A DNA stretch of 64,000 nt from Saprospiraceae bacterium (GTDB lineage Bacteria; Bacteroidota; Bacteroidia; Chitinophagales; Saprospiraceae), in the NCBI GenBank assembly GCA_025055285.1, contig JANWXM010000013.1, positions 1 through 64,000 on the forward strand. The letters are read 5' to 3'. A program made the position numbers and the translations under genes. Positions 1 through 64,000 of the stretch are shown in pieces (within the stretch, counting starts at the first letter, position 1; every line of letters starts with the position of its first letter). The notes beneath the pieces are model-generated. The model was not told where the DNA came from. It saw nothing but the letters and a program-made list of their open reading frames with translations, and did not search any database.

Positions 1-1152
1 GTCTACGCGGATGGAGCCGCTGTTGAGGAGCGCGCATTCGGGTTTTTCGCGCGCGGCCGCCAGCATGGCCTCCAGAATGATTTGACCGACGGGCGCCTGC
101 TGGTGGCGGATGAGGGCTTCGCGGCAGTCCAAAGGCGTTGTGAGGGAGACGACCTTTGCTCGCGCGTCGAAGCCGGCACTTTTGAGCGCATCTTCTTTGA
201 TTTTCTCCCATTTGGCTACTACGGACGCTGTGTTGGGTTCTTCCGGGAGGCTGCCGTCTATGCGGCGCAACTCGGAGCGCACCTGAGCCGTGCCCTTGCG
301 TTTGTCGTAGCGCAGCCGATGGACGTAAACGGTGCGCGCGTTGGCGTCGGCTTTAGCCACGGTCGTCGGGCCTACTTTGTGCAGCATGTTGTCGTGGTCG
401 TGCCCGCCCAGGATAAGCGGCACGCCGGGCAGCCGGGCAGCCAGTTTGAGGTCGTCCTCGATGTCCAGATGCGTCAGACCCACCTGGACGTCGCACTGGC
501 CGCGCAGGGCTTCGTACATGCGCTGAGCCGCGTCCAACGGGTTTTCGTAGCGCACATAGGGTTTCTGGTTGACGGTTACCGTTACGCCCCACAGCCCTAC
601 GCGCAGGCGCGTGCCGTCGGCGTCGGTAAACTCCACGATCTTATAGTCCGGACAGGCCTCGCGCTGCCCGCCAGGGCGCTGTTTGAAAAAGGGCCCGACG
701 ACCGAGTCGCCCTGCACCAGCCGCAGGTTTGTGCCCAACCAGGGGAAGTCAGACTCATTGAGGCGCGCCTGCAAGTCCTCGTAGTCGTAGTCAAATTCGT
801 GGTTGCCAAAGATGACAGCATCTACGCCCAACGTATTGAGCACGTCCACCATATGCCGCCCGCGGATGCGCTTGCCCTCGTGGCGCAGCGTCGCGATGAC
901 CGAAGGGCTGATGAAATCGCCTGCCAACAGGGTATAGGTATTCGGGTTTTTGGCTTTGAGGCTTTGTCGGATAGCCGCCACGCGCGCCAGCCCGCCCGAG
1001 TCATCGGAGAGCGGCGAGATTTCATAGACGTCGTTGAGGTGCAGGAAGACGACTTCGATGATGCCGTCGTCTTTGCCACCGCCGGTTTTGGCAGAGCGAC
1101 AGGAGAAGAGGAGTAAAAGGCAGAACGCAAAGAAGATTCGGCTTTGTCTCAT
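1..1152 (-). CDS. 5'-nucleotidase-family metallophosphatase lipoprotein (3' end cut by window edge)
   Basis: The frame stays open from an ATG at 1150-1152 to base 1, giving 384 codons with no stop, so the C-terminus lies outside the window. The N-terminus is a short basic and hydrophobic stretch ending LLLFSC, a lipobox-like motif with Cys17. Calcineurin-like metal-binding motifs follow in order: HLNDVYEI near residue 37 (the N-D-V-Y variant of the usual N-D-x-H), AGDF near 76, GNHEFDYD near 115 and GGHDHD further on. This matches 5'-nucleotidase/UDP-sugar hydrolase family enzymes, which remove phosphate from nucleotides outside the inner membrane. The second domain, which binds substrate, is only begun here. 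A 344-codon open frame on the opposite strand is a shadow caused by codon bias. Family assignment is firm; the exact substrate is not known. Confidence 0.9.
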   Translation of the reverse strand, partial: MRQSRIFFAFCLLLLFSCRSAKTGGGKDDGIIEVVFLHLNDVYEISPLSDDSGGLARVAAIRQSLKAKNPNTYTLLAGDFISPSVIATLRHEGKRIRGRHMVDVLNTLGVDAVIFGNHEFDYDYEDLQARLNESDFPWLGTNLRLVQGDSVVGPFFKQRPGGQREACPDYKIVEFTDADGTRLRVGLWGVTVTVNQKPYVRYENPLDAAQRMYEALRGQCDVQVGLTHLDIEDDLKLAARLPGVPLILGGHDHDNMLHKVGPTTVAKADANARTVYVHRLRYDKRKGTAQVRSELRRIDGSLPEEPNTASVVAKWEKIKEDALKSAGFDARAKVVSLTTPLDCREALIRHQQAPVGQIILEAMLAAAREKPECALLNSGSIRVD

Positions 1153-2050
1153 AAATAGTCCTGATTTTGTTGCAAAAGACAGAAAAATTTCACTTCTGCC
1201 GTTGACACAACGATTTTGAAAAAGTGAAATTATTGGTCAAGCAAAGGGCCTCCGCAGAAGGTAGGCCGAAAATGCGCAGGCTGCTTGTTCTCATACTGTA
1301 TCTGACTATAGGCGTAGAACCTTCCTAAGCAGGTTCTGTTTTCCGCTGCAGTTTCCCAATGCCGTACCGCGAGTGCTCCCGCATGACCCAGGACGCTCTT
1401 ACCGTGCAAGGTTGACGCCTCCAGGCGGAAACAACGAAATACGACTGGGCATGAATGGCGTGCTGACTTATTCAAAGCTTCTACAGGCTCTCGCGCTGCT
1501 CCGCAGGAGCTTTAGCTGCAATGCAGAGCTGATTTCTATTGCTCGCCGATGTTTCGCAGGTGCAGCCTGGGTTGTCTCGTTAGCATCTGCGCTATTTGAG
1601 AAGCACTTTCTGCCAATGTGTACGTGCTGCTGAAACGTTAATACATAACAGCGAATATCCCTACATAATGTGCTTTATGTCAAAATGCTCGGTGCAACGG
1701 AGGAATCCCTAAGCTAATTCACCTGCTCAATCGAGCGATTACAGAATGTTCAAAGGGCTCTCCTTGGATAAACGATAGTGCCCAAAGGAAGGGGTGTTTT
1801 GCCTCGCACGCGTACCTCTAGGTTTGAGTATACCAAGGACCACTTTACACAAATGAATTGGATTCAGATATGCGTTCTTTCTATCCTAAATCCTAAGGTA
1901 ATTCTTGGCTTTTCTCCGTATAAAAGTCAGAGTGGAAGGAGGTAAAAAAATCCTTCGAAAACAGCCGTGAATGAAAGACCTACAAAAAAATGCCATATCC
2001 TTGGATGCTCTATGCTCCCTTTGCGACAATATTCGAAGGCCACTATAGCA
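1153..2050. other. Long non-coding gap
   Basis: About 900 bases lie between the divergent nucleotidase and SH3-lipoprotein genes. Only short open frames without a recognisable signal, motif or composition occur here. I see no tRNA, repeat array or insertion-sequence end. The right part holds one promoter-like element (1798-1826) and a small inverted repeat (gaagga/tccttc, about 1937-1957) just before the next gene. Confidence 0.5.
1798..1826 (+). promoter_or_regulatory. Bacteroidota-type promoter candidate
   Basis: TTTG at 1798-1801 and TAGGTTTG at 1819-1826 are separated by 17 bases, fitting the -33 TTG / -7 TAnnTTTG consensus of this phylum. It points towards the SH3-domain lipoprotein gene, leaving a leader of roughly 200 bases. 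It is a sequence match only. Confidence 0.4.
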
Positions 2051-3112
2051 ATGAATCGTTTGGTTTACTGTCTCTTATGCATACATTACGGCCTCCTAGG
2101 GTTTTGCCTTGCGCTACTGGCGGGTGCATGCAATGGCGCTTTTGACGCCCACTCAAATGCCAACTTGCGCGTTTATTCAACTACTCAGCTTCGAGAACGG
2201 CCCGAAGAAAGTAGTTCAACGGTACAACATCTTCCGGAGGGCACGGCGCTTAACGACTTGGGCGAGGTCAGTCCTTATTTTACCGGTGTTTACGCTGGTG
2301 ATTCCCTTCTCTGGGAACCTTGGTTGCGCGTGCGCACGCTCGAAGGGCGCACGGGCTGGGTTTTTGGCGGTTTTGTCCAACCTCAGGAGGCTGACGGAAA
2401 AGACCTACTTCGATGGCGACATGAAAAACGCCTACAAGCGCTTTTCGGGCGGGCTAATGCCCAACGACTATTGAGTTGGCACGCGCAGCAGGTACTTACC
2501 GACAGCGCACTGGCCCAACACTTGCGCGAAGGCCTTGCCCTCCGTAATACTCTGCAACTCGCCCTACGCCACGGTCTGCAGCGCTCTGCACCTGAGATAC
2601 GCCCTACGTTGAACTGGCTACATCCATACTTGCGCTATTTTCGTTTACTTGGACATACCATCGCCCTCGATTACAACTCACTAGCGCAAGAGGTCAAGCA
2701 GACCAAAGGTGAACAAGACGACGATTTTGTTCAATATTGTTTGGAAATTTATCCTTTAGACAGCATGGAGTCGCCTCTGCCAGTGTGGGTCTTTCCGCTA
2801 AACGTAACAGAAAGTGTTAGCAACCTTGGTGCAGGACATCATTGGATAGCTCTGCAGCGTTTAGATGAAGTCTATCGGCAAGCGCCTCTATTTCAGCCCG
2901 AACTAAGGCGTATAAAAGAACTATTGCTGGACGATATTCTAGACTCGCGGCGCATCTATTGGCAACCCTTGCCTAAGATACTGGCCGAGTTAGACCGGAT
3001 GCTGCAGCGGCCGCCTGCATGTTTGAGTGAGCAGGAGCGCACAGCACTAACCCTTAGGCGTCAGATGTTTGCTCTGGGCAGAGCGCGCACGAATTTGCGT
3101 TCAGGGCGCTAG
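2051..3112 (+). CDS. SH3-domain lipoprotein
   Basis: The frame is open from 1967, but the ATG at 2051 starts a clear lipoprotein signal: hydrophobic residues ending LLAGAC with Cys27. The mature part begins with a bacterial SH3-like domain (about residues 38-110) that ends in the typical G-W-V-F-G-G-F-V strand. The remaining 240 residues are alpha-helical in character and match no family I know. SH3b domains usually bind cell-wall peptide or other proteins, so a periplasmic envelope role is likely but not shown. The stop codon overlaps the end of the convergent phosphorylase gene by 12 bases. Confidence 0.7.
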   Translation: MNRLVYCLLCIHYGLLGFCLALLAGACNGAFDAHSNANLRVYSTTQLRERPEESSSTVQHLPEGTALNDLGEVSPYFTGVYAGDSLLWEPWLRVRTLEGRTGWVFGGFVQPQEADGKDLLRWRHEKRLQALFGRANAQRLLSWHAQQVLTDSALAQHLREGLALRNTLQLALRHGLQRSAPEIRPTLNWLHPYLRYFRLLGHTIALDYNSLAQEVKQTKGEQDDDFVQYCLEIYPLDSMESPLPVWVFPLNVTESVSNLGAGHHWIALQRLDEVYRQAPLFQPELRRIKELLLDDILDSRRIYWQPLPKILAELDRMLQRPPACLSEQERTALTLRRQMFALGRARTNLRSGR

Positions 3113-3979
3113 ATCTGATAACTGCGCAAGAGTTGCTTCGATGAGGCGTTGCACCGTGGCATCAGGGTCGTTGCTAAAGCGCCCTAGAGCTCGATTGGCA
3201 ATGATGGCGCTCACCGATGCGGCCCGATGCCCCAGTAGTTGACAAAGGCCGAAGAGCGCTGCGGTTTCCATCTCCAAATTGAGCACGCGAAAACCCTGGT
3301 ATTCGAAGCGTTGCAAATAATCCAAGTAATTGCGCAGTCGACCGATCGCGCGCAGTTGTCGGCCTTGTGGTCCGTAGAAACCGCCGTGCGTAGCCGTGAA
3401 GCCCTGGTGAAAAGTCTTTGCAAAATGCTTAAGCAGCGTTTCGTTTGCGGCAGCGTAGTAGGGCGGGGATAGAAATCCTCCTGCGGGCTTAAAGTGCTCT
3501 TGTAAGGCTTTTGCCACTGGGTGTTCCCACAATTCTCGAGCCTGATAAGCGAGCATTAGTCCATCCAACCCTATACCTCCTACAGAAACAACCCAGTCGT
3601 CTACTGGAATTTCCGCTTGGAGGCCACCTGCAGTGCCTAGGCGAATGAACGTTAACGCAGTTAACTCGTCCTTCACTTCGCGCGTCTTTAGATCTATGTT
3701 GAACACTGCATCCACCTCGTTGACTACGATATCTATGTTGTCTGGCCCAATGCCCGACGAGATGACGCTCAAGCGCATCTGACCGATGCGACCTGTATGC
3801 GTGATGAACTCGCGCTTGTGTACGCGGCATTCTACGGCATCGAAGCATGCGCTTACCTTGGATACGCGACCTGGGTCGCCAACTGTGATGATGACGGGTG
3901 CTACCTGTTCGGGAAGCAGATGCAGGTGGTAGACACTTCCATCAGGATTGAGAATGAGCTCAGACGGTGAAAAAGGCAT
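3101..3979 (-). CDS. Nucleoside (uridine-type) phosphorylase
   Basis: This is a PNP/UDP phosphorylase-family enzyme that splits a nucleoside with phosphate to a free base and ribose-1-phosphate in nucleotide salvage. The GDPGRV phosphate-binding loop lies near the N-terminus, SSGIGPDN and GTAGGL follow, and the NLEMETAAL motif near residue 238 carries the Glu that binds the ribose. The ATG at 3979 is preferred; an in-frame GTG at 4003 would add eight residues. At about 292 residues it is slightly longer than classical uridine phosphorylases (about 250), as in many Bacteroidota versions. It is convergent with, and overlaps by 12 bases, the SH3 lipoprotein gene. Base specificity cannot be read from the sequence. 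Confidence 0.88.
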   Translation of the reverse strand: MPFSPSELILNPDGSVYHLHLLPEQVAPVIITVGDPGRVSKVSACFDAVECRVHKREFITHTGRIGQMRLSVISSGIGPDNIDIVVNEVDAVFNIDLKTREVKDELTALTFIRLGTAGGLQAEIPVDDWVVSVGGIGLDGLMLAYQARELWEHPVAKALQEHFKPAGGFLSPPYYAAANETLLKHFAKTFHQGFTATHGGFYGPQGRQLRAIGRLRNYLDYLQRFEYQGFRVLNLEMETAALFGLCQLLGHRAASVSAIIANRALGRFSNDPDATVQRLIEATLAQLSDLAP

Positions 3980-4257
3980 AGGCGGAAATGCGTTGGAGAA
4001 CACTTTTGCTCAGTAAAGGTAGGTCAATGCTTGCTTTTCCTCCCGTTTGGGAGAACAATCGCGCCGTTGGCTCGGGCGTATCCTCATGACCAAGGCTAAT
4101 GCGGCCGTTAAGCCCTTCTTTCATGGCTTAACGTACAGCTCGCCTCGCTAACCTCTAATTGTCGGCACCCCTGCACTTTTTCTGTGGCCCACCACCTGCC
4201 CTGCAGATGGACGTTTTTGTTGCGATGAATGCGCCTGCACGCAGCTGTCTCAGGCCT

Positions 4258-4980
4258 TCAAGGCGCCTTGAGCGAAGCGAGGGATGGTTTTTCTCCCTTT
4301 GGGTACCAGCATAGGCGTTCGAGCATGCTCGGTGTACCGCGAAATACATTTAGATCTACCGGACGCGGGATGCCAGGCAATCGCCCTTTTTCCGTAAATT
4401 GCCAGAAATGCCATCGGTGCGTCCTCAGTTGTGGAAGCCCTTCTGCGTAGCGCGCAATCCATAGCGGATAGTCCTCAAAGTAACCTGCTAGGTGCCGTTC
4501 GTAAAAGTTTAAGTTAGTGTAGACTATAGGACGTATGTGCAAGGTTCTTTCTACATAATCTAGCCATTCTAATGCTTCGCGCCGCACAATATCGGGATGC
4601 AATCCATCGGTGGTTTCTAGGTCGAGTACAGGAGCTAGGTCTCCTGGCTCGAAGTGAGTAGCCTTCAAAAAGTGCTGGGCCTGAAGCACACCATCGCGGT
4701 TCGGCCGAAAATAGTGGTACGCCCCACGCCGAATACCCATTTGACGCAGGATAGCCCAATTTTCGGCAAAGAGTGTGTCTACGAAGTCGCCTCCTTCTGT
4801 CGCTTTAACGAATACAAAGTGCAGCTCACTGTTTTCAACCAAGCGCTGCCAGTCTATGCGCCGTTGATGGTGCGAAATGTCGATCCCTAACAACAAGGCT
4901 GAGGGCACGTCCAAGACGCCAACGTCGTGTTTCCCTCGAATAGGGCATAGAAGTAAGGCGACGAGAGCAAACAAACGCAT
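4258..4980 (-). CDS. Glycoside hydrolase family 25 lysozyme
   Basis: A GH25 muramidase cuts the beta-1,4 bond between N-acetylmuramic acid and N-acetylglucosamine in peptidoglycan. The domain opens with GIDISHHQ, followed by FVKATEGG, GAYHYF and the acidic pair in LDLE (Asp120 and Glu122 from this start), all hallmarks of the family; the C-terminal strand with DLNVFRG completes the barrel. The ATG at 4980 gives a hydrophobic N-terminal segment suitable for export. An in-frame GTG at 5088 would add 36 residues containing another strongly hydrophobic segment, so a membrane-anchored longer form is possible. The gene stands alone, and its role may be wall remodelling or attack on other bacteria. 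Confidence 0.85.
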   Translation of the reverse strand: MRLFALVALLLCPIRGKHDVGVLDVPSALLLGIDISHHQRRIDWQRLVENSELHFVFVKATEGGDFVDTLFAENWAILRQMGIRRGAYHYFRPNRDGVLQAQHFLKATHFEPGDLAPVLDLETTDGLHPDIVRREALEWLDYVERTLHIRPIVYTNLNFYERHLAGYFEDYPLWIARYAEGLPQLRTHRWHFWQFTEKGRLPGIPRPVDLNVFRGTPSMLERLCWYPKGEKPSLASLKAP

Positions 4981-5235
4981 AGGCAGCGAGCTTTCCAGAT
5001 ACAAAAGGAAGAGTAGGATTAAACTTAAGCAGATGAAGAAATACTCCGCGAATATAGTGCCTAAAATTGCCAGCAGTTCAATCGCCACCCAAGGATTTGG
5101 ACAAAAGAGCTTTTCTTGGCCGTGGGTGACTAATAAAGCGCCGATCTTTCTGCGAGAGTATGAGCCGTCGTTTGTAAAGGCAATTTTTTATCCAGTTGCC
5201 TTGGGCGTTTTCTTGCTTGGCAATACCTTTGTGGT

Positions 5236-5586
5236 ATGGTCTCAGCCACTCGGCTTTTTTATGCTCTGCTGTTGAGCCTTTCACTCTTAGCCTCGAGCGG
5301 GCTGAGAATAGGGCATCGGCTGTTTGACTGCGAACATCATCAGGCGCCGCTGTGCTTGGCGAAGTACGATAAGGCGCATCCCTACCACTTGCACGATGAA
5401 CGTTACAGCGTTGACTTCTGTTGGGCGTGTGCTTTTTTATTTTCGACACTCGATTTGCCAACAGGCGTTCCAATTATAGTTTTCTTCTCCCTAGAAATTT
5501 CAAACGAAGCTACCGCCCCTTTAAAAACTATTGCTTCCGCCCAGCTAACTTCTAAGTGGTCGCGTGCGCCACCTCATTTTGAGTAG
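5236..5586 (+). CDS. Small secreted Cys/His-containing protein
   Basis: This 116-residue protein has a hydrophobic signal peptide (first ~20 residues). It then carries several potential metal ligands: a C-E-H-H cluster, H-x-Y-H-x-H-D, and a C-W-A-C pair followed by a hydrophobic stretch (CAFLFS). Small exported proteins with this arrangement are often found beside TonB-dependent receptors in Bacteroidota, and one lies 155 bases downstream on the same strand. I do not know a name or demonstrated function. A role in metal handling is an inference from the ligands and the neighbour. The C-terminal 30 residues look non-conserved. Confidence 0.5.
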   Translation: MVSATRLFYALLLSLSLLASSGLRIGHRLFDCEHHQAPLCLAKYDKAHPYHLHDERYSVDFCWACAFLFSTLDLPTGVPIIVFFSLEISNEATAPLKTIASAQLTSKWSRAPPHFE

Positions 5587-5740
5587 AGGATTTCTTCTCT
5601 AGAGAGGTGACTTTCTCGAAACGCCCGTGAGCTAGCATGCAACTTCCTAAGGTAAAAAAGGAAGTGCAAGGCGTGTTTGGAGCGAGAAGCAAAGAGCGTC
5701 CTTGCTCTTATTTCCAACTGTTTCCAAAAGAAAAGAAGAG

Positions 5741-8092
5741 ATGATTGCTCAAATAGTGCGCGTATGGGGCGCAGTGAGCCTCGTCTTTAGTAGCTCGCTA
5801 TGGCTCGGAGCGCAACATTGCGATATTCCTCTGCGCGGTATGGTTTGGGATGCCGACACAGGCGAGCCGTTGGCCTTCGCCGCTGTTCGGGTTATTGGTA
5901 CGCATCGCGGTGCTTTAACCGACGAAACGGGCGCTTTTTTGATTCCTGACCTGTGCGAAGATTCACTCTACACAGTAGTAGTTAGCCATATTGCGTGTGA
6001 GCACGAGAGGCAGGTAATTCGACTGTTGGAAAACCAGGTCTTTCATTTTTATCTGCGCCATCATGTCCTCAAGGAAGTCGTCGTACAAGCACAGGCGGCT
6101 GCGCCGATGCCAATCCAGGCCTTGGAAACGTTGAGCGGTGAATCGCTAGCACCAAGGCAGAGTTTACCGCTAGGTGAAGCACTGCGCGATTTGGCGGGTG
6201 TGTCCGTGTTAAATACGGGAACAACCATTGCAAAGCCAGTAATCCACGGTCTTCACTCTAATCGCATTGTTATCGTTGCGCACGGCGTGCCGTTGGAAGG
6301 GCAGCAATGGGGCGCTGAGCACGCTCCAGAAATAGACCCTTTCTCTGCTCAGCGGATTTCAGTAGTAAAAGGAGCAGCTGGAGTTCGCTACGGAATAGGC
6401 GCTATGGCTGGTGCAATCGTTGTGGAACCTGCGTCCTTGCGCCAGCAGCCGGGCATGTCGGGATGGTTGTATGGCGGCTTGCACAGCAATGGCTGGAGCG
6501 GTGTCTTGGCTGGCAGTGCGGACTGGAAGGCCTCGCGCCGTGCTTTGGCCCTTCGACTACAAGGCTCAGTGAAACGCAGCGGCAACTTGCGCGCGCCAGA
6601 CTATTGGTTGGGCAATACTGGTTTAGCCGAAATGAATTTCGCCATCACAGCAGAAGGAAAAACAGGTGCCTGGCGCCATGAGACCGTTATAAGTCGTTTC
6701 AGCCAGCGCATTGGTATTTTGCAAGCAGCACACGTTGGAAATCTCACCGACCTGCGGCGAGCTATCGAAAGTCAAAGTCCGCTGAACAACGACAACCGCT
6801 TCACTTTCGACATAGGGCGACCCTTTCAACGCATTCACCACTACATGGTGCGTCATCGGGCCAGCCGATCGCTAGCAGAAAAGTGGAAATGCTCAACTCA
6901 GTATGCCTTACAATTCAATCGACGCGAAGAGTACGACATTGTGCGTCGCACCGATAACCTCTCCACTAAGCCACAGCAGCGCTTCCGCATTTGGACGCAT
7001 ATGCTCGACGTCGCCCTAAAACACCTACCGATTTCCCATTGGGAAGGAGGTCTTGGCGCTCAGCTGCTGTATCAGTATAATTTAGTTGGGCGCGGCGGCC
7101 TTATTCCCGACTACCAGAGTTGGGGCGCTAGTTTGTGGTGGCTCGAACGATGGAGACATTTTCCCAAACCTTGGGAAGTAGAACTAGGTTTGCGCGCCGA
7201 TTATCGCCGAACCGCTGCAAAGACTACTGGAGCATTCTACAACGTAGATACGACAGTTCATTTTGGCGGCGTATCTGCAAATCTCGGTGTCGCAAGGCTT
7301 TTTGGCGCATACATGCGCCTAATGCTCCATACTGGCTATGCCTGGCGGCCACCACACGTCAACGAACTGTTTGCTCGCGGCGTACACCACGGCGCAGCTA
7401 CTTACGAGGAAGGGCGCCCTGACTTAAAGGCTGAAAGAAGCTGGAACACGCATTTGAGCGCGCAGTACAGGCGACAACGCATACAGGCTACCCTGACGCT
7501 CTTCAGCAATCGAGTGAAAAACTTCATCTACCTAGATCCGCAGCGCACCTTCGTGCTAACTTCGCGCGGGGCTTTTCCAGCCTACTTCTACACTCAGGCT
7601 GATGCGGTTCTCTCCGGAGTCGATGTCTCGCTGTCGCTTCCCTTGATTGGCGCTCTACATATAGAAGGGCATGCCTCGCTCTTGCGCGCTTACCGCTTCC
7701 TTTCCGACTCTGCTGAAGGACCTTCGCCGCGCGACTGGCTTCCGCTTATGCCAGCCGATCGCTTTCAATATGGACTCTCCTGGTCAAAACCAGAGAGCAG
7801 TGCCTCCCAAACGCCTAGTACGCTCGTTCGTATCCTGGCCACTACTACGCTCCGACAAACGCGCATCCCTGCAAGTGGTCTGCTGTCGAACGCACCGCCA
7901 GCTTTTACTCTTTGGAGCGCAGAAATCGCGCATGCTTTTCGCGCGAAAAAATCTCGCCAACGCTACTTAGAGGCTGGCCTAATGGTGCGCAACTTGACAA
8001 ACGTTCGCTATCGCGAATATTTGAATTTCTTTCGGTTTTTCACGGATGAACCTGGTACTAACATTAGTATCTGGAGCAAATGGCATTTTTAG
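5741..8092 (+). CDS. TonB-dependent outer-membrane receptor with CarboxypepD_reg-like N-terminal domain
   Basis: This outer-membrane active transporter of 783 residues is powered by TonB. The ATG at 5741 begins a signal peptide ending near LGAQ. Next comes a carboxypeptidase-regulatory-like domain (about residues 28-110; GMVWDADTGEPL, TDETGAF), then the plug domain with IHGLHSNRIVIVAHGVPLEG, a Q-Q-W-G-x-E-H segment and ISVVKGAAGVRYG. The rest is a 22-strand-type barrel that ends in Phe, as required for outer-membrane insertion. The Q-Q-W-G-x-E-H segment resembles receptors assigned to metal uptake such as ZnuD-like proteins, which would suit the Cys/His-rich protein upstream. The substrate is therefore possibly a metal ion, but this is not proven. 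Confidence 0.9.
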   Translation: MIAQIVRVWGAVSLVFSSSLWLGAQHCDIPLRGMVWDADTGEPLAFAAVRVIGTHRGALTDETGAFLIPDLCEDSLYTVVVSHIACEHERQVIRLLENQVFHFYLRHHVLKEVVVQAQAAAPMPIQALETLSGESLAPRQSLPLGEALRDLAGVSVLNTGTTIAKPVIHGLHSNRIVIVAHGVPLEGQQWGAEHAPEIDPFSAQRISVVKGAAGVRYGIGAMAGAIVVEPASLRQQPGMSGWLYGGLHSNGWSGVLAGSADWKASRRALALRLQGSVKRSGNLRAPDYWLGNTGLAEMNFAITAEGKTGAWRHETVISRFSQRIGILQAAHVGNLTDLRRAIESQSPLNNDNRFTFDIGRPFQRIHHYMVRHRASRSLAEKWKCSTQYALQFNRREEYDIVRRTDNLSTKPQQRFRIWTHMLDVALKHLPISHWEGGLGAQLLYQYNLVGRGGLIPDYQSWGASLWWLERWRHFPKPWEVELGLRADYRRTAAKTTGAFYNVDTTVHFGGVSANLGVARLFGAYMRLMLHTGYAWRPPHVNELFARGVHHGAATYEEGRPDLKAERSWNTHLSAQYRRQRIQATLTLFSNRVKNFIYLDPQRTFVLTSRGAFPAYFYTQADAVLSGVDVSLSLPLIGALHIEGHASLLRAYRFLSDSAEGPSPRDWLPLMPADRFQYGLSWSKPESSASQTPSTLVRILATTTLRQTRIPASGLLSNAPPAFTLWSAEIAHAFRAKKSRQRYLEAGLMVRNLTNVRYREYLNFFRFFTDEPGTNISIWSKWHF

Positions 8093-8159
8093 CAAAATCG
8101 CCTAGACGAGAGGGTCTGGTAGACTTATTTCCCTTCACCAATAAAAAAAAAATCTCACC

Positions 8160-8699
8160 ATGAATCGCTCGTTTGTAAAAACAATCCTCTTTTGCTTCAT
8201 TGCAAGCGCTCTTATCACTGCTTGCAAAAAAGAAGACGACACTGAAAACGAGGTAATTACCACAGTGGTTGTACAGTTAAAAAGCACAGATGGCTCTATA
8301 GACAGGCGCTTTACCTGGAACGACCCTGACGGCGATGGAGGTCTGCCGCCGACTGTAGAGGATATTATCTTGGCGCGCAACAAGGAATACGACGCTCAGG
8401 TATATTTCTACGACCGCAGCAAATCGCCTGAAGTGAATGTTACGCCAGAGATCGAAAGAGAAAGCGACGACCATCTTTTGGTCTATCGCATCAATGGAGC
8501 GCTTCAACTGACCATTACGCCTACGGATGCCGACACCAAAGGCCGGCCTTTCCGCTTGAAGACGCGCTGGACGACCAAAGGAGCTTCTACAGGTTCAGTG
8601 TTGATTACTCTGCGGCACAATCCGAACAAACTGCTCTCTAATCCTGACGAAACAGGAAGTGTAGACGCCGAAGTAGAGTTTCCTGTGCGCATTCAGTAG
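8160..8699 (+). CDS. Lipoprotein linked to TonB receptor
   Basis: This 179-residue lipoprotein has a signal peptide and lipobox ending in ITAC (Cys22). The mature part contains an acidic spacer and a motif of the form F-T-W-N-D-P-D-G-D-G-G, found in a widespread Bacteroidota family that is repeatedly encoded next to TonB-dependent receptors; its molecular function is unknown. The gene starts 67 bases after the receptor and is followed by a strong terminator, so both are probably co-transcribed. A surface or periplasmic accessory role in uptake is inferred from position only. Confidence 0.7.
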   Translation: MNRSFVKTILFCFIASALITACKKEDDTENEVITTVVVQLKSTDGSIDRRFTWNDPDGDGGLPPTVEDIILARNKEYDAQVYFYDRSKSPEVNVTPEIERESDDHLLVYRINGALQLTITPTDADTKGRPFRLKTRWTTKGASTGSVLITLRHNPNKLLSNPDETGSVDAEVEFPVRIQ

Positions 8700-8733
8700 G
8701 CAGCAAGGAAGACGTCTGAGCAACTACTATGGG

Positions 8734-8775
8734 AGGCGCCGCCTCTGCATTGCACTGACGCGGCGCCTTTCCATT
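8734..8775 (+). terminator. Rho-independent terminator of the TonB receptor operon
   Basis: Perfect 9-bp arms, aggcgccgc at 8734-8742 and gcggcgcct at 8760-8768, are followed by a T-rich run. It lies 35 bases after the lipoprotein stop. Confidence 0.8.
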
Positions 8776-8789
8776 TTTAGAGCATTTGC

Positions 8790-8834
8790 CATAAAGAGGA
8801 AAAAGCCTCTTTACAAGATTTTTGTAAAGAGGCT
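8790..8834 (-). terminator. Rho-independent terminator of the adhesin/PorP operon
   Basis: A 13-bp perfect stem (agcctctttacaa at 8804-8816, its complement at 8822-8834) has a 5-base loop. Read on the minus strand it is followed by a run of T. It lies just downstream of the PorP/SprF gene. Confidence 0.85.
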
Positions 8835-8866
8835 CGACGTCAAGGCCAACACCTTCCTCGGATGGA

Positions 8867-9823
8867 TTATTGGGCTTGTTGATAGATGTTTGTATTTTGA
8901 ATAGGTATTGGTGGTTTTTTGCGCTTGAACGTATAGGCGAGGGAAAGCTCGTGTGAACCGAAATTGTACTGCTGGAACGGCCCAAAAGAGAGGTCGTACG
9001 AGTAGAACAGGTTGAAGCGATTGAATCGAGTGCCTATGAGAAATGCCATAGAGCCGCGGGTGTTTGGCCGATAAGTGATGCCTGCGATGAGTTTGCCTTC
9101 CATGAAGTGGCTTTGAAGATTAAGGTCTACTTGGAAAGGTACGTCGCGAATGCTCCGCACGGCAATGGAGGGTAACAGCTTGAAATTGTGTTGGTAGAAG
9201 TTGAGTATGCCACCGAGTTGGAGAATGAAATGGCGTAGACCTGCCCCCGTTTCGTCTCGCGGTTCTTCTGTGGGTATTTCGTCTAGGCGAGCACGGATAG
9301 CAGTAGGCAGCACAATACTGATAAACATAGCCTCATCGTACAATAGGTGCGCCCCGAAGGAAGAAGTAAAAATTTGTTGGCCGACTACGCCCGCCTCGAG
9401 CACGTCATCGCGCGCATCTACTAGAGGATTGGTCAATATATTATTGTTCAGCCGGCGGCGCAGAAACTCTGTAGTTAAGCCCAGGCCTACTTCTGCGCGG
9501 TCTATTTTGAAGCGAAAGGAGTAAATACCTTGGAGGCGCGAAACAACCTGGTCTCCAACATGTTCAGTGAATAAACTACCGCCAAGCCCTAACTTATCAC
9601 CCACTGGACCGGTATAGAGGAATGTATAGCTTTGCGGTGCGCCAGGAAAACCAGCCCAAGAATGACGCGCATTTGCTAAAAAGAGGAATTCGTTGCCAAA
9701 TCCCGCGACAGCAGGGTTAATAAGGTTTTGGAAAACCTGATACTGAGAATAAATGGCCTGCTCTTGGGTGAATCCATGTGTAACCCAGAGGCCAAACATC
9801 AAGGCGTAAGTGATTTTTTTCAT
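8867..9823 (-). CDS. PorP/SprF-family type IX secretion outer-membrane protein
   Basis: This 318-residue outer-membrane protein starts with a signal peptide ending near GFTQ. The family opening follows: E-Q-A-I-Y-S-Q-Y, then N-L-I-N-P-A-V-A-G, and H-S-W-x-G-F-P-G-A-P-Q-S. A beta-barrel pattern runs to the end, with the typical F-G-S-H-E-L-S-L strand near the C-terminus. Members such as SprF of Flavobacterium are needed to secrete SprB-like cargo with type B sorting domains. The next gene upstream in the same orientation is exactly such a cargo, 96 bases away, so this is probably its dedicated partner. A strong terminator follows. Confidence 0.92.
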   Translation of the reverse strand: MKKITYALMFGLWVTHGFTQEQAIYSQYQVFQNLINPAVAGFGNEFLFLANARHSWAGFPGAPQSYTFLYTGPVGDKLGLGGSLFTEHVGDQVVSRLQGIYSFRFKIDRAEVGLGLTTEFLRRRLNNNILTNPLVDARDDVLEAGVVGQQIFTSSFGAHLLYDEAMFISIVLPTAIRARLDEIPTEEPRDETGAGLRHFILQLGGILNFYQHNFKLLPSIAVRSIRDVPFQVDLNLQSHFMEGKLIAGITYRPNTRGSMAFLIGTRFNRFNLFYSYDLSFGPFQQYNFGSHELSLAYTFKRKKPPIPIQNTNIYQQAQ

Positions 9824-9919
9824 GGCAAAATCGTTAATGGGAAAATTATGTGAGGCTGTTGGTGCACTCGCCCGCTTCTTTTCTTATGGAAGGTGCCGGA
9901 CGAACGCAAGAATAGAGCA

Positions 9920-12900
9920 TTAACGAATAAGATTGATAGAGCCCTTAAATTCGTGAGGTTCGTTCTGAATAAGTACTTTCAAGACGTAATAGTAAACACC
10001 TTCAGGCAGGACAGCACCTTTGCTGGTACGACCCTCCCAGCGTTTCGTGTTGTTGTCGTAGCCCTCCACCTGGTATACGAGTTGCCCCCATCGGTTGTAT
10101 ACCTCAAAGGTATTTACAGGATAATCTTCGATGCAAGTAATGAGCGCGTAGTCGTTTTGTCCATCGCTGCCGGCGGGTGTAATGACCGGGCGCACTAAGA
10201 AACACCCATCAGGAGGATAAGGCACTCGGGCTCGACCCGTAGCCAAGCAGCCGTTGGCGTCCTTAACAATAAACTCTAACAGCTCACCCGGGCAGAGATT
10301 CTCTGCTCGTGCTTCGTTTCCTTTTTTCCCGGTGGTCAGGGACGACCACGTGAAGGAAAGCGGTGGAATACCCGCCGATACGAGGGCAATCACCTCTCCA
10401 TCGCAGAGGGAGAAATTCTCAGGAGGCAAGAAAGAGTACTGAAACTCCAACGGCGCAGGCTCAGTAACAGTAAAAGTAAGGATACTCTGTACCTTGTTAG
10501 CGTCGGTAATCGTCACGCGATGCTCGCCGCCACACAGCTGAGTAGCCGTAGAGAAGCCTCCCAACGGCACATTGACGTCCACCTGTCCAGTGGGCCATTG
10601 AATCCGGTAAGGCGGCACACCTCCAACAGCCGACACCGAAACCCTACCGTCACAGTGACCATCGCAACTGACGCCAAACCCGTTATAATTACTTTGTGTA
10701 ACTGAACTACCTACGATGGAAGGCGGGAACGTCAAATTGCCCTGCCACGTGGCTGTACACCCAAGAGAATCGGTTACCGTGACGCTGTAGGGACCGCCGC
10801 ACAGTCTATTGTTTATCGGAGTGTTGACACCATTATTCCAACTTACAGTAAAATTACCCACATGGCCATTGACTACAACCGATGCTACGCCATCGCAAAC
10901 CGTAGCGCCACTTACCGCAAAGCCATTGTAGTTAGACAAAACGTTGACATTAGCTACTGTAACCTGCGATAGGGAAGGAATAGTCACTGTAGGACACTGT
11001 CGCGCCACCTTGCTTTCGTCGATGACTGTACACGTATATACCCCTGGGGGCACTTGGGTAAGGTTCTGCATCGTGGCAGAGAAACCACCCGGTCCGCTCC
11101 ACTGAAACTGATAAGTAGGCCCATCACCTCCCGTTACGGAGATAATAGCAGCACCATTGCTCCCATTGGCACACGTAGCTGGCGTTATTTGCACGACTTT
11201 GCATTCGAAAGATGCATATGTGCGCACAAGGACGAAATTATAGACGCTAGTGCAACCCGAATTAACGTTTGTGACAGTAACTACATAAGTGCCCGAATCC
11301 AGATTATTCACAACGGGCGTCGTGGGCCCGTGTTGCCATCTATAAATTAGATTGGCATTCGACGGTATGGGCGTCAAGGTAATAACGCCATTTTTCATAT
11401 CGTCGAAGGGAGGAGTAAACGACGAACCCACCACTGCCGGCTCGCGCTGAGTAATAACAATATCCTTAAGGACAAAGTTATTCCCTGCGCCGTCTGCCAA
11501 GCCAACCTCGTATTGCCCGGAGGGCAAATTGCAAATCTGGAAAGTGTCCTTATTCGGAAAAATTGTTTGATTAGAAGGATTCGGCGGCAATTTGCTCAGC
11601 ATAATGGATACAGGAGGAACAGCACCAGCAGGAATGTTAATCGTTATACACCCGTCGTTATTGCAAGCACCTTGAATGTTGCTGACAGTAGCTCCAATTA
11701 AAATATTAGTCGTAGGAACTTCATAAGTGAATGTTGCCGTACAATTATTGGCATCTGTGATAGTCAAACTATAAGTTCCATAAGAGAGCCCACTGATATT
11801 TTGTTGATTGGACGTGAAATTGTTTGGGCCTTTCCAACGGAACGACAGTGGTGCCGTGCCTCCGCTTACATTGTTCAATGTGATAGAGCCAAGCGTCAGA
11901 CCGTCCTGAGGTTTAATGTCGACACTGCTGACCGAGATGGGCTGAGGCACGTTAACGACGATGGGCGGTGCTTCTACGGTACACCCTTTGCTATCTGTAA
12001 TTGTAGGTATGTAAGAACCACCACTAAGGTTTTGAAGCGTTGTGCCCGTCTGATTACCTGGCCATTGTACTGTGTAAGGAGCTCCATTACCACCACTTGG
12101 AGCCAACGTAATAGAGCCGTCATTTCCGCCTGGGCACTTAACGTGTTGGACAGTTGGGTTTGCGGAAATAGCTGCAGTGGGCCCTCCTACGACGACGGGT
12201 GTACTAAGGGTGGCCGAACAATTTCGAGCATCTGTAGCAATTACGGTGTAAGAGCCCGGCGCTAAATTATTCGGATTCAGGCTTGTAGATACGGTTTGGG
12301 TGCCTAACCTCCATTGTACGTTGTAGGGAGAGGTGCCGCCTGCTATCGTTACTGCAGCAGAGCCGTTGTTTGTGCCAAAGCAAGTAGCAGGCGTTGGCGT
12401 CCCCGAGAGCGTTACAGAAAGAGGCGACTGCGGCTGCGTTACCTCGTAGTTAAAGCTTCGCGAGCACTGATTTGCGTCGCGCACCGTTAAGGTATAGGTG
12501 CCGGCTACTAAGCCAGAGATGTTTTTGGTCGTAGCGGTGAATCCCCCTGGGCCACTCCAAGAGAAAGTATGAGCGCCCGTGCCTCCGGTGGGATTAGGAA
12601 GTGCAATAGAACCATTGTTGCCTCCGTGACAAGACACAGGATTGATGACCACTAACGATTGCGTAATCTGAATTTGAGCAGGGGCCGCTACCTGTACACC
12701 TGAAAGTGTATGGGTGCAGCCTTTGGTGTCAGATATGGTCACACTATATGCTCCCGCGGCTAAACCCGTAATGCTTGGGCTAGTTGTTTTGTTCGTGTAT
12801 GAGGGCCCGACCCAGTCGTATGTATAGCCAGGGTTTCCTCCCGAAGTAGTTAGGGTGATGGAGCCATCTTGACCACCCGGGCAGGTTACATTGACCACGG

Positions 12901-14554
12901 TCGCGTTGGATGAAATGGGTTGCGGTTGGCCTACCGTAGCCGTACCCGTAGCCGTTAAGCCACTAGCTACGGTTACTGTTATAGTGTAGGTACCGGGCAA
13001 TAAGTTCTTGATCAGGGTATCGGTAGTTGTTCCGTTGCCGCTGGGACCTGTCCAACTAAAGTTTGTTGCAGGCCCACCTTGAATAAGCTGAGCAGAAATG
13101 GACCCCGTTGCTGAGCCATTGCAAGCTGCATTTGAGGGCTTCAGCTGAAGCACTGGCGGAATCAGGGCACTTATGTACACCCTGCCGTTGATCAACCAAG
13201 GCGTTATTTCACCCTTCTTATCTTGGAAGACTTCGATGGGGAATCCGCTGAAACCAACAAAGTTGACGGGCGATGTCTTTCCGGTATCGCCAACGGCAGT
13301 AAAGCAAAGGCTGAAGATGATAGTATTATCTGGAAGGGTTCTACCTATTCCGTTCGGGTCAAACCAGGTGAACCGTACTTCACCAGGGGGATTGGTGTTG
13401 AACATAGAGGCGTTGAGCCCTAACGGATTTGAACCGAACTGAATGGGAGGATTCAGCTGCAGCAAACTCGGGTTATAGGTAATGCCTAGTTGAATAGAAC
13501 TGATGTCTTTGAAATTTTTCACGCGAATGTCTACACAACCCGAGTTTCCTTTCACTATAGTATCTTTTTCTGCAATAAAATGCACCGAATTTGAATCAGG
13601 AGGAGGCGCTACTACAAAAATGGTGTCTCGTACGGCAGTGCCGGGTTCCCAAACATTCTTACTGTTCTTATCGATGGCTTCCTCTTGCGTTCCTCCACTG
13701 GGAGGAAAACCTTTGGCGTCAATCGTGATGACAGAATAGCTGCCTACAGGGCCAATGGCGCGGAAACACACTTCATAGATAGCAGCTCCGTCTGGGCGCG
13801 TAACGCCTGTAACATTTTGGTCGTACCAACTCAAAATCAGGTTATTCGAATTCGGAGGCTGTACACTAAAAGTGGAGGCATCTAGAAAGGGTAAGTTGTA
13901 GGCGCCCGTGCTTTGATAGCGCAGTACGGCAGTATCCCAATGCATGACATAGGAGAGGGAAACGATGTCCTTGAATCCCTTGACGGTGATGGGCATGCAA
14001 CCTACCTTGCCTTTCTCTATGAAGAGCTTATTGGCGCGGATTTGAAAATTTGCCGGCGGCCCTCCTGTGCCTACGACCGTTGCTCCACCGTTGCTAAAGT
14101 TGACCTGGACGTTCTGGCCGTTGCGCACTACCTCAATGCCTGGCGATACGTTGGCTAAATTCACAACCGATGAACCTGCTTGCTTTATGCGAAAACGAAG
14201 TGATAAAAGTGTCGAGTTATTAGCCAGCGTTAAACCATTCGGGTATTGAAAGGCATCCGGAAACCACGACACCGTGACTTTCCCAGGCTGTACATTGTAG
14301 TTAGCCGCTGTAAAGCCTGGCAACGTCGTGGTGGTTAGGCTCACGAATTCTAACAGTGTGTTGTTGAAAGTGATCGGAAACTGCAAAGAGGCAATGTTGG
14401 TAAAGTTTTGTACCTTCAATTGCAGCGTTATAGTGTCACCGTAGTTGGCGTTCAAAGAAGACGGCGAGAAAGTAGTAATCAGGCTTTGGCCTGACGTTGC
14501 CACGCTACTGATTAACAGACTTGCCGCAAGAAGCGTAGGGAAAATCGGTCTCAT
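9920..14554 (-). CDS. Giant T9SS surface protein: three cohesin-like domains, SprB repeats, type B sorting domain
   Basis: This is a predicted cell-surface or released adhesin of 1544 residues. The frame is open to 14728, but the ATG at 14554 begins a proper signal peptide ending near SGQS. Three cohesin-like beta-sandwich domains lie at about residues 22-160, 170-315 and 322-462, each with the V-x-N-F/V-K-x-F-x-D-I pattern. Then come about twelve SprB-type repeats (residues ~470-1440; C-x-G-x-x-x-G-S-I ... G-G ... W ... G-x-Y-x-x-x-x-x-D). The last ~95 residues form the gliding-motility-associated type B sorting domain (FEVYNRWGQLVY ... LPEGVYYYVL). Related repeats occur in SprB, the mobile adhesin of gliding bacteria. 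The neighbours are a smaller cohesin protein upstream and PorP/SprF downstream. The ligand is unknown. Confidence 0.92.
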   Translation of the reverse strand: MRPIFPTLLAASLLISSVATSGQSLITTFSPSSLNANYGDTITLQLKVQNFTNIASLQFPITFNNTLLEFVSLTTTTLPGFTAANYNVQPGKVTVSWFPDAFQYPNGLTLANNSTLLSLRFRIKQAGSSVVNLANVSPGIEVVRNGQNVQVNFSNGGATVVGTGGPPANFQIRANKLFIEKGKVGCMPITVKGFKDIVSLSYVMHWDTAVLRYQSTGAYNLPFLDASTFSVQPPNSNNLILSWYDQNVTGVTRPDGAAIYEVCFRAIGPVGSYSVITIDAKGFPPSGGTQEEAIDKNSKNVWEPGTAVRDTIFVVAPPPDSNSVHFIAEKDTIVKGNSGCVDIRVKNFKDISSIQLGITYNPSLLQLNPPIQFGSNPLGLNASMFNTNPPGEVRFTWFDPNGIGRTLPDNTIIFSLCFTAVGDTGKTSPVNFVGFSGFPIEVFQDKKGEITPWLINGRVYISALIPPVLQLKPSNAACNGSATGSISAQLIQGGPATNFSWTGPSGNGTTTDTLIKNLLPGTYTITVTVASGLTATGTATVGQPQPISSNATVVNVTCPGGQDGSITLTTSGGNPGYTYDWVGPSYTNKTTSPSITGLAAGAYSVTISDTKGCTHTLSGVQVAAPAQIQITQSLVVINPVSCHGGNNGSIALPNPTGGTGAHTFSWSGPGGFTATTKNISGLVAGTYTLTVRDANQCSRSFNYEVTQPQSPLSVTLSGTPTPATCFGTNNGSAAVTIAGGTSPYNVQWRLGTQTVSTSLNPNNLAPGSYTVIATDARNCSATLSTPVVVGGPTAAISANPTVQHVKCPGGNDGSITLAPSGGNGAPYTVQWPGNQTGTTLQNLSGGSYIPTITDSKGCTVEAPPIVVNVPQPISVSSVDIKPQDGLTLGSITLNNVSGGTAPLSFRWKGPNNFTSNQQNISGLSYGTYSLTITDANNCTATFTYEVPTTNILIGATVSNIQGACNNDGCITINIPAGAVPPVSIMLSKLPPNPSNQTIFPNKDTFQICNLPSGQYEVGLADGAGNNFVLKDIVITQREPAVVGSSFTPPFDDMKNGVITLTPIPSNANLIYRWQHGPTTPVVNNLDSGTYVVTVTNVNSGCTSVYNFVLVRTYASFECKVVQITPATCANGSNGAAIISVTGGDGPTYQFQWSGPGGFSATMQNLTQVPPGVYTCTVIDESKVARQCPTVTIPSLSQVTVANVNVLSNYNGFAVSGATVCDGVASVVVNGHVGNFTVSWNNGVNTPINNRLCGGPYSVTVTDSLGCTATWQGNLTFPPSIVGSSVTQSNYNGFGVSCDGHCDGRVSVSAVGGVPPYRIQWPTGQVDVNVPLGGFSTATQLCGGEHRVTITDANKVQSILTFTVTEPAPLEFQYSFLPPENFSLCDGEVIALVSAGIPPLSFTWSSLTTGKKGNEARAENLCPGELLEFIVKDANGCLATGRARVPYPPDGCFLVRPVITPAGSDGQNDYALITCIEDYPVNTFEVYNRWGQLVYQVEGYDNNTKRWEGRTSKGAVLPEGVYYYVLKVLIQNEPHEFKGSINLIR
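10235..13147 (-). repeat. Tandem SprB-type repeats within the adhesin gene
   Basis: About twelve diverged units of roughly 75-85 codons lie within the coding sequence. Most begin with a Cys-x-Gly-x-x-x-Gly-Ser-Ile-like motif and contain a Gly-Gly turn, a Trp and a closing Tyr/Val-Thr-x-x-Asp. Two or three units have lost the leading Cys. They are visible as protein repeats rather than as DNA identity. Confidence 0.8.
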
Positions 14555-14595
14555 CTTTAATGAAAAATAGGGATGATGAAGGAATAAGGAACTCG

Positions 14596-15411
14596 TCATA
14601 GTCGAACCAAAGGCTGAATACTTACCTGAGTTTTCGTATGAAGGACTAAAAAGTAAACACCACTTCTTGGCAACTGGGAAGAGGCAATTTCTATGCCATG
14701 CTGGCCTTCCGGAAGCACAGAGTGCCAACTTTTAACTTCTCTCCCAGCAGCATCGATTAAGAGCAGATAAATTTCCGCTACGCTGCTCAGTTCAAATGCA
14801 ACAACGGTGCTTTCTAAAAAGGGATTTGGGCAAACTCGAAGGGAAAGAAGCTCGGCGCCGTTCGGCCTTGCAACGGTATTTACTGAAAAGCCAACGGCGA
14901 CGTATCCGTGTTTTAAGAAGCAGTCTTTCATGCGCAGAGGCGGAGGAGTAACTGGATTTCCGGCTTTCGTCACTTCGAAATCCGTAGGCGGAATTTCCGT
15001 AAATACTACAGGCGTGCCCTGCCCATTTTGACCTTTGACACCGAATTTTACTATAAAAATAGAAGTACTGTCAGGAAGCGATACGCCGGTCTTTACGTTG
15101 GTCGTATTCCAAGAAAATCGCAAAATACCTTGGCTTGTTTCGTTTGTATTAAAATTATTTATTGTTAAGCTCGGAAGATTGAAATTCAACACACTCAGAT
15201 AATTGATCACATTCGGATCCCATTGCAGAACAAATTGTACTCCAACAATACTGTCGAAATTTGCTACCCGCACGGGCAGGTTCACTACTTCACCCGGTTT
15301 GGCATTGTTCACCACTGGCAGGCAAAAAGTTACTTTCTTCTCCGCGTAAAGCGTTGGCAGGCTTAACGCGATGAAGAGAATGCTCCAAATTTTACGGGAG
15401 ATTAAGCGCAT
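14596..15411 (-). CDS. Cohesin-domain protein with T9SS type A sorting domain
   Basis: This secreted protein of 271 residues has a signal peptide (RKIWSILFIALSLPTLYA), one cohesin-like domain (about residues 23-165; V-V-N-L-P-V-R-V-A-N-F-D-S-I-V) and a C-terminal type A T9SS sorting domain. The last starts at CPNPF, contains L-L-I-D-A-A-G-R-E-V, and ends in Leu-Val-Arg-Leu. The ATG at 15411 gives the best signal peptide; another ATG at 15426 adds five residues. It is 41 bases upstream of the giant cohesin/SprB gene and has the same domain type, so the pair probably arose by duplication and is co-expressed. No dockerin-like partner is visible in the window. Confidence 0.85.
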   Translation of the reverse strand: MRLISRKIWSILFIALSLPTLYAEKKVTFCLPVVNNAKPGEVVNLPVRVANFDSIVGVQFVLQWDPNVINYLSVLNFNLPSLTINNFNTNETSQGILRFSWNTTNVKTGVSLPDSTSIFIVKFGVKGQNGQGTPVVFTEIPPTDFEVTKAGNPVTPPPLRMKDCFLKHGYVAVGFSVNTVARPNGAELLSLRVCPNPFLESTVVAFELSSVAEIYLLLIDAAGREVKSWHSVLPEGQHGIEIASSQLPRSGVYFLVLHTKTQVSIQPLVRL

Positions 15412-15674
15412 AGAAGGAAAAAACACATACAGATCCGTTGAAAAAAGCTAGCATGTCGGGCAATGGCCCTCAGCTTCTGCTGGTCAAGCAAGAGAAGAAC
15501 CTCTATTTATCCCGAAAAAAATGAGTGAATGTATTTTTCAGTCCAAAAAGTGCGCCAAAGTTCTGATAAAATGGCTGACTCATCCAATAATGCGGCTGTT
15601 AGCTTGCTTAACCCCTCAATTTTTGACCCTTGCATTAGTTTTCTCTCTGCTTGCAGGAAGGAATTATTTTCTTT

Positions 15675-16592
15675 TCAAAGTCCTTCGAACAAGCGCGGGC
15701 GGATGACCTGGCGGTTGTAGCAATCGTAAAATTCGCGCACCTCGTAACTTTTGGGCAGCCCTTGCCAATCTAAGTAAAAGTTGTTTGGCGGTAAGGTAGG
15801 GGTATAATCCTCTACAAAAATCTCCAATAAATAACTCGAAGGGAGACTTTCTTCTTGTGCAAACCAAGCAGAGAGGTTGTCCCGTGGCACCTCTTCTTGC
15901 CGTTTTGGCATCACCTCCTCCTTAGCGTGGCGCTCTTCCCAGGAGCGATAGCGGAAATACGTAGGCAAGCCGCTGTGTCGCTCGATGCCAAAGAGCACTC
16001 GGTAATGAAGGCGTCCCTGGGATGTATCTGTTTTCGTCCAGTTTGCGCCTATGAGCGTGCATGGCTTCTGGCCAATGAGCGTATCGCCTAAAGTTTGGTA
16101 GGGTGGAATGCCGAAGTCTTGGCGCATGCCGTAATATTTGCGCACTGTGGGCTCATGCATCAAAAGTGGCACGAAGAAAAATATGTAGCCATGGTGAAAT
16201 TGATATTGCTCGGGGTCTAGGCGATGCAGGTCATAGCGCTGAACAAGGCTATCGCCGTAGACGACGTATTTGTAGCGCCCGTCAAAGACAATATGAAGGG
16301 CATGCTGCTCACTATGAGGATACTTTGTACTCAGATCTGCCTCATACCGTAAACCACGCCGCCCGTCGAAGTGCTCAAAGCGAGAAAAGGCTACTTGCCC
16401 GCGATGAAAGATAGTATCGTTGCCGTAACTATACTTTTCTATGGCTCGAATGCGATAACTTCCGTATTGTACGCGCTCCGCGCTGTCCAGCGCGGCGATG
16501 AGCAGCGGATGAGTCACTTGCGCCATCAACTCAGCAGCCGCCGCGAAAACACATATGTGAAAAGTCAAGGAAATGAGGATACGCCTTGCCAT
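15675..16592 (-). CDS. Secreted protein of unknown function (LolA-like fold possible)
   Basis: This 305-residue protein has a signal peptide ending near ELMAQ. Its beta-rich middle contains Y-x-Y-G-N-D-T-I-F-H-R-G, F-S-R-x-x-x-F-D-G-R-R-G-L-R-Y and F-D-G-R-Y-K-Y-V-V-Y-G-D. The alternation of short strands with a substrate-like tyrosine/phenylalanine groove recalls outer-membrane lipoprotein-sorting and Bacteroidota 'DUF' proteins fused to thioredoxins, but no thioredoxin motif is present. The C-terminal region has L-P-P-N-N-F-Y-L-D-W, frequent in such folds. I cannot name the family. The gene stands alone on the minus strand, 263 bases from the cohesin gene. Confidence 0.6.
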   Translation of the reverse strand: MARRILISLTFHICVFAAAAELMAQVTHPLLIAALDSAERVQYGSYRIRAIEKYSYGNDTIFHRGQVAFSRFEHFDGRRGLRYEADLSTKYPHSEQHALHIVFDGRYKYVVYGDSLVQRYDLHRLDPEQYQFHHGYIFFFVPLLMHEPTVRKYYGMRQDFGIPPYQTLGDTLIGQKPCTLIGANWTKTDTSQGRLHYRVLFGIERHSGLPTYFRYRSWEERHAKEEVMPKRQEEVPRDNLSAWFAQEESLPSSYLLEIFVEDYTPTLPPNNFYLDWQGLPKSYEVREFYDCYNRQVIRPRLFEGL

Positions 16593-17103
16593 AGGCTCCC
16601 AGTTTTATTCATTGGTTCGGGTAGGAAAGGAGCAAAATCGCTCCACTGTAAAATGCTGCTCGGATATATTTTTTTTGCTTCGTAGGGGGCAAGTGAACCC
16701 CGTCTTTTTGACGGCCGTTGTTTGGCTTGAATGACCTCGCCCCGACGTTGCGGATGAAATGCTTTGTCACTGCTGCAATATGCACTCCGCTAAGGCAAAG
16801 GTAAGGTTTAACTCTCTGTCTTCCCTTGGAAAAATATGCTAAAGTGAGAGACTGCAGTTGAAGAGTAGACCTTAAGCAGAGGAGGCAGCTAGGCTGGCCA
16901 CTGACTTTCATATCTTTATGCGAAAATTGGCCAACAGGGGACACGAGCCAAAGCTTTACCTCAACTGAACTATGAGCGGTTGAAAGGAGCAGTTATTCTT
17001 TACTGCGCAAGCATCGCCGCGTTGTTAAATTGATGGATATTAGGTTAATTGTGGATGATTGAGGGCACGAAGTTTGTATTTTTCGCCTTGGAAAGGCTTA
17101 CCG
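16593..17103. other. Non-coding gap between divergent genes
   Basis: About 510 bases contain only implausible short frames. It must contain promoters for both flanking genes, but I found no convincing TAnnTTTG box on either strand and no repeat or RNA gene. Confidence 0.4.
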
Positions 17104-18561
17104 GTGAAAAAAGAGGCAGTTGTGCGATTAGCGTTCTACCTGCGAGGAAGGAAGGTAGCGTGGGCGTTTGGATGGCTCTGCGAAATAGCAGCTGCTTTAG
17201 TGGTAAATGCCCAAAATGCTGGGGACGATGTCCTGGGTGTGCGCATTGACACTATCATTTTGGAGGGCAACAAGCGCACCCGAGCAGAGCTCATTTTGCG
17301 GGAATTAGAGTTTAAGGCAGGAGATACCCTGGCGCTGGCTTCTCTCGCAGAGACTCTGGAGCGCAATCGCCTGCGGGTGATGAACACGAGCTTGTTTTCT
17401 CATTCAACCATTAACCTTCAACCCCTTGAACCGGGCAACCGCCTAGCCGTTCGCCTCTGGTTGAGGGAGATATGGTACCTCTATCCTATGCCCGTGTTTG
17501 AACTGGCCGACCGCAATTTTAACGTGTGGTGGACGGACTTCAATCGCTCACTTAAACGGGTGAATTACGGCATCAGTTCCGTGCATCTCAACCTAAGTGG
17601 CTGGGCCGATGTGCTCAGGTTAAATTTAAATTTCGGCTACACCAATCGGTACGAGGCTTCTTACGAACGCCCGTGGTTTAATCGCCGACAGACACTGGGC
17701 TTCCGAGCTGCTGCGGGCTTTAGTCGAAATCACGAGGTACAATATGTTACGCGAGGCAATCGCCAGCAATTCGCCTCCGATCCAGACCTATGGTTGCGTC
17801 AGCGGTTATATGCTCATCTTTCTCTCTATTGGAGGCCGGCATTGCTTACTACACATACCTTTACTGCAGAATATCATCACAATCGCATAGACGATACGGT
17901 TGCTCATCAGCTGAATCCATACTTTTTTGGTGAAGGGCGCACTCAACAGCGCTACTTGAGCGCTATCTATCGCTTGGTCACAGACGTGCGCGACGCCCGG
18001 CCCTATCCCCTCAAGGGTTGGCTGATTGCGCTAGAACTACGCCAAAATGGCTTGCTGAAGTCCGATGACCTACATCTTTTTCGCCTTAGCGCCGAAGCCC
18101 ACTATTACAGGTCGTGGAGCAGTCGTTGGAGTTTAGAATTAACCGGAAAGGTGCGTTTTAGCGCTCCACGGCGTCGCCCGCCTTTTAACAACAATCAGGC
18201 CTTGGGTTACGGCGGCGATGTCCTACGCGGTTATGAATTCTTCGTCGTAGACGGCCTTGACTTCGGCTTGCAAAAGACCACATTGCGCTTTTGCCTCTTG
18301 GATGAATATCTCTATTTGGGTAAGTGGATTCCTTTCATTACGCATCTTCCCGCTCGTGTGTTTTTCGCTCTACATCACGATACGGGCTACGTCAACGACC
18401 CGTTCTTTGCTGCAGAAAATCCGCTTTGCAATCGCCTCCTGCGCAGCTACGGATTTGGATTGCATCTGGTATTGCTTTACAACTCAGTGATTCGTTTTGA
18501 ATGGAGTTGGCGCAATACCGGAGGAGGCGGCTTTTATTTAAACTACAATTCTAGATTTTAA
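17104..18561 (+). CDS. Omp85/BamA-TamA-family outer-membrane protein, short form
   Basis: This outer-membrane beta-barrel protein of about 485 residues has a single POTRA-like domain (I-D-T-I-I-L-E-G-N-K-R-T-R-A-E-L-I-L-R-E-L, about residues 50-130) followed by a 16-strand-type barrel. The barrel includes Y-E-R-P-W-F, F-x-A-E-Y-H-H, D-x-R-x-Y-P-L-K-G and G-G-D-V-L-R-G-Y-E, the last matching the conserved Omp85 loop motif (V/I-R-G-Y/F). It ends in Phe. No suitable ATG exists; the GTG at 17104 gives a plausible signal peptide, while an upstream TTG at 17059 would add 15 residues. Proteins of this size help insert or export outer-membrane components. The next gene overlaps the stop codon (TAATG). 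Confidence 0.82.
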   Translation: MKKEAVVRLAFYLRGRKVAWAFGWLCEIAAALVVNAQNAGDDVLGVRIDTIILEGNKRTRAELILRELEFKAGDTLALASLAETLERNRLRVMNTSLFSHSTINLQPLEPGNRLAVRLWLREIWYLYPMPVFELADRNFNVWWTDFNRSLKRVNYGISSVHLNLSGWADVLRLNLNFGYTNRYEASYERPWFNRRQTLGFRAAAGFSRNHEVQYVTRGNRQQFASDPDLWLRQRLYAHLSLYWRPALLTTHTFTAEYHHNRIDDTVAHQLNPYFFGEGRTQQRYLSAIYRLVTDVRDARPYPLKGWLIALELRQNGLLKSDDLHLFRLSAEAHYYRSWSSRWSLELTGKVRFSAPRRRPPFNNNQALGYGGDVLRGYEFFVVDGLDFGLQKTTLRFCLLDEYLYLGKWIPFITHLPARVFFALHHDTGYVNDPFFAAENPLCNRLLRSYGFGLHLVLLYNSVIRFEWSWRNTGGGGFYLNYNSRF

Positions 18562-19526
18562 TGGCTGGGTATTCGACTGCTGAGCGGATTGAGCGCCAAG
18601 AAGCCTATCGGCGCCTAGCAGCCCACGCGCCGGATATGCCTGTTTTTTTAAAACCCTTTTATCTAGACGCCGTGTGTGGGCCGGAGCATTGGTCGGCGGC
18701 CCTAGCCTACCGCGGTAGTCAAGTTGTGGGAGGCTTGCCCTTCTTTCTTAAAAGGAAGCTTTGTTGGTTATACGTTGCTATGCCGCTTTTATGCCGCTTC
18801 ATGGGGCCGTATGTGTTGCCCGAGTTTCGTTCGGTGCGGCGCGAAATACCCTTGCTGCGCGCTCTCCTCTGCGATTTGCCGCCACTAGCAGCCTTTGAAC
18901 AGGATTTCCACTACATGGCTGCCAATTGGCTGCCGTTCTATTGGGCGGGCTTCCGGCAGACGACGCGCTATTCATACACGGCAACGCTTACTGATTTGGC
19001 CTCATTACAAGCCAATCTGGCACCTGACTACCGCAACAGCAAGCTGCCCAAGGCAGCAATGCGGGTGGAAGTACATCGTGGGGGCGACCTAAGGCTCTTT
19101 TACGACGTGCACAACCGCTCTTATGCGCGCCAAGGCTTGCAAGCGCCGTTCCCATTTTCCCTGCTAGCGCGCCTAGACCAGGCACTCGCCGCTCAGCACT
19201 GCCGCGAGGTATTCTGGGCTATCGACCGCCATACGGGTGCGCCGCATGCTGTAGCTTATGTCGTTTGGGACGAACATTCGGCTTACTATCTGTTGGCCGG
19301 CGAAGACCCAACGTTGCGCAACTCAGGAGCAGGCATTCTGTTGGCTTGGGAAGCCATGCGCTTTGCTCTCGAAGAGCTACGCGTTGCTACCTTCGACTTT
19401 CTGGGCAGTATGCTTCCGGCCATCGAACGCGTACGTCGCCAATTGGGGGCCGAACCGCGGCCCTACTTCCGCATTCAGAAAGAGTGGTCCTTGCTGTGGC
19501 GTATCGGAAAGCGTTTGCTGCGTTAA
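18561..19526 (+). CDS. GNAT/FemAB-like acyltransferase
   Basis: This 321-residue cytosolic protein has two GNAT-like halves. The second half carries the usual elements: W-A-I-D-R-H-T-G-A-P-H-A-V-A-Y-V-V-W, then Y-Y-L-L-A-G-E-D-P-T-L-R-N-S-G-A-G-I-L-L, and F-D-F-L-G-S-M near the end. That order is typical of FemAB-like and peptidoglycan-bridge or exopolysaccharide-associated acyltransferases (the 'GNAT family in Bacteroidota polysaccharide loci' type). Its ATG overlaps the stop codon of the Omp85 gene, so it is translationally coupled to it. The donor (acyl-CoA or aminoacyl-tRNA) and acceptor cannot be determined from the sequence. Confidence 0.75.
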   Translation: MAGYSTAERIERQEAYRRLAAHAPDMPVFLKPFYLDAVCGPEHWSAALAYRGSQVVGGLPFFLKRKLCWLYVAMPLLCRFMGPYVLPEFRSVRREIPLLRALLCDLPPLAAFEQDFHYMAANWLPFYWAGFRQTTRYSYTATLTDLASLQANLAPDYRNSKLPKAAMRVEVHRGGDLRLFYDVHNRSYARQGLQAPFPFSLLARLDQALAAQHCREVFWAIDRHTGAPHAVAYVVWDEHSAYYLLAGEDPTLRNSGAGILLAWEAMRFALEELRVATFDFLGSMLPAIERVRRQLGAEPRPYFRIQKEWSLLWRIGKRLLR

Positions 19527-19591
19527 AGTTTTATGCAATTTCGCCGATGGCTACATCTAAAGTGTGCTTACCGGAAATACGCATGGGTTCT

Positions 19592-21622
19592 ATGAAAAAC
19601 ACTTTTTTCATGCCGCTCTTCCTGTCGCTCCTCGTTAGCGGCAGTTGGCATTCAATTCGGTACGACGGCGCCCAAATCTGTGCTCGCGTTTTTGACAACT
19701 TTGGTCAACCTGTAGCAAAGGCATCAGTGCGTATTTGGCGGGATACTACCTGTCTGGTTACGCTGTACACGGACGCTAAGGGCGAGTTTTGTGCTTCGGT
19801 TGCTCCGGGGGTGTATACCGTAGAAGTTGCTAGGGAGGGTTACACCCGCCTGTGTTTAACTCGCGTGCCCTCAAGTAAGGGTCAGCGGACAGACCTGCAC
19901 ACCCTTGTGCTTGAAGCTTCTCTACCTGGCTTGGAGGAATCGGTCACGGTGTGTTATCAGCCTCCGCTGTTTCGCCATGATGACTTACTTGGGGGGCGTG
20001 ATCCTGTTCTTGCCCCCGATAAAGAGCGGCGAGAGATGCACTTCGAGGCTCCTCGGAAGGATGCTCCAGCCCTGAAGCGCCGCGATGCAGAAGCCCGTAC
20101 CCTTATGCGAACGCTGAAGACGCCGCCTTCTGCCCCTGATGAAGGTGTAGACAAGCCGACGCCCACGGCCTTGTCCTCGAGGCCTATGTCATGTACTTCT
20201 GTTGCTGAACCAACGAATAGTCCAACCACACCGACACCCTCTGACCGCCCAACACACAGGCGCCGCCCAATGCCCGGCGCCGACCGCGCTGGCCAGCTAA
20301 CCGCCGGCGAATGGAACGACCTACACAACTGGAACACCCATTGGGTGGACTTGCTGCGCGACGGCGAAATCGAGCAACACCAGAAAACTTACCGGTTCTA
20401 CCCCCGCCGCCGCTACTCTGTGCTGCTGCAAAATGAGGCTGGCATGCCGCTTAGCGACGTACCTGTGCGCCTGCTCGACCGCCATGGCGCTGTTCTTTGG
20501 GAGGCCCGCACCGCTAACACAGGACAGGCCGAACTCTGGGAAAACCTGTTTGGAGAAAAACCTGCCGAGGCACCGCTCAAAGTTGTCGCCGATGTGGACG
20601 GCAAAACACACACCTTAGGCACGCCCAAACCGTTTGAAAATGGCATTAACCTGCACAAAATCAAACGAGAATGTCGTCACGCGCGCACCGTAGATATCGT
20701 CTGGACGGTGGACGCCACCGGCAGCATGGGCGATGAAATTGACTACCTGAAAACCGAACTCCTCGACGTTATTAGGCGCGTGCAAAGGCGCTTCCCGAAT
20801 CTCGACTTGCGCATGGGTAGTATCTTCTACCGCGACGAAGGCGATGAGTATCTAGTCAAGAGCAGCATCCTTAGCCGCGACATCTCTAAGACGGTAGACT
20901 ATATTAGCCGCCAATACGCCGATGGCGGCGGCGATTATCCCGAGGCTGTACACAGTGCCTTAGAAGAAACGCTGCGCCAGCCTTGGAGCCGCGACGCCAT
21001 AGCGCGCATCTGCTTTTTGGTGCTTGACGCCAGCCCGCACCAGCGGCCCGAAGTCATTCAGAGCCTTCAGCGCAGTATCCGCGAAGCCGCCCGCCGCGGT
21101 ATCCGCATCGTACCTATTGCTTGCAGCGGCATCCAAAAAGATACGGAATTTCTATTAAAGTTCTTTGGATTAGCCACCAATGGCACCTACTTGTTCCTGA
21201 CTGACCACTCGGGTATCGGCGACAAACACTTGACACCGACAGCAGATGTTTACAAGATAGAATTCCTCAACGACCTGCTCGTACGCATCATCGGCGAATA
21301 CGTTAGCACGCCCAACTGCGATGACGGAAAAACCCCCATAGCCTTTCATACTCAACCCGATCCGCAAAGTCCAGTAAAGACTGTGAGTCCCGCACTTTAC
21401 TATCCGAACCCGACAAGCGAGCGCTTTACGCTAGAACTGCCCTTTGATGCTATTAAAGTAACGCTTTATGACGCTGAAGGTCGTGCTGTGCTCGACTTGG
21501 GCGCTCTATCGGCAGGTGTCCATGCTGTAGAGGTAAAACACTTGCCGCCGGGTACCTACACGCTGCGCATTTGGGGCAATAGCGAAATACAAAGTGGCAA
21601 GGTGCTCGTTGTCGCGTCGTAG
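19592..21622 (+). CDS. Secreted von Willebrand factor A protein with T9SS type A sorting domain
   Basis: This extracellular protein of 676 residues starts at the second ATG (19592; 19583 is also possible). Its parts in order are: signal peptide; a carboxypeptidase-regulatory-like beta domain (about 25-110); a Pro/Thr/Arg-rich linker (about 140-230); a second beta domain (about 268-345) again with a G-x-P-L-x-D-V-P-V-R-L pattern; a VWA domain from about 366 with the metal-ion site D374-A-T-G-S378 and downstream D-E-G-D-E and D-G-G-G-D-Y-P-E-A; and a sorting domain from about 603 (YYPNPTSERF) ending in VLVVAS. The frame is open to 19265, but that extension overlaps the acyltransferase and lacks a signal. 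VWA domains bind proteins or matrix through a metal ion; the ligand here is unknown. Confidence 0.88.
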   Translation: MKNTFFMPLFLSLLVSGSWHSIRYDGAQICARVFDNFGQPVAKASVRIWRDTTCLVTLYTDAKGEFCASVAPGVYTVEVAREGYTRLCLTRVPSSKGQRTDLHTLVLEASLPGLEESVTVCYQPPLFRHDDLLGGRDPVLAPDKERREMHFEAPRKDAPALKRRDAEARTLMRTLKTPPSAPDEGVDKPTPTALSSRPMSCTSVAEPTNSPTTPTPSDRPTHRRRPMPGADRAGQLTAGEWNDLHNWNTHWVDLLRDGEIEQHQKTYRFYPRRRYSVLLQNEAGMPLSDVPVRLLDRHGAVLWEARTANTGQAELWENLFGEKPAEAPLKVVADVDGKTHTLGTPKPFENGINLHKIKRECRHARTVDIVWTVDATGSMGDEIDYLKTELLDVIRRVQRRFPNLDLRMGSIFYRDEGDEYLVKSSILSRDISKTVDYISRQYADGGGDYPEAVHSALEETLRQPWSRDAIARICFLVLDASPHQRPEVIQSLQRSIREAARRGIRIVPIACSGIQKDTEFLLKFFGLATNGTYLFLTDHSGIGDKHLTPTADVYKIEFLNDLLVRIIGEYVSTPNCDDGKTPIAFHTQPDPQSPVKTVSPALYYPNPTSERFTLELPFDAIKVTLYDAEGRAVLDLGALSAGVHAVEVKHLPPGTYTLRIWGNSEIQSGKVLVVAS

Positions 21623-21832
21623 CAGTCAACCGCGGCCAGTCGTTGAAGAGTGATGCGGAGAATAGATTTGCCACGGCAATGCCTTCGGCAAAGATGCCAT
21701 ATTGCAACATCGAAATTCCAGTTTGGCAAAGTTGGACTCACTTTTCACCCTGCTGTCGTGCAACCTTCGCTGCGACGCGTTGTCTTTGACCATCGGCTTT
21801 ATTGCGAAATTTTTTCAGAAACAGACTTTCCT

Positions 21833-23422
21833 ATGAAAACACGGCTTATCCTAGTGGTTGCTGCCCTCTTGTTAGCCACTGCTCCACTGTCAGCACAGCA
21901 AGAGTCGAGGCCCAGAGATGAAAAAGAGAGGCAAAAAATTATCATCACCAAGCGCGTCATCGAACCCGATGGCACCGAAACTATAGAAACGATCGTGAAA
22001 AAAGGCCCTGGCGCCGAAAAGTTTGACATCGAAGCCTATCGCCGTTCACAAGGTTCTGACAGTGTGCGCATAGAGGTGCACGTCATAGAGACGCCCTCAC
22101 AAGAAAGGCGCGAGCAAATGGAGGAAGCACGCGAGCAAATGGAGAAAGCGCGCGAGCAAATGGAGAAAGCGCGCAAGCGAATGAATGAGATGAAAGATGT
22201 TCAGCGGTTGGTTAGGGAAATGCGCGAGCGAATGGATGAGGTGCGCGAGCAAATGGACGAAGCAAGGCAACAATTGGAAGAAATAGACTGGAAAGCTATC
22301 GGCGAAGAATTGGGCGAAGGGATAGAAGAGGCAGGTGAGGCGTTAGAACGCATTTTTGACCCGGAGGATGGCGAAGTTGGCCGGGTGCTGCGCGATTTGG
22401 AGGGCCGCCCGCACCTGCACATGCGAGGCTACCTGGGCGTCAGCCCGCTAGAGGATGACGACTCTCAGGCACAAGGGGTACCTGTTAACGTCCTGCCTGG
22501 CACGGCAGCCGAACGCGCTGGCCTGAAAAGTGGCGATATTATCTTAAGCCTAGACGACCAACCCATACACAATTGGGACGAACTGGAGCGCTTCATGGAA
22601 AAAACCAAGCCAGGTCAACATTTGCTGGTGCGCTATCAGCGAGGCAAGAAAGACGCCACCCTCGAAGTAGAGCTCGGCAGTAAGATAGTAAACAAGCTGA
22701 AAGGTTCCCGTTCCCTCTCCGGGCCATATGTGATTATGAAAGCAGAAAAATTTCGCGAGAAAGAAGCTTGCCTGGGCGTCTATTCCAGCAGTTATAAATC
22801 GGTAGGTACTTCGAAAACATTACAGGGCGCTAGGATTGAGTCATTTACAGAGGTATCTGCTGCACGAGAGGCCGGTATGCGCGAGGGCGATATTATCACT
22901 GCTATTAATACCCAGACAATTGAAGACCACGATGATCTTTGGGAGGCTATCGCTGGCTATCGGCCCAATGATCGCATTACCGTATACTACGTGCGCGATA
23001 ACCAGGCCAAACAAGTTGAAGTCTCCCTAAAAGCTTGTCGCGACCGCTCTACCGTGATATCGTCGTCGCGTTCGAGCGAAAAGCGGCCGCCCATTGTATT
23101 GCGCGCGCCCAAGGAGGGCGACATTCCGCAAATCAGTCCTCTGCCCGAGCCTGCGGCTAACCACGTGCTCATCCTAGAGGAATTTCGCGTTTATCCAAAC
23201 CCGACTACGGGGCTGGTTACCGTCGAATTTCAAGCAGAACCCAAGCCAACTACTGTGCTCTTGCTCGACTTGTCGGGCCGACAACTCTTCCGCGAAGAAT
23301 TGAACGCCTTTAGCGGCCAATACATCCAGCAGTTTGAGCTGCAAGAATTTCAAAAGGGCACTTTCTTGCTCGTCGTTCAGCAAGGAGACCGACTTTTCGT
23401 CGAGCGCATAATATTGCAATAA
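21833..23422 (+). CDS. Coiled-coil and double-PDZ protein with T9SS type A sorting domain
   Basis: This exported protein of 529 residues starts at the ATG at 21833, which gives a clean signal peptide (ends PLSAQQ). Residues ~90-150 form a highly charged helix built from seven-residue units of the form A-R-E-Q-M-E-K. Two PDZ domains follow (about 198-290 and 305-400; L-G-V-S, A-G-L-K-S-G-D-I-I and A-G-M-R-E-G-D-I-I). The end is a type A sorting domain (from FRVYPNPTTG, about residue 455). No protease domain accompanies the PDZ pair, so it is not a DegP-like enzyme; a scaffold or inhibitor at the surface is possible. It lies 210 bases after the VWA gene and is followed by a terminator. Confidence 0.87.
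   Translation: MKTRLILVVAALLLATAPLSAQQESRPRDEKERQKIIITKRVIEPDGTETIETIVKKGPGAEKFDIEAYRRSQGSDSVRIEVHVIETPSQERREQMEEAREQMEKAREQMEKARKRMNEMKDVQRLVREMRERMDEVREQMDEARQQLEEIDWKAIGEELGEGIEEAGEALERIFDPEDGEVGRVLRDLEGRPHLHMRGYLGVSPLEDDDSQAQGVPVNVLPGTAAERAGLKSGDIILSLDDQPIHNWDELERFMEKTKPGQHLLVRYQRGKKDATLEVELGSKIVNKLKGSRSLSGPYVIMKAEKFREKEACLGVYSSSYKSVGTSKTLQGARIESFTEVSAAREAGMREGDIITAINTQTIEDHDDLWEAIAGYRPNDRITVYYVRDNQAKQVEVSLKACRDRSTVISSSRSSEKRPPIVLRAPKEGDIPQISPLPEPAANHVLILEEFRVYPNPTTGLVTVEFQAEPKPTTVLLLDLSGRQLFREELNAFSGQYIQQFELQEFQKGTFLLVVQQGDRLFVERIILQ
22109..22192 (+). repeat. 21-bp tandem repeat coding for a charged helix
   Basis: Four near-identical 21-base units start at 22109, 22130, 22151 and 22172 (cgcgagcaaatggagaaag...). 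They are followed after a break by two more related units near 22222 and 22243. Each unit codes for seven residues (A-R-E-Q-M-E-K), that is one helical heptad. Confidence 0.8.
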
Positions 23423-23451
23423 GGTGACCCTACGCTGGTTTTTCCCTCTTG

Positions 23452-23490
23452 CCCTGCTTTTTTCAAAGGCGAAAAGAGCAGGGTTATTTC
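23452..23490 (+). terminator. Probable terminator after the PDZ gene
   Basis: Arms ccctgcttttttc (from 23452) and gaaaagagcaggg (23471-23483) pair with one mismatch or bulge and are followed by ttatttct. It lies about 30 bases after the stop codon. Confidence 0.65.
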
Positions 23491-23594
23491 TAATTTAACA
23501 TATTGCGCAAGCCACCATTGAAGGGAAGTGCCGCATTTTTGTGCGCAGGCTTACGCTTTAGAGCGCCCAACGAATCTTACAAACTTTAATCCTT

Positions 23595-24242
23595 ATGCCC
23601 TTAGTCTTACTCCTGTTTTTCCTTGCGTCGGCAGCATTCCCCGTCTTATCCCAAACAATTGTTCCTGAGGGTATTAATGACACATTTAACCTCTCGTGTG
23701 CCAAATGTCGTATGCGCGTGGATGGCGTATCGCTCACGCATGGGCAACACGCCTTGCCGATGAATGTCCGAAAGCCCGTATCTATGAACTTGCTTTTGTG
23801 GCGCTACTACGACAACATTTTGGGTAAACAAGCCTACATGGCCCAAAAGCCCTTCTGGACTTCAGCGATTCAATTGATTGATGAGGTGCCTGACGATGAT
23901 CTGCTGTCGTTGCACATCAACTTAACCTGGACAGACTCCTTGGCGCGCGAACACCGTTTTTACCTCGTAATGGCTGGCCTGACTAAGCGCCATTTAAGCG
24001 CTTTGCCCGTCATAACTGTCACCGACCCTCAAGATACCTATGCTCCCTTGCGCTTTAGCGCCTCTGTGCAGATCTTTCACGATCGCAATGTTTGGGAAAC
24101 TTTTGAGGCTCTCGAGGGTATTGCTATGCTAGAGAAGTTCGACCCTAGAACGGGTAGCCTTACGGGCTCTTTCGATTTCGTGGCCCAGCGCGTGGGGATG
24201 GAGAAAAAAGGTGTTTTTCAGAGCGGTTGGTTCAGCCGTTGA
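23595..24242 (+). CDS. Secreted CxxC protein of unknown function
   Basis: This 215-residue protein has a signal peptide (ends PVLSQ) and a single C-x-x-C pair shortly after it (L-S-C-A-K-C-R-M). The rest is beta-rich without a motif I recognise: F-W-T-S-A-I-Q-L-I-D-E-V-P and L-R-F-S-A-S-V-Q-I-F-H-D. The C-x-x-C could bind metal or form a disulfide, but it lacks the flanking residues of thioredoxin or haem sites. The gene converges on the CRISPR effector operon, overlapping its last gene by 11 bases, and has no visible functional link with it. Confidence 0.65.
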   Translation: MPLVLLLFFLASAAFPVLSQTIVPEGINDTFNLSCAKCRMRVDGVSLTHGQHALPMNVRKPVSMNLLLWRYYDNILGKQAYMAQKPFWTSAIQLIDEVPDDDLLSLHINLTWTDSLAREHRFYLVMAGLTKRHLSALPVITVTDPQDTYAPLRFSASVQIFHDRNVWETFEALEGIAMLEKFDPRTGSLTGSFDFVAQRVGMEKKGVFQSGWFSR

Positions 24243-25104
24243 CTTCTGTGGGCCTCCAGAGGCCAAAAGAATCTATGTAAAAGCGCCCTTCCGTTTGAAG
24301 TAGACTGCCAGGAGTATGAAACACTCCTTGAGCTTCGAGGTGTTGACCGGCGTATTGCCTAGCGCGCGCTGAGTTGGAGCGCCATTCGCGCCCAACCAGT
24401 GGCTCTATGTTGCCCACAACAGTGTTAGCACCAGCGTGGGCATGGGCTAAGAGATATCCATTCTCAGGCATTTGTACGACTACCTTTTCGCCCTCCAGGT
24501 TGAACGTCGTTTGCACACAGTCCTGATGGCTCCAACCAACTGTTTCGGTGGGCACACAGCGCACTAGTTCTACTGCGCCCCAACCGTAGGTACGCTCAGC
24601 GCCGAATTGTAAAGCTTGTAGGGCCTTTTGCCAGGGCAAGGAGCTGCCGTTTTTTTCAAACACAAACCCTTTGAGAAACACTGGTTTGCCCTCGTCTATG
24701 GTGTGCGGAGCGATGAACTCCACTTCGTGTAACATGCCCTCTTTAGCCGACTGGACGGGATAACTCAGCGCCGCACTGACGTAGCTGCCTATAAACCGAT
24801 AGCGAAAAATCGCCTCGTTGAGCCAGGGCCATTCAACGACGTATTCGTCGCCGCGCTGAAGCGCCGGGTAAAAGTAGGTGTAGGCCAGCTGCTCGTGCAC
24901 CTGCTGGCCGTATTGCTGATAGAGGCTCGAGTCCGTTGCTGCTCCTGCTGTAGCCATGCGCGTTAAGCGCAGGGTTAAGGCGCCCCAGAAAGTCCGGCCC
25001 AATACATAGGGGCGCGTCAGGAGCAGATTGCCTACCTTGCTCCAGCCGACGTGCAAAGGCGCACGCAGGCGAAAGACAACTTCGTAAGCAGTCCAGGTGC
25101 TCAT
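24232..25104 (-). CDS. Type III CRISPR RAMP protein, Cas5-group (Cmr3/Csx10-like)
   Basis: This 290-residue RAMP protein has an N-terminal ferredoxin-like strand followed by L-H-V-G-W, then T-R-P-Y-V-L-G-R-T-F-W-G-A-L (about 30-43), the Cas5-type version of the 'pIpGsslrGalr' motif, and a glycine-rich loop G-A-E-R-T-Y-G-W-G-A at 168-177. In type III complexes the Cas5 subunit caps the crRNA 5' handle and contacts Cas10. It is the last gene of the operon and the only Cas5-type candidate, so it likely fills the Cmr3 role, though it is shorter than most Cmr3 proteins. Its ATG overlaps the cmr5 stop codon (ATGA). Confidence 0.78.
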   Translation of the reverse strand: MSTWTAYEVVFRLRAPLHVGWSKVGNLLLTRPYVLGRTFWGALTLRLTRMATAGAATDSSLYQQYGQQVHEQLAYTYFYPALQRGDEYVVEWPWLNEAIFRYRFIGSYVSAALSYPVQSAKEGMLHEVEFIAPHTIDEGKPVFLKGFVFEKNGSSLPWQKALQALQFGAERTYGWGAVELVRCVPTETVGWSHQDCVQTTFNLEGEKVVVQMPENGYLLAHAHAGANTVVGNIEPLVGREWRSNSARARQYAGQHLEAQGVFHTPGSLLQTEGRFYIDSFGLWRPTEVNG

Positions 25105-25511
25105 CGTTCGGCTTCAGTTGACTTTTTGGGGTTGCTTTCGCTCCCTGCCTTAGCGCCATAGCGAACGTAAATGAGCATTTGCTCTAGGGTCTCCTTGGCC
25201 AGTAGGAGGCGTTCGAGGTTCTGGGCAATATCCTCGTTGACGAACTTCAGCACCTTCTGAGCATCTGCGGTATCATCGGGCGGCACCCCTAGCCCTATCG
25301 CTTTTAAGAGCGCGCACATTTTCTCGCTGAGCTTCCTGCCGTTCTCCTTTTCCTTTGCAAACAAATAGAGGAAGCAAGCGTAGACGCCGTTTTCTTGAAG
25401 TACGCCTAAAGCTTTGGTGGCCGTGTTTTCGATGTCTTTGCACGTGGCAACAGCCTGCGCGTGTTTGGCCGCTAAGTAGTCTATGTTTATCTTATCTAGT
25501 AAGCTGCTCAT
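25101..25511 (-). CDS. cmr5: Type III CRISPR small subunit Cmr5 (Cas11)
   Basis: This 136-residue all-helical protein starts at the ATG at 25511. The frame runs to 25577, but the extra residues lie inside cmr4 and look random. The pattern fits Cmr5: A-x-x-x-A-x-A-V near the N-terminus, G-V-Y-A-C-F-L-Y-L-F-A-K-E in the middle and an E-T-L-E-Q-M-L-I-Y-V-R-Y-G-A-K-A helix at the end. Cmr5 subunits stack along the belly of the effector and help hold the target RNA. The start overlaps the end of cmr4 by 20 bases and its stop overlaps the cas5-like start. The family is short and diverse, so the call relies partly on position. Confidence 0.78.
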   Translation of the reverse strand: MSSLLDKINIDYLAAKHAQAVATCKDIENTATKALGVLQENGVYACFLYLFAKEKENGRKLSEKMCALLKAIGLGVPPDDTADAQKVLKFVNEDIAQNLERLLLAKETLEQMLIYVRYGAKAGSESNPKKSTEAER

Positions 25512-26460
25512 GGTACTGCGATTGAAGGGTTTCAAAGTTTTGTTCTTTAGGTCGGCCGACGAGGGCAATGCGCCCAAAGCCGCGCGTGCCCATACCGCCT
25601 ACGCCAAGCCATTCGATGAGGCAGAGGCCAGCAGTGAGCACGTCAGCAGGAGAAGACCATTTTTTGCTATCATCTTTAGGAAAATTACCTCGGTAGTCAT
25701 CAATTATGGCTTCCATCGTCAGGAATGTCGCCCTAGGAATGGCCTCATACGTAAACAACGCGCCTTCTTCGGCTGCGCCCGTTTCGGGATCTATGCTTAC
25801 CGAGGTGCGCACCTCTAAGTTGCTGTTGACGATTTGGCTAAAAAGCGCGTCGGATACCAGTGCTAAGCGGTCTTTGACAACATTCCAGGGTTCACTGCTC
25901 CACACTTCAGGAGCATTTATTTCTACTCTTCCAGCGGAAGGAAGCATGAGCCAGCCCAGGTTAAGAGGGTTTTTCCGCTCCCAGGTTAAAAAAACACCCT
26001 CTTGGGAGAGAGATGAACCACTTAAATTTACCGAGAACCCTGCCTCTTTCAATCGTTGTGCAGTGCTGACCCATATGGGGCCAACCATAGAATAGACAGG
26101 AAAGAGAAGGATGTGTGCGTCAAAAATGTTGACTACACCGGAGTAAGCCATTACTTCCTCTCCTTCGTTGCTATCGTTGGCCTTTTGTTTTTTAATATAG
26201 CCAAAAGTGTAGCAGATGGGATTCTCATCCGGTTTCTCTACAGCATCGTGCTTTTGACCGGCAGCGGCTGGTGTGCCATAAAGGTAAGCGGCGTAAGCGC
26301 GTATAGCGCCGTGTAGGCTAGTGCCGGGTATTTTGGGCAAGCGCGTGCCGGGATCTCGCACGATGGCGTTGTCCACACGCCCGAGGCGATAGCCGCCCGT
26401 GCCAATGTGTACAGGGTCAGTAGTTTGGAGCAAGTAGCGAAGTCGCACGTAGGTGGCCAT
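25492..26460 (-). CDS. cmr4: Type III CRISPR backbone subunit Cmr4 (Cas7)
   Basis: This 322-residue RAMP protein is the Cas7 backbone that coats crRNA and cuts bound target RNA. It opens with D-P-V-H-I-G-T-G-G, followed by G-R-V-D-N-A-I-V-R-D; Asp30 in V-D-N matches the position of the Cmr4 catalytic aspartate, so RNA cleavage is probably retained. L-P-K-I-P-G-T-S-L-H-G-A-I-R (41-54) is the classic RAMP motif and the end carries G-V-G-G-M-G-T-R-G-F-G-R, a glycine-rich loop. It lies 12 bases after cas10. The Cas7 family assignment is firm. Confidence 0.92.
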   Translation of the reverse strand: MATYVRLRYLLQTTDPVHIGTGGYRLGRVDNAIVRDPGTRLPKIPGTSLHGAIRAYAAYLYGTPAAAGQKHDAVEKPDENPICYTFGYIKKQKANDSNEGEEVMAYSGVVNIFDAHILLFPVYSMVGPIWVSTAQRLKEAGFSVNLSGSSLSQEGVFLTWERKNPLNLGWLMLPSAGRVEINAPEVWSSEPWNVVKDRLALVSDALFSQIVNSNLEVRTSVSIDPETGAAEEGALFTYEAIPRATFLTMEAIIDDYRGNFPKDDSKKWSSPADVLTAGLCLIEWLGVGGMGTRGFGRIALVGRPKEQNFETLQSQYHEQLTR

Positions 26461-26472
26461 ATGAGATGCATT

Positions 26473-29268
26473 TTATTGCTTTAAAATTTCCATGTACAAT
26501 TCGCCTACGTCAGCCAAGAGACCACTGCAACTGGCGTGGATGAGGAGTTCTTTTTCTTGAGTATCCATGTTTTTCCAAGAAGTCCGTTTTGGCCATTCGG
26601 CATTGGCCAAAGTGTCGGCGGCGAATCTGCGAAAAGTAGCATCGTCTTCTATGGGTTTGTCGTGTCCGTACCATAGCTGACGCGTGGCCTCGATGCTGTG
26701 AATCACTAAGTGGCGTTGGCGCCGGGAGAGGTTCTGGAGGCAGCTCCAAATGCGCGCTGCATCGGTCAGTTCGTCTAAGTAGAATGGTCGCGTTGGACGG
26801 CTCAGGCGCCTGCCCTGGCTATTGTAGTAAACTTCGAAGCGGCGGGCATTGGTGTCTAAGAATTCGAAGTCGAACGTAGCGGGTGTAAAATAAATCGGAT
26901 CTCCTTCTTTCAAGTCGTCAACATGGATTAGGTAGCCCTCTTGCTTGGTCCAAGGATTGTGCGCCTTCACCCTTCGACTGCGGTCAACGGGTTCGGCATC
27001 TGTATCTAAGAAGGCATACGGATACCACAAGTCTTTTGTCTTACCGTCGCCCATAAGCAGTGGCACGCGCCAGCAGAGCTTACGGCCCTTACGTTCCAGA
27101 TGGATCTCTGCTATTTTAGCCAACTGCCCTTCTTCATCGGTTTGGATGGTCTTCTTTTGAATGCTCCACCCTCGCATTTCGGCTTCATTGCTTCGCTCCA
27201 ACATGGCGCGCCCAGCATCGAGGATGGCCCGCAGGGGTGCGCGTCGGTTAGCAAATATAGCGCCGAGGTGAACAGGTAAGCGATTGCGCACCTTGCCCAT
27301 TTCGCACTCGTATTTGCCACGAATGGCAGACACGATGTTTATTGCCTCTGACGCAGGCACGAGCATCATAAAGGCATTAGGCTCAGCCAGTATGGGAATA
27401 ACAGGAGCGTAATAGCCAATTTCCTCAATGCTTAGGCTTTGAAAAGTTCCTATTGGCTGGCTGCCTGTACCATACTCTGAAGGCGTATGAACAGATACCG
27501 TGCTTACTTCCTTCAGGAAGGCTATTACTGGCTGGCCGAGTTGCTCTCCTGAGCTCAGGTAGGTCAAGTTATCGCAAGAGATGAAAGCACTCCCCTCCCA
27601 CAATACGCTCATCTTGAGTCGGCCTCTGACTACCTCGTAAGCATGATAGGGAAGGAGCGACAGCTTGCCATCTTTGGGTATAAAACTCCCTCTTATTCGC
27701 AACCGAGGATGTTGGCTTTGTTGCTTATTCTGTATTTCTGCACTTACCTCTTGCCAAAAGCGCCGCGTAGTCTCCCAAATGCGGCGCAGGCGACTAAAAG
27801 AAGGCGTTTTCGGAGTAGCGGGCTCATTCTTTGTATTTTGTGCGTCAGCTGGCGCTATCAAGAGCAGTGTTTCCACCAGTCGCCCGCTCAACCAGTGTTG
27901 CAGGTCGAAGCGCCCTGTGATCAGGGCCACCCGGCCATTTTTATCGGCCACTTCATCGAGCCATATAGTCTGTTGTTGCTTTTGAATAACCCATTCTTTG
28001 GCGCGATCGGTGCGGCGTTTTTCGCAAATATCGCATACTCGCCTTTCGAGGGCTTTTTGGCCTGGCCCTTGCGGTCTAAGACCACATACCGAGCAAACTT
28101 CAGCAGGCGCTTTACCCTGTTGCCAGTATGCGCTTATCTTTTCGACGTCAAGAGAGGATGTTGCCCTCGAAGACAAGATGCCAATGATGTCCGGCAGTTC
28201 ATCTTTTAAAACGGGTGACTGTTCGGTAGCCTGGTCATCCGATGGCTGCTTGAGGTCTTGCTCGGTACATGACTGCTTAGTATCCTTTTTTTTAGACGAC
28301 CACTCAGGATCCTGCCCCCACCATGGTTTTTGCTCCAGGTATACCTGCGGTGCCAGTTCCGAACCTATTTGCAAGTTTGGGTCACCTTTTATTGTACTCG
28401 CAGCAAAGGCGTCGAGAATGCAACTCGCAAGCGTTTTGCCATTGGCGTTTGCCTGGTTTAATAAATCTTCAAGATCAGGCGCCACGTAAATGCTCCCATT
28501 TTCATCGCGATAGACTTCGCTTGCTATGGGATATTTAACCTCTAAAAGTGTTCGTACTTCATTTAGACCATTAGAAAGCAGCTCCATTCTCGCCAGGAGG
28601 TCTGGCACCTTTTCTACTTGAAGCAGGTAGCTCAGGCCGTCTAAGCGTATGCTGAGCAAGCGCCAGCGTAAAGAATTAGCTTCTGGCGCATTGTTCGAAA
28701 GAACAACCCTTGCCAGTGCAGCTTTGTACAATGCGCCTACCAGGACGCCCCAGCTCCAAAGGTCTACTTCGTTGATGGGACGCCGGGTATCGGCTACGGT
28801 TTGGGAAAAGAGCTGTTCAACGCTTTTGTGGGTATTCTCTCGGTCGTGCAAGTTCGCCCAGGGCAGCTTCCAGAGTTCTTCTGTAAGATTGGTCGGAACA
28901 TTTCTTTCAAAACCAAAAGGCGTACTTAAAAAGGCATTAGGATAGCCTTGCTCGCCTCCAACAGGCTCTTGTTTATCAAAGTGAGCGGTGTTGTGGGCGC
29001 GACTGAGGTAGCCTCCGAGGACTGGCGAAGCCTCACTGCGGTTGTTTAAGAGTTTTAGAATGGGCCCTTCTTCATGAAGCAAATTTACCTTAAGTTCTTG
29101 TAAGTTTTGGTACTTTTTACCCAGCTCGTTCCTCGGCAGGCCGGGTCCTTGGCGAGCTTGACTATTCAAGAAATCATCGGAGCATTTTCGATAATCATGC
29201 AGCCATCCTACTACTTCGGCCAGGAGGATATCTTTGCGATGGTGCACCAGTTGGTTCAAGTCATACAT
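26473..29268 (-). CDS. cas10: Cas10-type large subunit, Csx11-like, with degenerate cyclase motif
   Basis: This is the 931-residue signature subunit of the type III module. The N-terminal HD nuclease motif is present (W-L-H-D-Y-R-K, His24-Asp25). A zinc-binding region has Cys392-x-x-Cys395 and Cys412-x-x-Cys415. Two palm-like regions follow: G-R-V-A-L-I-T-G-R-F-D-L (about 445) and the second near 620-690, ending V-H-L-G-A-I-F-A-N-R-R-A-P-L-R. Where active Cas10 has G-G-D-D, this protein reads E-P-N-A-F (629-633), so synthesis of cyclic oligoadenylate is unlikely. Size, HD plus zinc region and lost GGDD fit the Csx11 family assigned to subtype III-C. The start overlaps the cmr6 stop by eight bases. 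An acidic, low-complexity segment (about 318-355) is probably an unstructured insertion. Confidence 0.88.
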   Translation of the reverse strand: MYDLNQLVHHRKDILLAEVVGWLHDYRKCSDDFLNSQARQGPGLPRNELGKKYQNLQELKVNLLHEEGPILKLLNNRSEASPVLGGYLSRAHNTAHFDKQEPVGGEQGYPNAFLSTPFGFERNVPTNLTEELWKLPWANLHDRENTHKSVEQLFSQTVADTRRPINEVDLWSWGVLVGALYKAALARVVLSNNAPEANSLRWRLLSIRLDGLSYLLQVEKVPDLLARMELLSNGLNEVRTLLEVKYPIASEVYRDENGSIYVAPDLEDLLNQANANGKTLASCILDAFAASTIKGDPNLQIGSELAPQVYLEQKPWWGQDPEWSSKKKDTKQSCTEQDLKQPSDDQATEQSPVLKDELPDIIGILSSRATSSLDVEKISAYWQQGKAPAEVCSVCGLRPQGPGQKALERRVCDICEKRRTDRAKEWVIQKQQQTIWLDEVADKNGRVALITGRFDLQHWLSGRLVETLLLIAPADAQNTKNEPATPKTPSFSRLRRIWETTRRFWQEVSAEIQNKQQSQHPRLRIRGSFIPKDGKLSLLPYHAYEVVRGRLKMSVLWEGSAFISCDNLTYLSSGEQLGQPVIAFLKEVSTVSVHTPSEYGTGSQPIGTFQSLSIEEIGYYAPVIPILAEPNAFMMLVPASEAINIVSAIRGKYECEMGKVRNRLPVHLGAIFANRRAPLRAILDAGRAMLERSNEAEMRGWSIQKKTIQTDEEGQLAKIAEIHLERKGRKLCWRVPLLMGDGKTKDLWYPYAFLDTDAEPVDRSRRVKAHNPWTKQEGYLIHVDDLKEGDPIYFTPATFDFEFLDTNARRFEVYYNSQGRRLSRPTRPFYLDELTDAARIWSCLQNLSRRQRHLVIHSIEATRQLWYGHDKPIEDDATFRRFAADTLANAEWPKRTSWKNMDTQEKELLIHASCSGLLADVGELYMEILKQ

Positions 29269-30211
29269 GATATTGGTTCCAGGCTTTGATGAAGGTTTCC
29301 TTGAATGCGTCGGGGTTTAGAATAGCATCCTCTGCCTTTGCGTAAGCTAGGCCGTAGCCACTGCTGGTTTTGGCGCCGAAGCCATACTGAGTAAGCATAG
29401 CGCGCAGGGCGCGAGCAGTAGCCTGGAGGTCTGTTTGTGTTGGTGAAGCCGTTGCCGCTTGTGCTGTAGAAGGGCTTAGCGGTACGTAGAGGAGTTGAAT
29501 GACGCCTTTTGCACCTACAGGCACGCATTCGAAGAGGATAGGGCCGCGTTTACCTACGTTGGTTTTGCGGTCGTGCGGGTTGAGCACTTCCAGCCCTAAG
29601 CGGTCGAAAAAGGTTGGGAAAAAGTGCAAAAAGCCGCTTTGGAAGTGTTCGTCTTCGCCTTTTTCATTGCCAAAAAGGCGGATTTCGGTTGCTGTGTCTC
29701 TCGCTATCTTTCGGAAAGCAGCGCGCAAAGCGCCTTTCCATTGAGAAGCAGCAATGTACGGGACTTTGAAGACGCGTTCCCTTTTGAGTGGATTATCCAA
29801 AATATGGAACAGCTGGTCGTCGCGGCTGATGTAGGGCTTTTGCAAGGTAAAGGGCAGTTGAAGCGCCCAGGCGTGAGGGGGCAGATGCGCCGGGTCTGGC
29901 AAGGTTGGCACTATACCAAGTTGGCGCATGAGGCGAAGACGCTTTTCGAGGAAGGCGGCGGCGTCTTGTTCGACCCAGCGCCGATAGCCGCCCGTGTGAG
30001 GGCGTATTCCCATACGCGCGCGGTCGCGGTAGGGCGTGTTAATGGCCTGAGCTAGCAAGTCGAGTCGAGCGACCGGGTCTTTAACCTCATCCACTTCGCG
30101 CCATGCGGCAGGCACATTTGGAATATCGCCCGCCAGCCACCGATAAGCATCGAGCTGGATGTGACCAGGCTGGAGAAAAAATGGGTAATGGGTATGGAAA
30201 TCGTAGGTCAT
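29261..30211 (-). CDS. cmr6: Type III CRISPR RAMP protein, Cmr6-like (Cas7 group)
   Basis: This 316-residue RAMP protein has a long N-terminal extension (to ~115) typical of Cmr6. The main motif is V-P-Y-I-A-A-S-Q-W-K-G-A-L-R at 150-163, then F-G-N-E, S-G-F-L-H-F-F-P and N-P-H near 211, and the glycine-rich loop G-F-G-A-K-T-S-S-G-Y-G-L-A at 277-289, which is very close to the Cmr6 consensus (GiGAKTsxGYG). Cmr6 caps the crRNA 3' end of the complex. The gene starts only one base after the TOPRIM stop codon and overlaps the cas10 start, so it is fully coupled to both. Confidence 0.85.
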   Translation of the reverse strand: MTYDFHTHYPFFLQPGHIQLDAYRWLAGDIPNVPAAWREVDEVKDPVARLDLLAQAINTPYRDRARMGIRPHTGGYRRWVEQDAAAFLEKRLRLMRQLGIVPTLPDPAHLPPHAWALQLPFTLQKPYISRDDQLFHILDNPLKRERVFKVPYIAASQWKGALRAAFRKIARDTATEIRLFGNEKGEDEHFQSGFLHFFPTFFDRLGLEVLNPHDRKTNVGKRGPILFECVPVGAKGVIQLLYVPLSPSTAQAATASPTQTDLQATARALRAMLTQYGFGAKTSSGYGLAYAKAEDAILNPDAFKETFIKAWNQYHV

Positions 30212-30212
30212 T

Positions 30213-30896
30213 TCAGCATCTCAATAGCAGTAAACAAAGGCGAAAAATGTCGTTGAAGAACCTGATCGTCGGCCTTATTAAAACTATTTGAGCGAAAACT
30301 GATGGCGAAGTGTGTTTTTTTAGTATGGCAGCGTATAACCCAATGTAGTCCTTTGCTTCAAGGAGGGATATTCCATTCTTGGACAACAGATCTGGAATCT
30401 CTTCAGTGATTTTTTTTATGAGAGTGTTTCCGCTAATTATCCTTTGCCGCTCCGCTAAGGTCTGTGCAAGCTGAGGCTCCAAAGCTATAGCCAGTAGATA
30501 GTCGTCTATGGTAGACTTGGTGAAGATCTCATTCCACCGATAATTGGCAACATGAAGGACTAGCCGAAAGTCAGCCGCTTCCGCAGCGAATAGAAAAACG
30601 TTGTCTGTTATCGTTTCTACCTGGATCGAGGTCCTAATTTCTCGGTTCTTAAACATCTTTTTTATCATTTCTTCGATCCCTTGTTTCAGGCGTTCGACAG
30701 TCTCGCCCTCATCTAAGTCGCGCATGATCAGGGTTCTAAGCGGCTTTATCTCCAAAAGTGGTTCCAAACTTTCAGCTGTTTTCTTATTTATAGAGCTTTT
30801 ACCATTGCTCGAAATAATGTCGCCGGGAAAACCCACTCTTTTGAGTACGGCCACTTCCGTCTTGCCTTCAACAAATGCCTTCGTATTCATCTTCAT
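30213..30896 (-). CDS. TOPRIM-domain protein embedded in the CRISPR operon
   Basis: This 227-residue protein opens with a TOPRIM-like core: F-V-E-G-K-T-E (Glu10) then I-M-R-D-L-D-E-G-E (Asp60 and Asp62), the E ... DxD arrangement that binds Mg2+ in OLD nucleases, primases and topoisomerases. The remaining ~150 residues are helical, with a hydrophobic, Arg-containing tail. No helicase or primase domain is present. The gene overlaps the end of the upstream ATPase by up to 29 bases and ends one base before cmr6. Split ATPase/TOPRIM pairs occur in anti-phage defence (OLD-like; PARIS AriA/AriB are one known example), and a nuclease or effector role is inferred from this. A second ATG at 30890 is possible. 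Confidence 0.72.
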   Translation of the reverse strand: MKMNTKAFVEGKTEVAVLKRVGFPGDIISSNGKSSINKKTAESLEPLLEIKPLRTLIMRDLDEGETVERLKQGIEEMIKKMFKNREIRTSIQVETITDNVFLFAAEAADFRLVLHVANYRWNEIFTKSTIDDYLLAIALEPQLAQTLAERQRIISGNTLIKKITEEIPDLLSKNGISLLEAKDYIGLYAAILKKHTSPSVFAQIVLIRPTIRFFNDIFRLCLLLLRC

Positions 30897-32190
30897 GGCG
30901 CAATTGGAATTGAAGCGGTGCCTCGAAATCTTCCAGTATCCTTGGGTCGAGTCCAGACTCTAACCATGAGGTGAGGTGGTGAACGTCGAACCAAGAGTTT
31001 TTAAAGACCCCATCTCGCAGGTCGAACAGGAAGGCCAACGCCTCAGCAGAGGGAAAGTATTCCTGTTGGAGCAAGCGGGTGAAATGCGCCAGTAACTCAA
31101 TACTGTGCGTAGCCAGGAAGACTTGAATAGGTTTATCTTTGACCATGTCTACAACTACAGTAAGTAAGCGCGTCAGCGTAGCGGGATTATTAAACACTTC
31201 TGGCTCCTCCCACAAGAGCATTCCTGGCCGTTCGTCGCTGACAGTTTCGCGCAAGGTTACTAAGGCAGTCAGCAATTTGAAGGCGTGGCGCGCCCCGTCG
31301 CCGAGCTGGTCAATGGGCAAGGGGGCCTTTCCAGGGAAGCGCACGTAGCCGGCATACCCTGGCTGTCCGTCAGAGGCTTCCATCATTTCTATTTTCGCTC
31401 CTTCTAAAGAAGGAAAGACTTTAGTCAGCTGAGCGGCAATTTTTTCCCACCAGTCGAGGATTCGGTGGTAGTTTTCCTTGACAAAGTGAGCGGGCAGATG
31501 AGCATCTATAGTGTTGAAATTAAAAGAGATGACATGCTTAGGCGCTGGGCGCTGGCCTTGAGTAGCCCATACAGCGAGCTTGTCTATGTCTGAGTTTTGC
31601 TCCCAACGATAGACCCAAGTGTCTTCCCACAAATAGTGCCAGTCGGCATCAGGCGGATGGAGGCCTTGCTCGCGCAAGTAGGGAGGCACCATGGTATTGT
31701 CGAGGTACTCGGGCTTTGGTAGGGTAAATAGGGCGATTTCAGCGCAGTCTTTCTCCTTGAAAATGAGTTTATCCTCGTCTTGATTAGGCTCAGGCGGAGG
31801 GGCGGCTAAGAGGAACCCTGGCCAAGAGGGAAGGTCAAGTTCGACGCGAATGCCGCCTTGCCGGGTCAGGCCGGTTCCAGATTTTTTCCATTCGGGCTTT
31901 GCATTGTGGCGCTGGCGCAGGCAAGGTAGAGGTGCCTGTCCCAGCAAGTCAGGCGCAGAAGTAGTGGCTTCGAGGGCGCTGACTCGGGCGCGCGCCTCGT
32001 CTTCGGCATTCATGAGGTCTTCGCGGACGAACTGCGCCGGCCGCCCACTCGTGGCACTTAGATAGAGCAGTTCGAGGACGGCCGTCTTGCCGCTGTTATT
32101 GGGCCCAATGAAAACATTGAAACGCCGCAGGTTATCTATGCGTCCCTGCCTAATGCCGCGAAAGCGGTGGATGAAAAGTTTTTTGATCAT
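30868..32190 (-). CDS. OLD/RecF-like AAA ATPase embedded in the CRISPR operon
   Basis: This 440-residue ABC-type (SMC/RecF-like) ATPase has its Walker A at 29-36 (G-P-N-N-S-G-K-T), the double Asn being typical of OLD-family proteins. A signature-like L-G-D-G-A-R-H lies at 296-302, Walker B at about 323-330 (G-M-L-L-W-E-E-P-E), and an H-loop A-T-H-S at 360-363. The region between 50 and 290 is a specific insertion of unknown structure. The ATG at 32190 places the start of the ATPase core at residue 1; the frame runs open to 32235 inside cmr1. It is 14 bases downstream of cmr1 and overlaps the TOPRIM gene, so the two probably act together as a split OLD-like system, here inside a CRISPR effector operon. 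Confidence 0.85.
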   Translation of the reverse strand: MIKKLFIHRFRGIRQGRIDNLRRFNVFIGPNNSGKTAVLELLYLSATSGRPAQFVREDLMNAEDEARARVSALEATTSAPDLLGQAPLPCLRQRHNAKPEWKKSGTGLTRQGGIRVELDLPSWPGFLLAAPPPEPNQDEDKLIFKEKDCAEIALFTLPKPEYLDNTMVPPYLREQGLHPPDADWHYLWEDTWVYRWEQNSDIDKLAVWATQGQRPAPKHVISFNFNTIDAHLPAHFVKENYHRILDWWEKIAAQLTKVFPSLEGAKIEMMEASDGQPGYAGYVRFPGKAPLPIDQLGDGARHAFKLLTALVTLRETVSDERPGMLLWEEPEVFNNPATLTRLLTVVVDMVKDKPIQVFLATHSIELLAHFTRLLQQEYFPSAEALAFLFDLRDGVFKNSWFDVHHLTSWLESGLDPRILEDFEAPLQFQLRHEDEYEGIC

Positions 32191-32204
32191 AGCCCATTCA
32201 AGAG

Positions 32205-33308
32205 TCAAGCTCCTAAGCCGAGCGTTTTTTTCCACTCCTTAGGAGAAATAGAAGTAAGCTTGCCCTCCATGCCCAGTGTATTTGCCCAAATATCGGTGTT
32301 TTGGAACATCGCCCAAACAGATTTTGGGTCTACAAGCCCATCTAGCCATACGGAGCCGCGAATTTCCCACGTATAGTCCGCTCGATAGGCCCAACTAACC
32401 GCTACTTTTCCGCGCTGGCGCTCGGCCTCGACCAATCCCCAAAAGTCGCGCTCGCGGCCCCAGGAGCGCCGCCAGTGGTCGAAGCGCCAAGAATTTTTGA
32501 GCAAAGGCGCTAAGGGTATAGTTTGCCGAGAAAAAGGCTGGACGAAGCGCGCAACGCGCTCTAATCCTGACAATTGCATCCACCAGTTGGAGTGCTCGGG
32601 CTGGAAGCAATAGCGGAAGAATCCCATTTTGTCAAGGCGAGGTAAATCTCGCTGAGCTGTTGAGTTGCCGTACCCCTGGGCTGTTTTTTGGGGTAGAAGG
32701 TGTTCCCAAGAAAAGTCGCCCATAAGAGGCTTTACCTCGTCCTTGTTGAGGATTTCCACTACACCATAGCCAAGCTGAGGTTTGGGGCCTAAACTGGCGT
32801 GTTGCTCTGCGAAGTGCAACAGCGCGAGCACTGGCGCTAGGGCAGAAGGTGCACCTTGTAAGCGCAGCGAGAACGTTCCCAGATGGCCAGGAGGCAAGAA
32901 CCACCCGCGGCTTCGGCCTTCGGGGCGGATGTTGAGCAGCTGCTCGCCGGTCCAAAGCGCTTGTGTGTGGTCTTCTACAACCTGCAACTGAAAGCGACGG
33001 CGCCAGCCTGTGGCGCCAAAAAGCTGACAAACGTCGCATAAGCCGGCGTCGCGCAGGCGTAGCCGCTCGTCGAACTCCTGGCTTTGCTCATACGCTGCGG
33101 CATCGAACAGGCACTTTATGTCGCCGCTCGGGTCGCAAGCCCAACCGCCCAAAGCGCGCACGATCGCTTCGTGCCACCAGCGCAGGCTCCCCAGCAGCCC
33201 TGACTCATAGATACGGGCCATCTTTCCGTTCGCTCCAGCCGTCCACAAGGGAGTAAGGGTCTTGAGCACGACTTTTACGGCAGTGTTTTTTTCGCTGGGT
33301 GAGGCCAT
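32205..33308 (-). CDS. cmr1: Type III CRISPR RAMP protein Cmr1
   Basis: This 367-residue RAMP protein is the first gene of the operon. The classic Cmr1 opening is clear: L-T-P-L-W-T-A-G (18-25), S-G-L-L-G-S-L-R-W-W-H-E-A-I-V-R-A-L-G-G (36-55), Cys58 and Cys66, then C-D-V-C-Q-L-F-G-A-T-G-W-R-R-R-F (91-106). The C-terminal half is longer and family-specific. Cmr1 binds the crRNA 3' end region and helps in target recruitment in III-B complexes; the same subunit is used in III-C. A Bacteroidota promoter-like box lies 27 bases upstream, and the whole operon probably starts here. Confidence 0.92.
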   Translation of the reverse strand: MASPSEKNTAVKVVLKTLTPLWTAGANGKMARIYESGLLGSLRWWHEAIVRALGGWACDPSGDIKCLFDAAAYEQSQEFDERLRLRDAGLCDVCQLFGATGWRRRFQLQVVEDHTQALWTGEQLLNIRPEGRSRGWFLPPGHLGTFSLRLQGAPSALAPVLALLHFAEQHASLGPKPQLGYGVVEILNKDEVKPLMGDFSWEHLLPQKTAQGYGNSTAQRDLPRLDKMGFFRYCFQPEHSNWWMQLSGLERVARFVQPFSRQTIPLAPLLKNSWRFDHWRRSWGRERDFWGLVEAERQRGKVAVSWAYRADYTWEIRGSVWLDGLVDPKSVWAMFQNTDIWANTLGMEGKLTSISPKEWKKTLGLGA

Positions 33309-33334
33309 AGTGCCGAAGCTTAATTCTGTTTGGA

Positions 33335-33342
33335 CAAATGTA
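33335..33342 (-). promoter_or_regulatory. Candidate -7 promoter box of the CRISPR operon
   Basis: On the minus strand this reads TACATTTG (TAnnTTTG). The nearest upstream TTG (33367-33369) is 24 bases away, one base beyond the usual range. The box is 27 bases from the cmr1 ATG, so the leader would be short. Confidence 0.35.
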
Positions 33343-33436
33343 TAGAAGGTTTGGTTGAGCCTGCGCCAACGTTAAACTATTTTCTGTTGACGAGCTGCCT
33401 TTAGCAAATTGGCTGCGAAATTTAGCTGTTGCTTCA

Positions 33437-34741
33437 TTAAAATAAGCTAACCAGCGCCCACGCTAGGAGTAGAGCAAAGCTGTAAAACGAGAACCACGGC
33501 CAATTTAGCCATTGGCTTGTTGTGATGCCCGAGTACTTCCAAACATACCAAGAAAGCACCACTTTTTCCCAGAAAAAAGAGAGTACGGCCGACCATGCCA
33601 CTCCTGGCAATCCCCACAAATGGATAAACAGAAAACCTGTAGCAATCTTTATCCCTAACTCGGATAAACCTACTTTGAGCAAGACAGAAGTATTCCCACA
33701 GGCCAAGACGATAGTATTCGGCAGCAACACCCGACTAATGGTGAGCAGCAGATAAATTCTAAATAGTGCCGCTGCTGGCTCGAAAGGAGGGCCAAACAAC
33801 ACTTGGAAAAGCCATGGCGAGGCAAACACGAGGGCGATGCTGAGCGGAAATACGCGGTGGAACAGCCGCGTACTTTCGCGCCGCATTTCGGCCAAGCCTG
33901 CAACAGGCTCTGCAGCTATGCGAACGGTGAGCGCTGTGCCCAGCCCTGAAGCAAGCGCTTGAGCCAGCGGCAGTTCGCGCGAACCATAGCGATATAAAGC
34001 AAATACTGTCTCGTCAGCATAGTACCAGCCTACTAACCAACTGTCAAACAATACAATAGCCTGGCCTACTAAGAGGTTAGCTACTAAAGGCGCAGAGAGC
34101 CGCACATAGCTCGGCCAAAACATCGGACGCCACGCAACCTCGACAACATTCCGCAGGGCGGCAACACACCATAGCAACCGAAGTACGCCCAAGGCTGCCA
34201 GAGCTTTCATGCTGCCCAATATTCCCCAACCGGCAAAGGCTGGAAGCGCTACAGCTACTACATAGCCGCCAAACGACACTGTAGCCCAAGCCAATAGCGC
34301 GCAAGGTCGCTTATGTAAGGCATAGACATGCTCAAGCGGCAATGTAGCCAGGTGCACCCACAGGTGTACCAAAAACCAGTTCCAACCATTAGCGGGCAGA
34401 AAGCCCGTTAGGGCGGGAAACAATACTAACCGACCCGCCCAGAACGCATAGCATACGAGACCTGAAAGAAGCCCGAAAAGAATAAAAACTTGGAATAGAA
34501 AAACAGGGCGCTCTGCTTCTGCTAGATGAGCATAACGAGGAATGATGCCTTGTAGGAGCCCATTTGCCCAGAAGAATGCAGCTACAGTGCCGGCGAAGAG
34601 CATGGCTTCAAATTGGCCAACAGCCTCTATGCCTACTGGGCTACGCGCCAGCAAAATGCTAGCCAGTACCGCTGCACTCAGGCGCAGCACTTGGAAAGCT
34701 TGTAAGGCTGTGCCCAGGGTGAGCTCCTGACGCTGAGGCAT
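33437..34741 (-). CDS. MOP-superfamily flippase (polysaccharide/O-antigen transporter type)
   Basis: This 434-residue integral membrane protein has about 12-14 hydrophobic segments over its whole length and no soluble domain. The arrangement, with a loop G-S-R-E-L-P-L-A-Q-A and the middle R-Y-G-S, resembles Wzx/PST-type lipid-linked oligosaccharide flippases and MATE-fold proteins. These move undecaprenyl-linked saccharides across the inner membrane. There are no glycosyltransferase genes next to it, so the substrate is open. Its start codon lies three bases after the stop codon of tamB, suggesting a shared transcript and possibly a link to envelope assembly. Confidence 0.72.
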   Translation of the reverse strand: MPQRQELTLGTALQAFQVLRLSAAVLASILLARSPVGIEAVGQFEAMLFAGTVAAFFWANGLLQGIIPRYAHLAEAERPVFLFQVFILFGLLSGLVCYAFWAGRLVLFPALTGFLPANGWNWFLVHLWVHLATLPLEHVYALHKRPCALLAWATVSFGGYVVAVALPAFAGWGILGSMKALAALGVLRLLWCVAALRNVVEVAWRPMFWPSYVRLSAPLVANLLVGQAIVLFDSWLVGWYYADETVFALYRYGSRELPLAQALASGLGTALTVRIAAEPVAGLAEMRRESTRLFHRVFPLSIALVFASPWLFQVLFGPPFEPAAALFRIYLLLTISRVLLPNTIVLACGNTSVLLKVGLSELGIKIATGFLFIHLWGLPGVAWSAVLSFFWEKVVLSWYVWKYSGITTSQWLNWPWFSFYSFALLLAWALVSLF

Positions 34742-34744
34742 ATG

Positions 34745-37700
34745 TTAAGAGGCCTTTTTGCGCATTCGCATCCAAGTGCTCAAGCCATCGAGGAGCTCGC
34801 CGAACGTGTTAAACTCTCTGCGAAAGACTACTCCGCCGCCTGAGCGCGAACGGCGCGAACCGCCGGCAATATCGGGCTCCGTGCGATGATAGACGCGCAA
34901 CCGCCAATGGCGATTTTGGGTAAACTGAATTTCTACTGCTACGTCGCCTCCTACGAAAGCCTCCGTAGCAGCTGTGCCCGGACGCGTGATGCCGAATTGG
35001 GAGCCCAGTTGAACAGTGATACGGTCATCGTTGAAGCCGCTGGTCAGGCGCACCTGCAGGTCTCGCCCTACGCCATTGCTAATAGGCTGATCAGGATTGA
35101 GTTGACTGCGATACTCGTTGTAAATGATGTCGAATTCAATGCTAGACAGCGAACCACCGATCCATTCAGAGGCCAGTTCATTGAGATATCTCGACAACTG
35201 CTTTCCGAGCACTTGCGTGAGGGTATTGACGGCTGAAGCTGCATATTCGCCGCCTTGGATGGGGCCAGCAGTAGTAGGCGGTGGCAAAAAAGAACCGACA
35301 ACTACTAGGCCAAAGATCTGACGCGTCAACTCGTTTTGGTCTTGTCGAAGCAAGGCTAACTTGCTATCGGTTAATGACTTGAGTTGTCCGCTTATGTTTG
35401 GAAAGCTCAAGTCGAAGCCGATGCTCGGCTTAAAGAGGTCGCCGCGTAAGTGCATGGTTACAATAGCAAGCGTAGGTCGGTTGGCCTCAGCAGTGAGGGC
35501 GGGCGCCGTTACTAATTCGTCGCGGATAAGATTTGTGAGCGAAGTATTCTCTGCGTAAGTAGCCTTAAGGTTGATTTGAGCGCCAAAAGGATCGCCATAC
35601 CAATTGATAGTTCCACCCTGCTCTACGGTGAAAGGTTTGTTGACCCAGTTGAAGAGGGTGAAGAGGTATTCGCCGCGCAGAATGCGGTAGGTACCATACA
35701 TATTGAAATCGCCTTCACGCGTGATAATTAGGCGGATGTCGCCGGAACCGCGGCCCTTTATAATGTCGCCTGCTTGGGCGTCGAAGATAAGCTGTACTTC
35801 GGCCTCTTCCGTGATGGTCAGGTTCATCTCCAAGGAGATGCCCGACGTTTGAGGTGCCGCCAGTCGGCGAGTGGCAACCATCTCTGCGGTATCAGTCTTT
35901 TCAGCGGCAGCATTTTGGAAGGTAATGAACCGAATTTCTTGGACGTCAGAATTGCTCGTTCCGATGGGGATATACAGGCGCGTGTCGCGACCCGTGGTAG
36001 CCTGGATGCGAATGTCTATTTTTTCGAGACTACCTTTGAACGTGGCGTCGAAACTGCCCAGGGCCTGACCGTAGAAGAGGTCGTTATCGCCCTCGCGGGT
36101 ATTGAGGATGAGGAAGTTAGGGCTAATGCTTCGAATGCGGCAATCGGCTTGCCAATCTTTAAAGTAGTAATGTCGTAGGCCCCCTGAGAGGATAGCGATG
36201 TTGCGGCGCGTAGCATCCAACAGGGTGTCGCCGTCGGCCCAAATTCGGTCTTGAGTCAGGACGATTCGCTCGCGCGGGATGTAGAAGAGTGCTTTGAGGT
36301 AGTCCAGTTGAAACTGCCCTTCTGCCCACACTTCGCCCTGGACGCGCGGACGCTCAAACGACCCACCTAAGTTCAAGCGCGCGTCGAGCGTACCGGAAGT
36401 TTTGGAAATATCAGGCACGATAAGCTCAAGCACCTGTAGAGGAAAGGCCCACATCATCACAGCGGCTTGAAATTCACCTGGGCGGATTTCTCCTAATTCA
36501 TAATGACCGAAAGGTTCTGAAACTGTGCTGGGTAGAATTCCACCACTCAGGCGCAGCTCGTATCGGTCGCGCTCCTTCAGGTAAAAAAGACCTGTTATTG
36601 GCGAAGAAAGGTTTGCCATTTCGGCAAAACCCGACAAGGTTCCGAAGGGTTTTTCATTTAAAAAGACGGTATCTGTGGTAATGTAAAGCTGTAGATTCTT
36701 CAAGGCGAAGATGTCTTCAATTTCACCGTCTAGGTTAAAGATATTTCCGCGGTAGGTAATGTTTTCCAAAGGAAGTAGGCGCTCAAAGAAGTTAAGGTCG
36801 AAGTTGGCAAGTGCAAAACGGAGGCCTCGGCCGGCGTTGTGGCTTTCCAGGAGGATGCGCTTAAGGTCGTGCATGAGGTAGATGTTGCGCGCTTCCCAAT
36901 AATCTCGGCGGAAACGCACATAGTTGTCCTCTTCCATTTGCCAACGCTCGTCGAAGAGCGTGAGGGTAGCTGTGTTGAAATGAATGTTCCATAGCGAGTC
37001 TATCACCGATAGTTCACCCTTGAGGAAGAGTCGCTCTACAACCGACGTTGTATCTTCAGCCACGAAGAGGAAATCGAGGCGTTCGGCCGACAAGTCGCTT
37101 TCCAGGCTGAAGTGGCCGAGAGGTCGTCCGGGGGCTAAGTTAGCCCAGGGAAGGTCTATTTTAAGGCGTCCGTTATCGCGATTAATTCGCAGCAGGATTT
37201 CGGGCTGAAAGGCCTCCGCCTGGCCGTAGCGCACGAAAGGTACTGAGAGGCGCATGTCTACTTGACCCTTAGGCGCATTCACGCGGGCATCGAGAAAAAC
37301 CTGCTGAAGAGGCGCCAGTTCGGGCACAAATAGTTGTAGAAGATTGCGCGAGTCTTTGATGCGCAATTTAATCTGGTAGTTGTCCTCTATGAAAGTGGTA
37401 TCTGGCAAAGGCTGAGTGTTGAGGGCCTGTTGAATCAGCGATGGATAATGCCGCTGCAGAATAATTAGCAAGTTGGTCCACAGGCGATTGAACGTGAATC
37501 TTCCAGTTAAGCTGCCATTGAGCACATCCGAAAAAAGGAGAAAATTTCGCTGTCCACGCGTATTGGTTGAAGCACCAAAAGTGAGCGAGTCTAAGCGATA
37601 GACTTGTCCGTGTTCCTCTAGGCGGAGGTTACGCAGCACTACAGCCCCGTAGAGGTTATTCCAATCGGTGAATTGTAATTTCAGTTGTTGGACTTTGCCA

Positions 37701-39715
37701 GATAACACCCAATCGCGTTCCACTAGATTGAGTTCACATAGGTCGAGGCGGCGGATGTCGGCTTTGAAGTCAAAGTCAGGTGTGGAGTCCTTGAAGCTGA
37801 TGATTCCATCGAAAGAGAAGGCGATGTTAGGGTCGTTCATTTCAGCTCGGCCTTTGAAGACCGACTGTTCAAAGTGACCGTCGAGTTTTATGTTGTGGTA
37901 GTTATATCCGCGAAAGTAAAGCGAGTCAACGACGCCTGTAGCACGCGTGCGGACGGCTTTGAGCGTTAGGCCTGTTCCTTCGGCAATCTTAAAGTTGAAA
38001 GAAGCCAGCCCGAATTGGCTGTCGCCAGTCCAGGCGGCTAAATCGAAGTCGTGCATCTCGAGGAAACCCGAGTATACGGCGCGCTCTTGGCCTCCGCTGA
38101 GGTCTAATTTCATATCTACTCGGCCGAAGCCGATATCAGAGGTTAGCGAACCTGCCAGAATGTGGTTGACGCCGAAGAGGAAGTGGTAATAGCCGCGAAA
38201 GCGGATGTTCCCCAGGGTGTTGAAGGAGGTCGGAGGATGGAATCTGGGCAGGATGCGGCGCAAAGTTAGGAGGTCGGTTTGGGCCTCCTCCAAATCGAGC
38301 AGCACGCGCAGGCGGTCAGCGCCCTCGGCTAAGTCGTTGCCGTCAAATTTGCCACGCAGGGTTAGGTTATTGCCAACGCGGATGAGTAGGTTTCGACCAT
38401 TGAGGCTGTTAACGCGTCCGTATACCCACCCTGACAATTCTGCAGTTAAATTGGAATTGTGTTGAAAGAAGGAATTTTCCCTCAACTGTGGACTAAAGAA
38501 GGCAATATCGCCCAAGCGGACGCGCGAACCGGCGGCTAGTCGTCCGTCCATGAAAACGCGGTCGGGAAAACGCTCAAAGTCGCGATAGTTGCGATAGCGC
38601 AGCCGGACAGTATCGGTCAACACGCTGCCGTTGGTCTGCAGGCGCATCCCATAGAGGGCCGTAAGCGTGTCAGAAACGTAGACTTGCTGCGCCGAAAGGT
38701 GTTCGAGATTAAAGCCGCTTTGTTCGCGTGCTTGCAAGCGCCGCAACTGCCCCTGGAAAACTAAATCTGAGCGAGCCGTAATGCTATCAGCCTCCAAGGC
38801 AATATCGCTGACGAATAAGTGTTCGAAGTCAATAACGTTTTCAAAGGAGTGGCGTGTCGGCGATACGTCGAATCGGTCGAGCGCAAAGTGTCCGTCTCGA
38901 AGGTGAAGCCGCTCTACGAAGGCGTGAAACACTTCCGTGGCCGAGGAATCGCTTGGTGTTGCTCTGGCCAACTCAGCAAGCGGCTTCTTTATTGAGGTAG
39001 GAACGCCAACGCTAGCTATAGCCAAGCGAAAGCCATCGAGCGCTAAGTGGCGCACACAAAGGCGCTGAGTGCCAGGGCTGAATTCTTCTACCTGCGCCAT
39101 ACCCTTGCGTATGTAAGCTGTTATGCACTCGCCCGTCGTGCGGTCGTCCATCAAAAAATGTACGTCGCGCAGGTTTAGGTAGCGTGCACTGAGGCGAAAG
39201 GGCGAAGCCTCCTGAGGAGGAGAAGGCTCAGAGGAAGCAAAGTAATCTAAAAGGAATTGCAGGTTAAGGGTGCTCTCGCCCGTATATCGCCGCAGACGAA
39301 AGCGAGCCTCTTGCAGCGTCACTTCGTCGAATTCTAAGCGCATGCTCAGCACAGACCAAAGGCCTTTGCGCAATCCTGCTTTAAGGTGACCCACGGAAAG
39401 AAGGGTATCGTTGTGCTGGTCAGAAAGGTATAACCGACTCAGTTCTAAGCCATCCACCAATGACAAATACACGTAGCCCACCGATACTTTTGCTTTCCAG
39501 GCCTTAGAAAGCGCATGAGAGACTCTGTCTATTAGCCAATTTTGCACAGGCGGAAACTGCAGCATGAGCCCTAGTATCACGAGCAAACTAAGGCTCCAAA
39601 AAAGTGCTCTCTTCAAAACTGTCCATACACGCCAAGACTGCAACCTTGGCTGTGGTTGTTCGGCATTGGGTCTCTCTTCAGGTGGCAAAATCGGTGCAGG
39701 CACTAGTTCAGACAT
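34745..39715 (-). CDS. tamB: TamB/AsmA-like translocation and assembly protein
   Basis: This 1656-residue protein is anchored in the inner membrane by one segment (about 35-58; L-F-W-S-L-S-L-L-V-I-L-G-L) and spans the periplasm with a long beta-helical groove (a series of R-L-x-L-x-D-G-x-F-like strands). The C-terminal ~400 residues are the TamB (DUF490) domain, with the hallmark G-T-Y-R-I-L-R-G-E-Y-L-F-T-L-F-N-W-V-N-K-P-F and G-G-T-I-N-W-Y-G-D-P. TamB-type proteins move lipids between membranes and help outer-membrane proteins fold. The Omp85 protein at 17104 is a possible distant partner. The coiled-coil gene lies 51 bases upstream and the flippase follows at three bases. Confidence 0.9.
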   Translation of the reverse strand: MSELVPAPILPPEERPNAEQPQPRLQSWRVWTVLKRALFWSLSLLVILGLMLQFPPVQNWLIDRVSHALSKAWKAKVSVGYVYLSLVDGLELSRLYLSDQHNDTLLSVGHLKAGLRKGLWSVLSMRLEFDEVTLQEARFRLRRYTGESTLNLQFLLDYFASSEPSPPQEASPFRLSARYLNLRDVHFLMDDRTTGECITAYIRKGMAQVEEFSPGTQRLCVRHLALDGFRLAIASVGVPTSIKKPLAELARATPSDSSATEVFHAFVERLHLRDGHFALDRFDVSPTRHSFENVIDFEHLFVSDIALEADSITARSDLVFQGQLRRLQAREQSGFNLEHLSAQQVYVSDTLTALYGMRLQTNGSVLTDTVRLRYRNYRDFERFPDRVFMDGRLAAGSRVRLGDIAFFSPQLRENSFFQHNSNLTAELSGWVYGRVNSLNGRNLLIRVGNNLTLRGKFDGNDLAEGADRLRVLLDLEEAQTDLLTLRRILPRFHPPTSFNTLGNIRFRGYYHFLFGVNHILAGSLTSDIGFGRVDMKLDLSGGQERAVYSGFLEMHDFDLAAWTGDSQFGLASFNFKIAEGTGLTLKAVRTRATGVVDSLYFRGYNYHNIKLDGHFEQSVFKGRAEMNDPNIAFSFDGIISFKDSTPDFDFKADIRRLDLCELNLVERDWVLSGKVQQLKLQFTDWNNLYGAVVLRNLRLEEHGQVYRLDSLTFGASTNTRGQRNFLLFSDVLNGSLTGRFTFNRLWTNLLIILQRHYPSLIQQALNTQPLPDTTFIEDNYQIKLRIKDSRNLLQLFVPELAPLQQVFLDARVNAPKGQVDMRLSVPFVRYGQAEAFQPEILLRINRDNGRLKIDLPWANLAPGRPLGHFSLESDLSAERLDFLFVAEDTTSVVERLFLKGELSVIDSLWNIHFNTATLTLFDERWQMEEDNYVRFRRDYWEARNIYLMHDLKRILLESHNAGRGLRFALANFDLNFFERLLPLENITYRGNIFNLDGEIEDIFALKNLQLYITTDTVFLNEKPFGTLSGFAEMANLSSPITGLFYLKERDRYELRLSGGILPSTVSEPFGHYELGEIRPGEFQAAVMMWAFPLQVLELIVPDISKTSGTLDARLNLGGSFERPRVQGEVWAEGQFQLDYLKALFYIPRERIVLTQDRIWADGDTLLDATRRNIAILSGGLRHYYFKDWQADCRIRSISPNFLILNTREGDNDLFYGQALGSFDATFKGSLEKIDIRIQATTGRDTRLYIPIGTSNSDVQEIRFITFQNAAAEKTDTAEMVATRRLAAPQTSGISLEMNLTITEEAEVQLIFDAQAGDIIKGRGSGDIRLIITREGDFNMYGTYRILRGEYLFTLFNWVNKPFTVEQGGTINWYGDPFGAQINLKATYAENTSLTNLIRDELVTAPALTAEANRPTLAIVTMHLRGDLFKPSIGFDLSFPNISGQLKSLTDSKLALLRQDQNELTRQIFGLVVVGSFLPPPTTAGPIQGGEYAASAVNTLTQVLGKQLSRYLNELASEWIGGSLSSIEFDIIYNEYRSQLNPDQPISNGVGRDLQVRLTSGFNDDRITVQLGSQFGITRPGTAATEAFVGGDVAVEIQFTQNRHWRLRVYHRTEPDIAGGSRRSRSGGGVVFRREFNTFGELLDGLSTWMRMRKKAS

Positions 39716-39766
39716 GTTGCTTATCGGAATGGGTGGCGGCCAAACCGGCCAAGTTTACTGCTCCAA

Positions 39767-40669
39767 CTAGCGCAGGCGAAAACTGGAGGCGCCCAGTAGC
39801 CCTTTGTCGCAATAAATGGCGGCTATGTAACTGCCTGCCTTCAGGCGCTCCTCTAGTTGATAGGAGAAAGATAAGCGTTGGTTGGTTTCTAAAACTACTT
39901 GCTTTGCTTGTTGGGCTTGAATTTCGACAGGGCCCGTAGGGGCGTATACAGTGGCTTGAATTGGATTGGCTGCATAGATAGGTTTGCCCTTGTCGTCAGT
40001 GACTACGAGGTAAAGCTTCTGTGGTCCTTGGAACACCGAGGGTACATCCACCAGGTCGAAGCTAATGAATAACTCGCGCGCCTGTCGAGCCTTAGCGACC
40101 AGCTTGTCGGCCCGGCGCACTACTTCGACACGGAACGAAGTAGCGCGAAACTGCGCAGATTGTGTTTTGCGAATTTGCTCCTCCAGTTGTTTAGCGATAT
40201 CTTCTACCCGTCCTTGCAACTGCGTGTTCTCCTCCGTCAGCCGCTGATTTTCTTCGCGCAGCTGGCGGTTTTCTTCGCGCAGCAAGGAAATAATGGTTTC
40301 GTATTCGGTTTTGATTTTCTTGAGGTCCTCAATTTGTTTTTCTAGAGCCTTTATCTCCTTGCTATTCTCAGCCTTTATTTGTTTGATGATAATTTCTTTT
40401 TGTTCGATGACAGAAGCTGATTGCGCGATTTGCCCTTGAAGGCTCTCGTTTTCCGTGCGCAGAGTAGCGTAATCTTGCGACAGGTTGTCTAGCTCTTGTT
40501 CTAGTTGAGCCTTTACCTGAAGGAGAGAGTCTGCTATAGCCTCTTGTCGGCGAAGGCTTTGCTGGTACTCTTGATTTCTACTCCACAAAACCCACCCAAT
40601 AGCGGCCGACACTAATAGCAGTAGGGTAACGATGATGGCATAAACGCGGGAATTTCCGGTAGTACTCAT
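39767..40669 (-). CDS. Membrane-anchored coiled-coil protein of unknown function
   Basis: This 300-residue protein has one N-terminal membrane segment (A-I-I-V-T-L-L-L-L-V-S-A-A-I-G-W-V-L-W), then a long periplasmic coiled coil (about residues 30-165) rich in E, Q, L and K with heptad spacing. It ends in a small beta-sandwich-like domain (about 170-300; L-Y-L-V-V-T-D-D-K-G-K-P-I-Y-A and S-Y-Q-L-E-E-R-L-K-A-G-S-Y). The layout occurs in many Bacteroidota genomes without a known role. It is upstream of tamB in the same orientation, so a cell-envelope role is suggested. No enzyme motif is visible. Confidence 0.7.
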   Translation of the reverse strand: MSTTGNSRVYAIIVTLLLLVSAAIGWVLWSRNQEYQQSLRRQEAIADSLLQVKAQLEQELDNLSQDYATLRTENESLQGQIAQSASVIEQKEIIIKQIKAENSKEIKALEKQIEDLKKIKTEYETIISLLREENRQLREENQRLTEENTQLQGRVEDIAKQLEEQIRKTQSAQFRATSFRVEVVRRADKLVAKARQARELFISFDLVDVPSVFQGPQKLYLVVTDDKGKPIYAANPIQATVYAPTGPVEIQAQQAKQVVLETNQRLSFSYQLEERLKAGSYIAAIYCDKGLLGASSFRLR

Positions 40670-40813
40670 AGCGTGTTAAAAATTAGGTGTTGAAAAACGA
40701 AGAGTAAAAGGTGTTGTCAATAATTTTCAAGTTGAAGGAGCAGCGAAATTTTCGGCCCAAACAGACAAATTTTTTGAGAATTTTCAGTCAATTTTTTCCC
40801 AAAAAAAGAGCGC

Positions 40814-41491
40814 TTAGCCGACGAACGGTTGCAAAAAGAGCGAGCGCGTGTCTGAGCGAAGAGCGAGCAAGTGCCCAAGTCCTTCCCGCTGATAAACGCA
40901 ACCGTTATCCAAATTAAGATATTGCTGCTCATCGAGCAGTTGATGTTGTTCTTCGATCACCTGTAAAGGCATAGGCGTATGCCCATGGAGGAGGATGCGT
41001 TCGCCAAGCCAAGAGTAGTTTATATTGTCATACCAGTAGCGGATCCACAGCATTGCGTACTCGTCGGCTAGCGGGTCTGGTGAGTTGAAGTTGAGTCCAG
41101 CATGTACGCATAGGAAGCCATCGGTCTCATACCAGAGGGGCATGGCGCGGAAGAAGTCCATGTATTGGGTGGGTAGTTCGCTAGGGTCTTCTGCGCCGAA
41201 GCTTTTTAGGGTGTGCTCTCCGCCATTTCGGAAACGCCAAAGTGGTTGAAGGGCTGGGTCTTCAAGCACATCAAGCAACATTTGCTCGTGATTTCCGCGC
41301 AGGCATACGATTTCGATCCCGGTGGCCTTCAACTGCCAAATGGTATCTATAACGCCCTTGCTATCGGAGCCGCGATCGATGAGGTCGCCCAGAAAAACGG
41401 CCTTATCGCCTGGACGAATGTCGAGGCGCGCCAATAACTGCTCTAGGGTGCGTTTGCAGCCATGTACATCGCCGATAAAATAAGTGGGCAT
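40814..41491 (-). CDS. Metallophosphoesterase (Ser/Thr phosphatase / ApaH-like)
   Basis: This 225-residue calcineurin-like phosphoesterase has all metal ligand motifs in order: G-D-V-H-G (7-11), G-D-L-I-D-R-G (35-41), G-N-H-E near 67, H-A-G near 130 and G-H-T near 175. The size and order match PrpA/PrpE and ApaH-type enzymes, which dephosphorylate phosphoproteins or cleave diadenosine tetraphosphate. Both activities occur in the family and cannot be told apart here. It ends 144 bases before the coiled-coil gene and starts five bases after the TPR lipoprotein gene, so those two are probably co-transcribed. Confidence 0.87.
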   Translation of the reverse strand: MPTYFIGDVHGCKRTLEQLLARLDIRPGDKAVFLGDLIDRGSDSKGVIDTIWQLKATGIEIVCLRGNHEQMLLDVLEDPALQPLWRFRNGGEHTLKSFGAEDPSELPTQYMDFFRAMPLWYETDGFLCVHAGLNFNSPDPLADEYAMLWIRYWYDNINYSWLGERILLHGHTPMPLQVIEEQHQLLDEQQYLNLDNGCVYQREGLGHLLALRSDTRSLFLQPFVG

Positions 41492-41496
41492 AGAGC

Positions 41497-42546
41497 CTAT
41501 TTGGATTGTTTCTTGTTGAGCCGAGCCAGAGCCTCCTTTGGCTCAGGATAATTGGGCGACATCTTGTTTGCTTGTACGTAGTCGGCTCGTGCTGCCTCGA
41601 GATTGCCCATCAGTTCGCTCGTCAGGCCGCGATAATAGTAGGCCATAACGAAGAGGGGGTCAGTTTTTATGGCAAGGGTGAAGTGGTCATAAGCTTTGTT
41701 AAGGGAATCTAGGTCTAGATACATCATGCCCATGTCGAAGTAGGCATTAGAATAATCTCGGTTGCGGCGTACGAGGTCGCGATAAATCTCAAAGGCTTTG
41801 TCGTATTCTCCTCGTACCTTGTAGAAGACGGCTTTGAATTCATGGGCTTCCAGTCGGGAAGAGTCTACGCGCAAGACATTATCGAAGCACTGAATGGCAA
41901 GTGGGTTATTCTGATTGAGGTAGATTCGCCCCATGAACATCCAGGCGTCGGCGTGTTCAGCTTCGTACTGAACAGCCTTCTTGAAAGAGGCAAGCGCTTT
42001 TACGGTATCGCCCATGTCTAAGGCGACGCGTCCGGCCATGAAGAAGGCTTCAGGGTGGCGAGGGTCGATGCGAAAGATGCGATCAAGGGTAGCCATGGCG
42101 TCGCTATATTGACGCACAATAAGCTGGAATTCGCTCAGTTTCAGCAGGGTAGGGATGCGCTCTGGAAATCGTTTAGCTGCTAAAGTTAAGACGTCAATGG
42201 CGCGTTTAGAGTCATTTGGGCGTGCATAATCGATGAGCACGTCCGCCAGCAGGTGGTAGTATTCTGGTTTCATCGAATCTATGCGCATCGCCGTTTGAAG
42301 GTCGGCTAGCGCTTCGTCAAAACCATCTAGGTGATAGTACACTTTCGCACGCCTATAGTAGAGGGAATCGTTCTGTGGCTCTTTCTCGATAAGTTGGCTT
42401 AAGCGTACGATCTCAGGATCGGTGGTTAGTTGCAAGTATGCTTCGGGAACCTTTTTGCGCTCACTTTTGCATCCTGTAAACACTACTAAACAAGCTAGCA
42501 GGGTATAGCCTAAAATTTGGCCGCGTTTTAATACTCCTATATTCAT
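41497..42546 (-). CDS. TPR-repeat lipoprotein
   Basis: This 349-residue lipoprotein has a signal peptide with lipobox V-F-T-G-C (Cys26). The mature region is made of about eight 34-residue tetratricopeptide repeats, recognisable by A-Y-Y-Y-R-G, G-D-T-V-K-A-L-A-S-F-K-K-A and G-E-Y-D-K-A-F-E-I-Y-R-D-L. Such proteins act as protein-binding scaffolds in the periplasm, and related ones take part in T9SS and envelope assembly. The specific partner is not known. It is the first gene of a two-gene unit with the metallophosphatase and is divergent from the hydrolase gene. Confidence 0.82.
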   Translation of the reverse strand: MNIGVLKRGQILGYTLLACLVVFTGCKSERKKVPEAYLQLTTDPEIVRLSQLIEKEPQNDSLYYRRAKVYYHLDGFDEALADLQTAMRIDSMKPEYYHLLADVLIDYARPNDSKRAIDVLTLAAKRFPERIPTLLKLSEFQLIVRQYSDAMATLDRIFRIDPRHPEAFFMAGRVALDMGDTVKALASFKKAVQYEAEHADAWMFMGRIYLNQNNPLAIQCFDNVLRVDSSRLEAHEFKAVFYKVRGEYDKAFEIYRDLVRRNRDYSNAYFDMGMMYLDLDSLNKAYDHFTLAIKTDPLFVMAYYYRGLTSELMGNLEAARADYVQANKMSPNYPEPKEALARLNKKQSK

Positions 42547-42627
42547 GATTTTTTAGATGCAATGGCTAAAAACTTTCAAATTAAATTGGAGAATTGGAGT
42601 TCTTTCGCTTATCGAACCTATGGTGGG

Positions 42628-42635
42628 CAAAGGTA
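42628..42635 (-). promoter_or_regulatory. Candidate -7 promoter box for the TPR/phosphatase unit
   Basis: On the minus strand TACCTTTG, followed by CCC, matches TAnnTTTG. It lies about 80 bases upstream of the TPR gene start. No clear -33 TTG was found at the right distance, so confidence is limited. Confidence 0.35.
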
Positions 42636-42681
42636 AACAATAAATGTGCCCTGCCGTTTTATCTCTGTTTTAAGCCGAATC

Positions 42682-43443
42682 ATGAAACTTTACTATCGAG
42701 AATTTGGGCGAGGAACGCCCGTAGTTATTCTGCACGGTCTCTTGGGCTCATCTGACAACTGGCAAACAATTGCTCAAGCTCTGGCTGAGGAGCATTTTGT
42801 CATTACTCCTGACTTGCGCAATCACGGTCGTTCTCCGCACGTGCCGACGCATTCCTATCCGGAAATGGCGGAAGATTTGTACGCCCTTCTCGACAGTCTA
42901 GGTATCTATACTACTTCTCTTGTGGGCCATTCTATGGGGGGCAAAGTGGCTATGCAGTTTGCTCTGACTTATCCTGAGCGCGTTGACCACTTGGTCGTGA
43001 TAGATATTGCGCCTGGGGTTGGTGAAGGCAAGCACGAGCATATTTTTGAAGCACTTCATGCGTTAAGCATTGAGCAGATTAGAACGCGCCAAGAGGCCGA
43101 TGTTTTCCTTCAGAAGTACATTCCCGAGGCGCATGTTCGTCAATTCTTGCTCAAAAACTTAACGCGAAATCCCGACGGTTCCTTTGCTTGGAAGATGAAT
43201 TTGCCCGTGCTGTGGGCCCACTACGCGTATATTCTAGCCCCGGTAGAGGGCGAACCATTTCGCAAGCCGACGTTGTTCATACGAGGAGGGCAATCGGAAT
43301 ACCTCTCGGAGGAAGATCTGCCGAGTATCAAAACCCTTTTCCCTCGCGCCCGCCTCGAAACCGTTGAGGGCGCAGGGCATTGGGTTCACGCCGACAAACC
43401 TCAGGAACTTCTCTCCTTGCTAAGCGCCTTTCTTTCGCAGTGA
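42682..43443 (+). CDS. Alpha/beta hydrolase (YbfF-like esterase)
   Basis: This 253-residue cytosolic alpha/beta hydrolase starts at the ATG at 42682. The nucleophile elbow is G-H-S-M-G-G (Ser about residue 87), the oxyanion strand H-G-L-L-G-S-S-D-N-W precedes it, and the catalytic His is in G-A-G-H-W-V-H-A-D near the end. D-L-R-N-H-G-R-S is also typical of the YbfF/esterase branch. The natural substrate is not known; YbfF homologues act on short acyl esters, including acyl-CoA. It converges on ftsZ with 32 bases between stops and is divergent from the TPR gene. Confidence 0.87.
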   Translation: MKLYYREFGRGTPVVILHGLLGSSDNWQTIAQALAEEHFVITPDLRNHGRSPHVPTHSYPEMAEDLYALLDSLGIYTTSLVGHSMGGKVAMQFALTYPERVDHLVVIDIAPGVGEGKHEHIFEALHALSIEQIRTRQEADVFLQKYIPEAHVRQFLLKNLTRNPDGSFAWKMNLPVLWAHYAYILAPVEGEPFRKPTLFIRGGQSEYLSEEDLPSIKTLFPRARLETVEGAGHWVHADKPQELLSLLSAFLSQ

Positions 43444-43475
43444 ACGGCTCTTTGCCTGTAGCCTTTATAGGCCGT

Positions 43476-44966
43476 CTAGTCTACATTTTCATGTAGATAG
43501 CTGTTGCCTTCTGGGCGTATTTCAATGTTTTCATCTTCGATGGTTATTGTCCATTCTGAGATCTCTCTGGAGCTGGCTTCGGGCACGTCATCGAGTTTGA
43601 TGCCTTGACGCAGATAGGCGGGTTGGCTTTCTAACTCGATGATGGTTTGTGGCGAGTTAAGCTTGACGATGTTGAGCACGCGATTTTGCACTTCTTGACG
43701 CCGGCGCTGAGCTTCCATCTGGCGCCGGCGTTGTTCTTCGGGTGAGGGTTGCGCAGCAGGTGGTTGGTTAGGCTTTATGAATGGCTCGTTTGTCCTTGCT
43801 CTTGCATTGTCAACGGTAGCCCGTGCCACGTTGAAGTCAAACTCAACAGAGGAGGTCTTTTTCGGAGTGTTGGAATTCTCCTCGTTTTGACCGGTAATTG
43901 TAGCTAACGAAGGCTTTGGAGCGTCGTCGTCTAAGTGCAAAATTTGTTTGCTTGGCGTTGTGGAAATCGCATGGGTGCGGGCGGAAGCAAAGGTGGGCGG
44001 TGTTTTTCGAGAGGCCTCGAAGCCAGTAGCAATAATCGTTACGCTAATTTTTTCTCCCAAGCGCTCATCGAAGCAATTCCCCCAAATGAGGTTGGCGTTT
44101 TCGCCTGCCTCTTGTTGGATAAATTCAGTGATTTCGAAGATTTCGTCCATGGTAGCCTCTTTCGTTCCTGACGTAATGTTTACGAGGATGTTCTTTGCTC
44201 CATAGATGTTGTTATCTTCCAACAGAGGCGAGCTAAGAGCTTCGTCTACTGCGCGACGCGCGCGCCCTTCGCCTTCAACTGCTGCAGTGCCCATGATGGC
44301 TACGCCAGAGCCGCGCATGACAGTATTGACGTCTTCAAAATCTACGTTGATGTAACCAGGTACAGTGATGATTTCTGCAATGCCCTTAGCCGCAGTGCAC
44401 AAGATGCTATCGGCTTGAGCAAAAGCAGCGGAAACACTCATATTGCCGTAGATCTGGCGCAATTTATCGTTGCTGATGACCACCAGGCAATCTACATTTT
44501 TGCGGAGCTCCTCTAGTCCTTCGTACCCATTGTTGATGCGGATGCGGCCCTCGAAAGAAAATGGCAGCGTGACGATGCCAACAGTAAGGATACCCATCTC
44601 TTGTGCCGTCTTTGCAATGATAGGTGCAGCACCGGTGCCTGTTCCTCCTCCCATACCTGCAGTGATGAAAAGCATCTTGGTACCGTCGTCTAGGAAGCGT
44701 TTGATTTCTTCGATGCTCTCCATGCAAGCGCGTTTGCCAATTTCAGGTCTGCTGCCTGCGCCGCGGCCTTCCGTGAGGCTAGCCCCTAGCGGTATCTTTA
44801 CCGGTACTGGGCTCAGACTCATTGCTTGAGCGTCGGTGTTGCAAATGGCATAGTCTACTCCGACAATCCCTTGCTTATACATATAAGTAACGGCATTCGA
44901 GCCTCCACCGCCCACGCCAATGATTTTTATGATAGAAGGCTCCTCTTTTCTTAAGTCGAACAACAT
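43476..44966 (-). CDS. ftsZ: Cell division GTPase FtsZ
   Basis: This 496-residue tubulin-like GTPase forms the Z ring. The N-terminus has G-V-G-G-G-G-S-N and the tubulin signature G-G-G-T-G-T-G lies at 107-113. The GTPase core ends near residue 320, followed by a variable Gln/Arg/Pro-rich linker. The conserved peptide for FtsA binding (Q-P-A-Y-L-R-Q) is not at the very end but is followed by about 45 residues ending in N-S-Y-L-H-E-N-V-D, a layout seen in other Bacteroidota FtsZ. It is the last gene of the dcw operon, 39 bases after ftsA. Confidence 0.98.
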   Translation of the reverse strand: MLFDLRKEEPSIIKIIGVGGGGSNAVTYMYKQGIVGVDYAICNTDAQAMSLSPVPVKIPLGASLTEGRGAGSRPEIGKRACMESIEEIKRFLDDGTKMLFITAGMGGGTGTGAAPIIAKTAQEMGILTVGIVTLPFSFEGRIRINNGYEGLEELRKNVDCLVVISNDKLRQIYGNMSVSAAFAQADSILCTAAKGIAEIITVPGYINVDFEDVNTVMRGSGVAIMGTAAVEGEGRARRAVDEALSSPLLEDNNIYGAKNILVNITSGTKEATMDEIFEITEFIQQEAGENANLIWGNCFDERLGEKISVTIIATGFEASRKTPPTFASARTHAISTTPSKQILHLDDDAPKPSLATITGQNEENSNTPKKTSSVEFDFNVARATVDNARARTNEPFIKPNQPPAAQPSPEEQRRRQMEAQRRRQEVQNRVLNIVKLNSPQTIIELESQPAYLRQGIKLDDVPEASSREISEWTITIEDENIEIRPEGNSYLHENVD

Positions 44967-45005
44967 AGTTTACGAAATTTATGGGTGAACGATTTGGCGT
45001 TTTAT

Positions 45006-46337
45006 TCAAGGGTTGTACTTTTTAAAGTCTATGTCGGGTTCTGCCTCGAACCATTCCTTCGTCTTGCGCAGCACATGGTCTAGCCAGCTCGAGGGCTTCT
45101 CTTCGGTCGCGTTAGAAGGCTCCTTCGCAGCGGTTGAGGTTTGTTCTGCAGCAAGAGTCTCGCGTTGGCGAATGTCCTCTAAGCCTCTGATCAACAGACC
45201 GATACCCGTACTAAAAATAGGGCTATTCACTCCTTCACGGTAGCCATGAGCCAAGTGCTCTACGGGAGTGCCGATCCGGCAACTCATGCCAGTGTGCAGC
45301 TCGGCGAGCTTATCCACATGTTGCAACAGAGCGCCTCCACCCGTAAGGACGATACCGCCGATGAGCTTGCGCTCATAACCGCTGCGTCGGATCTCCCATA
45401 AGACATAGTCGAAAATTTCTTCCATGCGCGCCTGAATGATGCGTGCTAGATTTTTCTCGCTAATCTCCTTGTGGTCACGTCCTCGCAGGCCAGGAATAGT
45501 GATGATGCGGCTCTCGAGCACTTCTGAGGCGAGTGCCGAGCCGAAGCGGACTTTTAGCTTCTCGGCCTGAGATTGAAGCACCGTGCAACCCTCCTTAATG
45601 TCGGAAGTTACAACGTTTCCTCCAAATGGAATGACTGCTGTGTGCCGGATAATGTTGTCGTGGAAGACGGTGATGTCTGTGGTGCCACCGCCAATGTCTA
45701 CCAGTGCCACGCCGGCTTGCCGCTCTTCCTCGTAGAGCACAGCTTCGGCACTAGCGATAGGTTCTAAGGTCAAGTCTGCTACCTTTAGGCCGGCCTTCTC
45801 AATGCAGCGGTACAGGTTGTTAATCGCCGTTATTTGACCCGTGATGATGTGGAAATTGGCTTCTAGACGAACGCCGCACATGCCAATAGGGTCTGTTATA
45901 CCTTGCTCATTGTCTACAGTGAATTCCTGCGGAAAAACGTGAATGATCTTGTCGCCGGGCGGAAGCACGAGCTTGAACATATCGTTAATCAAGCGGTCTA
46001 TGTCCCGCCGAGAAATTTCCGTGTGGTCGTTCTCGCGCGTTAAGATGCCGCGGTGTTGGAGGCTTTTGATGTGCTGGCCGGCGATGCCGACGTAGACGGT
46101 GTGAAACTTCATGCCTGCCTGCCGTTCGCAGATGTCTACCGCTTCCCGAATGGCATGGACAGTCTTTTCAATATTGCTAACCACACCGCGTAGGACGCCT
46201 GTGCTTTCAACTTTTCCAACGCCCAAAACCTCGACCTTTCCGTGGGCGTCTCGACGCCCAGCCAGACAACATACTTTTGTGGTGCCAATGTCGAGCGCAA
46301 CAACCACATTCGATGCTTGTGGTACTAGTTCACTCAT
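45006..46337 (-). CDS. ftsA: Cell division actin-like protein FtsA
   Basis: This 443-residue actin-fold ATPase tethers FtsZ to the membrane. The phosphate-1 motif A-L-D-I-G-T-T-K lies at 14-21, D-I-G-G-G-T-T-D-I further on, and L-T-G-G-G-A-L-L near the end of the fold. The last ~25 residues (W-L-D-H-V-L-R-K-T-K-E-W-F-E) form an amphipathic helix for membrane binding. It lies 148 bases after ftsQ, by far the widest gap in the downstream half of the operon, and the gap contains a promoter-like sequence, so ftsA-ftsZ may have extra expression of its own. Confidence 0.97.
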   Translation of the reverse strand: MSELVPQASNVVVALDIGTTKVCCLAGRRDAHGKVEVLGVGKVESTGVLRGVVSNIEKTVHAIREAVDICERQAGMKFHTVYVGIAGQHIKSLQHRGILTRENDHTEISRRDIDRLINDMFKLVLPPGDKIIHVFPQEFTVDNEQGITDPIGMCGVRLEANFHIITGQITAINNLYRCIEKAGLKVADLTLEPIASAEAVLYEEERQAGVALVDIGGGTTDITVFHDNIIRHTAVIPFGGNVVTSDIKEGCTVLQSQAEKLKVRFGSALASEVLESRIITIPGLRGRDHKEISEKNLARIIQARMEEIFDYVLWEIRRSGYERKLIGGIVLTGGGALLQHVDKLAELHTGMSCRIGTPVEHLAHGYREGVNSPIFSTGIGLLIRGLEDIRQRETLAAEQTSTAAKEPSNATEEKPSSWLDHVLRKTKEWFEAEPDIDFKKYNP

Positions 46338-46411
46338 GTTATGTGCGAGTTGCGTGAAAAAATAAGGTTTCTCATAGATGCTTATCCGCTCCTTAAACCG
46401 AGCTACAGATA

Positions 46412-46444
46412 CAAAGGTAGCGGACTTTTATTTCTGAAAAACAA
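46412..46444 (-). promoter_or_regulatory. Candidate internal promoter for ftsA-ftsZ
   Basis: On the minus strand TTG (46444-46442) and TACCTTTG (46419-46412) are 22 bases apart, within the 17-23 range of the Bacteroidota consensus. The -7 box is 75 bases upstream of the ftsA start, inside the only wide gap of this operon half. Confidence 0.5.
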
Positions 46445-46485
46445 TTGCTTATGTGAAATCATAGAGAAAAATAAGTTTTACCTTC

Positions 46486-47277
46486 TTACCAGCAAACTAT
46501 CTGACCGTTATACTTGAGAGAAATCGCTTGATATTTTCGCCAACCAACGTAGGGCATACCCTGTTGATAAAACACTTTTAGTCGTTTCAATTTGGCTTCT
46601 ATGTGTTGAAGGCTTCCAAGTAGAATTTTTTGGTTTCCAATAAGTGGGACGAGGATAAACTCACCAGCTTGATTTACGTGAATTTGTTGAATAAATATTG
46701 ACCACACCGGATCTTCTCGCAAAATATTTGCCAAGCTGAATACGTCTTTTAAAATATTTTTATTTTTACTCATAAAATCCTGGGTATAAGGTGAAATATT
46801 GCCTGTAGCCACGAGTACGCGCGGTGTATAGGCACGGGAAAAGGGCATCATAGCGCCCGTTTGATCTAAATAGTAATTGCTGCCTTCGTTGTCTAGCACG
46901 CGCAAAACAGGTTCGCGTTGCTTAATTCGAATGTGCAGCACGCCATCTTGAGACAGGTATGCATCAGCTTGAGCTACGAAAGGGTCTTCTTCGACTACGC
47001 GCTCTATTCGGTACAAATCAATCTGTCCGATTTCCATATTGCGCAAAGCATTGCCAAAAGCCAGTATTAATCGCTGACGCACATCGCTCTCTCTCAGTAA
47101 GCTAGCGCCGCTCTCCAGGGGGCGTATATTAACTTGAATCCCTGCGATGAATTCCCGTTGTTGGCGCACCACAGAGGAGAATAGAATAAAGATTACGACA
47201 GCCACCAAAACCCACGGGACGAGGTGTCTGTATCGAGGAAGTGAGAAGGTGTAGTTGAGTAAGTTGGACAGACGCAT
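46486..47277 (-). CDS. ftsQ: Cell division protein FtsQ
   Basis: This 263-residue bitopic protein has a short cytoplasmic N-terminus, one membrane segment (about 21-37; V-P-W-V-L-V-A-V-V-I-F-I-L-F) and a periplasmic POTRA-like region followed by the beta domain. E-V-x-x-R-D-P-F-V-A-Q-A-D and R-E-P-V-L-R-V motifs match the family, which recruits and regulates FtsI/FtsW via FtsL and FtsB partners. No ftsB gene is visible in this operon. It follows murC by six bases. Confidence 0.9.
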   Translation of the reverse strand: MRLSNLLNYTFSLPRYRHLVPWVLVAVVIFILFSSVVRQQREFIAGIQVNIRPLESGASLLRESDVRQRLILAFGNALRNMEIGQIDLYRIERVVEEDPFVAQADAYLSQDGVLHIRIKQREPVLRVLDNEGSNYYLDQTGAMMPFSRAYTPRVLVATGNISPYTQDFMSKNKNILKDVFSLANILREDPVWSIFIQQIHVNQAGEFILVPLIGNQKILLGSLQHIEAKLKRLKVFYQQGMPYVGWRKYQAISLKYNGQIVCW

Positions 47278-47283
47278 ATTTCC

Positions 47284-48648
47284 TTACGGTTTTAATTGTT
47301 GGGCGATAAGTTTTACTAAAGTGTCAATATCCCCTGCACCCATGGTAAGCAACATCTCCGGGCGACGAGCGCGAAGGCGCTCCAGCAAGTCTTCTTTACT
47401 AACCAAGTATTTGTCTGGAATAGCCATGTTGCGAAAGATGAGTTCCGAACTTACGCCTGCTATAGGCTCTTCGCGCGCGGGATAGATGGGCAGGAGATAA
47501 CATGTATCCAGCAGGTCTAGCGCTGCGGCGAACTCGTCGGCAAAGTCGCGCGTACGCGAGAAGAGATGAGGCTGGAAGATGCCAGTAACTTTTTTGTTAG
47601 GGAAGAATAGGCGCGCGGCCGTTATGGTTGCCCTTATCTCTGCTGGGTGGTGGGCGTAGTCGTCTATGTAAACGAGCTCGGGGAGGTGCAAAACGACCTC
47701 AAAACGCCTTTTTACCCCTCGGAATAGAGGCATAGTGCGCTTCATCTCCTGCTCAGGAGCACCTGCTGCGAAAGCGGCCAACCAAGCGGCTAATGCATTT
47801 TCTATGTTATGTCGTCCTGGCATCGGCAGGCGCATGCCCTCATACAAAGCGCCGCGCATTGAAATGTCAAAAGCCATACAGCCATTGTCTCTGCGGAAAT
47901 TTATCGCTTGGCATTCGCCGTCTTCTACACCGAATGTGGCTACTTGGCAGCCTCTTTGGCGTAAATCCTCAACGACATGGCGCAGCGGTAGGTCAGCGCG
48001 GTAATAGAGCATGCCGCCGGGTTTAACTCGGCGGGCGAAGTTCCAGTAGGCTTCCACGACGGCTTGTGGAGTACCGTAAACATCTAAGTGGTCAGGGTCG
48101 AGCGAATTAATGACAGCAATTTCCGGTTCTAACTGCAAGAACGAACGGTCGTATTCGTCGGCTTCTACTACTACCCAATCGCTGTGACCTAAGATGAAAT
48201 TAGACTCAAAATTAGCGGCAATGCCGCCTAAGAAAGCCGTGACATCCGTTCCCGTACTGTGTAAAAGCCATGCTATGAGCGAGGTAGTAGTCGTTTTTCC
48301 ATGCGTGCCTGCTACGGCAATACAACGTTTGGTCTGGCTAATAAGGCCTAGCACCTGAGCGCGTTTCAAGATGGTATGGCCGTGTTCGCGCAGCCACACC
48401 AGTTCCCGATGCGTGGTAGGTACAGCCGGCGTCCAGACCACTAGGTCTACCGCAGAAGGGATTTGGCTTATATCCTCCTCATAGTGAATATGCATGCCCT
48501 CTGCCTCCAAGGCGCGCGTCAGGTCAGTCTTAGTACGGTCATAGCCGTATACCTCACAGCCCAGGTGACGGAAATACCGCGCTAGGGCCGACATGCCGAT
48601 GCCGCCGATACCGATAAAGTAGACCGTCCTGACATTTTCTATGCTCAT
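47284..48648 (-). CDS. murC: UDP-N-acetylmuramate--L-alanine ligase
   Basis: This 454-residue ligase adds L-alanine to UDP-MurNAc using ATP, the first peptide step in cell-wall precursor synthesis. The UDP-binding loop G-I-G-G-I-G-M-S-A at 13-21 and the ATP loop G-T-H-G-K-T-T-T-T at 114-122 are clear, as is the family-typical H-P-A-E-I in the last third. The ATG overlaps the murG stop codon by four bases, and ftsQ starts six bases after its stop. Confidence 0.97.
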   Translation of the reverse strand: MSIENVRTVYFIGIGGIGMSALARYFRHLGCEVYGYDRTKTDLTRALEAEGMHIHYEEDISQIPSAVDLVVWTPAVPTTHRELVWLREHGHTILKRAQVLGLISQTKRCIAVAGTHGKTTTTSLIAWLLHSTGTDVTAFLGGIAANFESNFILGHSDWVVVEADEYDRSFLQLEPEIAVINSLDPDHLDVYGTPQAVVEAYWNFARRVKPGGMLYYRADLPLRHVVEDLRQRGCQVATFGVEDGECQAINFRRDNGCMAFDISMRGALYEGMRLPMPGRHNIENALAAWLAAFAAGAPEQEMKRTMPLFRGVKRRFEVVLHLPELVYIDDYAHHPAEIRATITAARLFFPNKKVTGIFQPHLFSRTRDFADEFAAALDLLDTCYLLPIYPAREEPIAGVSSELIFRNMAIPDKYLVSKEDLLERLRARRPEMLLTMGAGDIDTLVKLIAQQLKP

Positions 48649-49787
48649 GATGCGAATACAGAATTTTGGAATGGTTCACACAAGCGCAGCACCTCGCGAG
48701 CAATGGTTTCTGCGGCGTTAGGGCGAGCAAATTGTCGAATGTTTTTGCTGAGCATTTCTTGTTGCTGAGGGTCGCGAAGCAAGGCTAGTGCCTGAGGCAG
48801 CAAGCGTTCTGTAGCTTGTGCATCAGCTATGAGCAAGGCGGCATTGCGCTCAGCAAGCGCTCGGGCATTACGCAATTGGTGATCTTCCGCTACGTTGGGC
48901 GATGGCACAAGGATAGTCGGCTTGCCTACAACAGACAGCTCGCTAATAGCCATCGCACCTGCGCGAGAAATGATTACATCGGCAGCAGCGTAAAGCAGGT
49001 CTATGCGCTCGATAAAAGGTCGCAGCTGTACGTTGGGTAATTGAGCTGTCGCGCTCTGTTGGTATACCTTTTCGTAGAGGCGACCGCATTGCCATAGAAC
49101 TCGTACGTCGGGGTTTTGAGCTAATAGGGCAGTGCTTTGAGCCATCGCCTCATTTAACGTGCGCGCACCCAAGCTGCCCCCTAGTACGGCAAGTGTCTTG
49201 CCGTTGTCCGCCAAGCCGAAGAAATTGAGGGCTTCTGCTCGTTTGTCTATTGCGATGAGCAAATCTGCTCGTACGGGATTGCCCGTTAAAAGAATCCGGT
49301 CAGCAGGAAAATACCGCTCCATCCCTTCATAGGCTACACAGATGCGTTGCGCTCGACGCGCCAACTGTCGGTTAGCTAAGCCAGCATACGAGTTGGCCTC
49401 GTGAATGAGGGTCGGAATGCCCAAATGCTGACAGACGCGCACCGGGGCCCATGAGGCATAGCCACCCGTACCCACGGCGACATCAGGCTTAAAATTGCGC
49501 ACAATGCGCCGAGCCGACTGCCAACTGCGCCACAACTTCCACGGAAGCCCAAGGTTCTGGCGTAAACTAGCCCAAGAGTAGCCGCGCTGCCACCCGGCCA
49601 TATCTATACCCGCAATACGATAGCCCGCCCGAGGGACGTGCTCCATTTCCATGCGACCGTTGGCGCCAACAAATAAAAACTCCGCCTCCGGCCGTAGGCG
49701 CCGCAACGCATCGGCAATGGCGAGAGCTGGGAAGATGTGCCCGCCCGTGCCGCCACCACTGATCAGGATGCGGAGTTGCTTGCTCAT
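48645..49787 (-). CDS. murG: UDP-GlcNAc--lipid I N-acetylglucosaminyltransferase
   Basis: This 380-residue GT28 enzyme makes lipid II on the inner face of the inner membrane. The N-terminal G-G-G-T-G-G-H-I-F-P-A-L (11-22) is the diagnostic glycine loop, and the second half has G-G-S-L-G-A-R and the I-S-R-A-G-A-M-A-I-S-E UDP-GlcNAc site. A slightly hydrophobic-basic patch follows the first loop, suited for membrane contact. It overlaps ftsW by four bases and murC by four bases, indicating tight translational coupling. Confidence 0.97.
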   Translation of the reverse strand: MSKQLRILISGGGTGGHIFPALAIADALRRLRPEAEFLFVGANGRMEMEHVPRAGYRIAGIDMAGWQRGYSWASLRQNLGLPWKLWRSWQSARRIVRNFKPDVAVGTGGYASWAPVRVCQHLGIPTLIHEANSYAGLANRQLARRAQRICVAYEGMERYFPADRILLTGNPVRADLLIAIDKRAEALNFFGLADNGKTLAVLGGSLGARTLNEAMAQSTALLAQNPDVRVLWQCGRLYEKVYQQSATAQLPNVQLRPFIERIDLLYAAADVIISRAGAMAISELSVVGKPTILVPSPNVAEDHQLRNARALAERNAALLIADAQATERLLPQALALLRDPQQQEMLSKNIRQFARPNAAETIAREVLRLCEPFQNSVFAS

Positions 49788-50932
49788 GATTTGGCGATTT
49801 CGTCTAATTTTTCTATGTAACGAGATACACTGAGGATAATGCCTAAAGAAATAGCGCTGAATATCATACTCGTGCCGCCTTTCGAGATGAATGGCAGGGT
49901 TAGGCCTGTCGTCGGCACGAGGTGAACAGAAACAGCAATATTGGTAATGGCTTGGATTGTAATCATAAGGCTCAAACCGATAGCGAGAAAAGCGCCAAAG
50001 ACTTTAGGGCTTCGCGTAACGAGCACCACCGTTCGCAGGAAAAGCATTACATACAGCCACACGACCAGCAATCCACCCAGAAGGCCGTACTCCTCGCAAA
50101 TAATGGGAAAGATGAAGTCGTTCTGTGAATAGGGCAAGTAGTTGCGCGATAGAGAATTGCCCGGACCAACGCCTAACAACCCGCCTCGCGCGATGGCAAT
50201 TTTTGCTTGCTCTACCTGGTAGCCTCCACTCTCCTCGTGCAGAAAGGTGTTCAGACGACTTATCCAAGTATCAACGCGCACTAGGTCAGGTGCAACGTTG
50301 CCAATGAAAATGAGCAATGCCATCGTGACAATGCCCAATAGCATAAGTAACAGAATATATCTGTAGTGAACACGTCCGATGAACATGAGCACTACACACG
50401 TGAAAAACAAAATAATTGCCGTCGAAAGATTGGCCGGTGCTATCAGCCCGCATATGAGGATTACTGGAACGATAATAGGCATAAAGGCTTCTTTGAAGGA
50501 TTGAATATATTCTTGCTTCTGGGTCAGTTTTTGAGCTACGTAAATGATTAGGGCCAGTTTGGCAATGTCCGAGGTTTGAAAGCCAAAGGGCAAGAAGGGT
50601 AGTTCTAGCCAACGCGAAGCTTCATTTACGCTTCTTCCCATCGCTAGGGTGAGCACAAGCAGCGGTACGGACACTAGCATGAGAAAGTAGCCCACCTTTT
50701 GATAATAGCGATAGTGGAGGCGATGACAAAAGTAGGCTAACCCAATAGCGATCAATACATGGAGTAGGTGACTTAAAAAGTAGGATGTGGTACTTATACC
50801 GCGGTCTTGCCACGTTAGGGCCCCTGCAGTAGAATAGACTGCTAATAGGCCGACTAGACACAGCAGTAAAAAACTTGCCCAAATTGCCCGGTCACCTTTT
50901 ATACTCGACGCTATTTGATAAATAATAAGCAT
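49784..50932 (-). CDS. ftsW: SEDS-family peptidoglycan glycosyltransferase FtsW
   Basis: This 382-residue integral membrane protein of the SEDS family has about ten hydrophobic segments. It contains the family motif around R-V-D-T-W-I-S-R and the conserved Q-V-E-Q-A-K-I-A-I-A-R-G-G-L-L-G-V-G-P-G region (Gly-rich loop), then P-Y-S-Q-N-D-F-I-F-P-I-I-C-E-E-Y-G-L, also conserved. FtsW polymerises lipid II at the septum together with FtsI, which is encoded four genes upstream. It starts nine bases after murD. Confidence 0.96.
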   Translation of the reverse strand: MLIIYQIASSIKGDRAIWASFLLLCLVGLLAVYSTAGALTWQDRGISTTSYFLSHLLHVLIAIGLAYFCHRLHYRYYQKVGYFLMLVSVPLLVLTLAMGRSVNEASRWLELPFLPFGFQTSDIAKLALIIYVAQKLTQKQEYIQSFKEAFMPIIVPVILICGLIAPANLSTAIILFFTCVVLMFIGRVHYRYILLLMLLGIVTMALLIFIGNVAPDLVRVDTWISRLNTFLHEESGGYQVEQAKIAIARGGLLGVGPGNSLSRNYLPYSQNDFIFPIICEEYGLLGGLLVVWLYVMLFLRTVVLVTRSPKVFGAFLAIGLSLMITIQAITNIAVSVHLVPTTGLTLPFISKGGTSMIFSAISLGIILSVSRYIEKLDEIAKS

Positions 50933-50940
50933 ATTTTATT

Positions 50941-52311
50941 TTAAATGCATTTTTGCGTAAATTTTAATACGGCTTCCCGAAACTGATTGCCTCGGTCCTC
51001 AAAATTCTTGAACAAGTCGAAACTAGCACAGGCTGGGCTAAGCAACACTGTGTCGCCGGGTTGGCTCAGGCGAGCTGCTACGGCCACGGCCTGTTCGGCG
51101 GTGCGAACTTCTTCTATAGGCTTACCCAAGGGTTGGAATGCTTGCCGCAACTTGCTGTTGTCGGCGCCTAAGAGCACTAAAGCACGCACCTTGTCGCGTA
51201 CGAGAGGGATTAGCGCCGTATAGTCGTTGCCTTTATCCGTACCGCCCGCTATCCAAATCACAGGCGATTGGATGGCACTTATGGCGTATTGCGCTGCATC
51301 TACGTTTGTAGCCTTACTGTCGTTGATCCAAGTAATGCCGTTAGCGCGTGTTACGAGTTCCATGCGGTGGGCTGGCGGCAAGTAGGTGTACAGACCCTCT
51401 TGGATCTTTGCCGGGTCTGCCTTCATAATCAATGCTATGTGAACTGCGAAGAGAGCGTTCATGGCATTGTGCGGTCCGATAAGTCGAGTATCGCGCAGGT
51501 CAAACATTCGCCGGCTTACGCGCAAGTGCCCATCTACTATGTCGCGCGGGTGGATGGCCTTGACTTTGGTCGCGCGCCAATTCGAGTGTCTAGTTAGGTA
51601 ATCCACCGATACTGGATCTGCGGCGTTGTAAAGGAAAACGTCGCGCGGCCCTTGATTTTCGCGGATGCGAAACTTCGCCGCGGCATACCGGCGTATGTCA
51701 TAGCCATAGCGGTCCAAATGGTCGGGCGTAATGTTGAGCAATGCAGCCACATTGGGCTTGAAACGCGCTATGTCTTCCAGTTGAAAACTGCTGACCTCCA
51801 ATACGAAAATGCGCGACCGGTCTAGGTTGCCTTCCACGTGATGCTTCCAAACTAATTCAGCAAAGCTATTGCCTACATTACCTGCCAAGTAGGCGTTTAG
51901 CCCTGCTATATGCAGCAGGTGATGTGTTAGCGTAGTGGTAGTGGTTTTGCCGTTTGTGCCAGTAATGGCTACTATCTTGCATGGGCGGGCAAAGCGGTAA
52001 GCGAACTCGATTTCGCCGATAATGGGCACGTTCTGTGCGCGCAGAGCCTTAACCACAGGAGCGTCTTGCGGGATACCAGGGCTCTTGACCGCTAGCCCCA
52101 CCCAATCTATGTTACGGCGGCCCAGTATCCAAGGAAGGGTATGTCCGCCGCTCTCATATGGAATGCCAGCCTCCTCTAGGCGCTTGCGAAACGCCGGTTT
52201 GATGTCGTACTCATCCGATACGCGTACTTCAAAGCCCATGTGCCGAGCCAACAGGGCTGCCCCTGTGCCAGACTCTCCTGCTCCAAGGATACTGATGTGT
52301 TGCCTACCCAT
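50941..52311 (-). CDS. murD: UDP-N-acetylmuramoyl-L-alanine--D-glutamate ligase
   Basis: This 456-residue ligase adds D-glutamate to UDP-MurNAc-L-Ala. The frame is open to 52371, but the ATG at 52311 gives the typical start (I-S-I-L-G-A-G-E-S-G-T-G) and leaves two bases after mraY. The ATP loop G-T-N-G-K-T-T-T-T is at 118-126, with the downstream H-R-M-E-L and N-D-S-K-A-T-N motifs also present. Confidence 0.97.
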   Translation of the reverse strand: MGRQHISILGAGESGTGAALLARHMGFEVRVSDEYDIKPAFRKRLEEAGIPYESGGHTLPWILGRRNIDWVGLAVKSPGIPQDAPVVKALRAQNVPIIGEIEFAYRFARPCKIVAITGTNGKTTTTTLTHHLLHIAGLNAYLAGNVGNSFAELVWKHHVEGNLDRSRIFVLEVSSFQLEDIARFKPNVAALLNITPDHLDRYGYDIRRYAAAKFRIRENQGPRDVFLYNAADPVSVDYLTRHSNWRATKVKAIHPRDIVDGHLRVSRRMFDLRDTRLIGPHNAMNALFAVHIALIMKADPAKIQEGLYTYLPPAHRMELVTRANGITWINDSKATNVDAAQYAISAIQSPVIWIAGGTDKGNDYTALIPLVRDKVRALVLLGADNSKLRQAFQPLGKPIEEVRTAEQAVAVAARLSQPGDTVLLSPACASFDLFKNFEDRGNQFREAVLKFTQKCI

Positions 52312-52313
52312 GC

Positions 52314-53567
52314 CTATCGAATTTTGAGAGTGATGACAGCCAACACGGCGAGTAAAATTTGCACAATCCAAAAGCGTATAGAAATCGTTACTTCATGATA
52401 ACCCTCCTTTTGAAAGTGATGATGCAAAGGAGCCATTTTGAAAATTCGGCGTCCTTCGCCGTATTTTTTCTTCGTTCGCTTGAAATACCAGACCTGGAGG
52501 ATGACCGACAAGTTTTCCACTAGGAATACGCCACATAAGATAGGAATGAGCAGTTCCTTTCGCAAGACAATAGCCAAGGCTGCAATATTGCCTCCTAACA
52601 TAAGGCTACCGGTATCACCCATAAAGACGCGTGCCGGAAAGACGTTGTACCACAGAAAACCAATACACCCTCCGAGCAGACAAGCAGAAAACACCACCAA
52701 TTCGCCTGTGTGCGGTAAGAAAAGAATCTTCAAGTAATCAGCCGCTACGGCATTACCACTTAGAAAGGCCATAATGCCCAGAGACATAATCACGATAGCA
52801 GAGACCCCTGCAGCTAGGCCATCCAAACCATCCGTTAAGTTCGCGCCGTTGCTTACAGCTGCAATAACAAATACCGTCATGAAAAGGAAGATGGGCCATA
52901 CGAGCCACTTGCTCTTGTCGCCTAAAAAAGAACACAGCCTCGAGTAATCCAATTCATTGTTTTTGAAAAAGGGTACATTCGTTATAGGTGCTCTAGCGTG
53001 CACGAGTTCCTTGTAAGTACCGGAACTGCTCTTCACATATACGTATTTTTCGATTTTGTAGCCGTTCTGTATTGCTTTTTCTGGTTCCATCCGCACTACC
53101 ACCTCGTCGCTACTCAGCATCGTCACTCCCACGATCAGCCCTAGACCTACTTGACCGAGAACCTTAAAAATCCCTTTTAGGCCTTTCTTGTCCTTTCTGA
53201 AAACTTTTATGTAGTCATCTATAAAGCCAATGGCGCCCATCCAAAGTGTGGCCGTGATCATGAGCAGCACATAGACGTTGTCTAAGCGAGCCAAAAGCAA
53301 GCATGGAACAAGAGTGGCGGCTATAATGATGATGCCACCCATAGTTGGGGTGCCTGCCTTAAGATTTTCGCCTTGTAGCCCTAGGTCACGCACCGTCTCA
53401 CCAATTTGCATGCGCCGTAAAGCATTGATAATACGCCTTCCGATAACTAGGGAAATCAACAAGGATAAGATCACGGCAACACCCGCCCGAAACGAAATGT
53501 ACTGAAACAACCTTGCTCCGGGCAAGTCTACCCATTGGGATATCCATTGGAAAAGGTGGTAAAGCAT
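52314..53567 (-). CDS. mraY: Phospho-N-acetylmuramoyl-pentapeptide transferase
   Basis: This 417-residue polytopic membrane enzyme transfers phospho-MurNAc-pentapeptide to undecaprenyl phosphate, making lipid I. Conserved cytosolic motifs are present: P-T-M-G-G (about 75), N-L-T-D-G-L-D-G-L-A, F-M-G-D-T-G-S-L and P-L-H-H-H-F. It is about 55 residues longer than the usual 360 because of an insertion between the first and second halves (V-V-R-M-E-P-E-K ... Y-S-R-L), which is common in Bacteroidota. It lies 86 bases after murE, with a strong hairpin in the gap. Confidence 0.97.
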   Translation of the reverse strand: MLYHLFQWISQWVDLPGARLFQYISFRAGVAVILSLLISLVIGRRIINALRRMQIGETVRDLGLQGENLKAGTPTMGGIIIIAATLVPCLLLARLDNVYVLLMITATLWMGAIGFIDDYIKVFRKDKKGLKGIFKVLGQVGLGLIVGVTMLSSDEVVVRMEPEKAIQNGYKIEKYVYVKSSSGTYKELVHARAPITNVPFFKNNELDYSRLCSFLGDKSKWLVWPIFLFMTVFVIAAVSNGANLTDGLDGLAAGVSAIVIMSLGIMAFLSGNAVAADYLKILFLPHTGELVVFSACLLGGCIGFLWYNVFPARVFMGDTGSLMLGGNIAALAIVLRKELLIPILCGVFLVENLSVILQVWYFKRTKKKYGEGRRIFKMAPLHHHFQKEGYHEVTISIRFWIVQILLAVLAVITLKIR

Positions 53568-53602
53568 GTCAGCAAAGAATTCGGTTACTCCTTAGGAAAG
53601 AC

Positions 53603-53627
53603 TCTGGGGCGATCTTACATCGCCCCA
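53603..53627 (-). promoter_or_regulatory. Perfect hairpin between murE and mraY
   Basis: A 10-bp perfect stem (ctggggcgat at 53603-53612, its complement at 53618-53627) has a 5-base loop, and seven of the ten pairs are G-C. On the minus strand only a short, broken T-run follows, so it would be at most a partial terminator; mRNA stabilisation or attenuation is possible. Confidence 0.6.
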
Positions 53628-53653
53628 GCCATTAGCAAAAGAAAGTCCCTCCA

Positions 53654-55159
53654 CTACATATCTTCGGCGTATTTATCGGCGGGATAGTGCCGTTTAGAAA
53701 GTAAAAACTTTTGAAGAACAGCCTTGTCATCGAATGCGTGTCTTACTCCGTTGACTTCTTGGTATTTTTCATGTCCTTTGCCAGCGATGAGAATGATGTC
53801 TCCTGGTAACGCCATATGGCAGGCGGTTTTGATGGCCTGTTCGCGGTTTTCAATGGTGAGTGTTCGAGCCAACATATCTGGCGTCAAGCCTTCTTCCATG
53901 TTGCGCAAGATGGCACGAGGGTCTTCTGTTCGCGGATTGTCGCTGGTCAAGATGAGTTGGTCGCTCATTTGAGCGGCAATCTGAGCCATAAGTGGGCGTT
54001 TTGCTTTGTCGCGGTCGCCGCCGCAACCCACAACAGTGAAGATGCGGGCGGGCCGGCGACGCAGGTGTCCGATAGTTTCCAGGACATTTCGCAATGCGTC
54101 GGGAGTGTGTGCGTAATCTACGATGCCAATGCGAGGCGGCTGACTGTGGTCACATATGACCTCGAAGCGACCTTCAGCGCCGGTCAAGTTGCTTAATGCT
54201 GCTAGTGCAGCGTCCTTTTCTACGCCAAGCAAGCGCGCTACAGCGTAAACGGCTGTTAAATTGTAGGCATTAAAGGTACCCACTAGGCGAGCATGAACCT
54301 CCGTACCATCGATCTGTAGGTAAAGACCTGCTAGGGTACTCTCTAACATTTTAGCCTTGAAGTTTGCAGGATTTTTTAGGCCATATGAATAGCGAGCAGC
54401 TCGTGTGTTCTGTAGCATATAGGCGCCGTTGCGATCGTCAGTGTTGGTCAGGGCGAACGCAGAGGTAGGTAAGTCGTCAAATAAGCGTTTTTTAGCATCT
54501 CGATAGTTAGCAAATGTTCCATGGTAATCCAAGTGGTCATGGGAGAGGTTCGTAAATACCCCGCCAGCGAAGTGAATGCCGGCGATGCGGCGCTGATGAA
54601 TGGCGTGGCTGCTAGCTTCCATGAAGACTTCTGTACAGCCGGCCTCGGCCATTTGATGCAAGAGAGTGTGCAGGGCTATTGAGTCTGGAGTCGTAAGAGC
54701 GCTAGGGATGCTCTTTGACCCGATGCGATTCTCGACGGTGCCAATGAGGCCTACTGTATGCCCTAAAGCACTGAATAATTGATGAAGGAGCGTAGTAACT
54801 GTGGTTTTACCGTTGGTGCCCGTTACGCCTACAACGCGCATTCGGCGCGAAGGGTGACCAAAGAATGCCGAGGCGAGATGGCCTAATGCCTCAGCGCTAT
54901 TCTCGACGCGGACGAAGGTGATTGTCGGCGGCAAGCTTAAGTCCTTTGGCCAGTGTTCTCCAACGACAACGCTAGCACCGCGCTGGAGTGCAGAAGCAAT
55001 AAACGCATGCCCATCGGCCGACAACCCTCGCACTGCCACGAAGCAGTCGCCTGCCTCTACGCGCCGACTATCGGGCTGGATGGCCCGTATTGCCACGTCT
55101 GCCGGGCCATTGACATCAGACAGTCCAGGAATATCGCGTAAAAGAGTGCCTAATTTCAT
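53654..55159 (-). CDS. murE: UDP-N-acetylmuramoyl-tripeptide synthetase, meso-diaminopimelate type
   Basis: This 501-residue ligase adds the third residue to the peptide stem. The ATP loop is G-T-N-G-K-T-T (114-120). The motif D-N-P-R at 407-410 binds the amino acid and marks meso-diaminopimelate-adding enzymes (lysine-adding forms differ), so the wall is predicted to be A1-gamma, DAP-type. The S-x-x-x-x-P-D-S-x-x motif near the N-terminus is typical too. It begins 17 bases after ftsI and is followed by the hairpin before mraY. Confidence 0.96.
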   Translation of the reverse strand: MKLGTLLRDIPGLSDVNGPADVAIRAIQPDSRRVEAGDCFVAVRGLSADGHAFIASALQRGASVVVGEHWPKDLSLPPTITFVRVENSAEALGHLASAFFGHPSRRMRVVGVTGTNGKTTVTTLLHQLFSALGHTVGLIGTVENRIGSKSIPSALTTPDSIALHTLLHQMAEAGCTEVFMEASSHAIHQRRIAGIHFAGGVFTNLSHDHLDYHGTFANYRDAKKRLFDDLPTSAFALTNTDDRNGAYMLQNTRAARYSYGLKNPANFKAKMLESTLAGLYLQIDGTEVHARLVGTFNAYNLTAVYAVARLLGVEKDAALAALSNLTGAEGRFEVICDHSQPPRIGIVDYAHTPDALRNVLETIGHLRRRPARIFTVVGCGGDRDKAKRPLMAQIAAQMSDQLILTSDNPRTEDPRAILRNMEEGLTPDMLARTLTIENREQAIKTACHMALPGDIILIAGKGHEKYQEVNGVRHAFDDKAVLQKFLLSKRHYPADKYAEDM

Positions 55160-55176
55160 GATTTGAGCTACTTGAG

Positions 55177-57324
55177 CTACTTAAGCGTTAGGGTAACAGT
55201 CGGGCGTCCGTATATAGGCGTGCCTGGTGGTGGGCTTTGGCCAACGACTTTGCCTACTCCTCTGACGAAGACGCGACAGCCGCGATTTTCCAACACGGGC
55301 AGAGCGTCTTTGAGCCCCATACCTATGACCGATGGAATAAGCTGTTCTGCCATAGCGCGAGGCAATACCAGCAGGGAGTCATTGCGCAAAGTTAGCACGC
55401 CGTAGTTCGGCCACTTGCGTTCGACATAGGCCTCTAAGTCAAGCCACTGCAAAGCTGCTTTCAAGTCCTCTCCCATACCGGCATGTGCGTGCGGCAATTG
55501 AGCTGCCGTCAAGGAAGGGCGCTCGCCAGCATTGATGGGGACATGCAGTTCTGGCCTAAGGGCAAAGCACTTGTCTGCAATCTCGCGAAACACAGGTGCC
55601 GCAGCCTCTGCTCCGTGAAAACCGCCTCGTTTGGGCTCGCTAATCACTACAATACAGGAATACACAGGGCGGTCCGCAGGGAAAAAACCACAAAAACTGG
55701 CCTGGTATCGAATGCCTCCTCGCGCTCTAAACTTGTGGTAGTTCAGTTGGGTGGTGCCCGTTTTTCCCGCGAGGCTATAAAGCGTGGGGCGAATGTTGCG
55801 GGCTGTGCCTGTTTCTACTACTTCGCGTAGGAGTTCCCTAGCGCGGAGAATAGTGCTTCGGCTGGCAATGCGCGAGTCTAATGTCTTGGGTTTGAAGACT
55901 TTTTCTACTTTTCCCTCGCGCTCAATACGCTCTACTAAGTAAGGCTTCATGCGACGACCGTCGTTGGCCACCGCATTGTAGAAGGTGAGCAGTTGCAGAG
56001 GAGTTAGCATGACCTCGTAGCCAATACTCATCCATGGAAGGGTAGTTCCCGACCATCGCGCACGGCTATCGCCAGGCGTTTTGATATAGGGCGGCTCTTC
56101 GCCTCCAATTTCAATACCCGTTAGCTCATGCAAACCAAACTGCTTCAGGCGCTCTACAAAGACAGCGGCGCGACGCGTGTCGCCATAACAGCGCTGCACC
56201 AAGGTCGCCGTCCCGACGTTTGACGATTGCGCAAAGACCTGGCGTATGGTCATCGAATCCTGTCCATGAGCAATTGCATCGGCTAATTCATCTTGGTAAA
56301 ATTTTATCTTTCCACCGTAGACCGGGATTTTTTGGTCGAAGTCTTCGATATGGTTATCTTCTAGCAGGGCCATAAACGACGCGAGCTTGAATACAGAACC
56401 GGGTTCTACGCGTTCGCCTACGGCATAGTTGAACATCTCCCACCAACGGCCTTCCTTCGTGCGGCCTAGATTGGCAATGGCGCGAATGGCGCCCGTTTTT
56501 ACCTCCATTACGACTACGCAGCCGTGGTCGGCATCGTGCTCTTGGAGTGCCTTGAGCAGGGCATTCTCCGCGACGTCCTGAATGTTTACGTCTATTGTAG
56601 TGACTAGGTCGCTGCCCGGTTCTGGCTCGATCTCAGATAAGTCCTCTACGGGTATGAACATATCGCCCGGAACCCGCACCATGACGCGCTTGCCTGGCTG
56701 ACCTCCTAAGACCGCGTTGAAGCTCCCTTCTAATCCTACGCTTATGCTGTCGCCTCGCGTATAGCCGATGGTGCGGTGAGCTAAGATTTTAAACGGCCGT
56801 TTGCGTTCGTAGATTTGCTCTACGATTAGCCCTCCCGTGTGTCGCCCTAAACGGAAGATGGGAAAAGATTTCACGAACTTTACTTGTTCGTAGGTGAGGC
56901 GTTTCGCGATAGGGACATACCGTATGCCTGGTGTGTCGGGCGGACTTTCTCGCAGCTTTATCAACCAATCTCGATAGGCACCCGGCGTATATTGTTGATC
57001 AATATAGGTGGCCAGCATCCAGGCGAGGCTATCCACCTGTTCATAGAAAATCTTGTCGGTCAGCCCTTCCGCTTTAGGGTCAAAGTAAATATCGAAGTAG
57101 GGTAGGGAGGTGGCCAGTAGGCTGCCGTCAGCAGCCAAAATATTTCCTCGCTCAGGCTCTATTTCAACCACTTTTAGGAACAGCGTATCACCCTTGCTGC
57201 GCCAGCGGTCGGCATTAGCCACAGCTAAATCGTATAGGCGCCAGCTTACAATTGCGCTTAGCCCAATCACCACAAAGGCGACCAGGTATAGCCGAATAAG
57301 CACTTCATTCTTTATATTCAGCAT
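55177..57324 (-). CDS. ftsI: Septal peptidoglycan transpeptidase (class B PBP) with PASTA domain
   Basis: This 715-residue division-specific penicillin-binding protein has one N-terminal membrane segment (about 9-30), a PBP dimerisation domain and a transpeptidase domain with all three active-site motifs: Ser310-V-F-K313, Ser367-Ser-Asn369 and K521-T-G-T524. A C-terminal PASTA domain (about 660-715) is present, which is more typical of Gram-positive enzymes but common in Bacteroidota FtsI. It cross-links peptide stems made by FtsW. It lies 23 bases after ftsL and 17 before murE. Confidence 0.97.
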   Translation of the reverse strand: MLNIKNEVLIRLYLVAFVVIGLSAIVSWRLYDLAVANADRWRSKGDTLFLKVVEIEPERGNILAADGSLLATSLPYFDIYFDPKAEGLTDKIFYEQVDSLAWMLATYIDQQYTPGAYRDWLIKLRESPPDTPGIRYVPIAKRLTYEQVKFVKSFPIFRLGRHTGGLIVEQIYERKRPFKILAHRTIGYTRGDSISVGLEGSFNAVLGGQPGKRVMVRVPGDMFIPVEDLSEIEPEPGSDLVTTIDVNIQDVAENALLKALQEHDADHGCVVVMEVKTGAIRAIANLGRTKEGRWWEMFNYAVGERVEPGSVFKLASFMALLEDNHIEDFDQKIPVYGGKIKFYQDELADAIAHGQDSMTIRQVFAQSSNVGTATLVQRCYGDTRRAAVFVERLKQFGLHELTGIEIGGEEPPYIKTPGDSRARWSGTTLPWMSIGYEVMLTPLQLLTFYNAVANDGRRMKPYLVERIEREGKVEKVFKPKTLDSRIASRSTILRARELLREVVETGTARNIRPTLYSLAGKTGTTQLNYHKFRARGGIRYQASFCGFFPADRPVYSCIVVISEPKRGGFHGAEAAAPVFREIADKCFALRPELHVPINAGERPSLTAAQLPHAHAGMGEDLKAALQWLDLEAYVERKWPNYGVLTLRNDSLLVLPRAMAEQLIPSVIGMGLKDALPVLENRGCRVFVRGVGKVVGQSPPPGTPIYGRPTVTLTLK

Positions 57325-57347
57325 GGCGCAAAGGAGTAAGATTTAGT

Positions 57348-57668
57348 TTATCTTCTTGCTTCGATGACCTTAGGACCTTCCGGAGGAAGCTCCAGCCCTA
57401 GAGGAGCGACTGCTTTTGCCACCTCCGATTGCATAGAGCGATACATCATGTTGCTGATCATGGAAGTGTATTCCCATTTCAATTCTCTGACCTCGCGCTG
57501 AAGCCGTTGGATCTCGCGCAGGTTTTTCTCCGCTAAATGGGCATTGGCGATGTAGGTGACTGACAACCCTACTAAAAAAAGAAGATATCGGAAGTTGGCA
57601 AATACCCACTCCGTCGTTCGCTGACTGATGTTAAACACGTTGAATATGTTGAGCGTTTTGCGTGCCAT
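57348..57668 (-). CDS. ftsL: FtsL-like division protein
   Basis: This 106-residue protein has a short cytoplasmic N-terminus, one membrane segment (F-R-Y-L-L-F-L-V-G-L-S-V-T-Y-I) and a periplasmic coiled coil (L-R-E-I-Q-R-L-Q-R-E-V-R-E-L-K-W-E-Y). FtsL sequences are poorly conserved, and the call rests mainly on this layout and on its place between rsmH and ftsI, the usual position. It would pair with FtsQ and a second, here unseen, FtsB-like partner to activate FtsI-FtsW. Confidence 0.8.
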   Translation of the reverse strand: MARKTLNIFNVFNISQRTTEWVFANFRYLLFLVGLSVTYIANAHLAEKNLREIQRLQREVRELKWEYTSMISNMMYRSMQSEVAKAVAPLGLELPPEGPKVIEARR

Positions 57669-57680
57669 AGTGGAAAGACT

Positions 57681-58676
57681 TTATTGTGGATGTCTTTTTT
57701 CGACAGGTAAATGCGCTGGGGAAGCCTTTTCGCCTTTCGTATTTAGGCGTTCTCCCACCCGCATCTTCGCGCTTCGCACGCGAGGGTTATGTAAAATTTC
57801 TTCCTCGCTCGGCTCGATAGGTTTGCGCGTGACGACGTGAAAAGGGCGATGAATGTTGCCGTAAAAGTCGCTTGTCATTAGTCCCTCAGCATCGCCCGTC
57901 TTGAGCCAATTTTTAACAATGCGGTCCTCCAGTGAGTGATAGCTGATGACGACCAATCGACCGCCCGGTTTGAGAAGTTCGGTCGCTTCTCGGAGGAAGT
58001 CTTTCAACGCACCTATTTCATCGTTGACAGCAATTCGAACTGCCTGGAAGACCTGAGCCAAGTAACGCGTTCGCTCCACTCCAGGTAAGCTAAGCAGCGC
58101 TTGGTCACACGCGTACACTAGATCGCGCGTAGTGCGAAAAGGAGTGGATTGCCGAAATTGCACACAGAGGCGCGCCAACGTGCGAGCATTGCGCACTTCA
58201 CCATAACGGCTAAAGATCACCTGCAGTAAATCCTCTGGACTTTCGTTGAGCCAATCTGCGGCAGTGCGTTCTTCGGCGGGGTTCATGCGCATATCCAAGG
58301 GCCCGTCGAAACGAAAGCTGAAACCGCGCTCTGCTGTGTCAAGTTGGTGGCTGCTAATGCCGAGATCAGCAAGAATGCCATCCACTTGGCCAGGCAACAC
58401 TCCCCAAGCGCGCAGGTGGCGTTTGAGGTGGCGAAAATTGGCGCGAATGAATCGAAACCCAGCGAAGCGAATGAAGGGCACTTGCTGAGCCTGCGCTTCT
58501 GCCTGCGTGTCTTGGTCGAAGGCATAAAGACGGCCGTCTTTATCCAGTTGAGCTAGCAAGGCGCGCGCATGACCACCCCCGCCAAAGGTGGCATCTACGT
58601 AAATCCCCTTTGGACGAATCTGCAAAGCCTCAAGGGCTTCTTTCACAAGCGCCGGTGCATGATACGTACTCATCAT
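57681..58676 (-). CDS. rsmH: 16S rRNA (cytosine-1402-N4)-methyltransferase
   Basis: This 331-residue SAM-dependent methyltransferase was formerly called MraW. Y-V-D-A-T-F-G-G-G-G-H (26-36) is the SAM-binding motif; I-L-A-D-L-G-I-S-S-H-Q-L-D and F-S-F-R-x-D-G-P-L-D-M-R-M follow, then S-Y-H-S-L-E-D-R-I-V-K near the end. It methylates the ribosomal decoding centre and is always next to mraZ in the dcw cluster. Its start overlaps the mraZ stop (ATGA); ftsL follows after 12 bases. Confidence 0.98.
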   Translation of the reverse strand: MMSTYHAPALVKEALEALQIRPKGIYVDATFGGGGHARALLAQLDKDGRLYAFDQDTQAEAQAQQVPFIRFAGFRFIRANFRHLKRHLRAWGVLPGQVDGILADLGISSHQLDTAERGFSFRFDGPLDMRMNPAEERTAADWLNESPEDLLQVIFSRYGEVRNARTLARLCVQFRQSTPFRTTRDLVYACDQALLSLPGVERTRYLAQVFQAVRIAVNDEIGALKDFLREATELLKPGGRLVVISYHSLEDRIVKNWLKTGDAEGLMTSDFYGNIHRPFHVVTRKPIEPSEEEILHNPRVRSAKMRVGERLNTKGEKASPAHLPVEKRHPQ

Positions 58677-59158
58677 AAAGTGTCTTCTTCACCAATGCCC
58701 TCTTCTCCGCCACCCAATACCTCATTCGCTAACTCGGAAATATCGGCTGTGTCAGCCTTTAACAGAACCTCATAGCGTTCAGGTGACCAAATTTCGATGT
58801 AATTGCGAATTGCTAAGAGAATAGCTTCTTCCTTTAATCCCGCATAGTCCATCAACGGCTTAGGCAATAGAATGCGGTCAGCGCTATCCGTTGTCAAATG
58901 TGTAGCACCTGAATGAAAAAAGCGGATTAATTTCCGGTTGCGCTCATTGAAGCGATTAAGCCGATTTACTCGCTCTGAAATAACCTCCCAAACCACTTTC
59001 GGGTACAACGTCAACACACCCTCAAACCCTCGGTTTACTACAAACTCATGGCCGCCGCCCTCCCCAGTCGGTTCACCCAACTGACGCAAAAGAGCCGTAG
59101 GCAAACGCAAACGACCCTTGTTGTCTATGGATACAGGATATTCGCCTAATAATCTCAT
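58673..59158 (-). CDS. mraZ: Transcriptional regulator MraZ
   Basis: This 161-residue protein has two SpoVT/AbrB-like domains, each with a D-x-K-G-R-x-x-L-P-type motif (I-D-N-K-G-R-L-R-L-P at 11-20; D-S-A-D-R-I-L-L-P later). MraZ binds T-G-G-G-N repeats upstream of the dcw operon and represses it. The ATG at 59158 is chosen; the frame is open to 59215 but that part overlaps the promoter. It heads the operon and overlaps rsmH by four bases. Candidate MraZ boxes are described upstream. Confidence 0.96.
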   Translation of the reverse strand: MRLLGEYPVSIDNKGRLRLPTALLRQLGEPTGEGGGHEFVVNRGFEGVLTLYPKVVWEVISERVNRLNRFNERNRKLIRFFHSGATHLTTDSADRILLPKPLMDYAGLKEEAILLAIRNYIEIWSPERYEVLLKADTADISELANEVLGGGEEGIGEEDTL

Positions 59159-59192
59159 ATCGGGAGTGGAGGACCATGCAGTTTTCGAGCTA

Positions 59193-59224
59193 CAAATGTA
59201 ATAACTATTTCCCACTTTTTACCA
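59193..59224 (-). promoter_or_regulatory. mraZ promoter box with overlapping MraZ-like sites
   Basis: On the minus strand TACATTTG (59200-59193) matches the -7 consensus, 35 bases upstream of mraZ. Just upstream lie TGGTA (59224-59220) and TGGGA (59214-59210), spaced by five bases as in known MraZ operators (TGGGN-N5-TGGGN). The sites would overlap the -33 region, fitting autorepression. Confidence 0.5.
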
Positions 59225-59308
59225 CCATTTTTATTTTTTTTATGCATTAAAAATTAATTTTTCTTAAAATTTATTCAAAAAATACTGTATATCAAAAACT
59301 TAAAAATG

Positions 59309-59428
59309 TGTAAAAATGTGGGAAAAGTTTTCGAATCTCATTACGGACTTAGTGACAATATGGAATTTTCTCGCTAAATGAGCAGCATCTGACCCTTGGA
59401 CTCACCGTATTAGTGGGAAAAAATGGGA
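59309..59428 (+). promoter_or_regulatory. Further TGGGA-like direct repeats in the mraZ-truB gap
   Basis: Two pairs with 10-base period lie on the plus strand: TGTAA (59309) with TGGGA (59319), and TGGGA (59414) with TGGGA (59424). A direct 10-base duplication (taaaaatgtg, 59301-59320) lies in the first. The orientation is opposite to mraZ. They may be distal MraZ sites or sites serving truB. Confidence 0.4.
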
Positions 59429-59582
59429 AAAAGAGAACCAGTAAAGCGTCGTGCTGCGTTCCAAGATTTTTCACCTTCAAAAGGCCCGGTACACATGGAG
59501 AATAGCAATAGGCCGGTCACTCTTCTCGAACACAGAGGGCTAGAATCAAGGGATGCCTACCGTAGGCAGCAGATTGTGTACC

Positions 59583-59590
59583 TATCTTTG
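59583..59590 (+). promoter_or_regulatory. Candidate -7 box just before truB
   Basis: TATCTTTG matches TAnnTTTG and lies only four bases before the ATG at 59595. If used, transcription would begin at or near the start codon, giving a leaderless mRNA or a start at the second ATG (59601). No good -33 element was found. Confidence 0.35.
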
Positions 59591-59594
59591 CCCC

Positions 59595-60443
59595 ATGAGA
59601 ATGGCCGAAGGATTCCGTTTTCCGCTGTTCAAGCTCGGCGACGCATTCCCTGAGCCGTTTCCAGAAGGTCTACTTCTAGGAGTAGACAAACCGCTAGGAT
59701 GGTCGTCGTTTGACATAGTTAAGAAATTGCGTTACCTTTTAATGCGCCGGCTCAGCCTACGGCGGATAAAGGTCGGCCATGCCGGCACGCTAGACCCCTT
59801 GGCAACTGGCTTGTTGGTACTTTGCATAGGAAAGGCCACCTCACTCGTCGAGCAACTCCAAGAAAAGGAAAAGGAATATGTTGGAACCCTGACCTTTGGC
59901 GCTACTACGGCCTCGCACGACCGCGAACAACCCATAAACGCCACTTTTCCGACGGATCACCTCAATGACGCCCTTATTCAAGCTGCTCTTCAGCGCTTCA
60001 AGGGAGACGTCGAGCAAGTGCCACCTGTCTTCTCTGCTCTAAAAGTAAACGGACGTCGTTTGTACCGAGAGGCCCGACAGGGCCACGAGGGCGCTGTAAG
60101 GGCGCGTCGCATACGCATAGAGCTTTTTGAAGTAAGTCCTCTGCGCCCAGTAATATCGGCAGAAGACCAGTGCGAACCTCGATGTATAAGCCAAAAGGGA
60201 GTACCAATTTGGCTATATCCAGAATACGCGCATGGAAAACAGTGCGACTTCCGCGTCGTTTGCAGCAAGGGCACATACGTTCGTTCACTTGTTGCCGACT
60301 TGGGTCGAGCTGTCGGAAGTGGCGCTTATCTTAGTAAATTGCGCCGTATTCGGAGTGGCTCCCTCAACGTAGAAGAAGCTTGGACGGTAGAGACTCTCGA
60401 GGCTTGGATCCGTGGTCAGGCTGGAGTAAACCAACAGAAATGA
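59595..60443 (+). CDS. truB: tRNA pseudouridine(55) synthase TruB
   Basis: This 282-residue enzyme makes pseudouridine 55 in the T-loop of tRNAs. The ATG at 59595 is chosen, with an alternative ATG at 59601. V-D-K-P-L-G-W-S-S-F-D (30-40) starts the fold, and G-H-A-G-T-L-D-P-L-A-T-G-L-L (61-74) holds the catalytic Asp67. The later C-S-K-G-T-Y-V-R-S-L-V-A-D-L-G motif is also a family mark. It is divergent from the dcw operon across a 436-base gap. The C-terminal extension is short, as in other non-actinobacterial members. Confidence 0.97.
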   Translation: MRMAEGFRFPLFKLGDAFPEPFPEGLLLGVDKPLGWSSFDIVKKLRYLLMRRLSLRRIKVGHAGTLDPLATGLLVLCIGKATSLVEQLQEKEKEYVGTLTFGATTASHDREQPINATFPTDHLNDALIQAALQRFKGDVEQVPPVFSALKVNGRRLYREARQGHEGAVRARRIRIELFEVSPLRPVISAEDQCEPRCISQKGVPIWLYPEYAHGKQCDFRVVCSKGTYVRSLVADLGRAVGSGAYLSKLRRIRSGSLNVEEAWTVETLEAWIRGQAGVNQQK

Positions 60444-61102
60444 CTTCTTTCTCTGGAAAGAGCGCGCTAAACAAAAAGCACAGATAGAGGATGCGTAATC
60501 GCTACCTCTTATTATTTTATTCATCAAAAAGCCAGTGGCGTATCCTATTCATGACCTCTGAATTTCTAGCAAATGTTGCCTCGCGTAGAGAGCCGAGGCC
60601 GATATGGAAGGGAACAGCCAAAAGGTCAGACGCTTCTTGTAGGTTTTCCACTTGAGCTCTGCACAGAGCAGAGGCGCGTTCTGCGAGAAAACTGCTGCTC
60701 GAGCTAGAGAAACAAAAGATAGGCATGGAGGCAACGTAGGTGCGTTAGCAGTTATTGCCAGACCTCGTGTGGGCGAGGTGCAATGCTACTTCCTCTTGAC
60801 CTTGCCATCCCGCTGTAGCAAGTACGTTTGCTATTCTTATAACTGCACAGTTTGCAGGCAGACATAAATGCCCCATAAATTTTCAAGGGCATACAGACCA
60901 CCGAAAAGCACCTCACCCATCCGACTAGACGCCAAGGGACGGTCTATATCGCTTCTGCATAACCTCAGCGATTACTCTTACGACAAGAGGTAAAATATAC
61001 GAATGCCTGTCGTTTTGAGCATTGCCCAGTAACAATTATGTTTCTAGCATCTTATCTTGTCAAATCCTTAACTTCGCCGCAGCGTCCAAAAATAACCTTG
61101 CC
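60444..61102. other. Non-coding gap
   Basis: About 660 bases contain only short frames with low-quality composition (for example a 69-codon one on the minus strand at 60517-60726). No tRNA, terminator with T-run, repeat or mobile element was recognised. Some of it must serve as promoter for the downstream transferase-like gene. Confidence 0.4.
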
Positions 61103-61849
61103 GTGCACGCTAGGTCGCTATCCATCTTTCGGGATATTTCGTTCAATCCGCGACATATTGAAGAGTATCTGCCCATGCAGATGCTCGATCCTATGGTGTT
61201 TGACCTCTTCTGCGAAGATGGGTGGTGCTATTGGTCCGACTTACTTTTTCGCCGAAATTGGTGGGAGTGGCGCGGGCAAATATGCCGAGTCATCGTCCTC
61301 CGTATTCGATTAGACGGCTTTCGGCCTAGTAAGAGTCAGCGCAAATGTTTGCGTCGAAACGCCGACTTGCGGGTGCTAAAGCGCCCTTTACAGATTTTGA
61401 AACAACACGAGCGACTCTTTGAGCTCCACGCCTCGCGCTTTCAACATAACCGACCGGCGTCTATTTACGGTTTCTTCAGTGCTTGGAGTCATCTCATGCC
61501 CTGTTTTGGGATGGAATTTGACCTCTTCAAGCACAACCAATTGGTGGCCACAAGTTTTTTTCATATGGGTCAAAAGAGCATGGCCAGCAATTATTGCATC
61601 TATCACCCCGACGAAGCATGGCGCAGTTTAGGAACGTACACTATGCTGCTTGAAATTGAGTATGCGCGCTTCCTCGGTAAAAAGTTCTACTACCCAGGCT
61701 TTGTCTACGATTTGCCCAGCGAGTTTGATTACAAACTTAACTTCAATAATTTAGAGTACTTCGATTGGTGGGGTAATTGGTATCCCATCGAGCGTATGCC
61801 CGTTCGGTGTTGGCGAGAGGAGTGGTTTGGCCAAAATACGTCATTCTAG
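61103..61849 (+). CDS. Arginyl-tRNA--protein transferase-like (Bpt/Ate family)
   Basis: This 248-residue GNAT-fold aminoacyl-tRNA transferase moves an amino acid from tRNA to protein N-termini in the N-end degradation pathway. Conserved family pieces are present: D-G-W-C-Y-W near the start, R-P-S-K-S-Q-R-K-C-L-R-R-N-A-D-L in the middle, H-A-S-R-F, S-N-Y-C-I-Y-H-P and Y-Y-P-G-F-V-Y near the end. The usual start F-x-D-I-S-F-N-P points to the GTG at 61103 (VHARS); an upstream TTG (61022) and a downstream ATG (61175) are alternatives. The N-terminal Cys cluster seen in some Bpt proteins is missing. The gene overlaps the end of the DUF2452 gene by nine bases. Confidence 0.75.
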   Translation: MHARSLSIFRDISFNPRHIEEYLPMQMLDPMVFDLFCEDGWCYWSDLLFRRNWWEWRGQICRVIVLRIRLDGFRPSKSQRKCLRRNADLRVLKRPLQILKQHERLFELHASRFQHNRPASIYGFFSAWSHLMPCFGMEFDLFKHNQLVATSFFHMGQKSMASNYCIYHPDEAWRSLGTYTMLLEIEYARFLGKKFYYPGFVYDLPSEFDYKLNFNNLEYFDWWGNWYPIERMPVRCWREEWFGQNTSF

Positions 61850-62290
61850 TACTTCCCACGTATGATCGCCCAGTAGGCGAACCGTAGCTAGGTATTCATA
61901 AGGACAGCGGTTGCCCCATTCTTCAGGCGAGATAAGGGAGAGCAAGCGTTTGCCGTCGCTCCTGCGTTCGTACAAGTAGTACACGTGGTGAATGACAGGC
62001 TGAAAGGGAATTTCGGCCTCATAAATGGCCTCTGAGACCTTCACTCGCTTCTGCAGAGCCTTGGCTTGGTTGACCAGCGTTTCCATTTGCTGGCGCAATT
62101 GCTCCATCTGGCGCTCTGTCTGGTCGTACATGGCCCGCATCGCGATGCCGCGAATGCGGCCTTCATCCTCTGGGCGGATCACAGCACTCCCTACCGTATG
62201 AGCATAGGGCAATACTCCTGGATGTTCCGCTACTTTGTCTTTGTCAATAGGATTGACAACCGGCTTTTCCGCCTTTTTTTCTTCGTTCAT
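61841..62290 (-). CDS. DUF2452 family protein
   Basis: This 149-residue soluble protein has the family marks: P-V-V-N-P-I-D-K-D-K-V-A-E-H-P-G near the N-terminus, then R-I-R-G-I-A-M-R-A-M-Y-D-Q-T-E-R-Q-M-E-Q, a helix, and H-V-Y-Y-L-Y-E-R-R ... S-L-I-S-P-E-E-W-G near the C-terminus. DUF2452 proteins are widespread in Bacteroidota and have no known function. No enzyme motif or signal peptide is visible. A promoter-like box lies 23 bases upstream. Confidence 0.88.
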   Translation of the reverse strand: MNEEKKAEKPVVNPIDKDKVAEHPGVLPYAHTVGSAVIRPEDEGRIRGIAMRAMYDQTERQMEQLRQQMETLVNQAKALQKRVKVSEAIYEAEIPFQPVIHHVYYLYERRSDGKRLLSLISPEEWGNRCPYEYLATVRLLGDHTWEVLE

Positions 62291-62312
62291 AATGCCTACG
62301 TAAGAAGGCTAA

Positions 62313-62320
62313 CAAAAATA
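62313..62320 (-). promoter_or_regulatory. Candidate -7 box for the DUF2452 gene
   Basis: On the minus strand TATTTTTG matches TAnnTTTG, 23 bases upstream of the gene start. No convincing -33 element was found. Confidence 0.3.
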
Positions 62321-62495
62321 GTACCTTTTCAACACCGTTGGCAGGGAAAGAGTTTCCACCCGGCTACCAAACATCAGCAACCGCTCTTTGAAGATACCCT
62401 CCAGGCAGACAATGAACATTCTTCACTTGGATGCTTGCCAAGCAAAGTCCTCGTGAATGAATAATTTGCCCCTGCATTTAACTTAAAGAAGTCTA

Positions 62496-64000
62496 CTATT
62501 GACGCTTGATAAGAGCGTTGAAGACTTCTTCATTAACACGGACAGGGTACTCTGCGCGCAGCTGTTCTACCCACTTTTTCTCTAAGTAATCTTGATAATC
62601 GGCCACGGCATAGCCGCGAGCATCGCTCAAACCCTTGGGCGAGGGCGGCAGAAGGCGCTCCACCTTGAGGAAAGATGCTGTCTTAGTGGCGGCATCTTGC
62701 TTGGGCTCTGACATGCCTCCTGGACGCCAGATGTTTTCCAAGTCCTTGTTGCGTCCCTTTTCATAAGTTTTCTCCAGACGGACGAGGACTTCGCCTTTCT
62801 TATTGAATTTCTTCAAGACGGCTGCTGGCTCATTTTTGGCAGCAAAGTCATATACTTTCTTGAGAAGGATCGAGTCCTCCGATTTGAGGGTATAGAAACT
62901 AACTACGGCGCGCTCGTCCCACAAGTATTTGTTTTTCAGGTGTTCGTCAAAATACCGTTGCAGGCCTGCGGTATCAGTATTAGCCCGATCCCATACTTCG
63001 ATTTTGGCAGCATCAAACAGGAGCATACCCTCTTCATATTCGCGCATGAGGTGGCGAAATTCTGGATACTTTTTGTCGAGTTGGCTTTCTTCGTAAGTGA
63101 GAGCAGCCTCATCTACCCAATTCTGATACAAGTTGGCAATGGTCTGTTCGAGCGGATGGCCTAGACCTCGCATCCGTTCGCGGCTGGAGCGAACGAGGAA
63201 CTCCTCGAACTCGGCTACTGTGTAGATTCGGTTGCCATAGCGCATCAGGGGTGTTTGTGGAGCTGTAGAATCAGGTTTCCAGCGAAAGGTGTGAAAGATG
63301 GAATCTACTTGCTGGCTGGCCCAGGCTTTCAAGTTTTCTGGATATTCTTGGAAGTTTGCTTCGCGTTGAATGCGCTGAATGAGGCTGCGGCGAGCCAGCT
63401 CGCTGCGGCTGTCGCGTTTGATGCGGTCTGCAAGAGCGCGGCGCATCTCTTCAAAGGGTGGTAAAGAGCGGCGAGAGATGCGTTTGATGATATGCCATCC
63501 TATGGAAGTTTCGACAGGCGGAGAAATAGCGCCATCTTTATCCAAAGCAAAGGCAGCTTCCTCAAAACTGCGTTGGTAGCGATTGATGCCGAAGGCTCCG
63601 ATATAGCCGCCCTTGGCAGCACTAATTTGGTCTTCAGAATAGAGCATGCAAGCTTCGTCCCATGGCATGCGCTGGGCAGCGAGATATGCGCTGTCAGCTT
63701 TTTGGCGCTTCAAATAGTTGGCTTCCTCACTGTCGCCCTTGCGAATGAGAATATGTGCTACCTCTACTTCGCCGCGAGCAGGGCGAAAGCTGTGGACTTT
63801 TATGACGTGATAACCTTGATGCGAGCGCACTACGTAAGGTACTATACCAGGCTGAGCACTGTAGATGGCCTTTTCAAAAGCGTAATATCCGTCGGGCAAT
63901 ATAGCGGTGATGAAGCCGATGTAACCGCCATTTTCCTTTGAGGAGCGGTCTTCAGAGCTATCGCGGGCCAGTTGAGCAAAATCTGCTCCCTTGAGTGCCT
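62496..64000 (-). CDS. Parvulin-type peptidyl-prolyl isomerase (5' end cut by window edge)
   Basis: The frame enters from the right edge with no start visible; at least 501 residues are present. The first rotamase domain is cut and ends with F-A-Q-L-A-R-D-S-S-E-D and G-G-Y-I-G-F-I-T, then G-Y-H-V-I-K-V. A second parvulin domain follows (E-V-E-V-A-H-I-L-I-R-K ... G-G-Y-I-G-A-F ... F-E-E-A-A-F-A-L ... G-W-H-I-I-K). The last ~270 residues are helical with a chaperone-like character. The design matches SurA/PpiC-type folding factors for outer-membrane and secreted proteins, which suits a genome with many T9SS and TonB proteins. The internal Leu codon at 63899 is not its start. Confidence 0.85.
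   Translation of the reverse strand, partial: ALKGADFAQLARDSSEDRSSKENGGYIGFITAILPDGYYAFEKAIYSAQPGIVPYVVRSHQGYHVIKVHSFRPARGEVEVAHILIRKGDSEEANYLKRQKADSAYLAAQRMPWDEACMLYSEDQISAAKGGYIGAFGINRYQRSFEEAAFALDKDGAISPPVETSIGWHIIKRISRRSLPPFEEMRRALADRIKRDSRSELARRSLIQRIQREANFQEYPENLKAWASQQVDSIFHTFRWKPDSTAPQTPLMRYGNRIYTVAEFEEFLVRSSRERMRGLGHPLEQTIANLYQNWVDEAALTYEESQLDKKYPEFRHLMREYEEGMLLFDAAKIEVWDRANTDTAGLQRYFDEHLKNKYLWDERAVVSFYTLKSEDSILLKKVYDFAAKNEPAAVLKKFNKKGEVLVRLEKTYEKGRNKDLENIWRPGGMSEPKQDAATKTASFLKVERLLPPSPKGLSDARGYAVADYQDYLEKKWVEQLRAEYPVRVNEEVFNALIKRQ

What the first reader, a model, noticed from the sequence alone, without database searches (positions are those of the whole stretch)
30213..32190. OLD-like ATPase and TOPRIM pair built into a type III CRISPR operon
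Between cmr1 and cmr6 sit an SMC/RecF-like ATPase (GPNNSGKT Walker A, WEEPE Walker B, ATHS) and a 227-residue TOPRIM protein (E10, DxD at 60-62). The two overlap each other by about 29 bases; the gap to cmr1 is 14 bases and to cmr6 one base, so they are part of the effector transcript rather than a passing insertion. Split ATPase/TOPRIM pairs are known anti-phage toxins or nucleases (OLD, PARIS-like). Putting one inside a Csx11-type operon suggests either a CRISPR-triggered nuclease effector or a backup defence system that shares expression with it. I infer this; I cannot tell how often the arrangement occurs.
Basis: partly seen in the sequence, partly recalled or inferred. Interest (0 to 1): 0.85.

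Follow-up and report, generated by a model that had tools for sequence, protein, structure and literature searches.

The report
Swappable nuclease pair inside CRISPR operon
A bacterial CRISPR operon of a type that lacks the usual chemical alarm signal carries, between two of its core genes, an ATPase and a probable nuclease whose nuclease end appears to have been exchanged between related bacteria, which makes the pair a candidate for that type's missing weapon.

Summary
In a Saprospiraceae genome a type III-C (Csx11/Cas10c) operon carries an OLD/AriA-type ATPase and a probable TOPRIM protein between cmr1 and cmr6, spaced as stated. The arrangement is conserved: 3 of 3 Saprospiraceae loci found have it, against 0 of 7 III-C loci elsewhere with a readable junction. 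Full-length relatives of the ATPase turned up only at this junction in the genomes sampled. Cas10c has an HD motif but no cyclase motif, so a second-messenger effector is unlikely; III-C is reported to lack known effectors. New here: between cmr1 and cmr6, DNA identity to the closest relative is 72% except in one sharply bounded block (31123-30217; 43%), which starts inside the ATPase near its H-switch and ends at the TOPRIM stop. In the TOPRIM the relative resembles another genus instead. So ATPase tail and TOPRIM were most simply replaced together, while the ATPase body stayed with the cmr genes. I read this as a CRISPR-tied ATPase adaptor with an exchangeable nuclease. Function is inferred, the TOPRIM call rests on weak profile evidence, only three loci are in hand, and an independent PARIS-like system riding in the operon is not excluded.

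The parts
32205..33308 (-). cmr1 (RAMP protein of the III-C effector)
   Evidence: TIGR01894 5.5e-14; PADLOC Cmr1 1.7e-20
30868..32190 (-). OLD/AriA-type ATPase, 440 aa from ATG 32190; Walker A GPNNSGKT, LGDGARHAF signature-like motif, Walker B WEEPE, LATHS switch
   Evidence: AAA_21 7e-18, AAA_15 2.7e-13; AriA 8.8e-23, PDC-M38A 9.6e-22; the ATG start is shared by the three homologues
31124..32190 (-). ATPase body (about residues 1-355), which stays with the cmr genes: 77% identical to the sister locus
30217..31123 (-). exchanged module: ATPase tail (last ~85 residues) plus the TOPRIM gene; 43% DNA identity to the sister locus against 72% outside
   Evidence: change-point fit over cmr1-cmr6, LLR 119.8; support intervals 31179-31084 and 30228-30207; same-codon test
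30213..30896 (-). probable TOPRIM nuclease subunit, 227 aa (E10, D60, D62)
   Evidence: OLD-like_TOPRIM 0.032; combined profile against DUF4276; homologous over its C-terminal half to the protein of the other two loci, E 2.1e-6
29261..30211 (-). cmr6
   Evidence: PADLOC Cmr6 4.6e-68
26473..29268 (-). csx11/cas10c, HD motif at residues 24-25 region (HD in LHDYRK), no cyclase motif
   Evidence: TIGR02682 2.7e-134; Cas10c 5.4e-220
25492..26460 (-). cmr4
   Evidence: TIGR02580 1.6e-29
25101..25577 (-). cmr5 (ORF as listed; its true start is probably later, the profile match begins at residue 30)
   Evidence: PADLOC Cmr5 1.5e-38
24232..25104 (-). cmr3
   Evidence: PADLOC Cmr3 3.8e-79

Best explanation
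A two-part effector built into a type III-C CRISPR system. The Cmr/Cas10c complex has no cyclase motif and so probably makes no cyclic-oligoadenylate messenger. I propose that binding of a target RNA is passed by direct contact to the ATPase, whose conserved body is matched to the Cmr1/Cmr6 side of the complex. The ATPase, working like AriA of PARIS, then frees or activates the TOPRIM nuclease held by its C-terminal tail, and the nuclease damages nucleic acids of cell or virus and stops the infection. The nuclease end (ATPase tail plus TOPRIM) is an exchangeable cassette. SHOWN: gene order and its conservation in three genomes, absence of a cyclase motif, block boundaries and conflicting relatedness. 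INFERRED: physical contact with the complex, triggering by target RNA, nuclease activity and its target, and that the block arose by exchange.
For: Same junction in 3 of 3 Saprospiraceae loci and in 0 of 7 others with a readable junction. Full-length ATPase relatives only at this junction in draws of 298, 396 and 395 genomes (overlapping draws, at most 4-5 first-look candidates scored per genome). ATPase body identity window/sister 77%, like cmr1 68% and cmr6 72%, while tail 28% and TOPRIM 26% diverge jointly. For the TOPRIM the sister matches the third genus at 50%, the window matches either at only 24-26%. No GGDD-type motif in the 9 Cas10c compared. [quoted passage not shown] The host genome has a type I-B locus with Cas6 and a ~41-repeat array that could supply guides. 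ATPase closest to AriA and PDC-M38A profiles.
Against: In G584 the pair with cmr1 and cmr6 persists although no Cas10c was found in that genome. In G429 the TOPRIM gene has an in-frame stop, no Cas1 was found in the genome and no repeat array in 60 kb around the operon. The HD motif of Cas10c may suffice for immunity, as PMC11229360 suggests for III-C. The TOPRIM assignment is weak for single sequences, and the structure models are too poor to help. Only three loci are in hand.
Confidence: 0.45

Rival explanations
1. An independent PARIS-like or OLD-like defence pair that was inserted into the operon and only shares its transcript. The ATPase senses some phage product itself and releases the TOPRIM nuclease.
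For: Profile similarity to AriA and PDC-M38A. Pair with cmr1 and cmr6 retained in a genome where no Cas10c was found. Distant ATPase+DUF3226 pairs stand alone in the same family (2 of 3 distant ATPases looked at).
Against: At the cmr1-cmr6 junction in all three loci in hand, and no stand-alone copy of this ATPase family in the genomes sampled. The ATPase body diverges in step with cmr1 and cmr6.
Confidence: 0.33
2. A toxin-antitoxin-like or addiction module that stabilises the operon, the ATPase holding the TOPRIM toxin in check.
For: Overlapping two-gene pair, tail and nuclease diverge together. Pfam describes AAA_21 as a putative AbiEii toxin domain. The sister's nuclease frame is interrupted while its ATPase is open.
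Against: Such modules need not sit at one junction of one operon; the ATPase body is conserved about as well as the cmr proteins.
Confidence: 0.12
3. A non-defence accessory of the complex (for example ATP-driven turnover of target-bound complexes, or repair-like processing) in which the second protein is not a nuclease.
For: Single-sequence TOPRIM evidence is weak and D62 is not conserved. RecF/SMC-like hits of the ATPase.
Against: The combined profile matches DUF4276 in register with E10 and D60; 0 of 120 column shuffles reach the score.
Confidence: 0.1

Closest known systems
PARIS (AriA ATPase + AriB Toprim tRNase; PMC12409363, passages read)
   Same: Two adjacent genes, OLD-type ABC ATPase and small Toprim protein; AriA is the best PADLOC profile for the window's and the third locus's ATPase and a near-equal second for the sister's.
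   Different: No AriB or DUF4435 match for the second protein (that AriB is DUF4435 is recalled); sits inside a cas operon; ATPase tail and nuclease diverge as one block.
OLD family nucleases incl. Gabija GajA (PMC10568477, passages read)
   Same: ABC ATPase coupled to a probable Toprim.
   Different: Two genes, not one chain; neighbours are cmr1 and cmr6, not a GajB helicase.
PADLOC 'ATPase-Toprim_I-B' (PDLC02915)
   Same: A CRISPR-linked ATPase-Toprim by its name; hits the N-termini of the sister's and third ATPase (2.6e-7, 4.7e-8).
   Different: Model of 623 positions named for type I-B; only the Walker A region (about 43 residues) matches, and it is not among the 25 rows shown for the window's ATPase. 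A full-text search for the name found no paper.
Type III cOA-activated ancillary effectors (CARF/SAVED proteins)
   Same: Effector gene encoded with a type III operon.
   Different: No CARF or SAVED match among the rows returned; Cas10c has no cyclase motif.
Nuclease-protease pairs acquired repeatedly by unrelated immune systems (PMC12799240, passages read)
   Same: A two-gene effector acquired by existing immune pathways.
   Different: Different enzymes: a protease activates the nuclease; the word Toprim does not occur in that paper's main text.

Membership tests
Type III-C CRISPR-Cas | Csx11/Cas10c large subunit with Cmr1, 3, 4, 5, 6 | tested here: met
Type III-C CRISPR-Cas | Cas10 cyclase motif absent | tested here: met
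   No GG[DE][DE] in 9 of 9 Cas10c compared (L024, partial, and L032 were not included); a looser pattern rang once, AGDE in the sister at residue 768
Type III-C CRISPR-Cas | HD motif (reported for about half of III-C, PMC11229360) | tested here: met
   HD in the window's LHDYRK; HD in 7 of 9 compared, HM in L022 and L023
PARIS | AriA-like ABC ATPase | tested here: inconclusive
   AriA profile 8.8e-23, but PDC-M38A 9.6e-22 and in all 102 families at E 0.1 also match
PARIS | AriB (DUF4435, recalled) Toprim partner | tested here: not met
   no AriB or DUF4435 match for the window protein, the sister's pieces or the third locus
PARIS | ATPase hexamer sequestering AriB, released by phage proteins such as Ocr | not testable with these tools
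   -
TOPRIM proteins (DUF4276/OLD-like) | profile match | tested here: inconclusive
   OLD-like_TOPRIM E 0.032, below cut-off; single sequences against a DUF4276 profile reached by 10, 9 and 5 of 150 shuffles; the three-sequence profile, the best of five query constructs tried, by 0 of 120 column shuffles
TOPRIM proteins (DUF4276/OLD-like) | Glu after strand 1 and DxD after strand 3 | tested here: inconclusive
   E10 and D60 conserved in 3 of 3, D62 is Glu in 2 of 3
Gabija / fused OLD | ATPase and Toprim in one chain, GajB helicase beside GajA | tested here: not met
   separate genes; neighbours are cmr1 and cmr6
cOA-dependent type III effector | CARF/SAVED sensor domain | tested here: not met
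   none among the rows returned for the two proteins in Pfam, NCBIfam and PADLOC (for the ATPase PADLOC showed 25 of 102 rows)

The most novel reading that the evidence does not exclude
The first effector of a cyclase-dead type III CRISPR system: target RNA binding is relayed by protein contact, not by a second messenger, to a resident ABC-ATPase adaptor. Its C-terminal tail is a docking port for interchangeable TOPRIM nucleases, swapped between lineages as a tail-plus-nuclease cassette.
Probability: 0.33. Interest if true: 0.88.

Novelty: new variant of a known kind. Interest (0 to 1): 0.68.

Why it matters
Type III-C systems are reported to lack both the cyclase and any known effector (PMC11229360, passages), so how they protect cells beyond the HD domain is open. 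A conserved, operon-embedded ATPase/nuclease pair gives a concrete candidate to test. The block border suggests where the part that reads the CRISPR complex may end and the part that holds the nuclease begin. If right, it would add a route for coupling RNA recognition to cell-level defence without messengers.

Tried and rejected
Structure prediction gave poor models (TOPRIM pLDDT 54; ATPase pLDDT 44), and Foldseek of the TOPRIM model returned nothing below E 0.001 and no Toprim entry among the 50 rows shown. I use them only to note that the predicted strand/helix order does not contradict a Toprim core. PDB sequence searches gave no relevant match for the TOPRIM; the ATPase profile hit PtuA at 4.4e-6, the single ATPase nothing at 0.01.

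Viral contigs: no relatives for A1, A2 or the window TOPRIM. Plasmids: no relatives of the ATPase, window TOPRIM or sister TOPRIM N-piece. The source of the window's module was not found (298 genomes; 60 genomes gave only the sister at E 8.1e-4).

Considered and rejected: second-messenger effector (no CARF/SAVED row, no cyclase motif). Rapid adaptive divergence instead of replacement: at identical residues the same codon is used at 336 of 697 sites in cmr1, ATPase body and cmr6 but at 18 of 76 in the module (Fisher p 4.9e-5), so silent sites differ too; caveat, in a 26% alignment some identical residues are chance pairs, which lowers that figure. Low GC as a sign of foreign origin: the tail and TOPRIM are low in GC in all three loci, so it says nothing for the window. 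Upstream ORF 33437-34741 as part of the operon: not found at the sister locus, which has an epimerase there. DUF3226 as the closest Toprim type: hhalign E 0.06, over residues 34-91 only, leaving out E10.

Direct BLASTP of window TOPRIM with the sister N-piece found nothing (E 10); homology rests on the profile comparison over the C-terminal half.

Full report
OBSERVATION. A same-genus relative (G429) is a Saprospiraceae MAG: its contig has the length of CALJPQ010000021.1, which the named collection returned for the same query. On the minus strand the genes cmr1, ATPase, TOPRIM-like, cmr6, csx11/cas10c, cmr4, cmr5, cmr3 follow one another with gaps or overlaps of at most 29 bases, except that the cmr5 ORF as listed overlaps cmr4 by 86 (its profile match starts only at residue 30). 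No CRISPR array was found in the window or the next 20 kb. A type I-B locus (Cas1b, 3b, 4b, 5b, 6b, 7b and 8b recognised; Cas2 not tested) with an array of about 41 repeats lies on another contig of the same genome and could supply guides in trans; that use is inferred.

CONSERVATION. In the phylum draw, 8 of 395 genomes had a Csx11 match, 6 over the curated cut-off; in the genus 2 of 42 genomes matched the window's Cas10c. Junction cmr1-cmr6: with the pair in the window, L018 (G429) and L038 (G584, another genus of the same family). Without it in L020, L021, L022, L023 (other families of the phylum; ORFs directly adjacent or overlapping, no ATPase or TOPRIM hit), L031 and L033 (two cyanobacterial plasmids) and L032 (a Thermus plasmid in which IS elements, not the pair, interrupt cmr1 and the stretch to cmr6). 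That is 3 of 3 against 0 of 7. L019 and L024 end too soon to tell, and L025 (a weak match) showed no III-C genes; these three are left out of the count. Searches for the ATPase profile found full-length relatives only at this junction: 1 of 395 genomes in the phylum draw (E 1e-12, own genome); 5 of 298 in the family draw at E 1e-6, of which G000 and G584 are full-length and three (G402, G650, G654) are partial, 24-32% over the C-terminal part and 38-52% over some 45 residues around Walker A; 2 of 396 in the order draw at E 1e-10. The draws overlap, are samples, and scored at most 4-5 first-look candidates per genome. The sister was not among the family and order matches although it has the gene, because it was not drawn or listed there; it came. 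A scan of genome contigs with two narrow peptide patterns found only the sister (1 of 164 stretches). Other phyla could not be searched with a centre of their own. Of the three distant ATPases, two (L040, L041) are followed by a DUF3226 gene and one (L039) by no such gene.

THE BLOCK. Aligning the window operon with L018 gives DNA identity mostly 0.6-0.8 from cmr1 to cmr3, with one long block near 0.45. Single 120-column windows also dip elsewhere: 0.54 in cas10 (27532-27412), 0.48 and 0.52 in the 3' part of cmr3 (24553-24433, 24373-24255). A two-change-point fit over cmr1-cmr6 puts the block at 31123-30217, identity 0.43 inside and 0.72 outside, log-likelihood gain 119.8 over one rate, support intervals 31179-31084 and 30228-30207. 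The left edge is inside the ATPase, at about residue 355 (interval about 338-369), after Walker B and near the LATHS switch (359-363); the right edge falls on the TOPRIM stop. Protein identities (the ATPase was split at KPIQ by eye, before the fit), window/sister, window/third, sister/third: ATPase body 77, 44, 42; ATPase tail 28, 28, 37; TOPRIM 26, 24, 50; cmr1 68, 42, 44; cmr6 72, 50, 47. So in cmr1, cmr6 and the ATPase body window and sister are close, but in the TOPRIM the sister goes with the other genus. The sister/third TOPRIM distance is in line with their other genes, so most simply the window is the locus that received a different module; there is no outgroup to prove it. Same codon at identical residues: 18 of 76 in the module against 336 of 697 in cmr1, ATPase body and cmr6 (chance pairs in the weak alignment lower the first figure). 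The switch motif changes with the module: LATHS in the window, ITTQS in the two others. The two TOPRIM types remain homologous over their C-terminal half (hhalign E 2.1e-6). The joint change of tail and nuclease suggests that they touch each other; that is inference.

WHAT THE SECOND PROTEIN IS. Single-sequence evidence for TOPRIM is thin: OLD-like_TOPRIM E 0.032; HEC-01B 0.0086 and PDC-M38B 0.022 for the sister N-piece (that these are Toprim families is inferred from their place beside the ATPase models); none for the third. Against a profile of 13 DUF4276 proteins (16 matches; three gave no open frame in my script; four of the 13 lie below Pfam's cut-off; that DUF4276 is a Toprim family is recalled), single sequences were matched or beaten by 10, 9 and 5 of 150 shuffles. 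Of five query constructs tried, four gave E 0.033-0.087 and the profile of all three loci (for the sister only its N-piece) E 0.0063, score 24.8, aligned in register with E10 and D60; 0 of 120 column shuffles reached that score, the highest being 18.5. E10 and D60 are conserved in all three, D62 is Glu in two. With the ATPase neighbour this makes TOPRIM probable (my estimate 0.8), not proven. ATPase and TOPRIM show higher identity at second than first than third codon positions, as expected under purifying selection, though an alignment made on amino acids adds to that pattern.

FUNCTION. Cas10c here has an HD motif near its N-terminus but no cyclase motif; none of the 9 Cas10c compared has one. 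PMC11229360 (passages) states that cyclase sites are absent from III-C and that this corresponds to a lack of known effectors, and that half of III-C have an HD domain which may suffice; PMC12669027 (passages) also lists III-C among subtypes with inactivated cyclase. A messenger-activated effector is therefore unlikely. In PARIS the ATPase hexamer holds the Toprim AriB and frees it on sensing a phage protein (PMC12409363, passages). By analogy the Cmr complex could be the trigger here. That Cmr1 and Cmr6 sit next to each other at one end of the Cmr complex is recalled, not tested. Results against: in G584 the pair, cmr1 and cmr6 persist, followed by a type IIG restriction gene and an IS element, but no Cas10c was found in that genome and no cmr3, cmr4 or cmr5 in the 20 kb read. 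In G429 the TOPRIM frame has a stop while the ATPase is open, no Cas1 was found and no repeat array in the 60 kb read around the operon. The first may be decay or independence; the second may be loss of a costly effector or an error in a MAG.

PRINT. I found no report of this arrangement. Searches of the open-access library; subscription papers, supplements and preprints were largely not covered. PADLOC holds a model named ATPase-Toprim_I-B, so a link of such proteins with type I-B has been noted by others. Papers seen: passages only of PMC11229360, PMC12669027, PMC12409363, PMC10568477 and PMC12799240.

VERDICT. New variant of a known kind (OLD/PARIS-like pair), in a new setting with an unusual block exchange.

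Noticed in passing
window 31102-31116 (ATPase residues 359-363): H-switch motif is LATHS in the window but ITTQS in the sister and third locus; the change goes with the TOPRIM type.
   Followed up: partly
L018:5559-6266: The sister's TOPRIM frame has an in-frame TAA while its ATPase and cmr genes are open.
   Followed up: partly
L038:3457-8053: In G584 cmr6 is followed by a type IIG restriction-modification gene and an IS transposase; no Cas10c was found in that genome.
   Followed up: partly
L045 (G000:C16:23000-42900): Type I-B CRISPR locus with Cas1b, 3b, 4b, 5b, 6b, 7b, 8b and about 41 repeats in the window's genome; Cas2 not tested.
   Followed up: partly
L031:1362-6280 and L033:368-5181: Two cyanobacterial plasmids carry a divergent cluster beside their III-C operon; in L031 it is annotated with ThiF, Mov34/JAB and E2-ligase-like genes, in L033 mostly as hypothetical.
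   Followed up: no
L040:6576-8192 and L041:1742-3359: Stand-alone OLD-type ATPase plus DUF3226 pairs in other Saprospiraceae, with ATPases of 315-316 aa against 440 aa here.
   Followed up: partly
L002 (G000:C11:7263-7421): A second ATPase-like stretch in the window's genome, 45% over 54 residues only.
   Followed up: no
window 33437-34741: 434-aa ORF upstream of cmr1 without any family match, not found at the sister locus.
   Followed up: no
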